A stretch of 64,000 bases of DNA. Origin: Bacteriovorax sp. GTDB lineage: Bacteria > Bdellovibrionota > Bacteriovoracia > Bacteriovoracales > Bacteriovoracaceae. Position 1 is the first letter of the stretch, and every line of letters begins with the position of its first letter. Position numbers and translations under genes: made by a program. Below the pieces are notes generated by a model. The model did no database searches. It was not told the DNA's origin and saw only the letters and a program-made list of their open reading frames with translations. The stretch is taken from contig JACMPM010000100.1 of NCBI GenBank assembly GCA_014377485.1, forward strand, positions 1 through 64,000. Reading direction: 5' to 3'. Of this stretch, positions 1-64,000 are shown piece after piece.

Positions 1-254
1 CCATCGACACCTAAAGCGTAATTAATGTGAAATTGAGGAATCCATGGGATTTTCACACTTAATGCTTCTTGCATTCCTGGAATCGATTGATCGAACTTGC
101 AATAGAGAACTATTGTAAGCGCAAATGTAATGACGGTATTAATAAGGGCCCACCATTTCATTGCCGTTGTATTTTCCTTAGGAATACACAACACTCCAAC
201 TACTCCGATAATAGGCATCCACAAAATCCAGCTTAATAAATCTAAACCGTGCAC
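1..254 (-). CDS. nuoM: NADH-quinone oxidoreductase subunit M (N-terminal part, cut by window edge)
   Basis: The minus strand encodes a hydrophobic N-terminus beginning MHGLDLLSWILWMP and running to HINYALGVDG at the window edge. The GVDG motif after a periplasmic loop is typical of the antiporter-like complex I subunit NuoM. The start is GTG at 254, chosen because GAAGGAG lies about 7 bases upstream. It follows nuoL by 57 bases, as in the usual L-M order. Only about 84 residues are visible. Its expected role is proton translocation in the membrane arm of complex I. Confidence 0.85.
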   Translation of the reverse strand, partial: MHGLDLLSWILWMPIIGVVGVLCIPKENTTAMKWWALINTVITFALTIVLYCKFDQSIPGMQEALSVKIPWIPQFHINYALGVD

Positions 255-311
255 CGGTTGACTCCTTCTAAAAAGTTATTCTTTTTGAATCATTAGTATA
301 AAAACTTTTAA

Positions 312-2480
312 TTAAAAACTTAATTTCCAAACGTATCCTGCAAGTACAGCAATCAAAACAATGAAGTACAACTGAATTTTTCCAGACTGCACCCATCTTA
401 AGATAGTGTTCATTGCTCTTACACTCCACCCTGTACCATCAACCATACCGCTATCAATCACTGTATTATCAAACCAGCGTGAAACAGTATAAGCAAAACG
501 GTTTACCGCAGCCCACCCATCAACACCGTACTTGTCGTAAATTCCCATATCAAACCAAGCGAGAAAATTATTAAAAGGAATAAGTCCTTTTTGAATAATT
601 TTACCTATGTATAAATCATCAAAATAATATTTATTTTGAAGTGCTCGTCTCCAGCCTACAAAAGTTTGCGCCCACCAATCAGCGCTAATTGATTTTTTAA
701 CATACATTGAAAACGCAAGGAAAATACCAGCGAAAGCAATTATGACAGAAGCGATTGCACCGACATGATGGATATAATGTACATGGTGAGCAACTTCTTC
801 ACTCATTCCATGGTTCGGGTCATATTCTGCTTTTGGAAGTTCAAGTTTATCGCGTGTATCAACATCACCGAAATCTTCTGATTTGTATTCTGCATAGTGA
901 TGAAGGCTCTCAGCATCTGGTTTGTGAATTAAAGTAGAAAACCACTCATTTCTTGATCCAAAAAGATTCACTTCTCCCTGGCCAGTAAAAGATCCAGAAT
1001 AAAAAAGTCCAAGTGTGAATACCGAAAGAATTAAAAGTGGAATATTAGAATTCCATCCTAAATGTTCTTCATGTGCATGGTCGTATATGTGATGATCGCG
1101 TGGTTCACCCAGAAAAGTTAAAAACAACATTCTAAACATATAGAACGCAGTTAAAAGAGCTCCACCAAAGCCTAGTAATGCGACTGGAATATAAACTGGA
1201 TTATTGAATGCCATTACAAGGGCATCACCTAATATTCTATCTTTTGAAACAAATCCAGAGAAGAAAGGAACGCCCGCAATTGCAAAACAACAAAGCAACA
1301 TTGCAAAAAATGTATACGGTAGTTTTTTACGAAGGCCACCCATTTGTGGCATTTCCTGGCAATGAATAGAGTGAATAACTGAACCGGCAGATAAAAATAA
1401 ACACGCTTTAAAAACAGCGTGAGTTATAAGGTGCATGAAAGATGCATTGTATGATCCAACACCAATTCCAAGAACCATGTATCCAAGTTGAGAAATTGTA
1501 GAGTAGGCGAGAACTGCTTTTATATCTGTTTGTATAAGAGCGATGGTGGCTGCACCAAATGCGGTGATTGCGCCAATATATGCAATAAATGTTGTTAAAT
1601 GACCCAGCTCCATTAGCGGATACATTCTTAAAGAAAGATAAACTCCGGCCGCAACCATTGTAGCAGCATGGATTAAAGCAGAACATGGAGTTGGACCCCA
1701 CATCGCATCAGGCAACCATACTTGCAATGGAACCTGTGCCGACTTTCCCATCGTTCCCATGAAAATAGAAAATCCAGCCAACGTTGCAACCGGAACACCA
1801 ATCGAGAAAACGGAAATTGTAAGGCCGTTAAATTTTCCAGCTGCAATAGCATTATAGATATCTACAAAAGAAACATTTCCTACAACAGACCAGATTGCCA
1901 AGATTCCCAATAGGAAAAAAACATCTCCTACTCTAGTGGTCATAAAAGCTTTCATCGATGCGTTTCCAGCACCTTCTTTTTCGTAGTAGAAACCAATTAA
2001 TGAATAAGAACAAAAACCCATCAATTCCCAAAAAATAAATACTGATAAAAGATTGTCTGAGAGAACAAGTCCCAACATTGCCGATGTAAAGAGCGACATA
2101 TAGACAAAAAATCTTCCGAATCGAGGATCGTCATGCATATACCAAGTTGAGAAAACATGGATTAATGTAGCGACACCCGTAACCATCAAAAGCATTACTG
2201 AAGTCATGTTATCTATATAGATACCCATTTTAACTTCAAAAACATGTGAGCCTGAGCTTAAGTTAAACCATGGGAAAACTTTATGAATATGATACCCAAC
2301 TGAGTAAACATTCATAAAATCAAAAAAGATTCTTAGTGCAAACAAAAATGAAACAAAGATAGATCCGGTACTAATTGCGACTGCAAGTTTAGTAAACTTC
2401 TTAACAATAAACGCATTAATCACAAATGCGAAAAATGGCAACAGTACAATGGGTGCAATCGTCCAAAATGTATAATCCAT
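312..2480 (-). CDS. nuoL: NADH-quinone oxidoreductase subunit L
   Basis: This is a 722-residue polytopic protein of the complex I antiporter-like family. The conserved core is clear: GVATLIHVFSTWYM, FWELMGFCSYSLIGFYYE, and VPLQVWLPDAMWGPTPCSALIHAATMV, which carries the family's key charged and His residues. The usual long C-terminal lateral-helix region follows. It is about 100 residues longer than E. coli NuoL (613). Part of the extra length is a hydrophilic, His/Asp-rich loop at roughly residues 520-590. It should pump protons at the distal end of the membrane arm. It lies 24 bases after nuoK in a nuoA-H-J-K-L-M run. Confidence 0.96.
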   Translation of the reverse strand: MDYTFWTIAPIVLLPFFAFVINAFIVKKFTKLAVAISTGSIFVSFLFALRIFFDFMNVYSVGYHIHKVFPWFNLSSGSHVFEVKMGIYIDNMTSVMLLMVTGVATLIHVFSTWYMHDDPRFGRFFVYMSLFTSAMLGLVLSDNLLSVFIFWELMGFCSYSLIGFYYEKEGAGNASMKAFMTTRVGDVFFLLGILAIWSVVGNVSFVDIYNAIAAGKFNGLTISVFSIGVPVATLAGFSIFMGTMGKSAQVPLQVWLPDAMWGPTPCSALIHAATMVAAGVYLSLRMYPLMELGHLTTFIAYIGAITAFGAATIALIQTDIKAVLAYSTISQLGYMVLGIGVGSYNASFMHLITHAVFKACLFLSAGSVIHSIHCQEMPQMGGLRKKLPYTFFAMLLCCFAIAGVPFFSGFVSKDRILGDALVMAFNNPVYIPVALLGFGGALLTAFYMFRMLFLTFLGEPRDHHIYDHAHEEHLGWNSNIPLLILSVFTLGLFYSGSFTGQGEVNLFGSRNEWFSTLIHKPDAESLHHYAEYKSEDFGDVDTRDKLELPKAEYDPNHGMSEEVAHHVHYIHHVGAIASVIIAFAGIFLAFSMYVKKSISADWWAQTFVGWRRALQNKYYFDDLYIGKIIQKGLIPFNNFLAWFDMGIYDKYGVDGWAAVNRFAYTVSRWFDNTVIDSGMVDGTGWSVRAMNTILRWVQSGKIQLYFIVLIAVLAGYVWKLSF

Positions 2481-2504
2481 AGTCTCTATATCCTTACCAA
2501 TTCT

Positions 2505-2810
2505 TTAGTTTTGTAATGAAGCTGCATCATCTATATGAATACTTTCTCTCAATTGGAAAAATCTAATAACAATTCCAAGCCCAACTGCTGCTTCAGCTGC
2601 TGCCGTTACTATAATGAACAAACTCAAGATGTGACCATCAAGATTATTGTTTGAAAATTTCGTATAAGCTGCAAAATTAAGAGCTGATGCATTCAAAATA
2701 AGTTCAATTCCTAAAAGAATTGCAATGATATTTTTTCTTGCAATCATTACAAGAATTCCACATATAAAAAGTGCAAAAGAAATACCTAAGTATGAGCCTA
2801 AATTAATCAT
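2505..2810 (-). CDS. nuoK: NADH-quinone oxidoreductase subunit K
   Basis: This 101-residue protein has three membrane segments and matches NuoK in length and in the buried-Glu helices (LLGIELILNASALNF, AAAEAAVGLGIVI). Those Glu residues belong to the proton path of the complex I membrane arm. The ATG start overlaps the end of nuoJ by 8 bases and is preceded by AAGGAAAG, which indicates translational coupling. Confidence 0.95.
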   Translation of the reverse strand: MINLGSYLGISFALFICGILVMIARKNIIAILLGIELILNASALNFAAYTKFSNNNLDGHILSLFIIVTAAAEAAVGLGIVIRFFQLRESIHIDDAASLQN

Positions 2811-3342
2811 GTCTTTCTTTCCTTGGTCTAGAAATTACAGCCGCTCCAATTAAAGCTCCCAAAAGCATTACCGAAGAAATTTCAAAAGCAAGAATATGGT
2901 CCGTGGCAAGCAAGGTTCCAATTCTTTCTACGGTAGGTGCGTTAGCCGTTATTACAGCTGTAGTCGACTGATCTTTTAAAACATTGGCGATGATTTTTAG
3001 TACTATTAATGAAGCAAGAATAGCCGTGATTCCAGCAAAGAAATAAGTTTTTTTATTTCCCATTGCTGCGATTTTTTCTAATCCATAACGATTGATATTG
3101 TTTCCAGTACCACCAGTTAACATAATGGCAAACAACATAAGGATAACAACACCACCGGCGTAAACCACCAATTGAGTAGCTGCTAAAAAGTCAGCACCGA
3201 TACATGCGTAAAGACCTGCTACTCCAAAAAATGAAGCAAGAAGATAGATACATGCGTGCATTAAATTTTGGCTGTAAACAACAGCAATAGCTCCACCAAG
3301 TGTAAGTGCAGCCGATAATAAAAATAGTGTATTCGTGAACAC
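2803..3342 (-). CDS. nuoJ: NADH-quinone oxidoreductase subunit J
   Basis: This 179-residue protein has five predicted membrane helices. The NuoJ hallmarks are the N-terminal ALTLGGAIAVVYSQNLMHACIYLL and the following LVVYAGGVVILMLFAIML stretch, whose pi-bulge helix is central to complex I coupling. The start is GTG at 3342 with GGGAG upstream. It lies between nuoH and nuoK. The nuoI gene that usually separates nuoH and nuoJ is absent here. Confidence 0.94.
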   Translation of the reverse strand: MFTNTLFLLSAALTLGGAIAVVYSQNLMHACIYLLASFFGVAGLYACIGADFLAATQLVVYAGGVVILMLFAIMLTGGTGNNINRYGLEKIAAMGNKKTYFFAGITAILASLIVLKIIANVLKDQSTTAVITANAPTVERIGTLLATDHILAFEISSVMLLGALIGAAVISRPRKERHD

Positions 3343-3369
3343 AGCTAACTCCCTTTATATTTTCTCTTA

Positions 3370-4566
3370 TTAATGATGACCAGCAACCGTGGCTGCCGTT
3401 TCAAAAATAAGTGAATAAATTGATTTTCCATCAAATGCGTACATCCAAACTGCACAACCCAGAAGGTTAAAAATTGCAATTGGAGTTAAGTATTTCCAAC
3501 ATAGAGTCATAAGCTGATCTACTCTTAAACGAGGTAGAGTCCAGCGAACCCAAATGACGACATAATAAAGAGCGAAGGTTTTTGTGAAAAAAGCTCCCAT
3601 TTCAAGAAGTTGTCCGATGTTTTTAGCAAGCATTTCATCCATGCCTAATTTCTCAACTAAAATTGCACCAGTACCAAGATCGAACGGTACTTTGTATCCA
3701 CCTAAAAACAGTGCTGTTGCCACACCGCAAACAACAAAAACTTCGATGTATTCTGCTAGAGCAAAAAGACCAAATCTCATACCTGAATATTCTGTATGGT
3801 AACCAGAGACAAGTTCAGATTCCGCTTCTGGTAAGTCGAAAGGAGCTCTGTTTGTTTCTGCCAATGCAGCAATAAAAAATACAAAAAAACCGACAAAGGC
3901 AAATGGATTATGAAAAAGGTACCATTCTTGAGGCATTCCACCCTGTCCGCCAATCAATGTTCCCATTGAAAGACCACCGGCCAATAATACAATAGAGATG
4001 ATTGTTATAGTCGCGGGAATTTCATATGAAATAATTTGAGAAGCACCTCTCATCCCACCAAGCATTGACCATTTTGAGTTAGAAGCATATCCACCGAGGA
4101 AAACTCCAACTCCAACCAATGAAGCCATACCTACAAGATAAAAAATACCTACGTTTAGATCAGCTAATATAAATCCACTTGAAAATGGAATAACTGCAAG
4201 GGTTGCAAAAACTCCAACCAAACAAAGAAATGGAGCAAGCATAAAAGTGAATCTATCTGCGCCTGATGGAATGATGTCTTCTTTTAAGATCATCTTCACT
4301 CCGTCAGCTAAGAATTGAAGAATTCCATAAGGCCCAACACGGTTTGGTCCAATACGCATTTGAAGATCTGCAGAAATTTTTCTTTCGGCATAAGTACCAA
4401 GTCCACCGATTGTTGACATGACACCAACAACGATTAAACAGGCAACCAAAAATATAACAAAAGCTACCAGTGAAGATGCATCAAAACCTAAAGCTTTTGT
4501 AAGCCAAGAAATGGCGTTAGTAAGTTCTTTAGATTGTGAAAGATAGGTGACTACAGTTGAGTTCAT
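3370..4566 (-). CDS. nuoH: NADH-quinone oxidoreductase subunit H
   Basis: This is a 398-residue, eight-helix quinone-site subunit of complex I. Recognisable signatures are AERKISADLQMRIGPNRVGPYG near residue 60, the acidic AALAETNRAPFDLPEAESELV loop that lines the quinone pathway, and YHTEYSGMRFGLFALAEY. At 398 residues it is longer than E. coli NuoH (325), with an extended N-terminus. Its ATG start overlaps the nuoA stop by one base. It is directly joined to nuoA, with no peripheral-arm genes between them. Confidence 0.96.
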   Translation of the reverse strand: MNSTVVTYLSQSKELTNAISWLTKALGFDASSLVAFVIFLVACLIVVGVMSTIGGLGTYAERKISADLQMRIGPNRVGPYGILQFLADGVKMILKEDIIPSGADRFTFMLAPFLCLVGVFATLAVIPFSSGFILADLNVGIFYLVGMASLVGVGVFLGGYASNSKWSMLGGMRGASQIISYEIPATITIISIVLLAGGLSMGTLIGGQGGMPQEWYLFHNPFAFVGFFVFFIAALAETNRAPFDLPEAESELVSGYHTEYSGMRFGLFALAEYIEVFVVCGVATALFLGGYKVPFDLGTGAILVEKLGMDEMLAKNIGQLLEMGAFFTKTFALYYVVIWVRWTLPRLRVDQLMTLCWKYLTPIAIFNLLGCAVWMYAFDGKSIYSLIFETAATVAGHH

Positions 4567-4991
4567 TACTTATCCTTTTTCGCGTAATTAGCTTGAGAAT
4601 GAAAGCTCTTAATCCAGTCAAGGTCGCCTTTTTTCCAACAGTAAACAAGTCCGGCCACAAGAATTAAAACGAAACTGAAAACTGAAACTAAAAGTGTTCC
4701 ACCAAGTCCAATTTGAGTGAATTTTTTAAAAACTGCTGCAACTGGAAACATTAAAGCGCTTTCAACATCAAAAATAATGAATACAAGTGCGATAACGTAA
4801 AACCTTACGTTAAAGTTGGCCCAAGCTGAACCAATAGGCTCTTCGCCACACTCGTAAGCTGTTTCTTTGAGTTTGTTAGGGTTATGAGGACGAATCAATC
4901 CTCCCAATAGAAGTGATCCACCGGCCACAAGCATAGCGAGCGCAATTAAAATTACGACGGGCATGTAGACGTCTAGATTAAATGTCGACAT
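4566..4991 (-). CDS. nuoA: NADH-quinone oxidoreductase subunit A
   Basis: This three-helix complex I subunit contains the typical KETAYECGEEPIGSAW loop and FNVRFYVIALVFIIFDVESALMFP, which are diagnostic for NuoA. I place the start at ATG 4991 (MSTFNLDVYMP). GGAG lies just upstream, and the further upstream in-frame codons give 29 residues with no family resemblance. It is the first gene of a leftward run that diverges from mfd across about 100 bases, so the nuo promoter is probably in that interval. Confidence 0.94.
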   Translation of the reverse strand: MSTFNLDVYMPVVILIALAMLVAGGSLLLGGLIRPHNPNKLKETAYECGEEPIGSAWANFNVRFYVIALVFIIFDVESALMFPVAAVFKKFTQIGLGGTLLVSVFSFVLILVAGLVYCWKKGDLDWIKSFHSQANYAKKDK

Positions 4992-5091
4992 CTGATCTCC
5001 GAGATAAAAAATCCAATTTTTTAGTTTTCTTAGATTACATGAAAATATATTATCTTGGAAATAGTTAATTTCGTTCAAGACGATTGTTCAT

Positions 5092-8000
5092 ATGAGTCAC
5101 TTCAATTCACTGCTTCAAAGAATTTTTAATTGGGATGAACATGGTTCATCTCAATTGCATATTTATGGCACCAACATGGAGCAGTGGGCTTTTATCCTCA
5201 ATATTTTCTTGCAGGAAAGTCCGCAATTACTTTTAAAAAAATCTCATTTAATTATCACTTCCTCCAATGACGAAGCCGAAGAATTGTCTCAAACGTTGCA
5301 AGGTGTTGATGTTCTTTTTTATCCAGGACTTGACGCTTCTCCGTATAGTGGAGTAATTTCGTCGGAAAAAAGTTTCTATGATCGTCTTGAAGTTTTAAGC
5401 CGTTTAAATAAATTTAAGGCCACAAAAAATAATTTTATTTTAATTACATCGTTTGAAGCTTTGTCCCTAAAGATGCCTCCTCCGCAATTTTTCAATGAAT
5501 TTAGTTTTAATTTATTGATTGATGACATCATTGCACCCATTGAACTAGCAAAAAAATTAGTTGGATTGGGCTATTCTTCAGTAACTTCCGTTGAAGAACC
5601 GGGAACATTTATTCAAAAAGGGCAGATTTTCGATCTTTATCCAGTAGGATCTGCGCCTGTTCGGCTTGCTTATTTTGATGATTTGATTGAATCAATTCAT
5701 GAAATCGATTTAGATACACAAAAATCGATCAAAGAAAATGCATTAACCTCGGTTACAATTGCTCCGGCCGCTGGAATTTTTTCAACACACGACTTCCCTG
5801 TAACTTTAAGAGAAAACTTACCCCAATTCGGACCTAGTTTAAAAAATAAATTTGAATTTAGAAAAGCTCTGTTTGCTAGACTTTCTGAAGGACAATTATT
5901 TGAAAACTATCCTGTTTATATTCCTCTTTTTTTTAAACAAGCGGCGACTCTATTTGATTTTTTTAACATCGACGATTGTATAGTATCTGTTTTAAATGCC
6001 AACGAAACACATCGAAGTTTTTTAGAACTTACAGAAACTTTAAGAGTTGAGTTTGAAAACGAAGAAGAGAGCTTGAAGAGTGAGAATATTTTACCGCACT
6101 TTGAACATCTCTATGATTTTTCCTTTTTTCAAGAACTCGAAAAGAAAAAAGTGATCATGGTAGATCAGCTTAATATAAGTATGAATTTTGGTGAAATATC
6201 TGATGCAATTGATTTAAGACTGATAAAAACCAAAACGTTTCTTAATCAATTTGTAAATCCAGCTCTTACAAAACCAGAATATATAAAAGCATCTCTCAGT
6301 TTTTTAAAAAAGCATTTTGAATTTCAAGGAAATGTTTATTTTTCATCTTATAGCGAGTCATCCAAAGCTGAAATCCTGCACCTCATTGAATTACAAGATT
6401 ACCCGGGAGACTTAAAATCTAGAATTGAATTTCTTCCTTTTAAAGTAACTGAAGGATTTTATTACGAAGGAGAAAAATTTCTCATCATGACTGATGGTGA
6501 TTTGTTTGCGGCTAAAAAAACCAAAGTTCAAAAAAGTTCTAAGGTTGACCTGGATCTTTTTGCAGAACAAATTGCAACACTTAAAGTTGGAGATTATGTC
6601 ATCCACAGCGAGTATGGTGTTGGTGAATATCTCGGACTTGAAGCTCTTAATATAGCTGGGGATAAAACTGATTTTTTAGTCTTAAAATACGCTGAAAACG
6701 ATAAAGTTTACGTTCCCGTTTATAAACTCAACCAGATTCAAAAACACGCTGACTCTCATACCGGATTAAAGAAGGACAGTCTTCGCACCAATAAGTTTCA
6801 ACTTTTAAAAGCACGTGCTAGGACATCCGCCAAAGTGCTTGCCTTTGATCTTTTAAAACTCCAGGCAGAACGTCAATCCTCTGTTGCGTATGCTTTTTCT
6901 GAACCAGATCATCTTTATAAAGAATTTGAACTGGCATTTCCCTTTGAAGAAACTCCCGATCAGGCACGGGCCATTGAAGAAGTACTCGAAGCTATGCAAA
7001 AACCACTTCCAATGGATTTTTTAGTTTGCGGAGACGTGGGGTTCGGAAAAACAGAAGTTGCCATGCGTGCAGCTTTTAAAGCAGTAGAAGATAAAAAACA
7101 AGTTGCTGTCTTGGTTCCAACTACCATCTTGGCATTGCAACACTTTAATTCTTTTACTAAACGATTTAAAGAATTTCCAGTTCGCATAGAATTTATCTCT
7201 CGCTTTAAATCTCCAAAAGAATCTAAGGAAATTCTAGCAAAAGCTGAAAGGGGTGAAATTGATATTTTAATTGGAACTCATAAGCTTTTATCAGATAAGT
7301 TAAAATTCTATGATCTCGGCCTGGTCATTGTCGATGAAGAACAACGCTTTGGTGTCGGTCATAAAGAAAAATTAAAATTAATGAAAGCTTCCGTAGATTT
7401 TTTAACTTTAACCGCAACACCAATCCCACGCACACTTCAAATGGCTTTTTTGGGATTGCGAGATCTCTCACTAATAAAGACAGCTCCACCTAGACGTCAG
7501 TCCATAAAAACATATGTTATTAAGGAGGACGATCTTACTATTCAAACTGCAATTCAAAAAGAGTTACAAAGAGGTGGGCAAGTTTTCGTTGTACATAATA
7601 AAGTTCACGATATTGAAGAATATACTGCTTCTATTCGAGAACTTGTTCCTGAAGCAAAGATTACTTTTGCTCACGGACAAATGGGCGAGAGAGAACTTGA
7701 GGACCGAATAAATTCTTTTTATAATGGCGCTTACCAGGTTTTAGTTGCCACAACGATTATTGAATCGGGAATTGATATTCCAAACGCCAACACAATGATC
7801 ATCGATCGCGCTGATACCTACGGACTTTCTCAGCTTCACCAATTGCGTGGAAGGATTGGTAGATCTGATAAGAAAGCTTACGCCTATTTTGTCATTCCTC
7901 GTATGCGAGAAATTTCTTCAGTGGCACAAAAACGTCTACATGCTCTTCAAACATACGCTGAAATGGGCTCGGGTTTTAATATCGCCTCAGTTGATCTAGA

Positions 8001-8586
8001 AATTAGAGGGGCGGGTGATATATTAGGTGGATCTCAATCTGGTCATATCGAAGCAGTTGGACTTGAGCTATATATGGAGCTTTTAAAAGACGCTATCCAT
8101 GAAATTAAAGGTGAAAAGAAAATCCTCAAAAAGGACATCGAAATTCTTACTCCTTTTCCAGCTTTCATACCCAATCATTATATAAGTGATCCTGGCGAGC
8201 GATTAAAACAATACAAACGTTTATCAAATTGTGAAACTATTGATTTACTTGAAAAAATTAGAGATGAATTCCAAGACGTGTATGGTTTATTTAGTGAAGA
8301 ACTATCAAATTTATTTGTTGTTTTAGAAACAAGAATTCATTTACAGACTCTCGGTCTAAAATCTGTGCAAGTCGGCGGAACGGCAATTACCCTAAAATTC
8401 GACCGCGGTTTTTTAGAATCGAGTCCAGAGCTGCGTGATCGTGTCGTAGGTTTCTTTATTTCTCGTCCAAAGATTTATCAATTTACTCCAGATTATCGAG
8501 TTATTTATAATCATAAAACCAACGTTTCTCAAAACGATTTACTCAAGTTTGCTAAAGATATTTCTCAGCAAATATTTCCATCTTAG
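5092..8586 (+). CDS. mfd: Transcription-repair coupling factor
   Basis: This 1164-residue Mfd removes RNA polymerase stalled at lesions and recruits UvrA. Order of parts: an N-terminal UvrB-like region (about 1-480); the RNA-polymerase-interacting domain beginning KVGDYVIHSEYGVGEY; a RecG-like translocase with Walker A GDVGFGKTE and Walker B DEEQRFGV; helicase motifs such as TATPIPRTLQMA and QLRGRIGRSD; and a C-terminal TRCF domain. The length is normal. The ATG has no clear Shine-Dalgarno sequence. Its partner uvrA lies 3.5 kb downstream on the same strand. Confidence 0.97.
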   Translation: MSHFNSLLQRIFNWDEHGSSQLHIYGTNMEQWAFILNIFLQESPQLLLKKSHLIITSSNDEAEELSQTLQGVDVLFYPGLDASPYSGVISSEKSFYDRLEVLSRLNKFKATKNNFILITSFEALSLKMPPPQFFNEFSFNLLIDDIIAPIELAKKLVGLGYSSVTSVEEPGTFIQKGQIFDLYPVGSAPVRLAYFDDLIESIHEIDLDTQKSIKENALTSVTIAPAAGIFSTHDFPVTLRENLPQFGPSLKNKFEFRKALFARLSEGQLFENYPVYIPLFFKQAATLFDFFNIDDCIVSVLNANETHRSFLELTETLRVEFENEEESLKSENILPHFEHLYDFSFFQELEKKKVIMVDQLNISMNFGEISDAIDLRLIKTKTFLNQFVNPALTKPEYIKASLSFLKKHFEFQGNVYFSSYSESSKAEILHLIELQDYPGDLKSRIEFLPFKVTEGFYYEGEKFLIMTDGDLFAAKKTKVQKSSKVDLDLFAEQIATLKVGDYVIHSEYGVGEYLGLEALNIAGDKTDFLVLKYAENDKVYVPVYKLNQIQKHADSHTGLKKDSLRTNKFQLLKARARTSAKVLAFDLLKLQAERQSSVAYAFSEPDHLYKEFELAFPFEETPDQARAIEEVLEAMQKPLPMDFLVCGDVGFGKTEVAMRAAFKAVEDKKQVAVLVPTTILALQHFNSFTKRFKEFPVRIEFISRFKSPKESKEILAKAERGEIDILIGTHKLLSDKLKFYDLGLVIVDEEQRFGVGHKEKLKLMKASVDFLTLTATPIPRTLQMAFLGLRDLSLIKTAPPRRQSIKTYVIKEDDLTIQTAIQKELQRGGQVFVVHNKVHDIEEYTASIRELVPEAKITFAHGQMGERELEDRINSFYNGAYQVLVATTIIESGIDIPNANTMIIDRADTYGLSQLHQLRGRIGRSDKKAYAYFVIPRMREISSVAQKRLHALQTYAEMGSGFNIASVDLEIRGAGDILGGSQSGHIEAVGLELYMELLKDAIHEIKGEKKILKKDIEILTPFPAFIPNHYISDPGERLKQYKRLSNCETIDLLEKIRDEFQDVYGLFSEELSNLFVVLETRIHLQTLGLKSVQVGGTAITLKFDRGFLESSPELRDRVVGFFISRPKIYQFTPDYRVIYNHKTNVSQNDLLKFAKDISQQIFPS

Positions 8587-8687
8587 TGATTTTGTTCTTC
8601 CTAATTTTAATTATCTGCTATCATAAAATTGTATCAAACTAAATTAGACGTTTTAGAATAACTTTTCTAGGAATAATCAGGAATCAA

Positions 8688-9509
8688 ATGATGAAAAAAT
8701 CAAACCTTTTAGTAGCCGCTACATTCCTCATTTCATTTTCAGCTCTTGCACAGACAACTGATCCAGTTGTTGCAACTGTTAATGGGGTAGAGATCAAAAA
8801 AACACAATTAGACCAGGCATTCGAGCAAAACTTGATGTTTGTTTCAGATAAAATTGTTACGAAAGAAAAAGTTCTTAACGACATTATCAATAGAGAAATT
8901 GGAATTAAAAAAGCTAAAGAAGCCAAACTCAATGATGATCCGGTTGTTAAAGCAAAAATGGAAGATGTTCTCTACCATGCTCAAATTTCAAAAGATTTAG
9001 AAAAAAAACTTCAGGGAATTTTAGTTACAGATAAAGAAGCTCAAGACTATTACGCTAAAAATAAAGAATACAGAACTGCACATATCCTTTTTAGAATTAG
9101 AGTAAGCCCTGAAAAAGAAGAAGTTCAAGAAGCAACTAAAAAAGCACTTGAAGTTTATAAACAACTTCAAGCAAAACCACAATTATGGCCAGAGTTAGCT
9201 AATAAATATTCTCAAAGTTCAACTGCACCGTCCGGTGGGGACTTGGGATATCTTCCAGCCATTAAATATGCACCAGAATACTTCAAAGCAATCAATGGAA
9301 AACCAAATGGTCACATTACTTCACCCGTAAGAACTCAATTTGGATTACACATAGTTAAAGTTCTTGGCGTTCACGAATGGAAAGAAGTAGATCCAGCAAT
9401 CTATAAGAAAATTATCTATGACCAAAAACGTGACAAAATCCTTGAAGAATATTTTGCTGATGGCCGCAAAAGCGCACAAATTAAAATTAATAAACAATAT
9501 TTAAAATAA
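8688..9509 (+). CDS. Periplasmic parvulin-type peptidyl-prolyl isomerase
   Basis: A 273-residue exported protein with a signal peptide that ends near SFSALAQT. It then has a SurA/PpiD-like helical N-domain and a parvulin rotamase domain at about residues 125-225. The rotamase motifs are YRTAHILFRIRV, SGGDLGYLP and FGLHIVKV. It should isomerise prolyl bonds or act as a chaperone during envelope protein folding. Two ATGs in tandem (8688, 8691) follow AGGAAT. A small lipoprotein gene follows after 10 bases and is probably co-transcribed. Confidence 0.9.
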   Translation: MMKKSNLLVAATFLISFSALAQTTDPVVATVNGVEIKKTQLDQAFEQNLMFVSDKIVTKEKVLNDIINREIGIKKAKEAKLNDDPVVKAKMEDVLYHAQISKDLEKKLQGILVTDKEAQDYYAKNKEYRTAHILFRIRVSPEKEEVQEATKKALEVYKQLQAKPQLWPELANKYSQSSTAPSGGDLGYLPAIKYAPEYFKAINGKPNGHITSPVRTQFGLHIVKVLGVHEWKEVDPAIYKKIIYDQKRDKILEEYFADGRKSAQIKINKQYLK

Positions 9510-9519
9510 TACTAAAACA

Positions 9520-9933
9520 ATGAAAAAGACTCTGTTGCTTTTAGCTTCATTATTTCTATTAAATTCATGCGCTGGCTATCCTGATGTACGCCCCGGAGAA
9601 GACGGCGTACACAGGGTGGTAATCCCAACTGACGATGTCGAAGTGGCAAATCGAAGCGCAATCAGACAATCAAATAATTACTGTGAAGAATTTCAAAAGA
9701 AAGCCTATTTTCTTACTGAAACAAAAAAATATTCAGGAAGTATCGACGAGAACACCTACAATACAGGTAAAGGAATTTCAAAAGCTGCTAAAATATTTGG
9801 TGGTGGAATCCTCGCTTCTTCTGATAGCAAAAACCAACAACAAACTGGTAAAACGGTAGGACTTGGTGGTCTGGCCATGGATGAAGCATTGGGTAAAGGC
9901 TACACCGTCGAAATGAAATTTAAGTGTCACTAA
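9520..9933 (+). CDS. Small putative lipoprotein
   Basis: This 137-residue protein has a hydrophobic leader and a lipobox LNSC, giving a lipidated Cys at residue 17. The mature part contains two further Cys residues (positions near 55 and 136), so a disulfide is possible. It also has a central Gly/Ala-rich stretch (GKGISKAAKIFGGGILAS) that could contact membrane. I do not recognise the family. It lies 10 bases after the parvulin gene, so an envelope role is likely. What that role is cannot be told from sequence. Confidence 0.72.
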   Translation: MKKTLLLLASLFLLNSCAGYPDVRPGEDGVHRVVIPTDDVEVANRSAIRQSNNYCEEFQKKAYFLTETKKYSGSIDENTYNTGKGISKAAKIFGGGILASSDSKNQQQTGKTVGLGGLAMDEALGKGYTVEMKFKCH

Positions 9934-10093
9934 TCCATCCCTTCTTTGCCGGCCCTGGTATTGGTTAAATTGTTCCAGTTACGGATCAAATTGCATTTTC
10001 TCCTAGCATTCATTACACATATTTTTTTCTTATTCAAACAGTGATCATTTTGGAGTTATTGATCTTGTCGGAGCTGTTCGCTACCAGTTTTAA
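9933..10093 (+). pseudogene. Remnant of an outer-membrane beta-barrel gene (C-terminal end)
   Basis: This stretch has no intact gene, but translation gives a broken beta-barrel C-terminus. Frame 1 reads HPFFAGPGIG, a TAA stop, then IVPVTDQIAFSPSIHYTYF. After the T-run at about 10020-10028 the sense continues in another frame as SYSNSDHFGVIDLVGAVRYQF and a stop. The terminal RYQF with alternating hydrophobics is the usual BamA-recognised barrel signal. One in-frame stop and one frameshift in a homopolymer explain the break. No N-terminal part is left, because the fragment starts at the end of the preceding lipoprotein gene. Confidence 0.6.
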
Positions 10094-10109
10094 TTATTAA
10101 ACAACGACT

Positions 10110-10139
10110 TGCCCTGATAGTAATTCATTTATCAGGGCA
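10110..10139 (+). terminator. Hairpin, probable transcription terminator
   Basis: A perfect 10-bp inverted repeat, TGCCCTGATA and TATCAGGGCA, encloses a 10-base loop and is followed by the short T-rich GATTTATAA. It lies after the decayed barrel remnant and before the promoter of the SurA-like gene. The weak T-tract keeps confidence moderate. Confidence 0.6.
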
Positions 10140-10196
10140 GATTTATAACGCAGTTAATATTCACTTATTTCACCCTTAATCCAAAATCTTATTTTC

Positions 10197-10225
10197 TTGC
10201 GACTTGTTTAGAAGAATCATATAAC
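10197..10225 (+). promoter_or_regulatory. Sigma70-type promoter for the surA-like/pdxA/uvrA run
   Basis: TTGCGA and TATAAC are separated by 17 bases, which is the ideal spacing. They lie 38 bases before the ATG at 10264, directly after a terminator hairpin. Confidence 0.6.
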
Positions 10226-10263
10226 TTACTCTTAAATATCTTTCTATTGAGAGTGGGTTATCA

Positions 10264-11181
10264 ATGAAATATGCATATCGCTTTATTATTTTTTCTCTTT
10301 TAATTCAATCTTCCGTTCAAGCTAAATTGCTCGATAAAATCAGTGCTATAGTAGACGACAATATCATTACGCTTTCACAGGTTGTTCGCGTTTCAAAAAA
10401 TCTTGCAATCAAGAGAAACGTTGCACCTATGATTTATGACAAAGCTAGTTTTTCAACAGAAGAAGTAATAGATATTTCAATTAATAAATTTCTGATTCGC
10501 GCGAAACTGACTGAATTGGGTTATTCAATTACTGATGATCAAGTTGAAGCTCAAATTAAAACTAATGAAAAAAGATTGAATGTTGATCGTAAATCTTTGA
10601 TGACATTTCTAAAACAACAAGGTTCTACTTTTGACGAATATTTCGAAACTTTAAGGGAAGCAATTGAATACAGTTATTTTATCAATCGAGTTATCTCTCC
10701 AACTATTGCGGTATCTGAACAAGACGTAAAAAATACATACTTTAAAAACAATATAAAAGATGCCCGGCTAAATTTTAAATACACCCTTATTGACTACTCA
10801 ATTGCCAATGATGTTGTACCAAAACTTAACAAAGGTCAGATGGAAGAAGTTGTTAGGCAATTCCGTATCAACAGTATTTTACCAGAAGCTTTTTCGACGC
10901 TTACATCTACAAACCTCGATGAAATTACTGAAGAGGGTATTTCTACCGAATTAAAAAATCTCTTAAAACAAACAGATGAAGGTGCGATGACGACCGTTGT
11001 AAACTTAAACAATCAGCATCATATTTTTTATATCGCTAAAAAAGATTTGGTTGAATCTGAAGCATTTGCAAAACAAAAAGACAAAATTCGAGAAGATCTT
11101 TTTGAAGTGGCTGTGAAAAATGAAGCCAAGCTTTGGTTTGAACGCGAAAGAAACAAACACTATATCAAAATCTCTATCTAA
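10264..11181 (+). CDS. SurA-like periplasmic chaperone
   Basis: A 305-residue exported protein with signal peptide (cleavage near SVQA) and a clear SurA N-domain: LLDKISAIVDDNIITLSQV, then helices with INKFLIRAKLTELGYSITDDQV. The region after about residue 165 should hold a parvulin domain. However, the usual HILv and GGdLGw motifs are not visible, so it may be chaperone-only. In many proteobacteria surA is followed by pdxA, as here, which supports the call. It would help deliver outer-membrane proteins across the periplasm. Confidence 0.8.
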   Translation: MKYAYRFIIFSLLIQSSVQAKLLDKISAIVDDNIITLSQVVRVSKNLAIKRNVAPMIYDKASFSTEEVIDISINKFLIRAKLTELGYSITDDQVEAQIKTNEKRLNVDRKSLMTFLKQQGSTFDEYFETLREAIEYSYFINRVISPTIAVSEQDVKNTYFKNNIKDARLNFKYTLIDYSIANDVVPKLNKGQMEEVVRQFRINSILPEAFSTLTSTNLDEITEEGISTELKNLLKQTDEGAMTTVVNLNNQHHIFYIAKKDLVESEAFAKQKDKIREDLFEVAVKNEAKLWFERERNKHYIKISI

Positions 11182-11197
11182 GGTATTTGGTTTTCGA

Positions 11198-12106
11198 ATG
11201 ATTTATGTAACCCAGGGCCATGAATCCGGAATAGGCTTAGAAATTTTCCTTAAGTCATTTCTTCTTCTCTCAAGAGAAGAAAAAAAACTCATTCGACTTG
11301 TCGTTGATAAAAATGATTTAGAAAAAAATTTAAATGATCTCAACTTAAATTCTAAAACATTTAGCGATCTCATAATTATTGAAAATATAAAGAGCACTTC
11401 TTTTTCCTCAACCAATTCTCTTCTTACAACGCTTAACTTAATTACGAATGACGATATTTTGGTCACGTTACCAACATCTAAAGACCAATTACTTTTAAAT
11501 AATAAAAATCAAGCAGGGTATACTGAATTTTTTAGATCATATTTCAACAATAAAAATATTTCTATGACTTTCAAAGGTTTAACTCAAAATGTTCTTTTAA
11601 TAACTGATCACATTCCTTTAAAAGATATAACTAAAAAAATCACTCCTGATCTCATTAAAGAAAAAATTAAAATAACATTAGATAACTTTAAAAAGTATTT
11701 TTTTTCGTTTGAAGAAGTTATCTTTTCTGGAATAAATCCTCATGCCGGAGAAAATGGAATATTAGGGGATGAAGAAAAGTTTATAAGAGAAGCTATGAGT
11801 GATCTTGCAAAAAACTATGGTCCAATTTTTTCAGGACCGTTTTCAGGCGACACTCTACACCATCACCAAGCTCCAGAAAAACATCAACTTTTCGTTTATA
11901 TGTATCATGATCAAGGCTTAGCGCAATTCAAATCCAAACATGGTTTGATAGGCTTAAATATAACACTTGGACTTCCATTCCTACGTCTAAGTGTTGACCA
12001 CGGCACGGCCTTCGATTTGTATGGTAAAAACAAGGCTAATATTTCTGGAATGCTTTATCTTTTTAAACAAGCTTTTGAGGTAATCAGTGTCAATCAACGA
12101 AATTAA
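11198..12106 (+). CDS. pdxA: PdxA-family 4-hydroxythreonine-4-phosphate dehydrogenase
   Basis: The C-terminal half matches PdxA well: GINPHAGENG, MYHDQGLAQFK and NITLGLPFLRLSVDHGTAFDLYGK. These carry the three metal-binding His residues. The N-terminus is divergent: the usual MGDPaGIGPE is replaced by TQGHESGIGLE. I place the start at ATG 11198, because the upstream in-frame extension overlaps the surA-like gene and shows no family similarity. The expected role is oxidation of 4-phosphohydroxy-threonine in pyridoxal phosphate synthesis. It overlaps uvrA by 20 bases. Confidence 0.83.
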   Translation: MIYVTQGHESGIGLEIFLKSFLLLSREEKKLIRLVVDKNDLEKNLNDLNLNSKTFSDLIIIENIKSTSFSSTNSLLTTLNLITNDDILVTLPTSKDQLLLNNKNQAGYTEFFRSYFNNKNISMTFKGLTQNVLLITDHIPLKDITKKITPDLIKEKIKITLDNFKKYFFSFEEVIFSGINPHAGENGILGDEEKFIREAMSDLAKNYGPIFSGPFSGDTLHHHQAPEKHQLFVYMYHDQGLAQFKSKHGLIGLNITLGLPFLRLSVDHGTAFDLYGKNKANISGMLYLFKQAFEVISVNQRN

Positions 12107-14903
12107 TATTGTTAAGGCCGCAGTTCATAATCTTAAAGACGTAACAATCAGCATACCTAAAAACACTTTAACAGTTATCACTGGTCCCTCAGGTTCAGGT
12201 AAATCTTCTCTAGCCTTCGACACAATTTATGTTGAAGGACAACGCCGCTATATTGAATCACTTTCAAGTTATGCCAGACAATTTTTGGGTCAATATCAGC
12301 CTCCGGAAGTTGAATCAATAACCGGTCTTTCACCGTCAATTGCAATCGATCAAAAAAGCTCGAGCAAAAATCCACGTTCTACGGTTGGTACGACAACTGA
12401 AATTTATGACTACTTACGTGTTTTATTCGCCAGAATTGGAACACTTTATGATCCAGAAACAGGACTCGAAGTTAGAAGATACACTCCAACTCAAATAGTG
12501 AGAGAGGTTTTAAAACTTGGGGATAAATCGAAACTACAAATTCTTGCTCCGATCCCTTCGAATGATAGTATAAAATTTAAAGACCAGCTTTCAAAATTTC
12601 TTACCATGGGCTTTTCTCGCGCAAGATTAAACGGCGAGCTTATTCAATTGGACGAAAGTACAAAAGCTCCAAAGGGAAAATATCAACTTGATATTGTAGT
12701 TGATCGTATTGTTCTTAAAGACGATGTTGAAAAACGTTTAGGTGACTCTGTTGAATACGCTCTCAAATTAGGTGACGGTAACATATTAATTCTGGTGAAT
12801 GATAATAATGAAATTACTTTCTCGGAACATAACAAATCGACAAAGGGAGATAGGGTTTATCCCGAACTTGAGCCGCGACTTTTTTCATTCAATTCACCAA
12901 TAGGTGCTTGTGAAGTATGCAATGGCCTAGGCGAGACAAAGACATTTGACTTAGATCTAATGATTTTTGATGAAAACCTTCCCTTACTTGAAGGAGCGAT
13001 TACTCCACTGTCAAAAAGAAATTCATTTCTTTATAAAATGGTTGAAACTATTGCCGCTGAAGAAGGTATCGATGTAAGTGTTCCATTTAAAAAACTCCCG
13101 AAGAAAATGACTAATATTCTTTTTAACGGAACAGATAAAGTTTATCGTTATTCTTTTACTTCTGAAAACTCCCACTTTGAATTCTCTAAGGCTTTTCCAG
13201 GACTTTCGGCCTGGCTTGAAAAAAAGTTTTTAGAATCAGGCTCAGATAAAGTTCGCATTGAACTTGAAAAGTTAATGAACATAAAAACATGCCCTAGCTG
13301 CCATGGCCTTAGATTAAATAAAGTCGCACTTTCAACTAAAATTGGCGACAAACACATAATGGATTTATGTACCCTTTCGATTGCAGACGTCTTTGAATAT
13401 TTAAACAATATAAAGCTCGACGGCGAAAAGAAAATCATTGCCGATAAACTACTAAAAGAAATTGTTTCTCGCCTACGTTTTCTTTTAGATGTTGGTTTAA
13501 ATTATTTGACTCTCAATAGAGGTGCCATGACCCTCTCCGGTGGTGAGTCTCAACGCATTCGTCTTGCTACACAAATTGGTTCTGCATTATCTGGTGTCCT
13601 TTATGTTTTAGATGAACCAAGCATTGGTCTACACCAGCGCGACAATGATCGCTTAATCAAAACACTAAAAGCTCTTCGTGATATTGGAAATACTGTCTTA
13701 GTTGTTGAACACGATGAAGACACTATGCTGGCATCAGATTATTTAATCGACATGGGTCCTGGTGCTGGAATACACGGCGGCAAAATAGTTGCCCACGGTA
13801 CACTTTCTAAAATCCTGAAAGATAAAAAATCATTAACTGCAAAATTTCTAAACGGTGAAAATCGTATCGAAATTCCAGCTATTCGAAAAAAAGCAACTAG
13901 GTTTTTAAAGCTTAATGGTGCAACAGAACACAATATAAATAATCTTTCTGTCTCAATTCCTCTAGGTGGATTGGTTTGTGTTTCTGGCGTAAGTGGATCA
14001 GGCAAATCTACATTGATTCATAAAGTATTAGTTCCAGCTGTTAAAACTCATTTGACGAGAACACATAAATCACTTTATCAAAAAGCTAATTTTAATTCTC
14101 TTACAGGCGTAGATGAAATTAAAACTGTTATTGAGCTCGATCAATCTCCAATTGGCAGAACGCCACACTCTAACCCAGCAACCTACACTGGCCTCTTTGA
14201 TGATATAAGAGATATCTTTGCCTCAACCAATGAATCGCAAATTCGCGGATATAAAACCGGTCGATTTAGTTTCAATGTTAAAGGTGGGCGATGTGAGGAC
14301 TGTGAAGGTAACGGCGTAAAGAAAATCGAAATGCATTTTTTACCCGATGTTTATATAACATGCACCGAATGCAAAGGAAGGCGCTACAACGCTGAAACTT
14401 TATCTGTTTTATATAAGGGTAAGAACATTTCTGAAATTTTAGATATGTCGATCGAAGAGGGTGCTGAGTTTTTTAAAAACCACACTAAACTTGGTCGTGT
14501 ACTTCACACACTAAATTCAGTTGGGTTGGGTTATATGAAACTCGGCCAACCTGCAACAACGCTTTCTGGTGGAGAAGCTCAACGCTTAAAACTTTCTCGT
14601 GAATTATCGAAACGTACTAAAGGACATTGTCTTTATGTTTTAGATGAACCAACTACTGGTCTTCATTTTCAAGATATTAAAATTCTACTTTCAGCACTTC
14701 AACAATTAGTTGAACAAGGACATACGCTTTTAATAATCGAACATAATTTAGATGTAATCAAAACTGCCGATTGGGTAATTGATTTGGGTCCGGAAGGTGG
14801 TAGTGGTGGAGGAGAGATTGTCGCAGAAGGAACTCCAGAGCAAGTTGCAAAAAATCCAAAGTCTCATACCGGTAAATATTTGAAGAAAGTTTTAAAAGCA
14901 TGA
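12087..14903 (+). CDS. uvrA: Excinuclease ABC subunit A
   Basis: This 938-residue damage sensor of nucleotide excision repair has two ABC modules. Their Walker A motifs are GPSGSGKSS (about residue 33) and GVSGSGKST, with signatures LSGGESQR and LSGGEAQR. The C-terminal zinc finger is intact (CEDCEGNG and CTECKGRR). The first zinc module has only its second pair, C275 and C278; the residues upstream where the first CxxC should be read KSTKGDRVYPE. The start is GTG at 12087, inside the pdxA end. The next gene overlaps its stop by 4 bases. Confidence 0.97.
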   Translation: MSINEINIVKAAVHNLKDVTISIPKNTLTVITGPSGSGKSSLAFDTIYVEGQRRYIESLSSYARQFLGQYQPPEVESITGLSPSIAIDQKSSSKNPRSTVGTTTEIYDYLRVLFARIGTLYDPETGLEVRRYTPTQIVREVLKLGDKSKLQILAPIPSNDSIKFKDQLSKFLTMGFSRARLNGELIQLDESTKAPKGKYQLDIVVDRIVLKDDVEKRLGDSVEYALKLGDGNILILVNDNNEITFSEHNKSTKGDRVYPELEPRLFSFNSPIGACEVCNGLGETKTFDLDLMIFDENLPLLEGAITPLSKRNSFLYKMVETIAAEEGIDVSVPFKKLPKKMTNILFNGTDKVYRYSFTSENSHFEFSKAFPGLSAWLEKKFLESGSDKVRIELEKLMNIKTCPSCHGLRLNKVALSTKIGDKHIMDLCTLSIADVFEYLNNIKLDGEKKIIADKLLKEIVSRLRFLLDVGLNYLTLNRGAMTLSGGESQRIRLATQIGSALSGVLYVLDEPSIGLHQRDNDRLIKTLKALRDIGNTVLVVEHDEDTMLASDYLIDMGPGAGIHGGKIVAHGTLSKILKDKKSLTAKFLNGENRIEIPAIRKKATRFLKLNGATEHNINNLSVSIPLGGLVCVSGVSGSGKSTLIHKVLVPAVKTHLTRTHKSLYQKANFNSLTGVDEIKTVIELDQSPIGRTPHSNPATYTGLFDDIRDIFASTNESQIRGYKTGRFSFNVKGGRCEDCEGNGVKKIEMHFLPDVYITCTECKGRRYNAETLSVLYKGKNISEILDMSIEEGAEFFKNHTKLGRVLHTLNSVGLGYMKLGQPATTLSGGEAQRLKLSRELSKRTKGHCLYVLDEPTTGLHFQDIKILLSALQQLVEQGHTLLIIEHNLDVIKTADWVIDLGPEGGSGGGEIVAEGTPEQVAKNPKSHTGKYLKKVLKA

Positions 14904-15658
14904 TTGAAATAACATCTTTTGATGACCCACGCATAATCGAATTTTCTAAAATGCGCGATCACACACTAAATGATCAGGGATTTATACTGGCCGAATCTGA
15001 AAAACTTTTTTTACAACTCCGAGCAAGCAATAAAACATTTTTAAAAATACTTTCCACACCTGATTTTGCCAAAAGATATCATCTCCAGGGTGATAATATT
15101 TATATTGCCTCAAAGAATATTCTTGAACAAATTGCTGGTTTTAAGATTCACTTTGAAGTCATTTTTCTCGCTGAAAAACCTCTCGATTATGACATTGATA
15201 AACTAGATGATCGAATTATACTTTTAAATGGTTTAAGTTCTCCTGAAAATGTCGGGAGTATTGTTCGTTCTGCTGCCGCCTTTAATATTAATTCAATTAT
15301 TGTAGATGAAAAAACGTGTTCTCCATTTTTAAGAAGATGTATTCGTGTATCCATGGGTAACATTTTTTCAATGAAATCTTTTCATTCTTCGAATATTAGA
15401 AACGACCTAGAAAATCTTAAGTCGCTTGGATATACTATTATTTCCACTGCGAATATACCTCACTCTCAAAACTTAACGCATTATGATTTTCCCAAAAAAT
15501 CTGTGCTTATTATTGGAAGCGAAGGTCATGGTATTGATCACGACATTATTGGTCTATCTGATGTTGTATTAAAAATTATTATCAATTCTCAAGTGGCTCA
15601 TTTGAACGCATCAAATGCAGCTGCAATTTTTCTTTCTCACATGAGTCTCGTTAAATAA
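14900..15658 (+). CDS. TrmH/SpoU-family RNA 2'-O-methyltransferase
   Basis: A 252-residue SPOUT methyltransferase with an N-terminal substrate-binding region (about 1-95). All three family motifs are present: NVGSIVRSAAAF, VLIIGSEGHGI, and a divergent motif 3, INSQVAHLNASNAAAIFL. It would transfer methyl from SAM to a ribose 2'-OH of rRNA or tRNA; the target base cannot be deduced. ATG overlaps the uvrA stop in ATGA fashion. A strong terminator follows. Confidence 0.88.
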   Translation: MIEITSFDDPRIIEFSKMRDHTLNDQGFILAESEKLFLQLRASNKTFLKILSTPDFAKRYHLQGDNIYIASKNILEQIAGFKIHFEVIFLAEKPLDYDIDKLDDRIILLNGLSSPENVGSIVRSAAAFNINSIIVDEKTCSPFLRRCIRVSMGNIFSMKSFHSSNIRNDLENLKSLGYTIISTANIPHSQNLTHYDFPKKSVLIIGSEGHGIDHDIIGLSDVVLKIIINSQVAHLNASNAAAIFLSHMSLVK

Positions 15659-15676
15659 AAATTCGTTAATATATAA

Positions 15677-15710
15677 TAAAAAAAGGGAGCACGAGAGCTC
15701 CCTTTTTTTA
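15677..15710. terminator. Bidirectional intrinsic terminator
   Basis: TAAAAAAAGGGAGC, a six-base loop, and GCTCCCTTTTTTTA form a perfect 14-bp stem with an A-tract on one side and a T-tract on the other. It works in both directions and lies between the convergent RNA methyltransferase gene and atpE. Confidence 0.92.
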
Positions 15711-15737
15711 TTAAAACTAAATTTTATCTCTTAGTAA

Positions 15738-16067
15738 TTATACTAGGAAAGTAGAGATAAGCGCGAAAATTACAAGTGACTCCATAAGTGCAAGAGCAAG
15801 AATCATTGGAGTTTGAATTTTGTCAGCTGCTGATGGGTTTCTTGCGATCCCTTCTAGGGCCACAGCTGCTGCTTTTGATTGACCTTGAGTTCCACCGTAT
15901 ACTGCAAGACCTAGAGCTAAAAAGTAAGCAAAGTACTTAGTTGCTTTTTCTGTTCCGAACCATCCACCAGTAGATGCTGTAGCAGCTTCAGCTTGAGCGA
16001 ATGCACTAGCAGAAGTTAAAGCGAAAAACATAACTGATGATAATAGAACTGATAATTTTTTTGACAT
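15738..16067 (-). CDS. atpE: ATP synthase F0 subunit c
   Basis: A 109-residue protein made of a signal-peptide-like leader (about 1-36, with ASAFAQAEA) and a two-helix c subunit. The polar loop is ARNPSA. The ion-binding Glu is E96 in LALMESL. By spacing from the loop, Q63 and S97 correspond to Gln32 and Ser66 of Na+-type rings, while Leu and Phe replace Thr67 and Tyr70. The ion is therefore unclear. ATG is preceded by GGAGTC. It is the last gene of the leftward run. Confidence 0.95.
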
Positions 16068-16106
16068 TAGAGACTCCTAAAAAAAGTTAATAATAAAATG
16101 GTTCTC

Positions 16107-16931
16107 TTAGTGATGAGCTACTTCACCATGATCTTGATGAGTGATAGCCAAACTAACATAGACCATTGAAAGCATAATAAATACGTAAGCTTGAATAAAT
16201 GAAACTAAAAGTCCGAGCAACATAAATACAACCGGCACACCTAAAGGTGCAAGATGTGAAAATGTTCCTAGTACCGTGTGGTCTCCGTACATATTCCCAT
16301 ATAAACGTAGAGCTAATGAGATTGGACGGATACAAACTGAGATAATCTCAATTGGAAATATAAGAATGGCCATATACCAAAGTGGTCCGGCGAAATGCTT
16401 TATGTAATTTAGAGTTCCGACTTCTTTACATCCCTTGATGTTGAAATATAAAAATGAAAAAACGCCTAATGCTAAAGTCGTATTAATAGATTCTGTAGGA
16501 GGTAGAAATCCTGGAATCAAGCCAATGGCATTTGATAAAAAGATAAGAATAAATAAAGTTGCCACGAATGAAAAAAATCTTGGGCCTTCTTTCTCACCAA
16601 GAACTGCGCGACATTGAGTCATGATAAAAGAACCGTACATTTCTGCAATATTCTTAAACGTGATTCCTCTCTCTGGAACAGCTGCTGCTTCTAAGTTTGC
16701 AGTTTTTTTTCTGTAAACAATTCCAGCGACAACAAGCAACAAGCCCACTAAAGCGAAAGTGAGAACGTGCTCAAAGTGATGAATTTGTTTTTGGTGAAAT
16801 GCTTCTTCAATTCCAGTAACTTTTGCCACTTGAGAAAGCCACGTAAAGCTTTCGCTTTCAGCTGCAAATGCCGTTGAAGCTAATATTGAATACATCGAAC
16901 TCATAGAAGCTATAATGAAGAATTTTTTCAT
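16107..16931 (-). CDS. atpB: ATP synthase F0 subunit a
   Basis: A 274-residue stator subunit that forms the ion half-channels. The essential Arg lies in RPISLALRLYGNMYG. Other conserved parts are FIFLSNAIGLIPGFLPPTESINTTLALG and the C-terminal VSFIQAYVFIMLSMVYVSLA. The N-terminus looks like a cleavable signal (MKKFFIIASMSSMYS to AFAAES), as in the b and c subunits of this genome. It starts immediately after the atpI stop and is followed by atpE. Confidence 0.95.
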   Translation of the reverse strand: MKKFFIIASMSSMYSILASTAFAAESESFTWLSQVAKVTGIEEAFHQKQIHHFEHVLTFALVGLLLVVAGIVYRKKTANLEAAAVPERGITFKNIAEMYGSFIMTQCRAVLGEKEGPRFFSFVATLFILIFLSNAIGLIPGFLPPTESINTTLALGVFSFLYFNIKGCKEVGTLNYIKHFAGPLWYMAILIFPIEIISVCIRPISLALRLYGNMYGDHTVLGTFSHLAPLGVPVVFMLLGLLVSFIQAYVFIMLSMVYVSLAITHQDHGEVAHH

Positions 16932-17312
16932 TTACCAAGATCCTTTTTCCGCACTAGGTTTTTCAAAACTTAGGTAGAGGACAACTATTTGTAATACATA
17001 AATTAATACAGGAATTATTATCCTTTTCCCCATAATTTGTACACCAAAAGTTAGTGCTCCAATGACTAAAACTAATTTTCCGATAGTCATCATTGGTACT
17101 AAGGTCTTATATTTTGTTGGTTGGTTGGCAGCCCCTTCAGATTGTCTTCGAACCACAAATATCAACATCCAGTGATTGGCGCACGCTGCTACAAATACAA
17201 GAATAATTACCAGATACTCTGCAAATGACCTAACAGTTAGATAAGAGGTTGATAATAAAATGATCGAATAGATAATGTATTTTTTAAGATTAATTTTTGC
17301 GCTTGTAAGCAT
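16932..17312 (-). CDS. atpI: AtpI-like F0F1 ATP synthase accessory membrane protein
   Basis: A 126-residue hydrophobic protein with about four membrane helices, directly upstream of atpB and overlapping the preceding small gene by 23 bases. Position and topology fit AtpI, which aids c-ring assembly or metal uptake for the synthase. Sequence resemblance is low, as is usual for the family, so the call rests mainly on context. Confidence 0.68.
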   Translation of the reverse strand: MLTSAKINLKKYIIYSIILLSTSYLTVRSFAEYLVIILVFVAACANHWMLIFVVRRQSEGAANQPTKYKTLVPMMTIGKLVLVIGALTFGVQIMGKRIIIPVLIYVLQIVVLYLSFEKPSAEKGSW

Positions 17313-17487
17313 AGTAAACCATCATGAAAAGCATATTGCTGATTATAGCTAAAAAAAGAAAAACTGCTTGAGTCTGAGTTATTATATGCATTTTCGCTAA
17401 TTGCATAGACCCCCAAACAGCGACAAAGATAATTGATGGCAAACTCATAGCCAGACCCATGATTTGTAACCATTTTTTGTTTTTCAT
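17290..17487 (-). CDS. AtpZ/AtpI-like small membrane protein
   Basis: A 65-residue protein with two membrane helices and a basic C-terminus (YYAYKRKN). ATG is preceded by GGAGATAATTA, a good ribosome site. Two-helix proteins of this size commonly precede atpI-atpB (AtpZ/AtpQ family), where they partner AtpI. It lies 3 bases after the TPR lipoprotein gene. The family assignment is by topology and neighbours. Confidence 0.6.
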   Translation of the reverse strand: MKNKKWLQIMGLAMSLPSIIFVAVWGSMQLAKMHIITQTQAVFLFLAIISNMLFMMVYYAYKRKN

Positions 17488-17490
17488 TAA

Positions 17491-18312
17491 TTATCTCCGT
17501 CTAGAAACTCTTCTTTCATAAAGTGCGGTCAAACGGTTTTGAATAACATCGGGATTTGGATAATCATTAGCGATTGAATAATATATATCATAGGCCATTT
17601 TTAAATTTTCAGTAGACTCATATATATTGGCGACTAAAAATTTAGCCTGTACTATATATTCTTTTTTAGTTTCTCTCTTTAAATATTCTGACCAGACAAA
17701 AAGTGCTTTATTAAAATCTTTTTTCTCAAAATAAACTAATCCTAAATAATAAAATGATCTCACAAAATATTCATGATTAGGTTCACTTTGAATTTTTGTT
17801 AATTGTTTAATCGCATTTTCGCTGTCATTTAAATAATAATAGGCAAGTGCAATTTGTATTTGAAAGTAATCATATTTTTTAAGTTTCGGTGTAAATTCTG
17901 AAAGTTTCGTATAATTTTTTATCGCATCTTTATAATTTTTTCGATAGTTGAAATTAATTTCTGCCAGCTTTTCTTCTGTCTTGATTAACCATAAAGGATC
18001 TTCTGTTAAATCTTTTACTTCATTATAGTAATAAATGGCTTTTTTATATTCGCCTAGATAAATGGCATAAAGCTCGCCCAATTGATAACAAATCTTAAGT
18101 CGTAATTCAGGACCTGGATTACTCTTTAAAATATCTTCATATAGAAAAGCGGCCTTATTATACTTTTGTTCAGTAATGTAATTTTGAGCATCAATAATTT
18201 TGCGATTAATAGGTGGAGTGAAGTCACATGATACAGAGATAAGGGCAGTGGTCAAAACCACTGCCCATATGAAACACTTATAAATATTATTACTCTGTTT
18301 TAGGCGCAACAT
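17491..18312 (-). CDS. TPR-repeat lipoprotein
   Basis: A 273-residue protein with an N-terminal hydrophobic leader and lipobox SVSC (Cys29), then a chain of tetratricopeptide-like helices rich in Tyr, Lys and Ala, such as [24 protein letters not shown] and [13 protein letters not shown] choose ATG 18312 (GAGGG upstream) over GTG 18318. The start lies within the gyrA 3' end. It probably scaffolds proteins at the periplasmic face. It is an unexpected link between gyrA and the F0 genes. Confidence 0.82.
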
Positions 18313-20791
18313 CTGCACCCTCGTTCACTGCATCTAATTCTTCATCAGGGTCGATAATTTTCTCAACCGCTACAACTGATTCACCTTCTTTAAGTTTAAT
18401 CAGACGTACTCCTTGAGTTGTTCTTCCCATTAAAGAAATTCCAGAAATTTTAGTTCTAATTACCTGCCCCTTATCAGAGATCAACATTAGATCATCTTTA
18501 TCAGTAACCGGTTTAATATCAATGATGTCACCGTTTTTCTCAGTTAATCTCATTGCCAGAATTCCTTTACCACCACGAGATTGTCTACGGTATTCAGATG
18601 CACTTGTGCGTTTACCGTATCCGTGTTGCGTGACCGATAAAATTTCTACTGTATCGTCGATTATTTCCATACCAATAATTTTTTCATCATCAGACAATTC
18701 TATTCCTTTTACTCCTTGAGAAACACGTCCAAGCGGACGGCAATCAGTTTCAGCAAAACGAATTATTTTTCCAGATGAAGAACAAAGGAGAATATCTTTT
18801 GTTCCGTCTGTGATTCTTACTGAAAGAAGATTGTCTCCATCAATAATTTTGATAGCTGTTAATCCAGACTGACGAATATTTTTATATTCAGACAGATCTG
18901 ATTTTTTTACTATTCCTTTTTCCGTCGCGATCATAAGGAATTTTCCTTCGATTGAATCAGGCATACACATAATTTTCTTAACAGCTTCACCGGCCGGAAG
19001 TTGAATTAAGTTAACAATATTACGTCCCTTAGTTGTACGATTTCCTTCCGGAATATTGTAAACCTTGATCGAGAATACTTGGCCTTTATTTGTAAAAATG
19101 AAAAGGGTAGAGTGAGTATTAGCAGTGAAGATCGATGTGTAGAAATCATCATCTGCTCCATCAGCACCTTTAACTCCAGTACCACCGCGTTTTTGAGTGC
19201 GGTACGTATCCATGGCCATTCGTTTTACATATCCCTTATGAGTTATAGTTACGATAACGTCTTCTTGCTTAACAAGATCTTCCATGTGAATTTCGTCAGC
19301 TTTCGCCACAATTTCAGTACGTCTTTTATCACCGAAATTTTCAAGAACTTCCTGGCACTCTGTACGAATAATAGCTGTAATTTCTTCATCGCTTCCAAGG
19401 ATCAACTCAAGTCGAGCAATCTCTTTCATGATCTCATTATAATCTTTAATAATTTTGTCGCGCTCAAGACCAGTTAAGCGTTGTAGTCTCATATCTAAAA
19501 TGGCTTGTGCCTGAATTTCAGAAAGAGTGTACTTGCTCATTAATTGAGTCTTAGCTTGAAGTGGGCCTTCTGCTTTTTTAACCAGTTCAACAATCTCGTC
19601 GATATTATCAACGGCAACTTTTAAACCTTCTAAAATATGAGCACGTTCTTTTGCTTTCTTTAATTCGTAAACAGTTCTTCTAATAACAACTTCTCTTCTG
19701 TGGTCTAAAAAATACAGAAGTTGTTCTTTAATATTTAGGACTTTTGGCTGACCGTTAACAATTGATAAGAAAATAATACCAAAAGAAGTTTGCAATGCAG
19801 TCGATTTATAAAGTTTATTAATGATTACGGTAGCAATTTCGCCCTTTTTTAAATCAATAACAACTCGAATACCTTCACGTGAAGATTCGTCGCGAAGATC
19901 CGAAATACCTGTAATTTCTTTTTCATTTACAAGCTCAGCTATTCTTTCAATCAATTTTGCTTTGTTAACTTGGTAGGGAAGTTCAGTGATAATAATACTG
20001 TCTCGGTCTTTTTTAGCATTATGTTCAACGTCTACTTTGGCTCTTATTTGAAGAACGCCTCTTCCGGTGTGGTAAGCAGAACGAATTCCTTCAGTTCCAT
20101 GAATAGATCCGGCTGTAGGAAAATCAGGTCCAGGTATTACTTTCATTAAATCATCGATTGATGTGCCAGTTGGATTATCAATTAACAAAAGAAGACCATT
20201 CATGATTTCAGTTAAATTATGGGGTGGAATATTGGTGGCCATACCAACCGCAATCCCAGAAGAACCATTAATTAAAAGATTTGGAATTTTTGTAGGAAGA
20301 ACTTTTGGTTCTACTAAAGAGTCGTCATAGTTTGGCTGCCAATCGACTGTTTCTTTGTCGAGATCGGCCATCATTTGTTCAGAAAGTTTTTTCATTCTAA
20401 TTTCGGTATATCTCATCGCTGCGGCGTTATCGCCATCGATTGATCCGAAGTTTCCCTGACCGTCTATTAAGGGATATCTCATTGAGAATTCCTGTGCAAG
20501 ACGAACGATAGCACCGTATACAGCAGAGTCACCATGAGGGTGATACTTACCAATAATATCCCCGACAACTCGGGCGGACTTTAAAAATGGTTTATTGTGA
20601 TAGTTATTAAGTGAGTCCATTGCATAAAGAACGCGGCGGTGAACTGGCTTCATACCATCGCGAACATCTGGAAGGGCACGTCCTACGATTACTGACATAG
20701 CGTAATCGAGGTAACAACTTTTCATCTCATCTTGAATAACTACGGGGGAGATATTTCCGTGATTAACTGGAGTATTATTTTCATCTGACAT
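18290..20791 (-). CDS. gyrA: DNA gyrase subunit A
   Basis: This 833-residue subunit breaks and rejoins DNA. The catalytic Tyr128 lies in AAMRYTEIR. The C-terminal beta-pinwheel has the GyrA box TQKRGGTG, which favours gyrase over topoisomerase IV, and an acidic tail. In the quinolone region [10 protein letters not shown], Ser89 is kept, but the position of E. coli Asp87 is Gly93. It is 58 bases downstream of gyrB, and ATG is preceded by AGAGGAA. Confidence 0.97.
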
Positions 20792-20849
20792 ATTTTAAAT
20801 TCCTCTAAACTTTTAAACTTATTAAACTCTACGTAAATTTACGGCAGCA

Positions 20850-23339
<2,490 letters not shown>

Positions 23340-23378
23340 CTATATTGCAAAATTCCATTTTTTTTAAGAGCTAAAAAC

Positions 23379-24476
23379 TTAGTGAACAACAGAGCCGTTC
23401 TTGATGTGAATTTTATTGGCCCCGCTAATTCGGTCTAATTCTTCCTTAAATTTTTCGTTGGCAGTAGTTATCAAAACTTGAAATTCTCGTTTTTCTAAAT
23501 ACTCAACAAGCCTTCGCCATCGATGCTGATCAAGCTCGCCTGAGACGTCATCAATTAACACGATTGGGTAGGACGTATATTTATACCGAAAAAGCTCTAT
23601 ATAGGCAAATAAGAGGCTTAAATAACTCATCTTTTGCTGGCCTAAAGAACAGAAATCGTAAGAATTTAAACCGTCAAATAGAAGCACGTAGTCATCTTTA
23701 TGTGGACCATAGCTGGTGTGTCCTCTCTCGCAATCTGTTTCTAGGTTGTTAAGCAAAATTTTCTGCACATTAATTGCGGATACATTTATTATTCGTGAAT
23801 CTAAGCTAATTTGTAATTTATGCTTTTCTGAAAAGATTTGTTGAAAAGTATCTGCGATAAAAGGTTCAATCTCTTTTAGGAATTCTACACGTCTTGCCGT
23901 TAGATACATTGAGAGCATGCTCAGCTCTCCATCTGAGGCAATTATTTGTTCTTTGAACTTAGATGGCTTCTTGGATAGCAAAGTGTTTCTAAAGCGCAAT
24001 GCAAGCGTGTACTTGGCCAGGCTTTTTTTATAATTCTCATCCAATTGACTTAAAAAATAATCAAGCCATTCGCGTCTATCGCTGGCGCTATTATGAAATC
24101 CATATGAATCAAAAGGATTAATGAATACTATTTTAATATCTAATTTTCTTTTAACTGGTACACCATCAACAAACCAAAGAACTGAATCATTGGTCATTTT
24201 GGATGTGTAGCTGATTTTTTCTTTTAGATTATTTTCGAATACAGATGAAAATATTATTTCGGGTTTTACACCATCTATACTCAAAAATTGTGGAAAACTT
24301 GCATTTTTACGAAATGATTTCTTAGTACCGAGAACATTTATAGCTTCTAGAATATTTGTTTTACCATTCCCATTCTCACCTAGTATGCAATTGATACCAT
24401 TATTAAATGTAATTATATCTGGATTTAAATTTCTAAAATTTGTAACTTGTAATTTAGAAATTTTATAACTGTTCAC
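23379..24476 (-). CDS. recF: DNA replication and repair protein RecF
   Basis: An SMC-like ATPase that loads RecA at gaps. It has the N-terminal LQVTNFRNL, Walker A GENGNGKTN, a signature-like region SLGQQKMSYLSLL, and Walker B PIVLIDDVSGELD. I use GTG 24476, which overlaps the dnaN stop by one base and gives the normal RecF N-terminal length. TTG 24503 would add nine residues. Neither has a clear Shine-Dalgarno, so coupling to dnaN is likely. Confidence 0.93.
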   Translation of the reverse strand: MNSYKISKLQVTNFRNLNPDIITFNNGINCILGENGNGKTNILEAINVLGTKKSFRKNASFPQFLSIDGVKPEIIFSSVFENNLKEKISYTSKMTNDSVLWFVDGVPVKRKLDIKIVFINPFDSYGFHNSASDRREWLDYFLSQLDENYKKSLAKYTLALRFRNTLLSKKPSKFKEQIIASDGELSMLSMYLTARRVEFLKEIEPFIADTFQQIFSEKHKLQISLDSRIINVSAINVQKILLNNLETDCERGHTSYGPHKDDYVLLFDGLNSYDFCSLGQQKMSYLSLLFAYIELFRYKYTSYPIVLIDDVSGELDQHRWRRLVEYLEKREFQVLITTANEKFKEELDRISGANKIHIKNGSVVH

Positions 24477-25591
24477 TATAATTTTAGAGGCATGATTATA
24501 CAAAGGTAGTTTTGATTTTTAGAAGATTTAATTGCAACTGGACTTAATTCATTATTAAATTCCATGCGAATTTCTTCATCACCAAAAATTGATAATGTAT
24601 CAATAAGAAATTTTGCATTGAAACCAATTTCAAATTCCTTACCTGAATAATGTATATTTATTTTTTCCTGTGCATCCCCAAGAGAAGGATGGTTAGCGGC
24701 TACTATCATTTCATTTTCTTTTAAAATAAGCTTCACACCATTTGATCTTTCATTGGCCATGATCTTTATTCTTCTAACTGCATTTACAAAAGCACTTCTT
24801 TCAATATCTGCAAAAAATGTTGTCTTTTTAGGTATTACAGCTTGGTATTTTAAATATTCTTTCGCAATTAATCTGATTGCTAACAAATAGCTATTGTTCG
24901 CATTTAAATAAATAAATGATTCATCAACAGATATACTTATTTCTTTGTCTGGATAAGTTTCAGCAATTTTCTTTAATTCTAAAACGCCTTTCTTTGGAAT
25001 AATAATTCCATTGATTAGTGCTTCTATTTTATTATTGCTTAATTCCGTTTCTACTAGAGAAAGTCTATATCCATCTGTTGCAACTGATCTAAGTTTTCCA
25101 TCAACTTCCTGCAAGTATATTCCATTAAGAAATAATCTCGTCTCATCGTTGGAGATAGCATGTGAAGTTTTATTGATAATTTCTATAATTTGATTTGAAT
25201 TAAGTTTAAATTCATTGCCTGTAGTTCCAAATTGCAAATGTGGAAATTCTTCACTGGTATAAATTAATAATGTGAAATTTATATTGTCACATGTGAGCTT
25301 TAAACTATTGGTTCCTTCAAGCAATTCTATTTTTAATTCTTTATCTGGAAGTTCTTTCACAATATCAAATATATTCTTGGCATTTACACAAAATGTACCG
25401 GGTTTTTCCACAAGACATGAAGTTGTTACCTTTGCTGATACTTCAAGATCAGTTGCTGTCATTTCAATACGATTTTCAAATGCTTTGATTTGAATGAAGT
25501 TTAATATCAAACGAGTATTTTTCTTATCGACTACGCTTAGTATTTTATTAAGCGTATCTTTTAAATCTGCTACAGCAATTTTAACAATCAT
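24476..25591 (-). CDS. dnaN: DNA polymerase III beta sliding clamp
   Basis: A 371-residue clamp made of three repeated domains, with the family end IMPLKL. Internal motifs include NAKNIFDIVKELPD, ATDGYRLSLVE and FNAKFLIDTLSIF. I place the start at ATG 25591 (MIVKIAVADLKDTL), with GGAAAA just upstream, rather than the TTG four codons earlier. It is the first gene of the leftward dnaN-recF-gyrB-gyrA run and begins at the edge of the origin interval. Confidence 0.95.
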   Translation of the reverse strand: MIVKIAVADLKDTLNKILSVVDKKNTRLILNFIQIKAFENRIEMTATDLEVSAKVTTSCLVEKPGTFCVNAKNIFDIVKELPDKELKIELLEGTNSLKLTCDNINFTLLIYTSEEFPHLQFGTTGNEFKLNSNQIIEIINKTSHAISNDETRLFLNGIYLQEVDGKLRSVATDGYRLSLVETELSNNKIEALINGIIIPKKGVLELKKIAETYPDKEISISVDESFIYLNANNSYLLAIRLIAKEYLKYQAVIPKKTTFFADIERSAFVNAVRRIKIMANERSNGVKLILKENEMIVAANHPSLGDAQEKINIHYSGKEFEIGFNAKFLIDTLSIFGDEEIRMEFNNELSPVAIKSSKNQNYLCIIMPLKL

Positions 25592-26141
25592 AATTTTTTC
25601 CAATAAATATATTTGTTATTTTTACAGTTTTATAAAAGTGAAATCAAGCTTCATCGAGTCTCGTATCGTGAAGTTTATGGAGTTCTCTTTCTTCTATATA
25701 TTATTATATATTATTAATACTTTTCTTATTACAGTGTGGATAAGTGGAAAAGATATAAAAGGCTCACAATTTCATATTCTTAACTATTTTGTTTATCTTA
25801 GTTATTACTAACAACTTTTCTTTTTGTGGCAAATTCACACGGATATTCTTTTTTTATGCCTCAAAATAAACTTTAATCCACAGATTTCCAACGTCCTTCC
25901 CACATAACTTCTTAGATTGTCCTTTTTTGGTATATGATCGTGGCTTTTTTTTGTTTTATTAACAAACTTATTAACATTGTTGGAAGTTTTTTGTGGATAA
26001 AATATTCTTCGAAGTTACTTTTCTTGATTTATCAAAATAAAGCATAGTTGGCTTATATATTCTTCAATATTTGTGGATAACCCTGTTAACTTCGTGTGGA
26101 TAAATTGTGAATAACTCCGGATTATTTCCGGAGTTTTAGTA
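25592..26141. other. Putative chromosomal replication origin (oriC)
   Basis: The 550-base interval between dnaN and dnaA holds no gene. It has four perfect DnaA boxes reading TGTGGATAA at 25735, 25992, 26072 and 26095, all in one orientation. One-mismatch boxes lie at 25874 (TAATCCACA, opposite strand) and 26106 (TGTGAATAA). A very AT-rich block at about 25691-25730 is a candidate unwinding element. Box clustering near dnaA, the flanking gene set and the parS-like sites to the right all fit an origin. Confidence 0.85.
26113..26135. terminator. Hairpin after dnaA
   Basis: AACTCCGGA, a five-base loop, and TCCGGAGTT form a perfect 9-bp stem just beyond the dnaA stop. There is only a weak T-tract on the minus strand. 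It overlaps the last DnaA-like box, so it could serve termination or origin structure. Confidence 0.6.
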
Positions 26142-27695
26142 TTATAGATTTGATTCTATCGAGTTTATGTCTTTAGAGAGGGTAGAGTCAGTTTTTACTT
26201 TTTCGGCAATTGTGTTTACGGCATGAATAACTGAAGAGTGATCGCGGCCGCCAAAGAAGCTACCAATCTCTTGTTGTTTTGCGTTGACTACTTTACGGGC
26301 CAAATACATAGCAATATGTCGAGCTTTGGTAATGTCCTGGCTTCTGCCTTTCGATTTTAAGTCAGCTAGCGGGATTCTGAAGTACTGCGCTGTCGCTTTG
26401 GCGACATGTTCAATCGTAATTTCTTTTTCTGATTCGCTGTTAGGAAGCATTAACTGCTCTCTAACGAGGTCAATTTCAATTTCTACATTCATTAGTTCAC
26501 TTACAGCTTTAAGTCTCACTAATGAGCCCTCAAGCTCTCTAATGTTAGTTTTAATTCGTGAAGCGATTAATGTTAGAACATCTTCAGTTACATATAGGTC
26601 AAGTCCTTCCATTTTACGTCTTAAAATAGCAATTCTTGTTTCCAGGTCAGGTGGCTGAATATCAACAACCAGTCCCCATTGGAGACGAGTCTTAATTCGC
26701 TCAGATATACCATCAATTTCTTTTGGTCTTTTATCTGAAGTAAAGATAAGTTGCTTGCCTTTATTATGCATCTCGTTAAAGACATGAAAAAACTGATCTT
26801 GAGTTCCTTCTTTATTCTTTAATTCGTGGATGTCATCGATCATTAATACATCTACTTTTTCAGTGTATTTTTTAACGAATTCATTGATTCTGTTATTTTT
26901 CATTAACGTAATCATTTCATCCATAAAATCGCGGGCAGTAATCAAACAGACGGTTAGTCCTGGGTGTTTTTCGTTTATTTCATTGGCAACAGCATGTAGT
27001 AAGTGGGTTTTTCCTAACCCCGAATTACTATGCACATATAAAGATGGATATTTTCCGTTTTTACCTGGATTTTGTGCAACTGCTTTTGAAGCTGCCTGGG
27101 CCATATTATTGGTAGGTCCAACGATAAAATTATCAAACGTTTTAGAACGATCTATGATAATTCCGGACTGGTTTGGATTCATGTGCTCTATATATTGAGC
27201 GTGAGCTCTAGAAGTTAAATCATCTCTTGTAGGAGTGAGGTCTAGAGTAAACTTCACATCATTAAATGATTTATTGACTTGATTGGAAGGATTTTTGCCA
27301 AGTTGATAATCAGTTTGGTCACGACTTTCAATTATAACTTCGTACATAGTCCCTAAGACATTAAATAGGGCTTTCGTTATTTCTTCTTTATATAACTCAA
27401 CTGACTTTTTAATAAATGCTGTTTTAACTTCAAAGTTAACAGTCGATTCATTCATACTCTTTAGTTCTAGATTATTTTCAAAATAAGTCTTAAATTTTAG
27501 TTCTGGGACTACGGTCTGCAAATGGTTAAGAATCTCGTGATTAATTACACTTAGCTCTTCATCTTGGATAGGTTGTGAGTTTAAGTTGCTTATGTTTTGT
27601 GTATTTGTAGATTTAAATTGGTTATTGAAAGTTTCCGCTGTTGAGTTCTTGTTGCCGATTTTTAAAAAATGATCAAATGGAAAGTCATGCGCCAT
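26142..27695 (-). CDS. dnaA: Chromosomal replication initiator DnaA
   Basis: An AAA+ initiator of 517 residues from ATG 27695, which has CGGAGC upstream. A TTG 19 codons earlier is less likely. Walker A is GLGKTHLLHA and Walker B is VLMIDDIHEL. The C-terminal DNA-binding domain has KARHIAMYLAR and the DnaA signature GGRDHSSVIHAV. Domain I starts only near residue 48, after a polar Asn/Ser-rich N-terminal extension. Unlike the common dnaA-dnaN layout, dnaA and dnaN here are co-directional but separated by the origin. Confidence 0.96.
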   Translation of the reverse strand: MAHDFPFDHFLKIGNKNSTAETFNNQFKSTNTQNISNLNSQPIQDEELSVINHEILNHLQTVVPELKFKTYFENNLELKSMNESTVNFEVKTAFIKKSVELYKEEITKALFNVLGTMYEVIIESRDQTDYQLGKNPSNQVNKSFNDVKFTLDLTPTRDDLTSRAHAQYIEHMNPNQSGIIIDRSKTFDNFIVGPTNNMAQAASKAVAQNPGKNGKYPSLYVHSNSGLGKTHLLHAVANEINEKHPGLTVCLITARDFMDEMITLMKNNRINEFVKKYTEKVDVLMIDDIHELKNKEGTQDQFFHVFNEMHNKGKQLIFTSDKRPKEIDGISERIKTRLQWGLVVDIQPPDLETRIAILRRKMEGLDLYVTEDVLTLIASRIKTNIRELEGSLVRLKAVSELMNVEIEIDLVREQLMLPNSESEKEITIEHVAKATAQYFRIPLADLKSKGRSQDITKARHIAMYLARKVVNAKQQEIGSFFGGRDHSSVIHAVNTIAEKVKTDSTLSKDINSIESNL

Positions 27696-27813
27696 TGTGT
27701 GTGCTCCGAAAGTCTGCCAAAAATGTGAGACAAAATATGTAACATGGCCCAAAACTTAATAGCAACAAAACAGAGTTTCACATTTTCTTACATGTAACGC
27801 GTCTTGTTTGGTA

Positions 27814-27840
27814 TTGACCTTTCACGAAAGAAAATATAAT
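27814..27840 (+). promoter_or_regulatory. Promoter upstream of rpmH
   Basis: A perfect TATAAT (27835-27840) is preceded by TTGACC (27814-27819) with a 15-base spacer, slightly shorter than ideal. It lies 43 bases before the rpmH ATG and would drive the rpmH-rnpA-yidD-yidC run. Confidence 0.65.
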
Positions 27841-27883
27841 CGTATCTCTTCAATAAATTAATGTCGTCTTAGAGGATAGCTGT

Positions 27884-28036
27884 ATGAGCAAAAGAACGTG
27901 GCAACCAAAAAAATTAAAAAGACTTAGAATCCATGGATTCCTTAAAAGAATGGCAAGTCCTGGTGGAAAGAATGTAATTAAAGCACGTAGAGCAAAGGGT
28001 AGAGCGAAGCTAACGGTTACTTCTAGTACTAAGTAA
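27884..28036 (+). CDS. rpmH: Ribosomal protein L34
   Basis: A 50-residue basic protein starting [15 protein letters not shown], with the conserved [24 protein letters not shown]. This is the complete bL34 family sequence with a short extra C-terminal tail. ATG is preceded by AGAGGATAG. It is followed by rnpA after 6 bases, the classic rpmH-rnpA pair next to dnaA. Confidence 0.97.
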
Positions 28037-28042
28037 TAGCCT

Positions 28043-28453
28043 GTGGTCGATAGTCGGTTTGAAAAAAAATTCCGCCTTCTCTCGGCCAAAGATTTTTCTG
28101 AGCTTAAAGTCGATTCGTTTTCGTTTAAGAAGCCCTCATTAATCATCTATTATAAGAAAAATCCTTTTAATCAATCTCGTATCGGTTTAAGTGTTCCTAA
28201 AAAATTAGGGAAGGCCCATGATCGAAATCGTTTAAAACGTCTCATTAGAGAGTTTTTTCGTCAGTCTGATTACAAATTTTTATGTACAGATATCTTATTC
28301 GTAGTTTCCTGGAATCGCTCCATCATTGGGGAATCTCAAGATTTTAAAGAGCAAGCTCTCTTAAAAAATATAGACGAGTTTTTTGTTTATCTTCAAAGAC
28401 AAATTGATCGTCAAGGCCATCAAGCAAATAAACAACCTGATAAAAGTGAATGA
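28043..28453 (+). CDS. rnpA: Ribonuclease P protein component
   Basis: A 136-residue basic protein with the RNR signature in GKAHDRNRLKRLIREFFR and the preceding RIGLSVPKK. It partners the RNase P RNA in maturing tRNA 5' ends. The start is GTG at 28043, placed only 6 bases after the rpmH stop. The C-terminus ends in a Gln/Lys-rich tail. The last codons overlap the yidD start. Confidence 0.94.
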   Translation: MVDSRFEKKFRLLSAKDFSELKVDSFSFKKPSLIIYYKKNPFNQSRIGLSVPKKLGKAHDRNRLKRLIREFFRQSDYKFLCTDILFVVSWNRSIIGESQDFKEQALLKNIDEFFVYLQRQIDRQGHQANKQPDKSE

Positions 28454-28665
28454 AAAAACCATTTATACTTCTTATTAGATTTTATCAGTATTTCATTTCA
28501 CCTCTTCTTGGACCTAAATGTCGTTTCTATCCATCATGCTCAGAATATTCAAAAGAATGCTTCGTGCAGTTTCCAATTCCTAGGGCTTTATGGTATTCAT
28601 TTCGACGAATAACTAGATGTCATCCGTTTTGCGAAGGCGGGCACGATCCCGTACCGAAACGTTAA
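28450..28665 (+). CDS. yidD: Membrane protein insertion efficiency factor YidD
   Basis: A 71-residue protein of the YidD family: FYQYFISPLLGPKCRFYPSC and RCHPFCEGGHDPVP include the conserved Cys pattern. It is a small amphipathic membrane-bound helper of YidC-dependent insertion. ATG overlaps the rnpA stop by 4 bases, and yidC follows after 18 bases. Confidence 0.95.
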   Translation: MKKPFILLIRFYQYFISPLLGPKCRFYPSCSEYSKECFVQFPIPRALWYSFRRITRCHPFCEGGHDPVPKR

Positions 28666-28683
28666 TTTTTTGGAGTTTTTTTC

Positions 28684-30171
28684 ATGTTAAATTCAGATCA
28701 AAAACGCGCCTTTATAGCCGTTCTTCTCTCGGGAGTCGTCTTGTTTGGGTGGCAATATTACTTTGCTCCTAAAAACAATGAGAACACTCTCAAAACTACT
28801 GTAAAAGAAGAAATGGCTGCTACTAAATCAGGTGTTAAAAATAATGAAGGAACGACAATTGCTCCGACATTAAATGCAGGATCACCAACAACTGCAGCAA
28901 ATCAGCCAATGACTATTACTTCTAATTTATTAGTTAACAATGGATTTGAATTCCGTATAAATAACGACCTTTCAGTTACTGAAATGAAAAACCCTAACTC
29001 GGTTTTTAGTTTTGGTTCACTCACTGATTCATCTCTTCCTCTAAAAATACAAGCGGTAACAGATTACGGTCCAATAGATTTATTTTTTCAAATGGAGCAA
29101 CAAGGTCCAAATAAAGTTGTTGGGAAAAATCTTAATTACGGCGTTTCATTCACAGCTTCAATTTTAGAAAATGGTCGTGTTAATTTTAATTTAGCTTCCG
29201 AGAAACCTTATAAATACCGTTTTATCTTTGATGCTAAAGAGAAGAAACTTGATAACGGTCAAGTTCGTCAATTTGCACTTTTTGGCAATGAAGTAAAACA
29301 TATTGCAGTTTCAAAAGATAAAGATGAAGAAGCTACATTGAAGTGGTTTGGAGTTGATTTTAACTATCATTTATTTGCAGTCATTCTTAAAGACAAAACA
29401 CCCGCTAAATATAAAACGACAACAACAGGGCAATTGATTGTTGATGTTCCTACTGCTTCAAAATCAGTTACTGGCGATTTTGTTTTTACTAAGAAAAATT
29501 ACGATACACTTATCTCACTTGGCGACAATCTTCATTTATCTGTAGATTTTGGTTTTTTCGCAATCCTAGCTGTGCCAATTCTTCGTGGGCTTCAGTTTAT
29601 TCACAAATATATTCCCAACTATGGGATTGCGATTATCCTACTTACGATTCTTATACGTTTGATTACTTTTCCTCTTCAGTACAAATCTTTTAAAAGTATG
29701 AAGAAGATGCAAGGTATTCAACCAGAGCTTCAAAAAATTAAAGAAAAATATAAAGATGAACCGCAAAAAATGCAAAAAGAAACGATGGATCTCTTTAAGA
29801 AAGCTGGAGCAAATCCACTAAGTGGATGTCTTCCTCTTTTACTTCAGATGCCATTTTTCTTCGCAATTTATCGTGTTCTTTATAGTGCAGTTGAACTCGT
29901 AGGAGCTCCATTCTACGGATGGATTCACGACCTAAGTATTCACGATCCATTTTATGTTTTACCAGTTCTTATGGGCCTTGCAATGCTTGCTCAACAAAAA
30001 CTGACACCACAAACGACAGTGGATCCAACACAACAGAAAATTATGATGTTTATGCCTGTTGTTTTTGCATTTATCATGAAGAGCCTTCCTGCCGGTCTAG
30101 TTCTTTATATTTTTGTTTCAACAGTTGTTGGTATCGCACAACAAACGATTGTTTATAAAATGGCCGACTAA
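28684..30171 (+). CDS. yidC: Membrane protein insertase YidC
   Basis: A 495-residue insertase with an N-terminal membrane anchor (AVLLSGVVLFGWQYYF), a large periplasmic beta domain (about 80-275), and the conserved five-helix core from FFAILAVPILRGL. It includes IRLITFPLQYKSFKSM, whose Arg lies in the hydrophilic groove, and ANPLSGCLPLLLQMPFFFAIYRVL. It inserts inner-membrane proteins, including F0 subunits. TTTGGAG lies upstream of the ATG. Confidence 0.96.
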   Translation: MLNSDQKRAFIAVLLSGVVLFGWQYYFAPKNNENTLKTTVKEEMAATKSGVKNNEGTTIAPTLNAGSPTTAANQPMTITSNLLVNNGFEFRINNDLSVTEMKNPNSVFSFGSLTDSSLPLKIQAVTDYGPIDLFFQMEQQGPNKVVGKNLNYGVSFTASILENGRVNFNLASEKPYKYRFIFDAKEKKLDNGQVRQFALFGNEVKHIAVSKDKDEEATLKWFGVDFNYHLFAVILKDKTPAKYKTTTTGQLIVDVPTASKSVTGDFVFTKKNYDTLISLGDNLHLSVDFGFFAILAVPILRGLQFIHKYIPNYGIAIILLTILIRLITFPLQYKSFKSMKKMQGIQPELQKIKEKYKDEPQKMQKETMDLFKKAGANPLSGCLPLLLQMPFFFAIYRVLYSAVELVGAPFYGWIHDLSIHDPFYVLPVLMGLAMLAQQKLTPQTTVDPTQQKIMMFMPVVFAFIMKSLPAGLVLYIFVSTVVGIAQQTIVYKMAD

Positions 30172-30187
30172 GAAATGTTTTATACTT

Positions 30188-31747
30188 ATGAATTTTTATA
30201 CTGACGATCACCCTATCATTGCATGCAGTACTGGCACTCAAGCCAATACTGCCATTGCAGTGATAAGGCTTTCTGGTTTTAAATCTCTCTTATCTTTACA
30301 ATCTTTTTTCTCATTCTCTTTATCAAAAACTAAGCCGCGTTTTTCTCACCTATCAAATATAATTTTTGAAAATCAAATTTTTGATAATATACTGTTAGTG
30401 TTTTTTCCAGAAGGTGAGAGTTATACCGGTGAAAATGTTTTAGAACTCTCTGTTCACGGTAATTTATTAAATATTCAGAAAATTTTGGATCTTTTTATTC
30501 TTAATGCAGATTTTCGATCCGCCCATCCAGGTGAGTTTACTTATCGAGCACTTAAAAATAAAAAATTATCTCTTTCACAGGTTGAAGGCCTGGATATGCT
30601 TTTAAACGCTAATTCTAGTTTAATGCTTTCACAAGGCCTTGATATACTCCAAGGCGAGCTCCATACTCAATATATGCGCCTTTACGATAGTTTTTTGAAG
30701 CTTAAAGCTGCTGTAGAAATTTCGATAGATTTTTCTGAAGATGTAGGGGAGATGGAGTCTAATAAATTACTTAACGACTCTTTTAATTCTTTTTTTATAA
30801 TCCTGGAATCACTCCATGCCCGCACTCAAGGTAATATTTCTTCTCTTTTATCACCCGAAATGGTTTTAGTTGGTCAAACTAACGCAGGAAAGAGTTCTCT
30901 TTTTAACCTTTTAGTAAAACACAACCGCTCAATCGTTTCTTCCATTGCTGGGACCACTAGGGATTATATTTCCGAAGTGATTCATATCGATGGGACCAAT
31001 TATAATTTAGTCGACACTGCCGGTATTCGTGAATCAAAAGACGTTATTGAGAATATTGGAATAGATCGTGCCTTTGAAATTTTAAAGAGAGCATTTTTTA
31101 AGATTTTAATCGTTAATCCACTTGAAACAGATGAAGCTTATCTAGAAAAATTAGCTGGAATAGAATTTGATTTTTTAATCCTTTCTCACTCTGATAAAAC
31201 AGATTTTTTAAGCAAATCTTCCAATCTTGATTTATCAAAAATTATAGTTTCTCAAGTCGCTATTGCAAGCTTTGAAACTGGTTCTATAGGACCAGTAGAT
31301 CTTAAAATTTTTAAAAGTGGTCCCATAGGACCAGCTTTAAAAAGTGGTTCTATAGGACCACTCACAAAACATGGTCCTATAGAACCACTTACTAAAAATA
31401 CTGCCCCTATAGAACCATTCGCAACAAGTGGTTCTATAAAACCAGTGGAACCAAAAAGTATTAAAATTTCTGGTCCTATAGAACCACTTGTAAAGAGTTT
31501 ATTAGCTGAAAAATTTGGGATAGAGACGAGCAATAGTCCGATTTTACTTGAAAGACATAGAATATGTATAAATAATTTATACTTAAAAGCAACCACATTG
31601 TCTCGTAAAATCAATACTATAGGCGATATGGCTATCTTGTCATCTGAAATAAATATTTTTTCAAATTATCTGAGTGAATTGATCGGGATTATGTCGCCGG
31701 ATGATGTATTAAATTCAATATTTGCAAATTTCTGTATAGGGAAATAG
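30188..31747 (+). CDS. mnmE: tRNA modification GTPase MnmE with a repeat insertion
   Basis: MnmE acts with MnmG to modify the wobble uridine of tRNAs. From ATG 30188 it has 519 residues, against about 455 in most relatives. G1 is GQTNAGKSS (229-237), then GTTRDY and DTAGIRE with the catalytic Glu282. The G4 position reads SHSD instead of NKxD. The C-terminal FCIGK Cys motif is present. Residues 364-433 are a Gly/Pro/Ile repeat (GSIGP, GPIEP units) encoded by a palindromic DNA array, placed where the end of the G domain should be. The upstream in-frame extension overlaps yidC and is rejected. Confidence 0.93.
   Translation: MNFYTDDHPIIACSTGTQANTAIAVIRLSGFKSLLSLQSFFSFSLSKTKPRFSHLSNIIFENQIFDNILLVFFPEGESYTGENVLELSVHGNLLNIQKILDLFILNADFRSAHPGEFTYRALKNKKLSLSQVEGLDMLLNANSSLMLSQGLDILQGELHTQYMRLYDSFLKLKAAVEISIDFSEDVGEMESNKLLNDSFNSFFIILESLHARTQGNISSLLSPEMVLVGQTNAGKSSLFNLLVKHNRSIVSSIAGTTRDYISEVIHIDGTNYNLVDTAGIRESKDVIENIGIDRAFEILKRAFFKILIVNPLETDEAYLEKLAGIEFDFLILSHSDKTDFLSKSSNLDLSKIIVSQVAIASFETGSIGPVDLKIFKSGPIGPALKSGSIGPLTKHGPIEPLTKNTAPIEPFATSGSIKPVEPKSIKISGPIEPLVKSLLAEKFGIETSNSPILLERHRICINNLYLKATTLSRKINTIGDMAILSSEINIFSNYLSELIGIMSPDDVLNSIFANFCIGK
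31279..31486. repeat. Seven-copy array of a 16-bp palindromic repeat inside mnmE
   Basis: Copies begin at 31279, 31318, 31345, 31372, 31402, 31429 and 31471. The two main forms, TGGTTCTATAGGACCA (31279, 31345) and TGGTCCTATAGAACCA (31372, 31471), are exact reverse complements. The other three differ by one or two bases. Start-to-start distances (39, 27, 27, 30, 27, 42) are all multiples of three, so every copy is read in the same frame as GSIGP, GPIGP, GPIEP, APIEP or GSIKP. Spacers between copies are unrelated. Confidence 0.95.
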
Positions 31748-31794
31748 TCATTCTTCAATTTTTATATTACTAATTCAGAATAAAACAGAAGTGA

Positions 31795-31810
31795 TGTTCT
31801 ACGTGGAACA
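31795..31810. promoter_or_regulatory. parS-like ParB-binding site
   Basis: TGTTCTACGTGGAACA is a near-palindrome with 13 of 16 bases equal to the widespread parS consensus TGTTTCACGTGAAACA. It lies in the 65-base gap before mnmG, 3.5 kb from parB. Confidence 0.78.
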
Positions 31811-31812
31811 AT

Positions 31813-33666
31813 ATGATAAATAATTTCGATATTCTTATTATTGGTGGTGGTCATGCAGGCGCGGAAGCAGCTTGGATTTCTTCTCAGTTTGATTTAAAAA
31901 TTGCGCTCATTTCTTCACCAAACGCTTCACTAGCTTCGGCTCCCTGTAATCCGGCAATCGGTGGTGTGGGTAAGGGTCAAGTAGTCAGAGAAATTGATGC
32001 TCTCGGAGGATTGATGGGAATTCTTGCTGATAAGGCCGGAATTCAATTTCGAACCTTAAATGAGTCGAAGGGATTTGCAGTTCAGTCAACTCGCGTTCAG
32101 GTTGATAAAGATCTTTATACAAAAAACGCTGAAGCACTATTGGGTCAATTAGATAATTTAACTATTATTCGAAAGATGGTTTTGAACGTAGCCAAAGATG
32201 ATGATACTTTTTTTGTGACCACAGTAGACAATAATAAATACATTGCTAAAAAAATTATTGTAACGACGGGGACATTTCTCAATGGAAAGCTCCATACCGG
32301 AGAAGATCAAAAAGCTGGTGGAAGGGTAGATTGTGAAAAATCTGTTGGATTAAATGATTTATTTCAAGATATAAAAACTCTTCCCAATAGGTTTAAAACT
32401 GGTACACCACCGAGACTTGATAAAAAAACAATCGATTATTCGAAGATGGATCCACAAGACAGTGATCCAGAAACAAGAAACTTTCATGCTCTAAACGCAC
32501 CATTCACTAGAGAATCAACCCAAGTTTCTTGTTACCTCACTAAAACCAATGCTCAAACACTATCGATAATTAGGTCAAATAAAGATAGATCTCCTATTTT
32601 TAATGGTCAGATTAAAGGTGTTGGACCTCGTTATTGTCCAAGTATCGAAGATAAAGCCTTTCGTTATACTGAAAAAGACGTTCATCATATCTTCATCGAA
32701 CCAGAAGGATTGAATTTAGAAACGATTTATCCCAATGGGGTATCTACTTCGTTACCAAAAGACGTCCAAGAGAGCTTTGTTCAGACAATTTTGGGACTGG
32801 AGAGCGCAAAAATACTTATTCATGGATATGCTGTCGAATACGACGTGGTTGATACTTCTCAACTTTCAAAAGCAATGGAGTATAATTCTATTCCTGGTTT
32901 ATACTTTGCTGGCCAAGTTTGTGGAACTTCTGGGTATGAAGAAGCAGCTGGACAAGGAATTATTGCAGGAATAAATGCAAGTTTCGCCCTTATGAATAGA
33001 GAACCTCTAGTTTTAGATAGAACTGACTCTTATATTGGCGTAATGATCGAAGATTTGGTTACAAATAAGCGAGATGAGCCTTATAGGCTCTTTACTGCTC
33101 GGTCTGAAAATAGATTATATGTTCGCGAGGATAATACGATTTCTCGCATGAGAAAATATAGAAGAGAGCTTGGTTTGTTTACTCGTTTAGATTTATTTCA
33201 AGAAGATTTTCTGGAAGAAGTAGAACTTTTAAAGAAATTAGTCGATTCAACAATGATTTACTCTAATGAAGAAACAAAAAAATACTTTATAGTGCATAAT
33301 TATGGCCCACTAGATATTAATATCAGCTTTAAGGAACTATTAAAGAGACCTGAAAATAGTCCCGTTGTCGTTCTTGATCGTGAGACAAAACGTTTTGGCG
33401 TATGTTTTAGTATTGATGTAGTTCGAACGGTTGCTATTTCGGTTAAATACGAAGGCTATATCGATAGAGCTATTATCGAATCCGAAAAGATAAACAGACT
33501 AGGAAAGAAGAAGCTTAACTGGGAATCACTTGTTGAATCAAAAAATATTTCCTTTGAATGCAAATTAAGAATTAAAACAATTAAACCCGAAACATTTGCC
33601 CAATTGCAGAGAATAGAAGGAATAAGACCCGCTACCTTAGCATACGTGGCCGGAAACATAATTTAA
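31813..33666 (+). CDS. mnmG: tRNA uridine 5-carboxymethylaminomethyl modification enzyme MnmG
   Basis: A 617-residue FAD enzyme that partners MnmE. The FAD motif is IIGGGHAGAEAA. Other family landmarks are GIGGVGKGQVVREIDALGG-like sequence near residue 47, PNRFKTGTPPRL, the redox Cys in RYCPSIEDK, and GLYFAGQVCGTSGYEEAAGQG. The start ATG is two bases after a parS-like site. The stop overlaps the rsmG ATG by one base. Confidence 0.96.
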   Translation: MINNFDILIIGGGHAGAEAAWISSQFDLKIALISSPNASLASAPCNPAIGGVGKGQVVREIDALGGLMGILADKAGIQFRTLNESKGFAVQSTRVQVDKDLYTKNAEALLGQLDNLTIIRKMVLNVAKDDDTFFVTTVDNNKYIAKKIIVTTGTFLNGKLHTGEDQKAGGRVDCEKSVGLNDLFQDIKTLPNRFKTGTPPRLDKKTIDYSKMDPQDSDPETRNFHALNAPFTRESTQVSCYLTKTNAQTLSIIRSNKDRSPIFNGQIKGVGPRYCPSIEDKAFRYTEKDVHHIFIEPEGLNLETIYPNGVSTSLPKDVQESFVQTILGLESAKILIHGYAVEYDVVDTSQLSKAMEYNSIPGLYFAGQVCGTSGYEEAAGQGIIAGINASFALMNREPLVLDRTDSYIGVMIEDLVTNKRDEPYRLFTARSENRLYVREDNTISRMRKYRRELGLFTRLDLFQEDFLEEVELLKKLVDSTMIYSNEETKKYFIVHNYGPLDINISFKELLKRPENSPVVVLDRETKRFGVCFSIDVVRTVAISVKYEGYIDRAIIESEKINRLGKKKLNWESLVESKNISFECKLRIKTIKPETFAQLQRIEGIRPATLAYVAGNII

Positions 33667-34304
33667 TGAAAGATTTTAGCCAAAAGTACCTAGAGCTGCT
33701 CACTGGAGAATTTGCTGGGATAAATTTAACCAAAATACAAAGTCCCGAAGAGTTTTATCAAAAACAAATCGTAGACTCAGTACTTCCACAAACAGAAAGC
33801 AAGGTTTTTAAAAATGCACTTGAAGCTACAAAACTTCTAGTTGATGTTGGCTTTGGTGGTGGTTTTCCCGTTCTGCCATTAGCATTTATGAACCCAGATA
33901 AAAAATTTATTGGTTTTGATGCTCGTGCTAAAAAAGCTCAGACTGTTCAAAAAATTGCCAATATCTTGGGCTTAACAAATGTCAAATTAAAACATCAGAG
34001 ACTAGAGGTTGTGGACTTTGATATGGACGTGGTCATTACATTCAAAGCAGTGGGAAAAGTTTCAGATTATCTTCCGCTTTTGCGCACTAGCAAAACCCTG
34101 TATGTCTTTTTTTATAAAGGACCAAACTTTTATGAATTAGAAGATATAGAAGCAATGCTTGAAAAGGATTGGGAATTAATTGAAGAAAAATCTTATGATG
34201 TCCCAGGAACCGAAGGTCGTCTTTTATTGGGTTTCAAAAATAGAAAAGTTCTACGTGGAACAATTCAAACAGAAAAAATTATTAAATTTTCTGAGTTACT
34301 TTAA
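33666..34304 (+). CDS. rsmG: 16S rRNA (guanine-N7)-methyltransferase RsmG
   Basis: A 212-residue SAM-dependent methyltransferase that modifies G527 of 16S rRNA. The SAM-binding loop is VDVGFGGGFPVLPLAF, followed by FIGFDARAKKAQTVQKIANILGL. Position between mnmG and parA is the standard origin-proximal order. The last quarter of the gene contains a second parS-like site within the codons for VLRGT. Confidence 0.92.
   Translation: MKDFSQKYLELLTGEFAGINLTKIQSPEEFYQKQIVDSVLPQTESKVFKNALEATKLLVDVGFGGGFPVLPLAFMNPDKKFIGFDARAKKAQTVQKIANILGLTNVKLKHQRLEVVDFDMDVVITFKAVGKVSDYLPLLRTSKTLYVFFYKGPNFYELEDIEAMLEKDWELIEEKSYDVPGTEGRLLLGFKNRKVLRGTIQTEKIIKFSELL
34247..34262. promoter_or_regulatory. Second parS-like ParB-binding site (inside rsmG)
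   Basis: AGTTCTACGTGGAACA is identical to the 31795 site except for the first base, although it lies in coding DNA. Two copies 2.4 kb apart and just upstream of parA-parB support a true partition site. Confidence 0.75.
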
Positions 34305-34355
34305 TAGATTAAACTTGTATAAATACTCTACAAATACGAAAAAAAGGAATCATAA

Positions 34356-35273
34356 ATGGCTAAAATTATAGCAATGATGAACCAAAAAGGTGGAGTTGGT
34401 AAAACAACATCTTCTGTAAATTTGGCGGCGTGTCTAGCAGTAGCCGAGAAAAAAACTCTACTAATAGACCTTGACCCGCAGGGCAATGGAAGTATCAGTA
34501 TTGGCCTATCAAAAGATAAATTCGCAGGGAAAAATATTTACCATGCTCTTATCGGCCAGATTGGTTTGAAAGAAGCTATTTATGAATCAGAGCTTCCGTA
34601 CTTTGATATTTGCCCTTCTGATAATAATTTATCAGGTGCAGAAATTGAATTAGTAAGTTTGTTTGCACGTGAATCAAAATTAAAAAATGCCTTTAAAGCA
34701 ATTGAAAAAGATTACGATTATATCATCATCGATTGTCCTCCATCGCTAGGTCTATTAACTGTGAACGCCCTCAATGCAGCTCACTCATATATTGTACCTA
34801 TGCAAACAGAATTTTTGGCAATGGAAGGCCTTGCTCAATTATTAAATACGGTAAAATTAATTCGTTCATCATTAAATCCAGATTTAGAATTAGATGGGAT
34901 TTTATTAACGATGTATGATTCTCGTTCAGGTCTTCATAAGCAAGTAGTCAATGAAATTAAAACTCATTTTGGCGATGTTGTTTTCAATACAATTATTCCA
35001 AGAAATGTGAAGCTTGCTGAGTGCCCAAGTTTTGGAAAACCAATCATCCTTTATGATATCGAATCAAAGGGAAGTGAAGCTTATTTGGCATTGGCCAAAG
35101 AGCTTATTCTTAAAGAACGATTTAAAGGTAATTCGAAAGAAAATTCAAAAGAAACATCAGCGAAGAATAATGGATCATCAAGTGTCGCTCAGGAAATCAA
35201 ACTTCCAGAAGAAGAATTGCTCGATATTATTCCCGGACTAGAAACTATTAACTTTGATGGAATTCAAATTTAA
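34356..35273 (+). CDS. parA: Chromosome partitioning ATPase ParA (Soj)
   Basis: A 305-residue deviant-Walker ATPase: MMNQKGGVGKTTSSVNLA carries the signature Lys, followed by LLIDLDPQGN and YIIIDCPPSLGLLTVNAL. It forms nucleoid-bound gradients that move ParB-parS complexes. The C-terminal 45 residues after LILKER are a polar, Ser/Asn/Lys-rich tail not usual for Soj proteins. AAAGGAA precedes the ATG. parB follows after 23 bases. Confidence 0.95.
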   Translation: MAKIIAMMNQKGGVGKTTSSVNLAACLAVAEKKTLLIDLDPQGNGSISIGLSKDKFAGKNIYHALIGQIGLKEAIYESELPYFDICPSDNNLSGAEIELVSLFARESKLKNAFKAIEKDYDYIIIDCPPSLGLLTVNALNAAHSYIVPMQTEFLAMEGLAQLLNTVKLIRSSLNPDLELDGILLTMYDSRSGLHKQVVNEIKTHFGDVVFNTIIPRNVKLAECPSFGKPIILYDIESKGSEAYLALAKELILKERFKGNSKENSKETSAKNNGSSSVAQEIKLPEEELLDIIPGLETINFDGIQI

Positions 35274-35296
35274 GGCTTAAACCTTACGGAGTTGTT

Positions 35297-36244
35297 ATGG
35301 CCAAAAAACTAGCATTAGGAAAAGGGATCGCTTCATTACTTCAAGAGTCGACTCCGCAATCGGTAGTCAGTCAAACTTATCATAATAAGTTTGGAAATAT
35401 GAATGAAGATGAGCAACACGAGCAAGCGCAAGAAAAAGAAGTCGAAATTCGCTATGAGAATTCACCACTTCTGGTTGACGTTGGTTCTATTAAAACCAAT
35501 CCAAATCAACCAAGAAAAATATTCAAAGAAAAAGATCTTGAAGAACTTGCAGAATCAATAAAAGAAAATGGAATAATTCAACCGCTTGTCGTAGCGGAAT
35601 TAGAGAATGGTCAGTTTGAACTAATTGCGGGAGAAAGACGTTTAAGAGCTGCTAAAAAAGCAGGTCTTGAACAAGTTCCTGTAGTTGTTAAGAGAGCGAC
35701 AGATCGTGAAAAAATGATCATGTCTATTATAGAAAACGTTCAACGTGCAGATCTAAACTGTGTTGAAGAAGCACTTGCTTACTACCAACTAATGAACGAA
35801 TACAAATTAACTCAAGAAGATGTGGCCAAGAAGCTTGGAAAAGAGCGATCGACAGTAGCAAACTTTTTGAGAATTCTAAACCTTCCCCGTCCAGTAATAG
35901 ATCTTCTTCAAAAAGAGATGCTCTCATTTGGGCACGCGAAGATTTTAGCAGCCGTTAAAGAGCGTGAGGATGCCATTAGACTGGCAAACGTTGCAGTAGC
36001 TAATGGTTGGTCGGTTCGTGACCTAGAAAACGGAATAAAGGCTAAAAAGCCTATAAAAGAAAAAGCTGAACGAAAAAATCCATTTTTTGATGAAAAGCTT
36101 GATCAATTTAGAAAGACTCTAGAGCAAAAAACAGGATACCACTTTGGTATTAACTCGGGGAAAAATGGAACTGGTCATATCGTTCTTAAATTTAGCAATG
36201 AAGCAGAATTTAACGATATTTACGAATTTCTATTATCGAAATAG
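35297..36244 (+). CDS. parB: Chromosome partitioning protein ParB (Spo0J)
   Basis: A 315-residue CTP-dependent clamp. The N-domain has NPNQPRKIF and the GERRLRAAKKAG nucleotide motif. A helix-turn-helix region (LTQEDVAKKLGKERSTVANFLRIL) reads parS, and a C-terminal dimer domain ends the protein. An unusually acidic stretch (about 35-55) precedes the NPNQPRK motif. It should bind the two parS-like sites upstream. Confidence 0.95.
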   Translation: MAKKLALGKGIASLLQESTPQSVVSQTYHNKFGNMNEDEQHEQAQEKEVEIRYENSPLLVDVGSIKTNPNQPRKIFKEKDLEELAESIKENGIIQPLVVAELENGQFELIAGERRLRAAKKAGLEQVPVVVKRATDREKMIMSIIENVQRADLNCVEEALAYYQLMNEYKLTQEDVAKKLGKERSTVANFLRILNLPRPVIDLLQKEMLSFGHAKILAAVKEREDAIRLANVAVANGWSVRDLENGIKAKKPIKEKAERKNPFFDEKLDQFRKTLEQKTGYHFGINSGKNGTGHIVLKFSNEAEFNDIYEFLLSK

Positions 36245-36262
36245 AATAAGTTAAGACAAAAA

Positions 36263-36306
36263 GAATTGAGGTCCTATTAAGCTTCATGCCCCTATAGGAC
36301 CAATTC
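36263..36306. repeat. Hairpin with a repeat copy between parB and the bactofilin gene
   Basis: GAATTG-AG-GTCCTAT on the left pairs with ATAGGACCAATTC on the right (13 pairs, a two-base bulge). The right arm lies in TGCCCCTATAGGACCA (36287-36302), which matches the 16-mer of the mnmE array at 14 of 16 bases. No T-tract follows, so intrinsic termination is doubtful. It could protect RNA ends or bind protein. Confidence 0.65.
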
Positions 36307-36324
36307 ATACTCAAGGATGAAGTC

Positions 36325-36675
36325 ATGCAAAGACGACGTGGAGAAGTATCTGCCATTATCGAAGAAGGTTGTAAATTTGAAGGAAACTTATCTTTCAATG
36401 GTACGGCCAGAATAGCAGGGATCGTAAACGGAAGTGTTTTTTCAAATGATACAGTCGTCATTTCAGAAGGGGCGATCATCAACGCCGACATCAACGCTAA
36501 CATCATCATCATTGCAGGATCTGTAAAGGGAAACATCAAAGCGAGTTCTCGCGTTGAGATTTTAAAACCCGCAAGATTTGAAGGAATTATTACGACGCCA
36601 AGTCTCATTGTTGAAGAAGGCGTAATATTCCACGGCACAACAAAAATGCGTGACAAGAAAAATACTCAAACCTAA
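36325..36675 (+). CDS. Bactofilin
   Basis: A 116-residue protein of the bactofilin family (DUF583). A repetitive beta-helix core is seen in AIIEEGCKFEGNLSFNGTARIAG, VNGSVFSNDTVVISEGAIINADI and GNIKASSRVEIL, with short polar ends. Bactofilins polymerise without nucleotide into membrane-associated scaffolds for cell shape or for ParA/ParB positioning. Location directly after parAB, as in several proteobacteria, fits the latter. Confidence 0.9.
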   Translation: MQRRRGEVSAIIEEGCKFEGNLSFNGTARIAGIVNGSVFSNDTVVISEGAIINADINANIIIIAGSVKGNIKASSRVEILKPARFEGIITTPSLIVEEGVIFHGTTKMRDKKNTQT

Positions 36676-36706
36676 TCGCGTTATATTGCATTAACCTTAA
36701 ATTTTC

Positions 36707-36735
36707 TTGACGATAAACGCTTAAAACATTATTCA
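36707..36735 (+). promoter_or_regulatory. Probable promoter of the atpF'-F-H-A-G-D-C operon
   Basis: TTGACG and TATTCA are 17 bases apart. Transcription from here would start at about 36742, after the first in-frame GTG (36739) of the next gene, which supports the downstream ATG 36823 as the true start. Confidence 0.5.
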
Positions 36736-36822
36736 TAAGTGAAAAAAATATTCACCGATATCAATATTATTTTAACGGGCTTTCGCTTCTCGGAAGATCT
36801 TCGTCGGGAGTTATATAAGACA

Positions 36823-37266
36823 ATGGATACGATTGTAATAATTTTAAAGGCCCTAAAGATCGATCAGACGGTTCTCATCCAATTCGGAATGTTATTGATA
36901 TTTTTTAATACAATAGCACCTCTGTTATTTAAAAAAATTCAAGCTGTACTGGAACTTAGAGAAAGCAAAACGGTAAAACTAGAGTCCCATGCACATAATG
37001 TTTACAAAAAAGCCGAAGATTTAGCAGAACAATACAAAGCAAAAGTTGAAAAAACTCATCAAGACTCTCAAGAAATTTCACAAAAAAAGAAATCTGATAT
37101 TTTAAATAAAGAAAAAGAAGTTTTAAAATCCGAAGAAGATAAACTCAGTTCAGAATATGAACTAAGAAAATCTAAAATTCTAAAAGAAATGTCGGAAAAA
37201 AGAACACTGATCATGTCTGAAGCTGACAAGCTGGCAGGCAATCTTGTTGAAAAACTTACTAAATAA
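36823..37266 (+). CDS. ATP synthase F0 subunit b' (b-like)
   Basis: A 147-residue stator protein: an N-terminal membrane helix (QFGMLLIFFNTIAPLLF) and a long Lys/Glu-rich coiled coil. It is directly before a second b-type gene, so it is called b'. I choose ATG 36823 (GGGAG 12 bases upstream). GTG 36739 would add 28 residues but lies at or before the predicted transcription start. It would link F1 to the a subunit as a b/b' heterodimer. Confidence 0.8.
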   Translation: MDTIVIILKALKIDQTVLIQFGMLLIFFNTIAPLLFKKIQAVLELRESKTVKLESHAHNVYKKAEDLAEQYKAKVEKTHQDSQEISQKKKSDILNKEKEVLKSEEDKLSSEYELRKSKILKEMSEKRTLIMSEADKLAGNLVEKLTK

Positions 37267-37275
37267 GGAATCGTA

Positions 37276-37821
37276 GTGAAAAAGATAATCTATTATTCAT
37301 TTTTGATGACATCGTTTCTCTCGGTTGCAGTTGCAAGCGAAGAAGCTGTTCAACATGAAGCTTCTATTTGGGATTTAAAATATCCTTTTATTAATTTTAT
37401 AATACTATTAGCGATACTTTCAAAGGTAGTTAAGCCTTTAAGAGAAAAATTTAACAAACAAGCAGATGACGTTAAATCACTTATGGATTCTGCAGCAAGA
37501 AATAATAAAGATGCTGAAGATAGATTAAATAAGTTTCAAGCAAAAGTTAAAAATCTGGATTCAGAACTGGTCAAGATAATTGCTGAATATGAATCAGACG
37601 CTGCTCAATTTGCTAAAAATCAAAGCGAAGAAACACAAACAACAATTGCTCGAATGAAACGCGATCTTGAAAATAAATTAGATGGCGAGAAAACGGAATT
37701 AATAGATGAGTTGAATCATGACCTGATTAATAAAGTTGTATCAAGCACTAAGGCAACAATTAAAAGCAATAAAGATTTCCAAGTCAAGGCAACACAAAAA
37801 ATTGTATCCGAACTTAGATAA
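37276..37821 (+). CDS. atpF: ATP synthase F0 subunit b
   Basis: A 181-residue peripheral-stalk subunit. It starts with a signal-peptide-like segment (FLMTSFLSVAVASEEA), then WDLKYPFINFIILLAIL as the membrane helix, and a long charged coiled coil (about 55-181). GTG start at 37276, 9 bases after atpF'. An N-terminal leader on subunit b is shared with a and c in this genome. Confidence 0.88.
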   Translation: MKKIIYYSFLMTSFLSVAVASEEAVQHEASIWDLKYPFINFIILLAILSKVVKPLREKFNKQADDVKSLMDSAARNNKDAEDRLNKFQAKVKNLDSELVKIIAEYESDAAQFAKNQSEETQTTIARMKRDLENKLDGEKTELIDELNHDLINKVVSSTKATIKSNKDFQVKATQKIVSELR

Positions 37822-37842
37822 TCGTTTGTAGATAGGAATAAA

Positions 37843-38382
37843 ATGAAAGAGCAAATTATCGCCAAAGCATATGCCCAATCAATAGTAGAACTTTCAGAAG
37901 AGTTGAAACTAGATTTAGCAAAAGAATTAACCTCGCTTAGCGAAGCAATTAATACAAGTAACGATCTTGAAACCTTGCTATTCTTAGATGTTTTTACTGT
38001 TGAAGAAAAATTAAGTGTTCTTAATACTGTAATGGACAAATTAAACTTGTCTCAAATTACAAAAAACTTTCTTCATTTTTTAATCCAGGAAAAAAGAATT
38101 GGTTTAATGCCAATGATTTTCAAAAACGTAATTGTAATTGATGATCATAAAAAAGGTTTTTTAAGAGGAACAATTGAGGGAAGTGAAGACTCAATTCCAG
38201 TAGATGTTAAAGAAAAGCTTAAATCTTATCTTCAACAAAAACTCGGAAAAGAAACTATTTTAGAATATATAAAAAATGAAAACGTTTCAGCTGGATATAA
38301 AGTTACAGTTGAAGACCTTCAGTTAGATGCGTCCCTAGAAAATCAATTAGAAAAATTTAAAGAAAGTGTTTTAAATTCGTAA
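37843..38382 (+). CDS. atpH: ATP synthase F1 subunit delta
   Basis: A 179-residue delta subunit that holds the peripheral stalk to the top of F1. Family features are the N-terminal IIAKAYAQSIVELSEE helix bundle and the central ITKNFLHFLIQEKRIGLMP. The C-terminal beta part (GFLRGTIEGSEDS, NVSAGYKVTVEDLQLDASLENQLEKFKES) is also typical. It follows atpF by 21 bases and precedes atpA by 10. Confidence 0.93.
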   Translation: MKEQIIAKAYAQSIVELSEELKLDLAKELTSLSEAINTSNDLETLLFLDVFTVEEKLSVLNTVMDKLNLSQITKNFLHFLIQEKRIGLMPMIFKNVIVIDDHKKGFLRGTIEGSEDSIPVDVKEKLKSYLQQKLGKETILEYIKNENVSAGYKVTVEDLQLDASLENQLEKFKESVLNS

Positions 38383-38392
38383 GAGGTAAAAA

Positions 38393-39901
38393 ATGGCAAT
38401 GAATCCAGAAGAGATTACAAGTATTATCAAAGAAAGAATCTCTAACTTTCAAACAAGACTTCAAGTAGATGAAGTTGGAACTGTTTTAACTGTAGGAGAC
38501 GGGATTGCTCGCGTTTTCGGGTTAAAAAATGTTATGGCCGGAGAACTAGTAGAGTTCCCATCTGGTACAACTGGAATGGTACTTAACTTAGAAACAAATA
38601 ACGTCGGTGTTGCAATTCTTGGAGAAGACCAATCTATTAAAGAAGGGACTTCTGTAAAGAGAACTGAAAGAATCGTAAGTGTTCCTGTTGGTGACGCTCT
38701 TCTTGGTCGCGTAGTAAACGCAATCGGTGAGCCAATCGACGGAATGGGCGAAATAAAGTCAAAAGAATTTAGAGTTGTAGAAGTAAAAGCTCCAGGGATT
38801 ATCGCAAGAAAATCTGTACATGAGCCTCTTCAAACAGGTCTTAAAGCAATTGATTCTATGATTCCAATTGGACGTGGACAAAGAGAGCTTATCATTGGCG
38901 ATAGAAAAACTGGTAAAACAGCAATCGCTATCGACACTATCATCAACCAAAAAGGTAAAGATGTAATTTGTGTTTACGTAGCAATTGGACAAAAACAATC
39001 TACGGTAAGACAAGTTCAGCAAAAATTAAAAGATGCTGGAGCGCTTGAATATACAATCATCGTTTCTGCAACTGCTTCGGCTTCTGCTCCTATGCAGTTC
39101 ATTGCACCGTACACTGGTTGCACAATGGCTGAATACTATAGAGACAGTAAACGTCACGCACTTATCGTGTATGATGATTTAACAAAACAAGCTCAAGCTT
39201 ATAGACAGATGTCTCTTCTTCTTCGTCGCCCGCCGGGACGCGAAGCATTTCCAGGTGACGTATTTTTCCTTCACTCAAGATTACTAGAAAGAGCTTGTAA
39301 AGTTTCTGACGCTCTTGGGGCCGGATCGTTAACTGCTCTACCAATTATTGAAACACAAGAAGGGGACGTTTCGGCGTACATTCCTACAAACGTTATTTCA
39401 ATTACTGATGGTCAGATTTTCCTTGAATCGGATTTATTCAACTCGGGTGTTCGTCCAGCTGTTAACGTTGGTCTTTCGGTTTCTCGCGTTGGTGGTTCTG
39501 CTCAAATTAAAGCGATGAAAAAAGTTGCTGGTACTCTTCGTCTTGATCTTGCTCAGTACAGAGAGCTAGCGGCTTTCGCGGCATTCGGATCTGACCTGGA
39601 TGAAGCGACAAAAAGACAGCTTAATAGAGGAGAGAGATTGGTTGAACTATTAAAACAAGATCAATACGCTCCTTTTGATGTTATCGATCAATCAGTTTCA
39701 ATTTTAATTGCGACTAAGGGATATTTCGATGTTGTCCCAACACCAAAAATTAGAATCGCTGAAAAAGATGTTCTTGAATTCTTCCATTCAAGACATACGG
39801 ATTTAATGGCAGAAATTAAAGCAGCGAGAGAAATCTCAGGTGCAAATGAAACAAAAATCCTAGAAGCAGTTAAAGCTTTCTTAGCAACTAAAAAATACTA
39901 A
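38393..39901 (+). CDS. atpA: ATP synthase F1 subunit alpha
   Basis: This 502-residue non-catalytic nucleotide-binding subunit has Walker [11 protein letters not shown] near residue 169 and the family signature [17 protein letters not shown]. The N-terminal beta-barrel starts [22 protein letters not shown]. Length and motifs are normal. RBS AGAGGT precedes the ATG. Confidence 0.98.
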
Positions 39902-39937
39902 GAGATAGTCGGACACTTGGAAATTAGGAATTAAATA

Positions 39938-42249
<2,312 letters not shown>

Positions 42250-42267
42250 TTTTTTTAGGACGAGCAA

Positions 42268-42693
42268 ATGAAATATTTTAGTGTTGATATCCTTACGCCT
42301 TCAAAAATAATTGCTAAAGGAATTCCTGCAGAATCGTTGCTTATCCCAACGGTTCGCGGGCAGATCAACGTTCTAGAAGGCCATACTCATATCGTAAGCA
42401 AGCTTGCGACGGGTGTATTAAGTGTTTTCGGTGGACCTGATTATGCCGACAGACATTTTGCGTTGTCTTCAGGTGTTTGTAAAATTTTGGAAAACAAAGT
42501 AGTTATCCTAGCAAATACAGCTGAAGAAAATACAGGCGTAGATGTTGAAAGAGCTAAGTTGGCACTTAAAAATGCAGTTGATCATTTAAAAAACACAGAC
42601 GGACTCTCTCTTGAAGACATTGAGAAGTATCAATTAAAAGTTGAGCTAGCTAAAATCCGCATTCAGATTGGTGAATTTACCAGACCACGATAA
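42268..42693 (+). CDS. atpC: ATP synthase F1 subunit epsilon
   Basis: A 141-residue protein with an N-terminal beta sandwich (FSVDILTPSKIIAKG, ESLLIPTVRGQINVLEGHTHIV) and a C-terminal pair of helices (VERAKLALKNAVDHL). This fits epsilon, the rotor-end inhibitor of F1. It is the last gene of the operon and is followed by a hairpin. Confidence 0.93.
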   Translation: MKYFSVDILTPSKIIAKGIPAESLLIPTVRGQINVLEGHTHIVSKLATGVLSVFGGPDYADRHFALSSGVCKILENKVVILANTAEENTGVDVERAKLALKNAVDHLKNTDGLSLEDIEKYQLKVELAKIRIQIGEFTRPR

Positions 42694-42702
42694 TTTAAGT
42701 AT

Positions 42703-42737
42703 TTTGAGTACTCAGTTTTTATAATTGAGTACTCAAA
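42703..42737. terminator. Hairpin of two TTGAGTACTCA palindromes after atpC
   Basis: TTTGAGTACTCA (42703-42714) and TGAGTACTCAAA (42726-42737) form a perfect 12-bp stem with an 11-base loop. Each arm is itself a palindrome (GAGTACTC), so the pair could be protein-binding sites. There is no T-tract after the stem. Confidence 0.5.
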
Positions 42738-42763
42738 TTCTACTAGGCAATAACATTCATTCC

Positions 42764-42791
42764 TTGAACCTACACATAGCTTTGTTAGAAT
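42764..42791 (+). promoter_or_regulatory. Promoter of the 719-residue envelope protein gene
   Basis: TTGAAC and TAGAAT are spaced by 16 bases. Transcription would start only about 6 bases before the ATG at 42804, where no Shine-Dalgarno is seen, so the mRNA may be nearly leaderless. Confidence 0.5.
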
Positions 42792-42803
42792 TATTTCATA
42801 GCT

Positions 42804-44963
42804 ATGATCACAAAAAAGACGTTCGTCACAACTTCAAGTTTTATATTAACAGCAGCTTTGCTGTCGCAAATCTATTCGTTTAAAAATACAAGAGACCAAT
42901 CACAATCACTTAATTATTCGGCATTTATTAATCTTTCTCAAAACGTAAAAAGTGTTTCTTCTATTGCCACAGACAGCTCAGTAGTTTCTGAGGATACAGT
43001 TATTACTAAAGATATTATTCAAGTGATTGATAAAGAAATCACAAAAAAAATAAATAGAACTCGCTATTCAATTCGAGTAATCAAAGCACTTATGCCTGCA
43101 AAAGAAGCAAAAAAGATAATTTCTAAAGTAGCAGTTAAAAAAGAAATTCAACAATTAGTGACGACATCAGTTATGAATGATGAAGATTTATCATTATATG
43201 AAATAAATAATTCGGGATTGATTAATCTTTATGCTTTATCTGTAGAAGATATGGCCTTTGCAAAATTTGAATCTGTTAAACTTGCAACTACGTATAATGA
43301 AGAAATAAAAGATGAAGTTGAAGTAGCCCAGGCAAGCACTTTTATTGCCCCTATAGAGGCAGACGTGGTCTCGACTACTCAACCAGAAAGAGATAATATT
43401 GATAATGTTTCAAGTACTAATATTGAAGAGAGTACCATTGCAGATTCAAAAGTTGTAAGCAAAGAAGATAAAGAAGATTCAGAAATGGTGATGTTTGACT
43501 ACTCAGATAAGTCAGCTCCGGCAGCAGTTAAAAAAACAATCGATCAAAAACTTTATGAACGTCCACTTTCTAAAACAGTTCAGCAGGCAATTAGTAGAGA
43601 GATTGGAAGCGTACCAGTAAAGAAATTAATGACAATGAATACTCAAAAAGTATTTCCAGAAGCAACTCAAGAAAGTATTACAAAAATAGATAATCAAGAG
43701 ATTGATTTAAACTCTGATAAAAATACTATTTATGACTATTCACAGTCTAAAAGTAAAAAATCAAAAACTGAAGCTCAAACTGCAGCGGCTGAAGTTGATG
43801 CCTTCATGGCTCCAGTAACTAAAACAGAAGAGTCACAATTTACCCTTAGAGCAAAAGAAATTAATTTGAGTACTCAAAAAAGACGACAAGCTTTAACGTT
43901 TGAATTCGTTCCCGACTATGACCGTGCTGAAAGAAGTGACGATCAGGGAAGCGGAGAGATTGCATTTGGTTACTCATTAAATGGCGAAATGAATACTCAA
44001 ACGGGAGTGCTTCAAGCTCAGGGAATGATATCTACTAGAGTAGAATTAAATCTTGGCGGAAAAGCAAATTATGAAGTTCCACTTATAAATGAAGAAGGAA
44101 TGCAGAAGTTTTTACAAAAACAAGGATTGTCGATTGAGGGAAATCTCATCATGCTGGCACTTGATCCTTCTATAATTGATACAGAAATTGATTCCAGGTT
44201 TGCAGCTAAATTTTTCTTCGATAAAAACTTTAAACCTGTGAGCTCTGCCAGTGGGGCAAGTGCTGTTATGTACGCCGGTGTGAAAACGGGGAATGTAATG
44301 ATTCGTTACCTGCTTAACAATAAAGAAAGTGCTCAGAAAATTGTTTATGTGGGCGATGGTGAGATGTATTTTGAGGATTCTGAATTTTTGGACAGCTATA
44401 GAGAGACTTTTACTTTCACAACTAGAAACTTGCTTGGTCAAAAAAGAAAAGAATTGATTATTGATGGTGGAGCGATCTCATATTTTAACACTAACAATAT
44501 AGCTAAGAAAAAAGCATTAAATGCCTATGATATAAAAATACCACCTCAAATAAGCGGTATGAGAAAATACCTGGAATTTAAGCATCTAAAAGATAGTATC
44601 TTTGTGGGTTCAGCAGGTGAAAAAGATATTGAAATTCCAAGCAACGACTTTATTGGAAAAGTTTTAGAAATGAATCAAGTGAGCAGTCTAAAAGATCGCT
44701 GTGTTGTTCAAATCAATCTTATGAAAGATTTGCGCGAGATAAAGGCCAACGGAAAAAATCGAAGTGGTGAAATGTTTGTAGAAACATCTTACCTAGATAA
44801 AGATGGTAACTTCTCACGAGATAGTGCTGAAATGGCGGAGAAGGTATTTATCGTTGGTGATCTTGAAGGACAGTTCAACGTTAAACTTGATTATACTGAC
44901 GGATCAACAGAGTTTCTTAAGACATTTTGTTCTGAAGGGACTTATCTAGTAGAGCAGCTTTAA
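42804..44963 (+). CDS. Large envelope protein of unknown function
   Basis: A 719-residue protein I do not recognise. It has an N-terminal hydrophobic segment (SSFILTAALLSQIYS) that is a signal or anchor. A low-complexity, Val/Ile/Asp/Glu/Lys-rich region follows (about 40-340). The C-terminal half is a globular, beta-rich domain (about 350-719, with two late Cys residues). The middle of the gene carries a 16-bp palindrome related to the mnmE repeat (43346) and a TTGAGTACTCAA site (43866). It has its own promoter and ends one base before the convergent patatin gene. The architecture suggests a periplasm-spanning stalk with a folded outer domain. Confidence 0.75.
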   Translation: MITKKTFVTTSSFILTAALLSQIYSFKNTRDQSQSLNYSAFINLSQNVKSVSSIATDSSVVSEDTVITKDIIQVIDKEITKKINRTRYSIRVIKALMPAKEAKKIISKVAVKKEIQQLVTTSVMNDEDLSLYEINNSGLINLYALSVEDMAFAKFESVKLATTYNEEIKDEVEVAQASTFIAPIEADVVSTTQPERDNIDNVSSTNIEESTIADSKVVSKEDKEDSEMVMFDYSDKSAPAAVKKTIDQKLYERPLSKTVQQAISREIGSVPVKKLMTMNTQKVFPEATQESITKIDNQEIDLNSDKNTIYDYSQSKSKKSKTEAQTAAAEVDAFMAPVTKTEESQFTLRAKEINLSTQKRRQALTFEFVPDYDRAERSDDQGSGEIAFGYSLNGEMNTQTGVLQAQGMISTRVELNLGGKANYEVPLINEEGMQKFLQKQGLSIEGNLIMLALDPSIIDTEIDSRFAAKFFFDKNFKPVSSASGASAVMYAGVKTGNVMIRYLLNNKESAQKIVYVGDGEMYFEDSEFLDSYRETFTFTTRNLLGQKRKELIIDGGAISYFNTNNIAKKKALNAYDIKIPPQISGMRKYLEFKHLKDSIFVGSAGEKDIEIPSNDFIGKVLEMNQVSSLKDRCVVQINLMKDLREIKANGKNRSGEMFVETSYLDKDGNFSRDSAEMAEKVFIVGDLEGQFNVKLDYTDGSTEFLKTFCSEGTYLVEQL

Positions 44964-46148
44964 TTAATCCCACTCTAATTTCTTAAAGACCTCGAAAGTT
45001 TTCTTGTAACCAGCCGTCATAATGTATTTAGCTTTTTGTGGATCTAACGAGAAAGAGTTTGTGAAAAAAAGTTTGTAATGAGAATGATCTGGATAGATAT
45101 CTATAAATTTGAGATTAGGATTGTAATTCATTTTACGTTCAAGAATAGAAGTGATTTTCATTTTATCAGCTTGAGAAAAATTATTTGAGGCCATGTAATC
45201 ATTTACTGTCCCAATAATGTCCTTTGCCAAAGTTATTTGACTTCTGGAAGCCACAATTTTCTTTTGAATCATTAAATAAATAGCCTGCATACAAATAGCA
45301 GGAAGGCCGTAATTAATGAGAGAGCCTATTTCGTCATGGTAGTGATAAGGCGTATGAGTCCATGAGCTAATTACAAAATCGCATTTATTGTCAACGGCAA
45401 CATGATTGGAAAGCGTTTCTCGTATTTCACCGTCGATATAGTAATCCACGCGTGAAGTGCGAGGGTTTTTCACAGGGAATGGCGCATAGAAAGGCGGTAC
45501 GCTCATACTGGCAGAAATAGCCTGAGTCACATCTACGCCAGTATAATATTCGGCAGTAGAATCGTGAATTGGACTTGGGTAATTATATTTACTAAAAATA
45601 ACTTTTCTTGAATGATCTAATTGAGTGGCAACGACAAACATGTCGGCCATGTATTCTTCAAAGTTCTGGGAAAGAATGACATGCTTTTGCATGTATTGAT
45701 TAAGGCCTTCAGTAGAAAATAAGCCAGAGACATTAAGCAGAGGTTTTGCCATCTGTTTTAAAAAAGCGGGAAAACCTTCAAACGGATTGTAAAAATCGAA
45801 GTTAAAAGCGTCACGAGTGGGCATTTTACGAGAAAGCATATCGGAATAAGCAACTGCCTTAAGAGACGTTTGAGCGTTTTTACGATTAATTGTGGCGTCG
45901 ATCACATCGATTGGCCGAAAGCCTGAGGCGAAATAAAGATTAATTAATGAGCCAGCACTAGAACCGACATAGGTTGAGATTTCATAATCTGGGTCTATGG
46001 GTGATTTGTTATGTTTTAGGACAAATCCAAATTCCTCCAATGCGAGTGCGACGCCTAAATGCCAAGAAGCAGCCTTAACCACCCCGCCTGACAAAACGAG
46101 TGCAGTTTTTTTATTCTTAAAGGGGCTGAGATCTATATTGTGATACAT
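44964..46148 (-). CDS. Patatin-like phospholipase
   Basis: A 394-residue lipid acyl hydrolase fold. The glycine-rich oxyanion region is VLSGGVVKAASWHLGV, the nucleophile Ser64 is in GSSAG, and the catalytic Asp239 is in DGE (in place of the usual DGG). No signal peptide is seen, so it acts in the cytoplasm or is exported by other means. It stands alone, convergent with the envelope protein gene and divergent from the HTH gene. It could act on the cell's own phospholipids or, if delivered, on those of another cell. Confidence 0.88.
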   Translation of the reverse strand: MYHNIDLSPFKNKKTALVLSGGVVKAASWHLGVALALEEFGFVLKHNKSPIDPDYEISTYVGSSAGSLINLYFASGFRPIDVIDATINRKNAQTSLKAVAYSDMLSRKMPTRDAFNFDFYNPFEGFPAFLKQMAKPLLNVSGLFSTEGLNQYMQKHVILSQNFEEYMADMFVVATQLDHSRKVIFSKYNYPSPIHDSTAEYYTGVDVTQAISASMSVPPFYAPFPVKNPRTSRVDYYIDGEIRETLSNHVAVDNKCDFVISSWTHTPYHYHDEIGSLINYGLPAICMQAIYLMIQKKIVASRSQITLAKDIIGTVNDYMASNNFSQADKMKITSILERKMNYNPNLKFIDIYPDHSHYKLFFTNSFSLDPQKAKYIMTAGYKKTFEVFKKLEWD

Positions 46149-46285
46149 AAGATAATCATAACATTGGTTCGGGATGTTTTAAATTGTTTTGAAATTAAAA
46201 ATACACGATCACTTTAGACAACTATAAAAATATTTCTAAGCAAGCAAAATTTAAGCTAAAATAATCAATATAATCTGGAGAGAAT

Positions 46286-46606
46286 ATGAATCAAGATGGA
46301 ATTTGGTTATCGATACTCGACTATGCCTCAGCGAAAAAAACATCAATATCAACAATACGAAGGTCAATTAAAGCAGGCCACGTCAAGTTTAGAGAAGAGA
46401 ATGGTAAATATTTTATATGGACCAAAGAAATAAAAAATGAATACTCAGAAGAAAAAAGAGAACTCGCGATTAAATTAGAGCTAGAATTTTTCAAAAAAAA
46501 ACATCGGGAATTAGTCGAAGAAGTAAATGATTTAAAAATGCTTCTCAATGTATATGAAACTCAAAACTCAAATGAATTGCCTCCAATTCCAGAAATAGAA
46601 CTATGA
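46286..46606 (+). CDS. Small HTH/coiled-coil protein
   Basis: A 106-residue protein. The N-terminus resembles a MerR/excisionase-type winged helix: LDYASAKKTSISTIRRSIKAGHVKFREENGKYFIW. A coiled coil rich in Glu/Lys/Leu follows (about 52-95), with an acidic Pro-containing tail. It probably binds DNA as a dimer. The ATG is preceded by GGAGAG. Its end overlaps the next gene in ATGA fashion, so it is translationally coupled to an outer-membrane protein. The regulatory target is unknown. Confidence 0.72.
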   Translation: MNQDGIWLSILDYASAKKTSISTIRRSIKAGHVKFREENGKYFIWTKEIKNEYSEEKRELAIKLELEFFKKKHRELVEEVNDLKMLLNVYETQNSNELPPIPEIEL

Positions 46607-48063
46607 AAAAAACAATTCTCTTGTTTTCATTTTTATTCTCATTAAATGTACTGGCTACAGAGTCTATGAGAAATTGTATGCTTCTTCCAATTGTCGACGG
46701 TCTCGATAATAAAATTGGCTTCAAGGTTTTTGAAGAAATTGAGAATTATATAAAAGAAGGGAGTTGGTGTACTTACAAATCTAACTCGGAACTAATTAAT
46801 ATTCTAAGCCAGTACTCAAAAAACCTTGAAGAGCATTTAGGAAACAAGGATGTTCTAAAAGTTATTGCCGATAAAACTAAAGCAGGAACAATGATTCGCG
46901 TGACCCTTCAAATGCAAGCGGGAACGACTGAAGTTAAAGTCGAAATTATAGGTGAAAATGGTGAAGATCGTTATTTCAAAGAGCAAACACAATTAAAAAG
47001 TATTGATAGTTCACTCATAGCTCAAACTATAAAAAACTGGCTTGATGTCTACGAAAAAACTATTCCATACGACGGAAGAATTAAAGGGGTTTTAGGAGAT
47101 CAGTTTACAATTGATATTGGAAAAAAATCACATATCTATAATGGAAGTGAAATAATTATAGAACGGCCCACAACCAAAAGACAGCATCCTCTTTTGAAAG
47201 AAATTATCGATTATCAAACTGAAAAAATCGCTGAAGCAAAAGTTTTTGATGTAAGCGACAATCAGGCTCAGGCTAAAGTAACGAGTTACGAAGGACAAAA
47301 AAAATTGCGTCTCGAAGACTGGGTAAAAGTTAGGGCCAGTGAACAAAGAAAAGCAGTTGAACAATTAAGTTATGCCGAAAAAGACAAAGAAGATTTTGGA
47401 AAACTCGGAACAGTTGGATTGTTTTTAAATATAGGTAGTGGATCTGTAACTCAAGCTGGAACAGTCGAAAAATCGATGACTGGTTTACTATACGGCGTAG
47501 ATATAGAAACAGAAATTTGGGCCACTCGAAACTATTGGGTGGGCTTTGATCTTGGTAAGAAGTTTGGACGATATTCTAAAGACCAAGGAACCTTTGCAAC
47601 AGAATCAAATTCAACAAGCAATTCAACTACTAGAATAAAATTTGGCTATAAATATTTACCGATGGGTTTTTTCTATGGTCCCCAGGTTGATGCATTTGTC
47701 GGATATGCTAATTATGACTACGGAATGAGTACTAATACTACAGATGGATTTACTGATTTTACTTTTAGTGGATTGCTTGTGGGAACACGTGGAAGTATTC
47801 CTGTTTTTGAATCGACTAGACTCTACTTACTTTTTGATTTTCTTTTATCTTCAACTTATAAAGAAAAAGTAGCTATTTTGGGAAGTGATGAATCGAGTTC
47901 GAATTATCATCTCGAGTTTGGTGGGCAATATCTTTATGCACCAAATATTACATTGAGTGGTGGGTTATCCGTTTTATCTAACAAGGCAAACTTCACGGGG
48001 ACTACAAAGGAAGAGCAATTCAAAGATGTTTCTGCTAAAGTTGGGACGATTTTTACTTTTTGA
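46603..48063 (+). CDS. Exported protein with a C-terminal beta-barrel
   Basis: A 486-residue protein with a signal peptide ending near NVLATE. An alpha/beta periplasmic region (about 20-245) resembles flagellar or curli accessory domains only in general pattern. From about residue 265 there are alternating amphipathic strands (TVGLFLNIGSG, GVDIETEIWATRNYWVGFDLG, RIKFGYKYLPMGFFYGPQVDAFVGYANYDYG), and the protein ends in TIFTF with a terminal Phe. This is the pattern of an outer-membrane barrel of about 10-12 strands. The family is unknown. It is coupled to the small HTH gene. Confidence 0.72.
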   Translation: MKKTILLFSFLFSLNVLATESMRNCMLLPIVDGLDNKIGFKVFEEIENYIKEGSWCTYKSNSELINILSQYSKNLEEHLGNKDVLKVIADKTKAGTMIRVTLQMQAGTTEVKVEIIGENGEDRYFKEQTQLKSIDSSLIAQTIKNWLDVYEKTIPYDGRIKGVLGDQFTIDIGKKSHIYNGSEIIIERPTTKRQHPLLKEIIDYQTEKIAEAKVFDVSDNQAQAKVTSYEGQKKLRLEDWVKVRASEQRKAVEQLSYAEKDKEDFGKLGTVGLFLNIGSGSVTQAGTVEKSMTGLLYGVDIETEIWATRNYWVGFDLGKKFGRYSKDQGTFATESNSTSNSTTRIKFGYKYLPMGFFYGPQVDAFVGYANYDYGMSTNTTDGFTDFTFSGLLVGTRGSIPVFESTRLYLLFDFLLSSTYKEKVAILGSDESSSNYHLEFGGQYLYAPNITLSGGLSVLSNKANFTGTTKEEQFKDVSAKVGTIFTF

Positions 48064-48086
48064 TCCAAAAAAATTTGGAGTTTTGA

Positions 48087-49964
48087 ATGAGTCGTGTTGC
48101 GGTCCTGGCGGATCTAATCTTAAAACATAAAGCTTTATATTATCAGGGAAGACCCGAGATAAGCGATTCTGAATTCGATAAATTAGAAACAGAACTCGCG
48201 AAACTAGATCAAGAGAATTACGCGTTAAAGGTTATAGGCACTACTTCAAGTGCAAGCGATAAAATAAAACATGATAGAAAAATGCTGTCTCTTGAGAAAA
48301 CATATGTTCTCGAAGATCTTCTTTCCTGGAAAGGAAACGAAGAAGTATTAAGTACTATGAAGCTCGATGGTGTTAGCTGTTCTTTAGTCTATGAAAATGG
48401 TCGATTAGCCCAGGCAAAAACTCGAGGTGATGGAAGTTTCGGTGAAAACATAATGTCCAAAGTTATGTGGGTAATTACAATCCCAAAGTTGATAACTTCA
48501 AAAAATAAAATTGAAATACGTGGAGAATTGTTTTGTGATGAAGAGAGTTTTTTTCATCTCTCCAGCGAAATGGTTTTAATAGGCCTGGATAAACCAACTA
48601 GTCAGCGCAATATTGTTGCAGGGTTAATGGGCCGAAAAGATAATTTAGAATTTTGTCGGTATATTAAATTTATGGCCTTTGATTATATTAGTGACGAAAA
48701 AATTACCAAAGAAGAAGAGAAGTTTCAAAAACTTGAAAAAAACGGATTTACTATACCAGAAGTAGGAATTCATAAAGATGTAAAATCAATTGAAGATACG
48801 ATTAAAAATGCTCGAGAATTTATGTCAGAAGGTGATTTTCAAATAGATGGTTTAGTTTTTACTTATAATAAAATGTCTCACCATGAAGAACTTGGTGAAA
48901 CTTCTCATCACCCTCGTTATAAAATAGCCTTTAAGTTTCAAGGCGAATCAAAGACAACAGTGTTAAAAGAAATAATCTGGTCTGTTTCTAGAAATGGAAT
49001 ACTCACTCCTGTTGGAGAAGTTGAACCTGTTGAGTTGTCAGGCGCAATGATAGGTAGAGTGACTTTGCACAATTATGGAATGGTTCTTCAGAATAATTTA
49101 AAGTCAGGAGATGAAATAGAGATAATACGATCGGGTGAAGTTATCCCGAAGTTTTTATCAGTTGTGAAATCATCTTCCAATAGATTTCAAATTCCAGATC
49201 GTTGCCCAAGTTGTGGCGAAAAAGTTGAAATAGAAGATATCAGAATTTACTGTCGCAATGATAAATGCCCAGGCAAAAACAAAGAAGTAATTCTCAACTT
49301 TATTCAAAAGATTGGCATAGAAGACTTGAGCGGGAAGAGACTTGAAGAATTGATGAATGCCAAAATGGTTTCAACAATTGGGGATATTTATCGGTTAAGA
49401 GCTGAAGATTTAATGAAAATTGATAAGATAAAAGACAAGTTAAGCACAAAGGTAATTGAATCAATTCAGAGAACTAAAACTGTAGACCTTATTATATTTC
49501 TTTCTGCACTTGGTATTTCAGGTGGTGCTTTTAATAAATGTGAAAAGGTGGTGCGAGCAGGGTTTGATTCAATTGAAAAAATAAAACACCTTACATTAGA
49601 AAAATTAATGTCTATCGAATCATTTGCCGAAAAATCAGCAACAGAGTTTTTATCATCGCTAAAAGAAAAACAACCATTAATTGATGAACTAATAGATCGT
49701 GGGTTTAAATTTACAGTCGAAGAAACTAGAGAAACGGCAATTACTGGTAAGAAGATTTGCATCACAGGTGCTCTTACTCAAAAAAGATCTGTAATTGAAG
49801 ATAGCATACGCGAAGGTGGTGGGATTTTGGTTTCATCGGTTTCAAAAAACACAGATGTTTTAGTAACAAATGAAACAGATCCAACTTCCAGTAAATTTAA
49901 AAAAGCACTGGAGTTAAAAATTAAAATTATTTCAGAAGCAGATCTAATAAAGCTGCTGAAATAA
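48087..49964 (+). CDS. ligA: NAD-dependent DNA ligase (divergent, compact)
   Basis: A 625-residue ligase, shorter than E. coli LigA (671). It has the adenylation motif KLDG (Lys92), a four-Cys zinc finger (CPSCGEKVE, CRNDKC), helix-hairpin-helix repeats and a C-terminal BRCT domain (ITGKKICITGALTQKR). The segment between SLEKTY and Lys92 is about 18 residues shorter than in E. coli, and the usual PRNaAAGSLRQLD reads SQRNIVAGLMGRKD. It seals nicks using NAD+. It could be an extra ligase rather than the main one. radA follows after 11 bases. Confidence 0.9.
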   Translation: MSRVAVLADLILKHKALYYQGRPEISDSEFDKLETELAKLDQENYALKVIGTTSSASDKIKHDRKMLSLEKTYVLEDLLSWKGNEEVLSTMKLDGVSCSLVYENGRLAQAKTRGDGSFGENIMSKVMWVITIPKLITSKNKIEIRGELFCDEESFFHLSSEMVLIGLDKPTSQRNIVAGLMGRKDNLEFCRYIKFMAFDYISDEKITKEEEKFQKLEKNGFTIPEVGIHKDVKSIEDTIKNAREFMSEGDFQIDGLVFTYNKMSHHEELGETSHHPRYKIAFKFQGESKTTVLKEIIWSVSRNGILTPVGEVEPVELSGAMIGRVTLHNYGMVLQNNLKSGDEIEIIRSGEVIPKFLSVVKSSSNRFQIPDRCPSCGEKVEIEDIRIYCRNDKCPGKNKEVILNFIQKIGIEDLSGKRLEELMNAKMVSTIGDIYRLRAEDLMKIDKIKDKLSTKVIESIQRTKTVDLIIFLSALGISGGAFNKCEKVVRAGFDSIEKIKHLTLEKLMSIESFAEKSATEFLSSLKEKQPLIDELIDRGFKFTVEETRETAITGKKICITGALTQKRSVIEDSIREGGGILVSSVSKNTDVLVTNETDPTSSKFKKALELKIKIISEADLIKLLK

Positions 49965-49975
49965 AGGAAAAATAT

Positions 49976-51352
49976 ATGGCTAAAAAAACGACAAATTTTA
50001 TATGTCAGAGCTGCTCGTACCAGACAACCAAGTGGATGGGGAAATGTCCGGAGTGTGGCTCTTGGAACTCATTTACGGAAGAGACAACTCTTGCTGAAAA
50101 AGATTTAAATCGTGCGCACAAAAGAACAGCTCAAGGTACTGAAACACCCAAGTTGATAAAAGATATCGTTTTAGAAAAACAATTCCGTGTTGTTACAGGC
50201 ATGGGAGAATTTGACCGAGTCGTTGGAGGCGGTGTTGTACCAGGTTCTTTAATTTTGATTGGAGGTGAGCCCGGTATTGGGAAATCAACACTGCTTACAA
50301 GTGTTATGGGGAAGTTGTCACAAACTCATCCAGAACAAGTTGTTCTTTATGTAAGTGGTGAAGAATCAGTTAATCAAGTTGCCGAGCGGGCTAAAAGAGT
50401 AGGTGTGAATACTGCAAATTTTTACATTTACAACGAAACAAATTGGCAAAAAATATTAGAACAAATCAATAAATTACAACCAAGATTTTTAGTTATTGAT
50501 TCAATTCAAACAACATCCTCTTCAGAGATTGATTCCGCGCCTGGAACAGTCACTCAAATTCGAGAAGTGACGTATGAATTAATGAACCACGTGAAAGCCA
50601 ATGGAATAACGTGTTTTGTTATCGGACATATTACAAAAGAAGGTTCAATCGCTGGACCTAAGATTTTAGAGCACATGGTTGATACCGTAATTTATTTTGA
50701 AGGTGATCAGTTTGGTCACTATCGGCTCCTCCGTGCAATGAAAAATCGTTTCGGTAATACGAATGAAGTCGGAATTTTTGAAATGAAAGAAAGCGGCCTG
50801 GATGAAGTTAAAAATCCTTCTCAGTACTTTCTTGATGACCAATTAGAAGGTTCATATGGAAGATCTTTAACTTGCATTATCGAAGGGTCAAGATCACTTT
50901 TTGTAGAGATCCAGGCGCTCGTAGTAGAAAACAAATTTGGAAACGGTCGTCGAACAACTCAAGGTTTAGATAATAATCGTCTTGCAATGATGGTTGCAGT
51001 AGTCGAAAAATATTTTGGATTGCCACTAGGATTTAATGATATTTATCTCAATGTTGTTGGGGGGATGAAGCTTGCTTCTCGCGAATCTGATCTATCAATC
51101 ATGGCTTCACTTTTAAGCTCGTACAGATCAAAGCCTATAGACTCTGGCACTATTTTCGTTGGGGAAGTTGGCCTTACAGGTGAAGTGAGATCGATACCTC
51201 AAATGGAAATAAGAATTAAAGAAATGGCTCAACTTAATTATAAGAAAGTTGTGACTTCTGAGAAAACGGCCAGAGAGCTTAAAGGGAAGTTTGATATTGA
51301 AATTATTGGGTTAAGAAAAGCTAGAGATATCGAGTCGATTATAAATGGATAA
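49976..51352 (+). CDS. radA: DNA repair protein RadA
   Basis: A 458-residue RecA-like ATPase. It has an N-terminal zinc finger (CQSCSYQTTKWMGKCPECGSW), Walker A GEPGIGKSTLL, Walker B FLVIDSIQT, the RadA-specific KNRFG motif, and a C-terminal Lon-like domain (VGLTGEVRSIPQMEIRIKEM). It helps process recombination intermediates. It lies after ligA on the same strand, so the pair may form a repair operon. Confidence 0.96.
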   Translation: MAKKTTNFICQSCSYQTTKWMGKCPECGSWNSFTEETTLAEKDLNRAHKRTAQGTETPKLIKDIVLEKQFRVVTGMGEFDRVVGGGVVPGSLILIGGEPGIGKSTLLTSVMGKLSQTHPEQVVLYVSGEESVNQVAERAKRVGVNTANFYIYNETNWQKILEQINKLQPRFLVIDSIQTTSSSEIDSAPGTVTQIREVTYELMNHVKANGITCFVIGHITKEGSIAGPKILEHMVDTVIYFEGDQFGHYRLLRAMKNRFGNTNEVGIFEMKESGLDEVKNPSQYFLDDQLEGSYGRSLTCIIEGSRSLFVEIQALVVENKFGNGRRTTQGLDNNRLAMMVAVVEKYFGLPLGFNDIYLNVVGGMKLASRESDLSIMASLLSSYRSKPIDSGTIFVGEVGLTGEVRSIPQMEIRIKEMAQLNYKKVVTSEKTARELKGKFDIEIIGLRKARDIESIING

Positions 51353-51378
51353 GTTATAATGTTTTCCATCTAGAAAAG

Positions 51379-51747
51379 ATGAAAACTATTTCAATAATTA
51401 TATTTATTTGTTTTATGGCCGTTGCTGCTATTTATCTCGAAGAAGAAAGAAACAATATTAAAAAAACTGTTTTATCTTCTTCAAAAGCTGTTGGTGAAAA
51501 AGCTAGTCAAGATTTAATTCAAAGTACCCATGAAATGCAACGGACGCCAATAGATCCAAAACCTGTCGTAAAATTTAAATCTGCTAATATAAATGAAGCG
51601 TATGAACTCGACGAGCATGAGCTCGATGAACTTTCGAAACAACTCAAAAATTTAAAAAGTGTTAATCAGTTTGACCAAAAAGAATTTATTCCAACTAATG
51701 ATACAATCAACAGAGAAGAAAGAGAGTATTATGAACCTGCCGAATAA
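51379..51747 (+). CDS. Small single-pass membrane protein, unknown
   Basis: A 122-residue protein with one N-terminal membrane helix (ISIIIFICFMAVAAIYLEE) and a charged, probably helical, soluble part with Asp/Glu/Lys repeats (YELDEHELDELSKQLKNL). No family is recognised. It starts 26 bases after radA and ends 8 bases before the convergent glpK stop. Confidence 0.65.
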   Translation: MKTISIIIFICFMAVAAIYLEEERNNIKKTVLSSSKAVGEKASQDLIQSTHEMQRTPIDPKPVVKFKSANINEAYELDEHELDELSKQLKNLKSVNQFDQKEFIPTNDTINREEREYYEPAE

Positions 51748-51755
51748 CTCAATTT

Positions 51756-53255
51756 TTATGGGTTCATATAAAAAGAAGTTAGGGTTTTTGTCCAAAGAAT
51801 TTTTTTATCCTTGGCGTAATTCACTAAATGCTCTTCAGAATTGAATTCACGGTCTTTTTGCCAAATGTTTTTTAATAGATCAAATTCGGCCAGGCCTGCA
51901 CCAATGGCAGCGGCAAGTGCAGCTCCAAATGCCGTGGTTTCAATTATCTTAGGTTTAATAATTTTTGTTTCTGAAATGCTGGCCTGAAGCTGCATTAGTA
52001 AATTATTTTCAACAGCACCACCATCAACTTTTAAAGTGCTTATCGCGAGACCAGTATCTTTTCTCATTGCCATCAACAAATCATTGATTGATAGGGCAAT
52101 TCCTTCAAGACAAGCATACGCAATATGCGCACGATTAGAATCGCGGGTAAGGCCAACGATAGATGCCTTCGCTTCTGCATTCCAATAGGGGGAACCGATA
52201 CCTGAAAAAAATGGAAAAAATAGAATATTTTTTAGTTCGTCCAAATTTTTAACTTCTAAGGCCAGTGCTTCAACATCTGAACTCTTAGAAATTATTTTTA
52301 AATTATCACGAAGCCATTGTACGGCTGCACCAGCAATATAACTTGAACCTTCAAGAGCGTAACAAACTTTTCCCTTATGGCGATACTCAACAGTTGTGAG
52401 TAAGCCAGCTTTAGAATAAATTAACTTATCACCAGTATTTAGCAAAACAAAAGCACCTGTTCCATAAGTACATTTCATTTCGCCTTGATAAAACCCAGCT
52501 TGGCCAAAAAGAGCAGATTGCTGATCGCCTAAAATTCCAGTAACAGGTATATTATCAGGTAAAAAGGCTAAGTTCTTTGTCACGCCGAATTGATGAAAAG
52601 AATCTTCGATAGAAGGAAGAAATTCTTTTTTTACTTCAAATAAATCGAGAAGTTCTTGATCCCAGCTCGTTGTTTTTAAATTCATCAACATAGTTCGTGA
52701 GGCATTGGAAGCATCTGTTTTGTGATTAGTGTGACCGGATAATTTGTATAAAAGAAATGTATCAATGGTTCCAAACAATAAATCATTCTTTTGGGCAGCA
52801 TCTTTTACGGCGGAGTTATTTTTAAGAAGCCAGTTCATTTTGGAGGCTGAGAAATAAGGTTCAATCGGGAGACCTGTTAAGATTTGAATTTTTTCAGATA
52901 GATTTTTTTTTGCTTTAAGCTCTTGGCAAAATTCAGAAGTCCTTCTATCTTGCCAAACAATAGCGTTAGCGAGAGGAGTTCCCGCGCGGTTAAAGGCGCA
53001 AGTTGTTTCTCTTTGATTGGTTATTCCAATGGCAGCAATTTGTGAACCTTGAATGTTATACGTTCTCAAGACTTCTCGAACTGTAAATTCAACAGTGGAC
53101 CAAATATCGTTAAGGTTATGCTCCACCCAAGAAGGTTTTGGATAAATTTGAGGATATTCCTTATTAACTTTTCCAATGAATAAAAATGATTCTGCATCGA
53201 TCAAACAAGCAGTTGTTCCAGTAGTTCCCTGATCAATTGAGAGTATGAATTTCAT
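51756..53255 (-). CDS. glpK: Glycerol kinase
   Basis: A 499-residue FGGY kinase that makes glycerol-3-phosphate. It has the ATP-site LSIDQGTTGTTACLID, GITNQRET, AIVWQDRRTSEFC and the C-terminal LKVDGGAVENNLLMQLQA. Length is typical. No glpF or glpD lies beside it. Start ATG 53255. Confidence 0.96.
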   Translation of the reverse strand: MKFILSIDQGTTGTTACLIDAESFLFIGKVNKEYPQIYPKPSWVEHNLNDIWSTVEFTVREVLRTYNIQGSQIAAIGITNQRETTCAFNRAGTPLANAIVWQDRRTSEFCQELKAKKNLSEKIQILTGLPIEPYFSASKMNWLLKNNSAVKDAAQKNDLLFGTIDTFLLYKLSGHTNHKTDASNASRTMLMNLKTTSWDQELLDLFEVKKEFLPSIEDSFHQFGVTKNLAFLPDNIPVTGILGDQQSALFGQAGFYQGEMKCTYGTGAFVLLNTGDKLIYSKAGLLTTVEYRHKGKVCYALEGSSYIAGAAVQWLRDNLKIISKSSDVEALALEVKNLDELKNILFFPFFSGIGSPYWNAEAKASIVGLTRDSNRAHIAYACLEGIALSINDLLMAMRKDTGLAISTLKVDGGAVENNLLMQLQASISETKIIKPKIIETTAFGAALAAAIGAGLAEFDLLKNIWQKDREFNSEEHLVNYAKDKKILWTKTLTSFYMNP

Positions 53256-53277
53256 ATGTACTGACTCCGGTATTATA

Positions 53278-53472
53278 TTATGGGAATACGACTTCGCTTG
53301 CGTTTGGTCTGGCGATTATTTTGAGCATTATTTCCCAACGAACTCCAACCAAATGATTGAATCCTCGCATAAAGGTGAATGAAATGGTGATAAGTAGTAC
53401 CAAAATGAAAATAAATTCAACAAATGTTTGACCTTTTTGGTCTCGAAGGAGGTTTTCTTTTGGAGAAGTCAT
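53278..53472 (-). CDS. Flp/TadE-like pilin peptide
   Basis: A 64-residue peptide with a class III prepilin-like N-terminus: basic leader LRDQKG, then QTFVEFIFILVLLITISF with Glu at +5 of the predicted cleavage and a single hydrophobic helix. This is the layout of Flp pilins and TadE-type minor pilins. No tad machinery is near. The ATG lies within the divergent promoter region of the thioredoxin gene, and no Shine-Dalgarno is seen. An extreme minus-strand TAGAAT lies 6 bases upstream, so it may be leaderless. Confidence 0.55.
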   Translation of the reverse strand: MTSPKENLLRDQKGQTFVEFIFILVLLITISFTFMRGFNHLVGVRWEIMLKIIARPNASEVVFP

Positions 53473-53474
53473 AG

Positions 53475-53480
53475 TATAAT
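53475..53480 (+). promoter_or_regulatory. -10 element for the thioredoxin-like gene
   Basis: A perfect TATAAT lies 25 bases before the ATG at 53506. The -35 region is weak. It overlaps the possible -10 of the divergent pilin-like gene. Confidence 0.45.
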
Positions 53481-53505
53481 TCTAGAGCGATTAGGAGTGT
53501 ATACA

Positions 53506-54060
53506 ATGAAGAAATTTTTACCATTAATAATATTTATCTTAGTTTTTACTGCATTTGTGGCTGGTCAAGTTGGCTGGCAAACATTAACAGCTGGCACACC
53601 ATCTAAAAACGAAACTCAATATGCAGCCTATGAAGATCTTTTTTTAAAAGGTCGATTTGAAACGGTTGATGGCAAGAAAATTGAAAACACAAAATTAAAA
53701 TCACCTATCATTATTTATAACTTTTGGGCTTCATGGTGCAATCCTTGCTTGGAAGAAATGCCTTCATTAATTTCCCTAAAGAAAAAATTCAAAGACGATG
53801 AAGTTCAGGTTTTAGCTTTTAATACAGACGAAGATGACCAGTTAAAAAATATCAATAAAATAATGAAGAAGATGAATTTAAAAAATGAATTTAATGTCAT
53901 CGCTGATAAAAATACAGCGATCGCGAATAGTTTTAAATTTACGGCTATTCCAGTGACGATTATATTTAACCGAGGAAAAGTTGTTCATTTTAGTAATGGG
54001 CCAATGGATTTTAATTCACCAGAGATGGTTGAAAAAATAAAGAAGTGGATAAAGGGATAA
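53506..54060 (+). CDS. TlpA/ResA-like thiol-disulfide oxidoreductase
   Basis: A 184-residue membrane-anchored thioredoxin. The N-terminal helix FLPLIIFILVFTAFVAG is followed by a thioredoxin fold with active site WASWCNPCLEEMPSL and the cis-Pro in FTAIPVTIIF. The start is ATG 53506 with AGGAG 9 bases upstream; upstream in-frame codons lie beyond the promoter. It should reduce periplasmic disulfides, such as in cytochrome c maturation. The next gene is convergent and begins its stop one base away. Confidence 0.88.
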   Translation: MKKFLPLIIFILVFTAFVAGQVGWQTLTAGTPSKNETQYAAYEDLFLKGRFETVDGKKIENTKLKSPIIIYNFWASWCNPCLEEMPSLISLKKKFKDDEVQVLAFNTDEDDQLKNINKIMKKMNLKNEFNVIADKNTAIANSFKFTAIPVTIIFNRGKVVHFSNGPMDFNSPEMVEKIKKWIKG

Positions 54061-54414
54061 TTACATTTCTTGTGCTGCACACGGGATGAATTTAACAATT
54101 GAATAATTTTGATTTACAATCGCATCACACTCTTTATGGTCAAAGCCGTCACTTCCACAAACCATAAGGGTATTCGAACACTGACAGTGCCCAATGTGCT
54201 TAACAGATGTAATACACTCAGCGTGTTCTTTATTAATATAATCAACACCATTCATTCCACAAACAGGCAAGCCAGTAGTTATAGATGTACATTCATTGTT
54301 GGCAATAAGACTTGACTGGTTTTTTATATTGTTAGAATTCATCTTATCCGCCCCACAAGAGCAAACGAGAATGAACAAAATTAAGAATGAGAAATATATT
54401 AGCCATCTTTTCAT
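54061..54414 (-). CDS. Kazal-domain lipoprotein
   Basis: A 117-residue protein with a lipobox-like leader (LVCSC, Cys20). It has a Kazal-type inhibitor module, CTSITTGLPVCGMNGVDY through CITSVKHIGHC, and a second weaker module (CQCSNTLMVCGSDG to FIPC). Kazal domains inhibit serine proteases by an exposed loop held by disulfides. The cell-envelope location suggests protection from extracellular or host-derived proteases. The family call is by Cys spacing and the VCGxdG motif. Confidence 0.8.
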   Translation of the reverse strand: MKRWLIYFSFLILFILVCSCGADKMNSNNIKNQSSLIANNECTSITTGLPVCGMNGVDYINKEHAECITSVKHIGHCQCSNTLMVCGSDGFDHKECDAIVNQNYSIVKFIPCAAQEM

Positions 54415-54477
54415 AGTAAACTAATCGACTGTTGCCAAAATAATATTAAGAATATAAAACCCGACTAAAAAACTATT

Positions 54478-54498
54478 TTGGTAACACTCTGTTGCCAA
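54478..54498 (-). terminator. Hairpin after the hut genes
   Basis: Arms TTGGTAAC and GTTGCCAA flank a five-base loop, with one G-U or A-C pair depending on strand. Reading leftwards from hutI, a run GTTTTTT follows soon after the stem. Another GTTGCCAAAATA, inverted relative to TATTTTGGTAAC, lies near 54430. Confidence 0.45.
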
Positions 54499-54501
54499 GG
54501 G

Positions 54502-55719
54502 TTAATGGGCAAGATTTTTTCCCCAATTATAAGTTATGCGGTCAATGGAGTCAGTATTGAAAACTGAAAACCTTGGTTTTAACCCTTCTACAATAGCGCC
54601 TTGGTTTTTTAATCCAACGGCATGGGCAGCGTTCAAGGTAATCGCACACCACAATTCTGTTTGATTGAGTTCATATATTGGAGCTGCAATTGAAGCTATA
54701 AGAATGAGGTTGTCGCAGTGGCAAGATCCAGGATTGAAATCAGATGCTATCGCAACCTTAACACCAGAATTAAGCATTGCTCTAGCATTGGCTTGGCTTT
54801 TCCCTAGAAAAAGACCTGTTCCTGGTAAAAGTGTAGCAACAGTGTTGGAATTGGCCAGAGCAGAAATTCCGTCTTCAGTTGTTCGTAAAAGATGGTCGGC
54901 CGATAAGGCTTCATGTTTTACAGCGAGGATTGCGCCTTTGTTATCATTAAATTCATCGGCGTGAATTTTCACATTAATATTCCACCGTTTTGCTCTTTCA
55001 AATAGAGAAACAACATCGTCGTGAGAAAAATAATTTTCTTCATGAAATATATCAACACAATCTAAAATTTGTTCTTCACCAAGTTTGTCCAAAAGCGGGA
55101 GAACAACTTCTTTCATATATTCATAAGAACTATTAAAACTTTTAGGAACAGCGTGGGCGGCCATGAAAGTATTTATAATCTGAACTTCTGGGCGCACTAT
55201 ATTTTTTAAATCATGTATAACGTGTGAAAGTTCATATTCTTTATCAAAAGATAATCCATAACCTGACTTAACTTCAATTGTGCCAACCCCATAAGAGTGA
55301 ATTGTTTTTACACGTTGTTGTCCAAGCTTTAAAAGATCTTTGCGCGTAAGGTTTTGTGTTCCCTTCATTGAATTGAGAATTCCGCCACCGGCCGCTGCAA
55401 TATCTTCATAGCTTGCACCATTTAAGCGCATAGTATATTCGTGAGCCCTGTCACCACCGAAGACCAGGTGAGTGTGTGAGTCGACAATTTCTGGCAAACA
55501 AACTTTTCCAGTAACATCAATTTCAGCATGACCCTTGTTTAAAAAATCTTCTGGGATATTTCTATCTTCCCCAACCCATAATATTTTTTCATGATCAAAA
55601 ACAATAGATCCATTTTTTATAAGACCAAGGTCATCAGGGTTGAGTCTTCTACCATTTTTATGGTGTGCACTTGCAAGAGTTGCGATCTCGGAAAAATTTC
55701 GAAATATTTTAATTGTCAT
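54502..55719 (-). CDS. hutI: Imidazolonepropionase
   Basis: A 405-residue amidohydrolase that opens the imidazolone ring, the third step of histidine degradation. Metal site DSHTHLVFGGDR, then VGTIEVKSGYGL, IHADEFND and the late Asp in ASDFNPGSCH. Length is typical. It lies 23 bases after hutU. Confidence 0.95.
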   Translation of the reverse strand: MTIKIFRNFSEIATLASAHHKNGRRLNPDDLGLIKNGSIVFDHEKILWVGEDRNIPEDFLNKGHAEIDVTGKVCLPEIVDSHTHLVFGGDRAHEYTMRLNGASYEDIAAAGGGILNSMKGTQNLTRKDLLKLGQQRVKTIHSYGVGTIEVKSGYGLSFDKEYELSHVIHDLKNIVRPEVQIINTFMAAHAVPKSFNSSYEYMKEVVLPLLDKLGEEQILDCVDIFHEENYFSHDDVVSLFERAKRWNINVKIHADEFNDNKGAILAVKHEALSADHLLRTTEDGISALANSNTVATLLPGTGLFLGKSQANARAMLNSGVKVAIASDFNPGSCHCDNLILIASIAAPIYELNQTELWCAITLNAAHAVGLKNQGAIVEGLKPRFSVFNTDSIDRITYNWGKNLAH

Positions 55720-55742
55720 GACATCGCCTTACCCGCAAAGGG

Positions 55743-57416
55743 TTAAGAATTAATTTTAAGAGAAGGAAGTTTTAACGAGCTATTTTTAGCAGTTTTTATA
55801 GCAAGTTCATAACCAGCGTCTGCATGGCGAGCTACGCCCATGCCCGGATCTGAATTTAGTACTCGCGACAATCGTTTATCTAAATCTTCCGTTCCGTCAC
55901 AACAAATGACCATTCCTGAGTGTTGAGAATAACCAATACCAACACCACCACCATGATGAAAAGAAGTCCAAGAAGCACCATTCATCGTGTTTATCATTAA
56001 GTTTAATAGTGACCAGTCTGAAACAGCATCTGAACCATCCAACATAGCTTCGGTTTCGCGGTTGGGACTGGTAACAGATCCGCAGTCAAGATGATCTCTC
56101 CCGATAACAATTGGTGCAGAAACCAATCCTTCGCGAACTAATTTATTAAAAAGTAGTCCTGCTTTTTCTCTGTCTCCATACTTCAGCCAACAGATACGTG
56201 CCGGTAGTCCTTGAAAGGCAATCATCTCTTGAGCTTTATTAAGCCAGTTATGAAGTTTTTTATTTTCAGGGAATAATTCTTTAAGTGCATTGTCGGTTAC
56301 GCGAATATCTTCTGGATCGCCAGATAGGGCAACCCATCTAAAGGGCCCTGATCCTTGACAGAAAAGAGGGCGTATATAAGCGGGAACAAATCCAGGAAAA
56401 TTATAAGCGTCTTTAATGCCTGAAATTTTTGCGCCTTCGCGAAGATTATTTCCGTAATCAAAAACGTGACAGCCCTTTCCTTGAAAAGCCAGCATGACTT
56501 TTATATGTTCACCCATCGTTTGATATGAGAGTTCAGTGTATTTTTTAGGATTATTTTTTCTTAATAAAACGGCAGCTTCTAAAGACATCCCGTGAGGAAC
56601 ATATCCATTTAAAGGATCATGAGCTGACGTTTGATCAGTCACAAGATCAGGAATAATTCCTTTATCTAAAACATATTTAAAAAAATCAGCGGCATTGCCG
56701 ACAACACCGATCGAAATGGCTTTTTTTTCTATTTTCGATTTAAGAGCTAGGTCAATCGCTTCGTCATATGAATTACAAAGAACATCGAGATATTTTGTTT
56801 TAAGGCGTTTGTTAATTCTTTCTACGTCTACATCACAGGCTAAGCAAACACCGTTGGCCATTTTGACGGCAAGAGGTTGTGCTCCACCCATACCACCGAT
56901 ACCGGCCGTTAAAACTAATTTGCCCGTTAGATCGCTGTCTGCTCCGTAATGTATTTCAGCAGCGGCCATAAATGTTTCGTAAGTTCCTTGAACAATTCCT
57001 TGAGTACCAATATAAATCCATGACCCAGCAGTCATTTGACCGTACATCATTAGACCTTCATCTTTTAATTTATTGAAATGATCCCAAGTTGCCCAATGTG
57101 GAACGAGGTTAGAATTTGCAATTAAAACTCTTGGGCCGTGTTCATGACTTGGAAAAATGGCAACTGGTTTTCCCGATTGAATGAGAAGCGTTTCATTATT
57201 CTCAATCGTTTTTAAAGCATGAATAATGTCTTCAAGTGCTTGATGGTTCCTGGCCGCTTGTCCATTTCCACCATATACAATTAAATTATCTCTATCTTCG
57301 GCCACATCGGGATGAAGGTTATTTAGAAGGCAACGAAGTGCTGCTTCTTGATGCCAGCCCTTGCAAGTTAATTTGTTTCCAGTGGGTGGTAGTGGAATTG
57401 GTTTATGTGTGCTCAT
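55743..57416 (-). CDS. hutU: Urocanate hydratase
   Basis: A 557-residue NAD+-dependent urocanase. It has the conserved N-terminal [17 protein letters not shown], the NAD-binding [15 protein letters not shown], and the C-terminal [18 protein letters not shown] choose ATG 57416 ([10 protein letters not shown]), which overlaps the hutH stop by one base and gives the family length. Seven codons upstream from a non-ATG start lie inside hutH. It converts urocanate to imidazolonepropionate. Confidence 0.96.
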
Positions 57417-58951
57417 TAGTTCAATACTCCAACACAAGATTCAGCAGCTGCTACTATTTCGCCGCTGTTAATAAGATTAATAATATTGTTGATATCTTTA
57501 TAAAATACTCTGTCGTGATCAATGGTTTCTACGTGACGTCTTATTACTGTATGTACGGCTTCCAAAGGAGGAGAAGATTTTAAAGGTCGTTGGAAATCTA
57601 ACGCTTGCGTATTACAAAGAAATTCAATTGCTAAAACAGATTTAGCGTTTGAAATAACTTCATGAAGTTTTCGCCCTGCTGTTACACCCATGGAAACATG
57701 ATCTTCTTTATCTGTTGAAGTCGGAACTGAGTCTACCGAGGCTGGATGGCAAAGGTATTTATTTTCTGAAACTAAAGCTGCTGCAGTTACATGGGCAATC
57801 ATGAGTCCAGAATTAAGTCCTGAATTTTTTGTTAAGAAGGCTGGAAGCTCAGAAAAAACAGGGTTCATCATTTTTTCTATTCGACGTTCGCTGATATTAC
57901 AAATTTCAGCAATTCCCATGGCTAGATAATCCATGACAAGTGCAAGTGCTTCGCCGTGAAAATTACCACCCGAAATAACTTCACCTGTTTCTACAAAAAT
58001 AAGCGGGTTGTCTGTGACTGCGTTTAATTCAGTAGAGATCACGTCTTCAGCATGAATTAAAGTTTGTCTGCAGGCGCCGTGAACTTGGGGAACACAACGA
58101 AGAGAATAAGGGTCTTGAACTTTTCCGCAATTTGGATGAGATTCTTTTAAAGGAGAATTAGCAATTAATTTATTAAGATTTTCGACCACAGCTATCTGGC
58201 CTTTGTGTGGTTTAAGAGCAGTTATTTTTGGATTATATGCAGTAGATGTTCCTTTAACTCCATCAAGAGTAAGTGTCGAAGCTATATCTGCCAGCTTCAT
58301 AATTTGTTTCGCTTCAAAAGCAGCAAGAGCAGCAAGAGCACCCATACATGCCGTTCCGTTAATTAAAGCTAAACCATCTTTTGGTCCCAACACGGCTGCT
58401 ATTTTTCCAATTTCTTTAATAGCAAAACTAGAATTAATAATTTTTCCTTCAACTTCAACATCTCCTTCACCAATTAGGGCGAGAGCTATATGTGAAAGTG
58501 GCGCAAGATCTCCAGAAGCACCAACAGACCCTTTTTCGGGAACGACTGGAGTGATATGTTCATTTAAAAAATCTAACAAAAGTTGGACAGTACTTGGCTC
58601 TACTCCAGAAAAACCAGAGATCAAACAATTCGCACGCAAGAGCATAATGGCACGTGTGATTTCTTTTGAGAAAGCTCTACCGACCCCAGTGCAATGAGAG
58701 CGAATTAAGTTTAGTTGTAATTGGGCAAGATCTTTTTCTTCAATATGTTTACTTGAAAGTGCACCAAAGCCAGTGTTGATTCCATATACAGGTTCACCTT
58801 TTTTTACAACGTTAAAAACAAAAGCACGTGATGCTTTCATTTTTACCAAGGCTTTTGAATCAATAGATAAATTCAATGATCCCTTTGATGAATATGCGAC
58901 TTGATAAACATTTTCTATCGTTAAATTTTGTCCATTAAGAATAAGCTCCAT
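57416..58951 (-). CDS. hutH: Histidine ammonia-lyase
   Basis: This 511-residue enzyme deaminates histidine to urocanate. The MIO cofactor forms from Ala145-Ser146-Gly147 in [14 protein letters not shown]. Other motifs are [11 protein letters not shown] and the Tyr/Gly-rich region near [16 protein letters not shown] precedes the ATG. It is first in the run hutH-hutU-hutI, so the promoter is expected in the 160 bases upstream. Confidence 0.96.
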
Positions 58952-59112
58952 AAATCATTTCTCCCATAGATAAAAGCTAATTTATCCTAATGGAAATGTG
59001 TGGTTTTGTAATGGTGTTTTGCGCGTATGCCCTATGAAAAATAAAAAACTCTATTAGTATTTGAGTTCTATGGTTAATCGACACTTATCACAATAAAAAT
59101 CAGGAGACGGGA

Positions 59113-59571
59113 ATGAAAGTTTTTTTAGCAACAGCTGTAATATTACTAGCACAAAATTGTTTCGCTACAGAATTCCAATTGGGAATTGTCTTGGGAGCAC
59201 CAACCGGTATATCGGCAAAGGCGACTCTAGATGAAAATCACGCAATTGATGCTGCATTAGCTTATTCTTTAGCCGATGAGTTAGGTCTTGAATTTCATGC
59301 AGATTATTTAGTGGAAAAAGCTCATTCCTTTGCAACGAACGCTGGAGCTCCATTTGAGCTTTTTTACGGAATAGGCGCACGTGTAGTTTCTATTACAAGT
59401 GGACCACACGATCACGATGTAGCATTCGGTCCTCGCGTTCCAATTGGATTAACTTATCAATTGGGAGAACCGAAAATTGAATTTTTTGGAGAATTGGCGT
59501 TGGCATTTGACATTTTACCAGCGACTAATTTAGATCTTGAAGGTGGAATCGGAATGAGATATCGCTTCTAA
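59113..59571 (+). CDS. Small outer-membrane beta-barrel protein
   Basis: A 152-residue protein with signal peptide (LLAQNCFATE) and about eight amphipathic strands: FQLGIVLGAPTGISAKATL, HAIDAALAYSLADELGLEFHADYL, and others. It ends in GGIGMRYRF, with a terminal aromatic as needed for barrel insertion. GGAGACGGGA precedes the ATG. Its end overlaps the convergent gene by 4 bases. The RYRF ending is similar to RYQF of the remnant at 9933-10093. Confidence 0.8.
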   Translation: MKVFLATAVILLAQNCFATEFQLGIVLGAPTGISAKATLDENHAIDAALAYSLADELGLEFHADYLVEKAHSFATNAGAPFELFYGIGARVVSITSGPHDHDVAFGPRVPIGLTYQLGEPKIEFFGELALAFDILPATNLDLEGGIGMRYRF

Positions 59572-60020
59572 GCAGCAAGTGCTTCTTTGGGATACTTTTC
59601 CATCATTTGAATAATTAATTCCTGTGCCTTGGTATTTTTGTAATAGCGACACCAAGCAATTAAAGAGCGCCGTTGATAGTCACAATAGAGTATATCTGGA
59701 TTGGCATCAATGGCCTCTGACAATTTTTGCAGATGATTCATCTGCACAGACATCACCACATCACATTGAACATTTTCTTTTTCAGTAATAGTATTTTGCT
59801 TAAATTGATAATGTGTTTTGAAACAAAGATAAATAACAAATGCAGCCCATAACATGGGGGCATAGAGTGCTAAACAAGAGATAAAAAGTAGTGTCCAGTA
59901 GTCCTTAGTCGCCAGAGAGTGATAGAGATAGATAGGGGCTGCCATGATAAAGAGGTAGACCTTAAAGCTTCTTCGATGGCCGGTATTACGTGTAGATTGG
60001 AAGATCTCTTTTTGATTCAT
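59568..60020 (-). CDS. Membrane protein with an ankyrin-like C-terminus, unknown
   Basis: A 150-residue protein with two hydrophobic helices (about 21-40 and 43-66) after a basic N-terminus. A soluble C-terminal part (LSEAIDANPDILYCDYQRRSLIAWCRYYK) resembles an ankyrin-type helix pair. The family is unknown. The gene is convergent with the small barrel gene and divergent from the next one. Confidence 0.55.
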   Translation of the reverse strand: MNQKEIFQSTRNTGHRRSFKVYLFIMAAPIYLYHSLATKDYWTLLFISCLALYAPMLWAAFVIYLCFKTHYQFKQNTITEKENVQCDVVMSVQMNHLQKLSEAIDANPDILYCDYQRRSLIAWCRYYKNTKAQELIIQMMEKYPKEALAA

Positions 60021-60208
60021 ATTGGTATCTTAGTTCAATCTTAAAAACAGAGGGGCGGAAGAGCCTAACTCATTAATTCCCCATTAAAGAGTTGTCGTAA
60101 AAGCGCCAGATTCTGTTGGCATCACGTAATATCTTCAGACTAGCTTGAGAATTTTCAAGAACTATTTATTATTTCGTTTATAAATATTTACCATCTTATG
60201 AGGATATT

Positions 60209-60799
60209 ATGAAAACAACATTGGCAGTTTTAGTTTTAAGTTTATCATTTGCAACTACTTTATTTGCTGCTGATCCAAATATGGCAGAACTTAATTTAAA
60301 AATACACAATGTTATTACTTTCAAAAAAACTGATAAGGCAGACACTTTTGAAAAAATTAACGAAGTCTCTCAGACAGTAGCTTCAATCATTGCAGATAAT
60401 ACTGTTAAGACTGATTCTAAAAAAAGTGTTAACACTGACAAGCTTACTTATTCGATTAATAAAGGCTTAGTTCATATTCAGGACGTGAAAGCTAATATTG
60501 ATACTGAGGTACCGGCGCTTATTGATAAATCAATTCTTGGTAGAATAAAATCATTTAAAATTACTGGCGATAATCTAGAGACTGTTTATTTTGAATCTTT
60601 AAAGAATTCAGGTGTAATCTCATTGAGAGATTTAGATTTAAAAAAAGACGAAAGGCAAACTATGATCATTGGAGATCAAACTTGTACTATTGAAAGATCA
60701 TCTGATGCCGTGATTTGCGAGCAGGATGTTGAGTTAAGAGTAACTCAATATAAATTAATTTTAGCAGCCGCTTTGTACATATTTCAACTTGATCTCTAG
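60209..60799 (+). CDS. Exported protein of unknown function
   Basis: A 196-residue protein with a clear signal peptide (VLSLSFATTLFAADP). The mature part is polar and rich in Lys, Asp and Thr, with two Cys residues near the C-terminus (TCTIERSSDAVICE), probably a disulfide. No family is recognised. ATGAGGATATT lies just before the start. It ends convergent with rpe, overlapping by 4 bases. Confidence 0.65.
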   Translation: MKTTLAVLVLSLSFATTLFAADPNMAELNLKIHNVITFKKTDKADTFEKINEVSQTVASIIADNTVKTDSKKSVNTDKLTYSINKGLVHIQDVKANIDTEVPALIDKSILGRIKSFKITGDNLETVYFESLKNSGVISLRDLDLKKDERQTMIIGDQTCTIERSSDAVICEQDVELRVTQYKLILAAALYIFQLDL

Positions 60800-61449
60800 G
60801 TTCTTAAAGAATCAACTGCTTTTTTGTAATCTTCTCGACTATTTTTAAATATATAAGAGCCGGCAACTAAATTGTCGGCTCCTGCTTCAATCAATTCTTT
60901 AGAGTTTTTATTGCTTACACCACCATCAACTTGTATTTCAAAATGAGTTTTAAGAGAGTCTCTTCTAGATTTTAATTCTTTTATTTTATCAAAAGATGAA
61001 GGCATAAAAGATTGACCTCCAAATCCTGGTTCGACTGACATTACCAAAACTAAATCAATCGCCTTTAAAATATCGTCAGATAATTTATGTGTAGGTGTAC
61101 ATGGTTTAATTGAAATTCCGACACTTGGATAATTCTTTTTTAATTCTTTTATTAATCCCAATGAATCAAGTGTCGCCTCTAAATGAAAAGTAAAATTATA
61201 AAGTCCAAATGACTTCATCGTTTCAGCATGAAATTCTGGATTAGTTACCATAAAATGAGCATCACATTTATGGGTAGTTTTTTTAGTTATGAGTTCGACG
61301 ACAGGATGACCGAAAGTTAAATTGGGAACAAAGTGCCCGTCCATAATATCAAGATGAAACCAAAGATCATTTTGCCCGTTAAAGGCGTTTAATTCTGGTT
61401 CAATATTTAAAAAATCACAAGCTAAAAGGCTTGGTGAAATAATAGTCAT
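60796..61449 (-). CDS. rpe: Ribulose-phosphate 3-epimerase
   Basis: A 217-residue TIM-barrel enzyme of the pentose phosphate pathway. It has ISPSLLACDFLNIEPEL, the metal-binding WFHLDIMDGHFVPNLTFG, VMSVEPGFGGQSFM, and IQVDGGVSNKN. It converts ribulose-5-phosphate and xylulose-5-phosphate. Last in the lptF/G-def-fmt-rpe run, 8 bases after fmt. Confidence 0.95.
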   Translation of the reverse strand: MTIISPSLLACDFLNIEPELNAFNGQNDLWFHLDIMDGHFVPNLTFGHPVVELITKKTTHKCDAHFMVTNPEFHAETMKSFGLYNFTFHLEATLDSLGLIKELKKNYPSVGISIKPCTPTHKLSDDILKAIDLVLVMSVEPGFGGQSFMPSSFDKIKELKSRRDSLKTHFEIQVDGGVSNKNSKELIEAGADNLVAGSYIFKNSREDYKKAVDSLRT

Positions 61450-61457
61450 AACAATTT

Positions 61458-62402
61458 TTACGGATTGAGAGTGATCTCACCGCCCTTATTTTTTAAACCA
61501 TTTAAAAGTTCAGTATCACTACAAATCTTCTTTCCTTCCAATTGCACGCTTGAAAGTCTTATAACTCCATCGAGAGTTCCTACAGCGAGATGTCCAAAAT
61601 CAATTGAAGTTTCGCCTGGGTTAAGCGTTCGTTGCAATTTTTCTATCTCAAAAACCTTCAGACGCTGATTATTTAAAAAACAATAAGTACCTGGCCATGG
61701 GTCGAGTGCACGTATTTGATTTTGAATTTTTACAGTTGAAGAATCTTTAAAATTTAACAAGCCGTCTTCTTTTTTAAGTGTAGGCGCAAAGCTCACACCA
61801 TTTGGATCTTGTTTCGTGTAAACCAATTTGTTTTTTAAAATGACATCAATTAATACATTCGTACTTAAAGCCGCTTGAAATTTTAAACGGATAAAAAGTT
61901 GTCCACCCGTTTCTGTCTCAGCAATGGGAAGTTCAAAGAAATGAACCAAGTCTCCAGCATCCATTTCTTTTACCATTCTTTGAATAGAAACACCGGTAGA
62001 TGTATCACCATTTAGTAAAGAGTACTGAATAGGTGCGGCTCCTCGGTATTTTGGTAGAATAGAAGTATGAATATTAAAACATCCCAATTTAGGCATATTG
62101 AGAATCCGACTGCCCAAAAATTGAGCAAAGGCCAAGACTAAAATTAAATCAACATTTTTGCCTTCAAGTTCCTCTAATATTTTGTCTTCGCGATTAATAT
62201 TTTCGACTTGATAAAGTGGAAGTTTATTTGTTTTTGCATATTCTGCTACAGGAGGTGATTTTAGCTCGTGACCTCTGCCGGAAGGCCGATCTGGCATAGA
62301 AATTACGCCTACGATATTGATATTGGGGTGATGATGAATAAGTTCCAGCGTAGGCAAAGAAAAGTCGGGTGTACCACAAAAAACAACATTCAGTTTTTTC
62401 AT
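61458..62402 (-). CDS. fmt: Methionyl-tRNA formyltransferase
   Basis: This 314-residue enzyme formylates initiator Met-tRNA. N-terminal VVFCGTPDFSLPTLE, the catalytic FNIHTSILPKYRGAAPIQYSLLNGD with the Asn-His pair, and KEMDAGD; the C-terminal OB-like domain is present. It lies 2 bases after def, the enzyme that later removes the formyl group, as in many genomes. Confidence 0.96.
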   Translation of the reverse strand: MKKLNVVFCGTPDFSLPTLELIHHHPNINIVGVISMPDRPSGRGHELKSPPVAEYAKTNKLPLYQVENINREDKILEELEGKNVDLILVLAFAQFLGSRILNMPKLGCFNIHTSILPKYRGAAPIQYSLLNGDTSTGVSIQRMVKEMDAGDLVHFFELPIAETETGGQLFIRLKFQAALSTNVLIDVILKNKLVYTKQDPNGVSFAPTLKKEDGLLNFKDSSTVKIQNQIRALDPWPGTYCFLNNQRLKVFEIEKLQRTLNPGETSIDFGHLAVGTLDGVIRLSSVQLEGKKICSDTELLNGLKNKGGEITLNP

Positions 62403-62404
62403 GT

Positions 62405-63004
62405 TTATTTTTTCTTTTGTTGTTGTTTTAAGAATTTTTTTTCTAGTAAGTTTTTCTTTAAAAAACTTAAACGTTCAATAAAAACTATTCCATCGAGATG
62501 ATCGTTTTCGTGTTGTAAGCAAACCGATAATAATTCATCTGCCTCTATTTCATGATGTTGACCAAACATATCTTGAAATTCAACAGTTACCAGTTCAAAG
62601 CGCTTAACGTCTTCATAAATTCCAGGAACACTTAAGCAGCCTTCTTCATGAATAACTTCGCCACTTTTATTTTTAAAAACAGGATTACAAAAAACCATAG
62701 GACTGAATTCTGATAAACGGTATTCCTCGCTGCCGTCGGCAAGAGTGATTTTTTCACGATCAAACCAAATATCCAAAACAAAAAATCGTAAGCTTACTCC
62801 AACCTGTGGTGCAGCTAATCCTATGCCGGGTGCGTTGTACATTGTGAAAAGCATATTCTTCACAACGGCGTGAAGCTCATTGTTAAATTCAGTAACAGGT
62901 TTTGCTATTTGTTTTAATATCGGTGCGGGATAAGTGTGAATACTTAATTTTTCACCTTCTAGCTTATAGTTTTCTAAAAAATTCTCTTTAAAATTATTTT
63001 TCAT
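62405..63004 (-). CDS. def: Peptide deformylase
   Basis: A 199-residue metalloenzyme with all three motifs: GIGLAAPQVG, EGCLSVPG (Cys ligand) and QHENDHLDG (two His ligands and the catalytic Glu). I use ATG 63004. The longer in-frame extension overlaps the upstream lptF/G gene and adds unrelated residues. The C-terminus ends in a Lys/Gln-rich tail. It removes formyl groups from new proteins. Confidence 0.95.
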   Translation of the reverse strand: MKNNFKENFLENYKLEGEKLSIHTYPAPILKQIAKPVTEFNNELHAVVKNMLFTMYNAPGIGLAAPQVGVSLRFFVLDIWFDREKITLADGSEEYRLSEFSPMVFCNPVFKNKSGEVIHEEGCLSVPGIYEDVKRFELVTVEFQDMFGQHHEIEADELLSVCLQHENDHLDGIVFIERLSFLKKNLLEKKFLKQQQKKK

Positions 63005-63023
63005 AGCAAATTGATACCATAAA

Positions 63024-64000
63024 TTAGCGCAATTTGCGATGGTAAATAAAATAGAAGGCAAGGTACACAACAAAGATTGATGGCACACCAAAAGTGGCCA
63101 CGACTGCCGGGATACGACTAGTTTGACCTAATGTGAGGAAATAAGAATAAATAAACCAGTAAATAAATGTGAAAGTGAGAACAAAGGCTACGTTTTTACC
63201 AAAAGAACTATTGCGTCTATTTGGATTAAAAAGTGCAATTGAAGCCAATATTGATAGAACTAAACAAGTAAATGCCGAAGAAAACTTGTCTAAAAAAGTA
63301 ACATAATATTCACTATAATTAATGCCGTTTGTTTTTAAGACACCAATATAATCGTAAAGTTTCCAAATATTTAAAGTGGCAATATCAGCATTGATTTGCT
63401 TAAAATCCGAAACAGTTTCACGGATCTTTAAGGGTTTTTCATCAAAGTATTGAACTGATGGAAAAGTCTTATTTTCAAGGTTTGTATAATGGAGAGATCG
63501 ATGAAGTAGCCAGTTGCTTCCACTTTGAAAATCTGCATAAGCGGCACTAATTTGTTCAGTAAATTTAAAATCTTTGTCATAGAGGTATAAAGTTAAATTA
63601 TAAAGTGTATTCGTTTTGCGATCAAATGAACTATAGGAAAAAAAATAGTCCTGCCCTTTAAACCAAATTTTTCCAGAGTTTAAGGCATTAATTGAAACAG
63701 TGGATTTTTTTATTGCATCACCCGCTGTTTCGCGAGTCTGTCCATTTTTCATTAAATCTTGGCTGTGTTTTGTGTAGGGAACTAAGTATGCATTGATAAA
63801 AAAAAGTACGATTCCAATAAACGTACCGATTGTCCCAATACCAAGGATAAATCTTTGTCGAGAGAAACCGCTGGCAAAAATAGCCGTGAGTTCATTTCTA
63901 TTTTTCAATTTATTTATAGAAAAAAGAGAAGCAATTAGGCAAGACACTGGAAATATTTTAATCATGAATGTTGGAAGTTCGAGGTAAAGACTTACATAGA
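63024..64000 (-). CDS. LptF/LptG-family permease (5' end beyond window)
   Basis: The visible 325 residues show the C-terminal part of a YjgP/YjgQ permease of the Lpt LPS exporter. They include LPTF then SLFSINKLKNRNELTAIFASGFS, a coupling helix with its NE motif, a periplasmic beta-jellyroll (about 75-215), and three C-terminal helices. The reading frame stays open to the window edge, so the start lies outside. Whether it is LptF or LptG cannot be decided. It is first in the run with def, fmt and rpe. Confidence 0.85.
   Translation of the reverse strand, partial: YVSLYLELPTFMIKIFPVSCLIASLFSINKLKNRNELTAIFASGFSRQRFILGIGTIGTFIGIVLFFINAYLVPYTKHSQDLMKNGQTRETAGDAIKKSTVSINALNSGKIWFKGQDYFFSYSSFDRKTNTLYNLTLYLYDKDFKFTEQISAAYADFQSGSNWLLHRSLHYTNLENKTFPSVQYFDEKPLKIRETVSDFKQINADIATLNIWKLYDYIGVLKTNGINYSEYYVTFLDKFSSAFTCLVLSILASIALFNPNRRNSSFGKNVAFVLTFTFIYWFIYSYFLTLGQTSRIPAVVATFGVPSIFVVYLAFYFIYHRKLR

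Follow-up and report, generated by a model that had tools for sequence, protein, structure and literature searches.

A conserved array of 16-bp sites at the origin of Bacteriovoracia as a candidate second centromere, with ParB2 as its putative reader

The palindromic elements of Rickettsia are far longer than 16 bp and are dispersed through the genome. Other known systems that resemble the locus described here are the ParABS system, with parS sites of the TGTTTCACGTGAAACA type, and the Noc protein of the Firmicutes, which reads a parS-derived palindrome (NBS) alongside ParB. Two residues, R173 and G201, have been reported to be absolutely conserved in parS-binding ParB proteins (PMC7383237). 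In Bdellovibrio, which belongs to the phylum studied here, two parS sites lie near ori, and both are close to the consensus in sequence (PMC10547168). A comparative-genomics paper on this phylum mentions neither ParB nor MnmE in its main text (PMC11656739).

Here, we analyzed a 64,000-nucleotide stretch of Bacteriovorax sp. DNA (the window), in which a preliminary description had singled out a repeated palindrome inside mnmE. The site is conserved throughout the class Bacteriovoracia, clusters at oriC, and is under selection at the level of DNA; neither an earlier description of it nor its sequence was found in the literature searched.

Seven sites within mnmE

The window covers the oriC neighborhood of a 3.95-Mb genome assembled in 147 contigs and includes gyrA, gyrB, recF, dnaN, dnaA, rnpA, yidC, mnmE, mnmG, rsmG, parA, parB, a bactofilin-type gene, and atp genes; some names derive from a Pfam scan and the remainder from sequence and synteny. 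Seven 16-bp near-palindromes occupy window positions 31279-31486, inside mnmE (Table 1), in an insertion that alignment with solved MnmE structures places after the G domain and ahead of the C-terminal helical part. As a separate observation on this protein, the G4 motif NKxD is replaced by SHSD (window 31170-31205), and most members of the class have SHxD or THxD; therefore, base recognition by the GTPase may be altered.

Four of the seven sites match TGGTTCTATAGGACCA exactly in one orientation or the other, while those at 31318, 31402, and 31429 are each two bases off. The preliminary description had counted seven copies of a strict palindrome or its exact reverse complement, some extended to 20 bp; the number stands, but exactness is confined to these four. 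The 16-mer is self-complementary at 14 of its 16 positions and is hence an imperfect palindrome with the consensus TGGTYCTATAGRACCA, beside which a second half-site form, TGCCCC, is common in the class. The supposed extension to 20 bp is incidental, since across 198 sites the bases on either side pair just as often as expected. By contrast, the spacings are all multiples of three, as had been stated (39, 27, 27, 30, 27, and 42), and the mnmE frame is unbroken. When up to three mismatches are allowed on both strands, the window contains 16 matches vs. 0.28 expected from shuffles. Beyond the array, two more sites that the preliminary description had missed lie in the window, at 36287 (in the parB-bactofilin gap) and 43346. 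The degenerate pattern TGSYYCYATRGRRSCA has eight copies genome-wide, all within the window: six in mnmE and one at each of these two positions.

The new site is like parS in its 16-bp length, its TG...CA ends, and the C at its sixth position. The two sequences diverge at 16-mer positions 3, 7, and 8, with three differences in each half-site. The array sequence fails to match the canonical parS consensus, and canonical parS is present separately.

Table 1. Coordinates of the array, its neighbors, and the parAB2 genes (window positions unless prefixed by a locus).
Feature	Position	Strand	Description
dnaA	26142..27752	-	Marker of the oriC neighborhood
mnmE (trmE)	30188..31747	+	tRNA-modification GTPase; array host
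Site 1	31279..31294	+	TGGTTCTATAGGACCA, exact match
Site 2	31318..31333	+	TGGTCCCATAGGACCA
Site 3	31345..31360	+	TGGTTCTATAGGACCA, exact match
Site 4	31372..31387	-	Reverse complement of site 1, exact match
Site 5	31402..31417	-	TGCCCCTATAGAACCA on + strand; mixed half-sites, including the TGCCCC form
Site 6	31429..31444	+	TGGTTCTATAAAACCA, degenerate copy
Site 7	31471..31486	-	Reverse complement of site 1, exact match
Canonical parS	31795..31810	+	TGTTCTACGTGGAACA, mnmE-mnmG gap
Second canonical-type parS	34247..34262	+	AGTTCTACGTGGAACA, end of rsmG
parA (ParA1)	34356..35273	+	
parB (ParB1)	35297..36244	+	R173 and G201 retained (Caulobacter numbering)
Site 8	36287..36302	+	TGCCCCTATAGGACCA, intergenic, between parB and the bactofilin-type gene
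Bactofilin-type gene	36325..36675	+	3' of site 8; named from its position after parB, as in Bdellovibrio (synteny, PMC10547168)
Possible site 9	43346..43361	+	TGCCCCTATAGAGGCA, within ORF 42804-44963; weaker, two TGCC half-sites
ParB2	L113:3190-4071	-	293 aa; contig C26
ParA2	L113:4115-4888		Adjoins ParB2

Class-wide distribution at oriC

Among 57 genomes (the source genome and its relatives), the pattern is present in 33, all belonging to one family. In a class set of 129 Bacteriovoracia genomes of one family, the degenerate pattern occurs in 123, including all 73 of high quality, with a maximum of 19 sites per genome, and the six genomes without it are at most 87% complete; a reversed control pattern gave only single matches, in nine genomes of the same set. 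The strict pattern was found in 116 of the 129, compared with one of the 240 genomes from elsewhere in the phylum (one single match). The site is thus more general than could be told from a single window. Among plasmids, mnmE had no match. Viral contigs yielded 60 stretches with a site, all but one of them single, which is the level expected by chance because the collection is so large. The one double match is a collagen-like phage ORF (L292:1961-2012), in which Gly-Pro-Ile-Gly-Pro coding produces two exact copies of TGGTCCTATAGGACCA, probably a coincidence.

Clustering near the origin, for which the preliminary description had proposed a genome-wide count, was confirmed with oriC stretches of 4-26 kb from the source genome and 33 relatives, which hold 203 of the 245 sites found genome-wide in these genomes. 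For example, in a near-complete genome consisting of one 3.44-Mb chromosome (G015), nine of nine exact sites fall at 3419873-3432515, within 12.7 kb at the origin, and parB2 lies at 3.05 Mb. The MnmE insertion carries sites in nearly all genomes compared, and the parB-bactofilin gap carries one in 18 of the 28 genomes with a contiguous region; further nearby locations are dnaA, mnmG, rsmG, and the yidC-mnmE gap. In another instance (G026), MnmE is free of sites, and seven palindromes with 27-bp spacing lie in frame within the N-terminal linker of ParB1 (L104:8940-9117), alternating between two site forms. One assembly (G006; contigs C45, C109, and C140) contains two mnmE versions that differ in array copy number, which suggests a strain mixture and copy-number change.

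ParB2 and other candidate readers

Three ParB_N proteins are encoded in the source genome. One of them, ParB2, is encoded directly behind ParA2 in all 33 loci compared, far from oriC, and was found in 119 of the 129 genomes of the class. Of the other ten genomes, nine are 68-85% complete. The tenth, G101, which is 99% complete and has sites but no ParB2 match, was considered as a counter-example and set aside, as its contig ends within parA2. A scan of 84,980 species returned 109 relatives of ParB2, and the 80 listed bear titles of Bacteriovoracia type or of unspecific MAGs. Another of the three (L114:3287-4201, minus strand, contig C54 of the source genome) is a weak match (30 bits) with no adjacent ParA; among the family genomes searched, about two thirds encode it.

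The ParB_N domain of ParB2 scores 58 bits against PF02195 (cut-off 26.3, Pfam), and its GERR motif is invariant, as befits an N-terminal domain of the CTPase type. Its PDB and fold matches are Noc, ParB, and Spo0J. The best PDB sequence match is Noc (E 4e-19), with an alignment extending through residue 193. A close orthologue, modeled with AlphaFold (mean pLDDT 76.6, pTM 0.52), likewise has Noc as its first fold match (E 6e-12). In this model, a helix-turn-helix follows the CTPase domain (helices 139-203, pLDDT about 85-93), although Pfam HTH_ParB did not reach E 0.01 in ParB2. The recognition helix, GISKSEVHR(S/C)L, hardly varies, and alignment places K at 173, S or C at 179, K at 184, and neither G nor R at 201. 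The LG[K/R]G motif for ParA binding (PMC12704722) was not found in ParB2; hence, the pairing of ParA2 with ParB2 is based on the adjacency of their genes, and ParB2 may make another contact or play a Noc-like role.

Reading of the site by ParB2 at its own locus was considered and rejected. No exact site occurs at the 33 family and 80 named parAB2 loci, nor is any palindrome shared within 500 bp, and thus the target of ParB2, if palindromic, lies elsewhere. TGCCCC half-sites are associated with Cys179 of ParB2 (0.39 vs. 0.11, p 0.002), which fits ParB2 as reader; this association was discounted as independent support, since the C179 genomes form one clade and represent a single event. In one genome (G017), ParB2 is present and the sites are few and degenerate. 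Overall, ParB2 would be the most economical reader, and it probably reads the array.

The co-occurrence of ParB2 with the sites is class-wide, and any class-specific DNA-binding protein would be distributed alike. The reader could accordingly be another such protein, for instance a nucleoid-associated protein, an SMC loader, or a regulator of replication or division, and DNA-level selection holds whatever the reader; even so, we consider this unlikely, because the site is built like parS (16 bp, TG..CA ends, C at position 6), and the class as a whole has a suitable ParB-family protein, whose recognition helix is altered and whose own locus is free of such a palindrome.

ParB1 might instead read the new sites as well as canonical parS, with the array strengthening or modulating a single known centromere. 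Array and parS are indeed interleaved around parAB1, and one array is located inside ParB1 itself. However, R173 and G201 are kept in 29 of 29 genomes compared, as is typical of strict parS readers (PMC7383237), ordinary parS sites are found in the same regions, and the new site departs from parS at the three positions given above. As ParB1 retains its parS-reading residues and canonical parS coexists, another reader is likely, and reading by ParB1 is improbable.

ParB2 could also be the reader in a Noc-like capacity, anchoring the origin to the membrane or blocking division over it, with ParA2 as a regulator and no DNA segregation. This role would agree with the Noc structures at the top of its sequence and fold matches and with the missing LG[K/R]G, which Noc lacks as well (PMC12704722). 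It appears quite improbable, as the sites of Noc are spread over the chromosome (PMC4331003), whereas the array sites are confined to oriC, and a ParA gene adjoins parB2 in all loci compared.

DNA-level selection and a putative second centromere

Codon usage was analyzed in 152 G[SP][IM][GE][PA] motifs. The Ile codon is ATA in 117 of 122 cases vs. a background of 17%, and the Gly codon is GGT in 150 of 152 vs. 37%; in addition, T precedes the motif in 147 of 152 cases, at what is the wobble position of a residue under no constraint. Examined per genome, the codon contrast persists even where background ATA usage is 3-8%. The 198 exact sites comprise only nine distinct 16-mers, and within arrays mean identity is 0.90 for sites vs. 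0.45 for flanks, with information content falling at the 16-bp edges. Intergenic copies are spaced by 23, 34, 31, 32, and 37 bp, which are not multiples of 3. In two relatives, the site is read as another peptide, namely WSYRT in mnmG (G016) and, for one copy, VLWGQ in MnmE (G018). Taken together, codon choice, intergenic copies, and non-conserved spacers place selection on the DNA rather than on peptide or RNA. Every computational check named in the preliminary description supports its proposal of DNA-level selection on a putative protein-binding array near oriC and parS: the site outlasts changes of peptide, frame, host gene, and coding status, and synonymous changes in relatives, which had been named as the mark of protein-level selection, are nearly absent. 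We therefore predict with high confidence that the array consists of DNA-binding sites.

Among the oriC regions compared (L078-L112), mixed half-site pairs are more frequent than expected and perfectly symmetric sites less frequent (TTC/TTC 17 observed vs. 28 expected; TCC/TCC 17 vs. 35), possibly reflecting avoidance of hairpins. The arrays of G001, G007, and G010 are near-perfect 27- or 30-bp tandem repeats, and their near-identical spacers indicate that tandem duplication renews arrays.

Two further explanations carry very little probability. Protein-level selection for a linker of the G[PS]IGP type, or local slippage expansion, could draw on these tandem repeats and on the collagen-like viral ORF, in which GPIGP coding can yield the same 16-mer, but it is extremely unlikely given the retention of the rare ATA codon, the other frames and host genes, the unrelated spacers, and the intergenic copies that contradict it; of the slippage envisaged in the preliminary description, the pure form is refuted and tandem duplication as a force shaping some arrays remains. 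A mobile palindromic element spreading as in Rickettsia would suit the in-frame insertion in several coding genes, yet this, like a selected RNA hairpin, is scarcely credible: the conserved unit is merely 16 bp, eight of eight sites in the source genome lie in the window and those of other genomes mostly at oriC, copies far from oriC are no more frequent than chance, and the commonest mRNA-strand form, TCC...GAA, would set C against A in a hairpin, which argues against RNA-level selection.

On a slight balance of probability, the array is a centromere ('parS2') at the origin, set in permissive places, chiefly the MnmE loop, with ParB2 as its most likely reader. Whether it serves as a second centromere is, in our estimation, an even call. 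We tentatively suggest two ParABS-type systems at one origin, ParAB1-parS and a ParAB2 whose own centromere is set in frame within MnmE (or ParB) and also next to parB. On the model of ParABS, dimers of ParB2 would load onto the multiple 16-bp sites and then probably spread as a CTP-dependent clamp, as the conserved GERR motif suggests. ParA2, or another partner, may use the ParB2-array complex to move, space, or position origins, and the ParAB2 system would act beside, yet separately from, canonical ParA1-ParB1-parS. We infer the reader, the clamp action, and the biological role alike.

If this reading is true, a second centromere with its own ParA-ParB pair shares chromosome and origin with canonical ParABS, and it is conserved across an entire class of predators; their close model, Bdellovibrio, uses parS in an unusual, cell-cycle-gated manner. 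ParAB2 might order the many sister origins of a multi-nucleoid filament in non-binary division. The housekeeping gene mnmE would harbor a class-wide DNA-level signal within a permissive loop, and the ParB/Noc family would gain a new sequence-specificity pair.

Compared with known systems, the array resembles Rickettsia palindromic elements in being palindromic DNA in frame within protein genes, but its unit is 16 bp and confined to oriC. Bdellovibrio bacteriovorus, of the same phylum, likewise has parAB followed by a bactofilin gene and two canonical parS near ori (PMC10547168); unlike in Bacteriovoracia, the palindrome is limited to one single match in the 240 other phylum genomes. With Noc/NBS, the array would share the reading of a parS-derived palindrome by a ParB-family protein with altered specificity residues, the top structural match of ParB2 being Noc; the NBS sequence differs from the array site, a ParA gene adjoins ParB2, and Q173/K179/K184/R201 of Noc correspond to K, S or C, K, and a residue other than G or R. 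Like parS in ParABS, the array sites are short palindromes of 16 bp that have TG...CA ends, cluster next to oriC, often lie within genes, and are conserved among relatives, and genes for a ParA-ParB pair of the appropriate family exist; the array departs from ParABS in the half-site sequence, in the recognition helix of ParB2, in the distance of parA2-parB2 from the sites, and in the coexistence of a complete canonical ParABS. Judged by its specificity residues, ParB2 is neither a canonical ParB nor a Noc, and the array would work like a parS cluster, yet it is not canonical parS.

Follow-up and report, generated by a model that had tools for sequence, protein, structure and literature searches.

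The 16-bp palindrome TGCCCCTATAGGACCA found between parB and the bactofilin gene belongs to a palindrome family, TG(GT/CC)YCYATRGR(AC/GG)CA, which occurs in two half-site forms, is conserved across the taxonomic family of the Bacteriovorax genome analysed here, is confined to the origin region and bears the marks of selection on DNA. Judging from its sequence and layout, this 16-mer rather probably belongs to a cluster of palindromic candidate protein-binding sites that is restricted to the origin, usually with 2 to 12 sites per genome, and at which a dimeric protein would organise or anchor the origin together with ParABS.

The gap palindrome and its setting

The stretch of 64,000 nucleotides analysed here, referred to as the window, is an origin region carrying gyrA, gyrB, recF, dnaN, dnaA, rnpA, yidC, mnmE, mnmG, rsmG, parA, parB, bactofilin and atp genes, and its cumulative GC skew reaches a minimum at 30-32 kb. 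Seven window proteins were submitted to Pfam and the remaining gene names were assigned from the translations. The features surrounding the gap palindrome are the following.

26142-27752, minus strand: dnaA, named from its sequence
30113-31747, plus strand: mnmE open reading frame, with homology from near 30191; the array lies in a variable segment that separates the GTPase core from the C-terminal helical part
35297-36244, plus strand: parB, with ParB_N and HTH_ParB domains (Pfam)
36263-36306, plus strand: 13-pair bulged stem enclosing the gap site, z -2.10, 7/200 shuffles equally stable
36270-36277, plus strand: upstream half-site GGTCCTAT, pairing with the right half of the 16-mer (folding)
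36287-36302, no strand: origin-palindrome site of mixed form (CC half-site and GT half-site), a gap site in 13/13 same-genus loci
36325-36675, plus strand: bactofilin gene, downstream of the parB gap (Pfam)

An earlier note on this DNA had placed the 16-mer at 36287-36302, outside coding sequence, with 14 of 16 bases in common with a repeated array in mnmE. The 16-mer indeed occurs at that position, flanked by the stop of parB (36244) and the start of bactofilin (36325); 2/16 bases distinguish it from the array form TGGTCCTATAGGACCA and 1/16 from the array member at 31402. It carries one CC half-site, TGCCCC.

The same gap was compared in relatives. Named relatives of the window include Bacteriovorax sp. 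and Halobacteriovorax marinus. The palindrome was present in the gap of all 13 same-genus loci (L004-L016), two of which (L009, L010) showed one central mismatch, and in 3/9 other family genomes of the same panel; the flanks diverge. A larger set contained 36 records having both parB and bactofilin; an exact generalised site was found in the gap of 24, a site with one mismatch in 3 more, and the site was missing in 9.

Distribution, half-site forms and confinement of the motif

The core motif TGGTYCYATRGRACCA was searched in genomes of the phylum using its reversed pattern as a control. Exact matches anywhere in the genome were obtained for 70/72 genomes of the window's family and for 3/168 other genomes of the phylum, with one copy each, while the reversed pattern occurred in 3/240 genomes. 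G138, counted among the 70, is probably a chance positive, its sole copy lying in an unrelated gene. A generalised pattern, TGSYYCYATRGRRSCA, picked after both half-site forms had been seen, matched 110/115 family genomes (control 8/115, one copy each) and 70/70 of those with a completeness of 90% or more and a contamination of 5% or less. The five genomes of genus g5 hold 1, 0, 1, 2 and 2 exact generalised sites. One of them, G017, has no array in mnmE and no exact site in the 48 kb around its origin, its single exact generalised site lying outside; the same 48 kb contain three copies with a single mismatch, of which the first lies near parA and the other two lie just after atpC. The link to partition genes, previously offered as suggestive, is real and family-wide.

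A blind search for repeated palindromes was carried out on 17 origin stretches, 12 around parB from 11 non-family genomes and five from the family, and every cluster of at least 3 copies was either parS or this motif. In the non-family stretches parS was the top cluster in 8/12, and the 12 yielded no cluster of at least 3 copies besides parS; a few A/T-rich pairs of 2 were seen. Within the family, the motif and parS were both recovered in G015 and G016, the motif only in G002, and parS only in G017 and G022, the latter being rich in CC forms that fall below the symmetry cut-off of the search. G022 carries an array of the CC half-site variant with a 24-bp period at a contig start (L125:18-249), running into mnmE.

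The two half-site forms were examined in 39 records (547 kb), a set that includes one duplicate (L081/L136), two strains from a single bin (L072, L074) and several cases of two stretches belonging to the same genome. Exactly two mismatches to TGGTYCYATRGRACCA were found in 39 matches, all 39 of them the CC variant, compared with 1.8 two-mismatch matches of any kind in block-shuffled sequence; at three mismatches there were 26 matches (7 CC) and 13 in shuffles. CC variants occur in several genera, both within and outside coding sequence. By this sequence evidence, which also speaks for specific recognition, the CC variant is a genuine form and not decay. The half-sites of the 211 sites of both forms combine as GT/GT in 166, CC/GT in 39, CC/CC in 3 and GC/GT in 3. 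These sites lie mainly in mnmE (158) and the parB-bactofilin gap (30), followed by positions just upstream of the L125 mnmE match (8), downstream of atp genes (5), in parB (3) and in mnmG (2), with one each at two places in or near yidC, in rsmG, in the bactofilin-atpF gap and in L128. As a side observation, the metagenome bin LF-bin-166 holds two origin regions (L072, L074), apparently from two strains.

Within the window's own genome (3.95 Mb, 147 contigs), all 8 exact generalised sites fall within 31279-43361 (12.1 kb), beside dnaA and parAB, in the mnmE array, the parB-bactofilin gap and at 43346; the reversed-pattern control returned 0 matches in this genome. The sites besides the gap copy are listed below.

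31279-31294, no strand: array site 1 in mnmE, TGGTTCTATAGGACCA, exact generalised match
31318-31333, no strand: array site 2 in mnmE, TGGTCCCATAGGACCA, exact generalised match
31345-31360, no strand: array site 3 in mnmE, TGGTTCTATAGGACCA, exact generalised match
31372-31387, no strand: array site 4 in mnmE, TGGTCCTATAGAACCA, exact generalised match
31402-31417, no strand: array site 5 in mnmE, CC half-site form TGCCCCTATAGAACCA, exact generalised match
31429-31444, no strand: array site 6 in mnmE, TGGTTCTATAAAACCA, one mismatch, outside the 8 exact sites
31471-31486, no strand: array site 7 in mnmE, TGGTCCTATAGAACCA, exact generalised match
43346-43361, no strand: third location, CC/CC palindrome TGCCCCTATAGAGGCA, within the gene after atpC

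Elsewhere in the genome two imperfect look-alikes were detected (C27:65635 and C90:15218). Against the refuting conditions set in the earlier note, no second intergenic copy exists in this genome, the other copies being inside mnmE and inside the gene after atpC, but conservation in relatives is clear.

The gene after atpC (42804-44963) encodes 719 amino acids, gave no Pfam match and is poorly conserved in the family, though its position is kept; the third palindrome location is either this gene or the gap preceding it. The same CC/CC form is present in the same gene in L070 and L079, and other sites occur downstream of atpC in further genera. Sites in the atpC neighbourhood were found in L070, L079, L080, G015, G022, G107, G231 and G037, and the copies in G107, G231 and G037 represent this recurrent place around or after atpC and not off-origin copies.

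The confinement extends to relatives. In G015, a nearly closed genome with a 3.44-Mb main contig, 9/9 sites lie in 3419873-3432515 (12.6 kb), and in the nine genomes with all sites located (G000, G002, G008, G009, G011, G015, G045, G078 and G097) 75/76 sites fall within a single stretch per genome that never exceeds 21 kb, the sole exception being a site of G009 that lies 113 kb away. G078 and G097 have one site beside atpB, which in the window sits on the other side of dnaA, and their site set may span the origin. Off-origin copies were observed as exact matches in G018 and G138 and with one mismatch in G006, G012, G010 and G021, all in coding genes; the G018 core site is about 37 kb from the bactofilin gene, inside an unrelated gene, and G012 seems to be without an origin contig. 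Read in context, these copies displayed no evident common theme, except for one gene common to G006 and G012, and they were taken as chance occurrences.

Selection on the mnmE array and competing explanations

The mnmE array encodes GPIEP/GSIGP-like peptides and was absent from 2/33 records; the MnmE sequences carrying array copies are 41-80% identical to that of the window. In copies defined at the protein level, isoleucine is encoded by ATA in 140/140 cases, compared with 22% of 1295 Ile codons in the rest of mnmE, and glycine by GGT in 167/170, compared with 31% of 740, the copies within a genome being tandem duplicates and not independent. Since the codons are locked in this way, copies lie in non-coding gaps and two mnmG copies fall in another reading frame (by longest open frame), the sequences indicate that the constraint acts on DNA and not on protein; the earlier note had taken the gap copy as an argument against a purely protein-level reason. 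A repeat maintained for the MnmE protein, with a chance resemblance in the gap, would agree with 152/154 mnmE copies being in one frame, the other two (L133) bordering a run of N; it is contradicted by the same codon lock, non-coding copies and mnmG copies, and we regard it as extremely unlikely. Just before the array insertion, at about residue 333 of MnmE (30191-31747), an HxD preceded by S or T in 19/19 aligned family members occupies the place where the GTPase motif NKxD is expected.

The earlier note had stressed the hairpin, which the analysis did not support as the main feature of the gap; the conserved unit is the 16-mer. The 13-pair stem with a 2-nt bulge exists as described (-16.2 kcal/mol in a fold of 36245-36324), and with 7/200 dinucleotide shuffles as good (z -2.10) it is by itself mildly unusual and close to chance. 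Comparison of the gap in relatives upheld the 16-mer (13/13 genus loci) more fully than the stem: in the four gaps with the CC form of the window (L004, L005, L007, L015) the 16-mer is kept in 4/4 and the long stem in 3/4, the upstream half-site GGTCCTAT being retained in L005, present as GGTTCTAT in L007 and lost in L015. An RNA element that terminates, attenuates or protects a transcript would draw on this 13-pair stem, on T-runs that follow it in some other species and on eight genus gaps in which the flanks pair and lengthen the palindrome stem, with 90.9% of cells paired (reached by 5/500 shuffles), a covariation score reached by 3/500 and two-sided changes at 3/11 pairs (55/500). However, the z value is small, the window's stem is followed by ATACTCAAGG and not by the T-run of an intrinsic terminator, the flanks of the copies in mnmE and of the remaining copies outside genes pair at close to the background level, and such an element would leave the array and the origin confinement unexplained. 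The commonest array form, GGT CCT ATA GAA CCA (72/170), also has an A-C mismatch as coding-strand RNA, which is poor for an RNA hairpin and fine for a protein dimer on DNA. We therefore judge an RNA element very unlikely as the general explanation; a lineage-specific RNA role of the gap stem is possible but secondary, because the eight genus gaps extend the palindrome into a longer stem. A terminator scan found nothing in the gap, being restricted to loops of 3-8 nt and blind to the 15-nt loop present here, and Rfam returned 13 sub-threshold matches, most of them to microRNA models on the array, and none above the gathering score in 30000-38000. Sub-threshold microRNA-like matches on both strands of the array (31269-31501) are probably an effect of the palindromes.

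The relation to ParB was considered next to the parS-like sites of the region. The parS consensus is TGTTYCACGTGRAACA, and sites with up to 2 mismatches to it were recorded as parS-like in the window and 25 loci, L093 being left out as an alphaproteobacterium. Two such sites neighbour the new site class in the window.

31795-31810, no strand: parS-like site TGTTCTACGTGGAACA, in the mnmE-mnmG gap, outside the new site class
34247-34262, no strand: parS-like site AGTTCTACGTGGAACA, at the 3' end of rsmG

These sites persist in the mnmE-mnmG gap of 23/24 family records and at the rsmG end of 22/26, and the idea that the palindrome replaced parS was rejected on this ground; two parS-like sites among the palindromes point instead to a second parS-sized site class. 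In 27/30 records the distance from the start of the last array site to the parS that follows is 302-396 bp; in the others it is 678, 2573 and 2792 bp. Several other family genera keep the perfect TGTTCCACGTGGAACA.

The palindromes might still be a second class of ParB sites, with ParB binding both parS and palindrome and gaining extra loading points on both sides of parAB. The length and dyad are those of parS, 10/16 positions are alike by inspection, including Y at position 5, the window's genus has imperfect parS copies, and an HTH_ParB match is single in the own genome and in 17/23 family genomes (more in 5/23, none in 1). Against this, at two fixed places parS retains a separate consensus, which the palindrome does not match. 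ParB contact positions were taken from PMC7383237 and mapped here onto the family ParB, whose recognition region has E and K at the positions corresponding to 172 and 204 of Caulobacter ParB; as far as the contacts described in that source go, these residues are common to G017, of a genus nearly without the motif, and partly to other families. They carry no signal of a switch in ParB specificity, which was rejected, and we consider binding by ParB itself unlikely. Operators of an ordinary transcription factor controlling mnmG, bactofilin and the gene after atpC would account for sites upstream of, or in the first part of, those genes, but an array of up to 11 copies inside a coding region, with the next gene about 300 bp downstream, would be an unusual arrangement for operators, no single regulon accommodates the sites in parB, rsmG, yidC and near atpB, and no off-origin copy whose context was read turned out to be a recurring promoter site, which makes this explanation quite improbable. 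A selfish palindromic repeat of the REP or Rickettsia-palindrome type would fit a copy number that differs between species and copies within coding sequence; it is contradicted by the confinement, since a mobile repeat would be dispersed genome-wide and here none or very few exact copies lie outside the origin region, so that we attach hardly any probability to it.

Proposed role and comparison with known systems

We thus favour a cluster of candidate protein-binding sites at the origin, and infer that a dimeric protein other than ParB binds them with a role in origin organisation or segregation. Each half-site, TGGTYCYA or TGCCCCYA, would be read by a dimeric DNA-binding protein, and the cluster lies around parS, being made up of the mnmE array, which precedes the first parS by about 300-400 bp, of sites in the parB-bactofilin gap and of sites downstream of atpC. 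A second nucleoprotein complex would most likely form in this way beside the ParB-parS centromere and organise, anchor or license the origin, much as RacA-ram anchors the origin of Bacillus. That the whole family, Bacteriovorax-type predators included, possesses a second centromere beside parS, not bound by ParB, which gates ParB loading or holds the origin during the cell cycle, is a tentative extension that we hold to be less probable than its opposite. Segregation sites are usually thought to be of one kind, parS, while here a second parS-sized palindrome is kept across a family; it supplies an exact DNA bait with which a new origin-binding protein could be sought and makes centromere control testable in predators with non-binary division.

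A literature search with four 14-mer forms of the motif gave no match, most subscription journals being outside the search, so prior publication is possible, and no description of the element appeared among the entries that further searches listed. Like parS, the element is a 16-bp palindrome present in several copies near the origin and parAB, with the similarity given above. It differs from parS by its core, YATR instead of ACGT, by G at position 3, by a second half-site form and by long arrays, and parS-like sites exist separately alongside it.

Bdellovibrio bacteriovorus is a predator of the same phylum. In this species, short DNA around parS is described as keeping ParB from clustering in non-replicating cells, and the passages concerned propose a factor acting on DNA next to parS and name no protein (PMC10547168). 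This offers a precedent for DNA beside parS governing ParB clustering; the site is unlikely to be the same, because the palindrome is nearly absent outside the family (3/168 non-family genomes), and the site or factor would differ.

The window has its bactofilin gene directly 3' of parB; in Myxococcus, a bactofilin is described as organising ParABS (PMC5703909). Noc and its sites, NBS, provide a palindrome class parallel to parS and read by a ParB relative, with NBS and parS differing at two positions according to PMC7383237. The palindrome resembles NBS as a parallel parS-like class and is origin-confined, whereas NBS are reported as scattered around the chromosome (PMC4331003). A second ParB-family HTH was not found in 17/23 family genomes, so a Noc-like paralogue was set aside as a candidate reader and, on these sequence grounds, is unlikely to be one. 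In the RacA-ram system of Bacillus subtilis, as PMC6593407 presents it, centromere-like sites are dense near the origin and a helix-turn-helix protein tethers the chromosome at the pole. The palindrome sites are likewise dense near the origin, while ram sites are described there as also spread over the rest of the chromosome, and the likeness is one of site layout.
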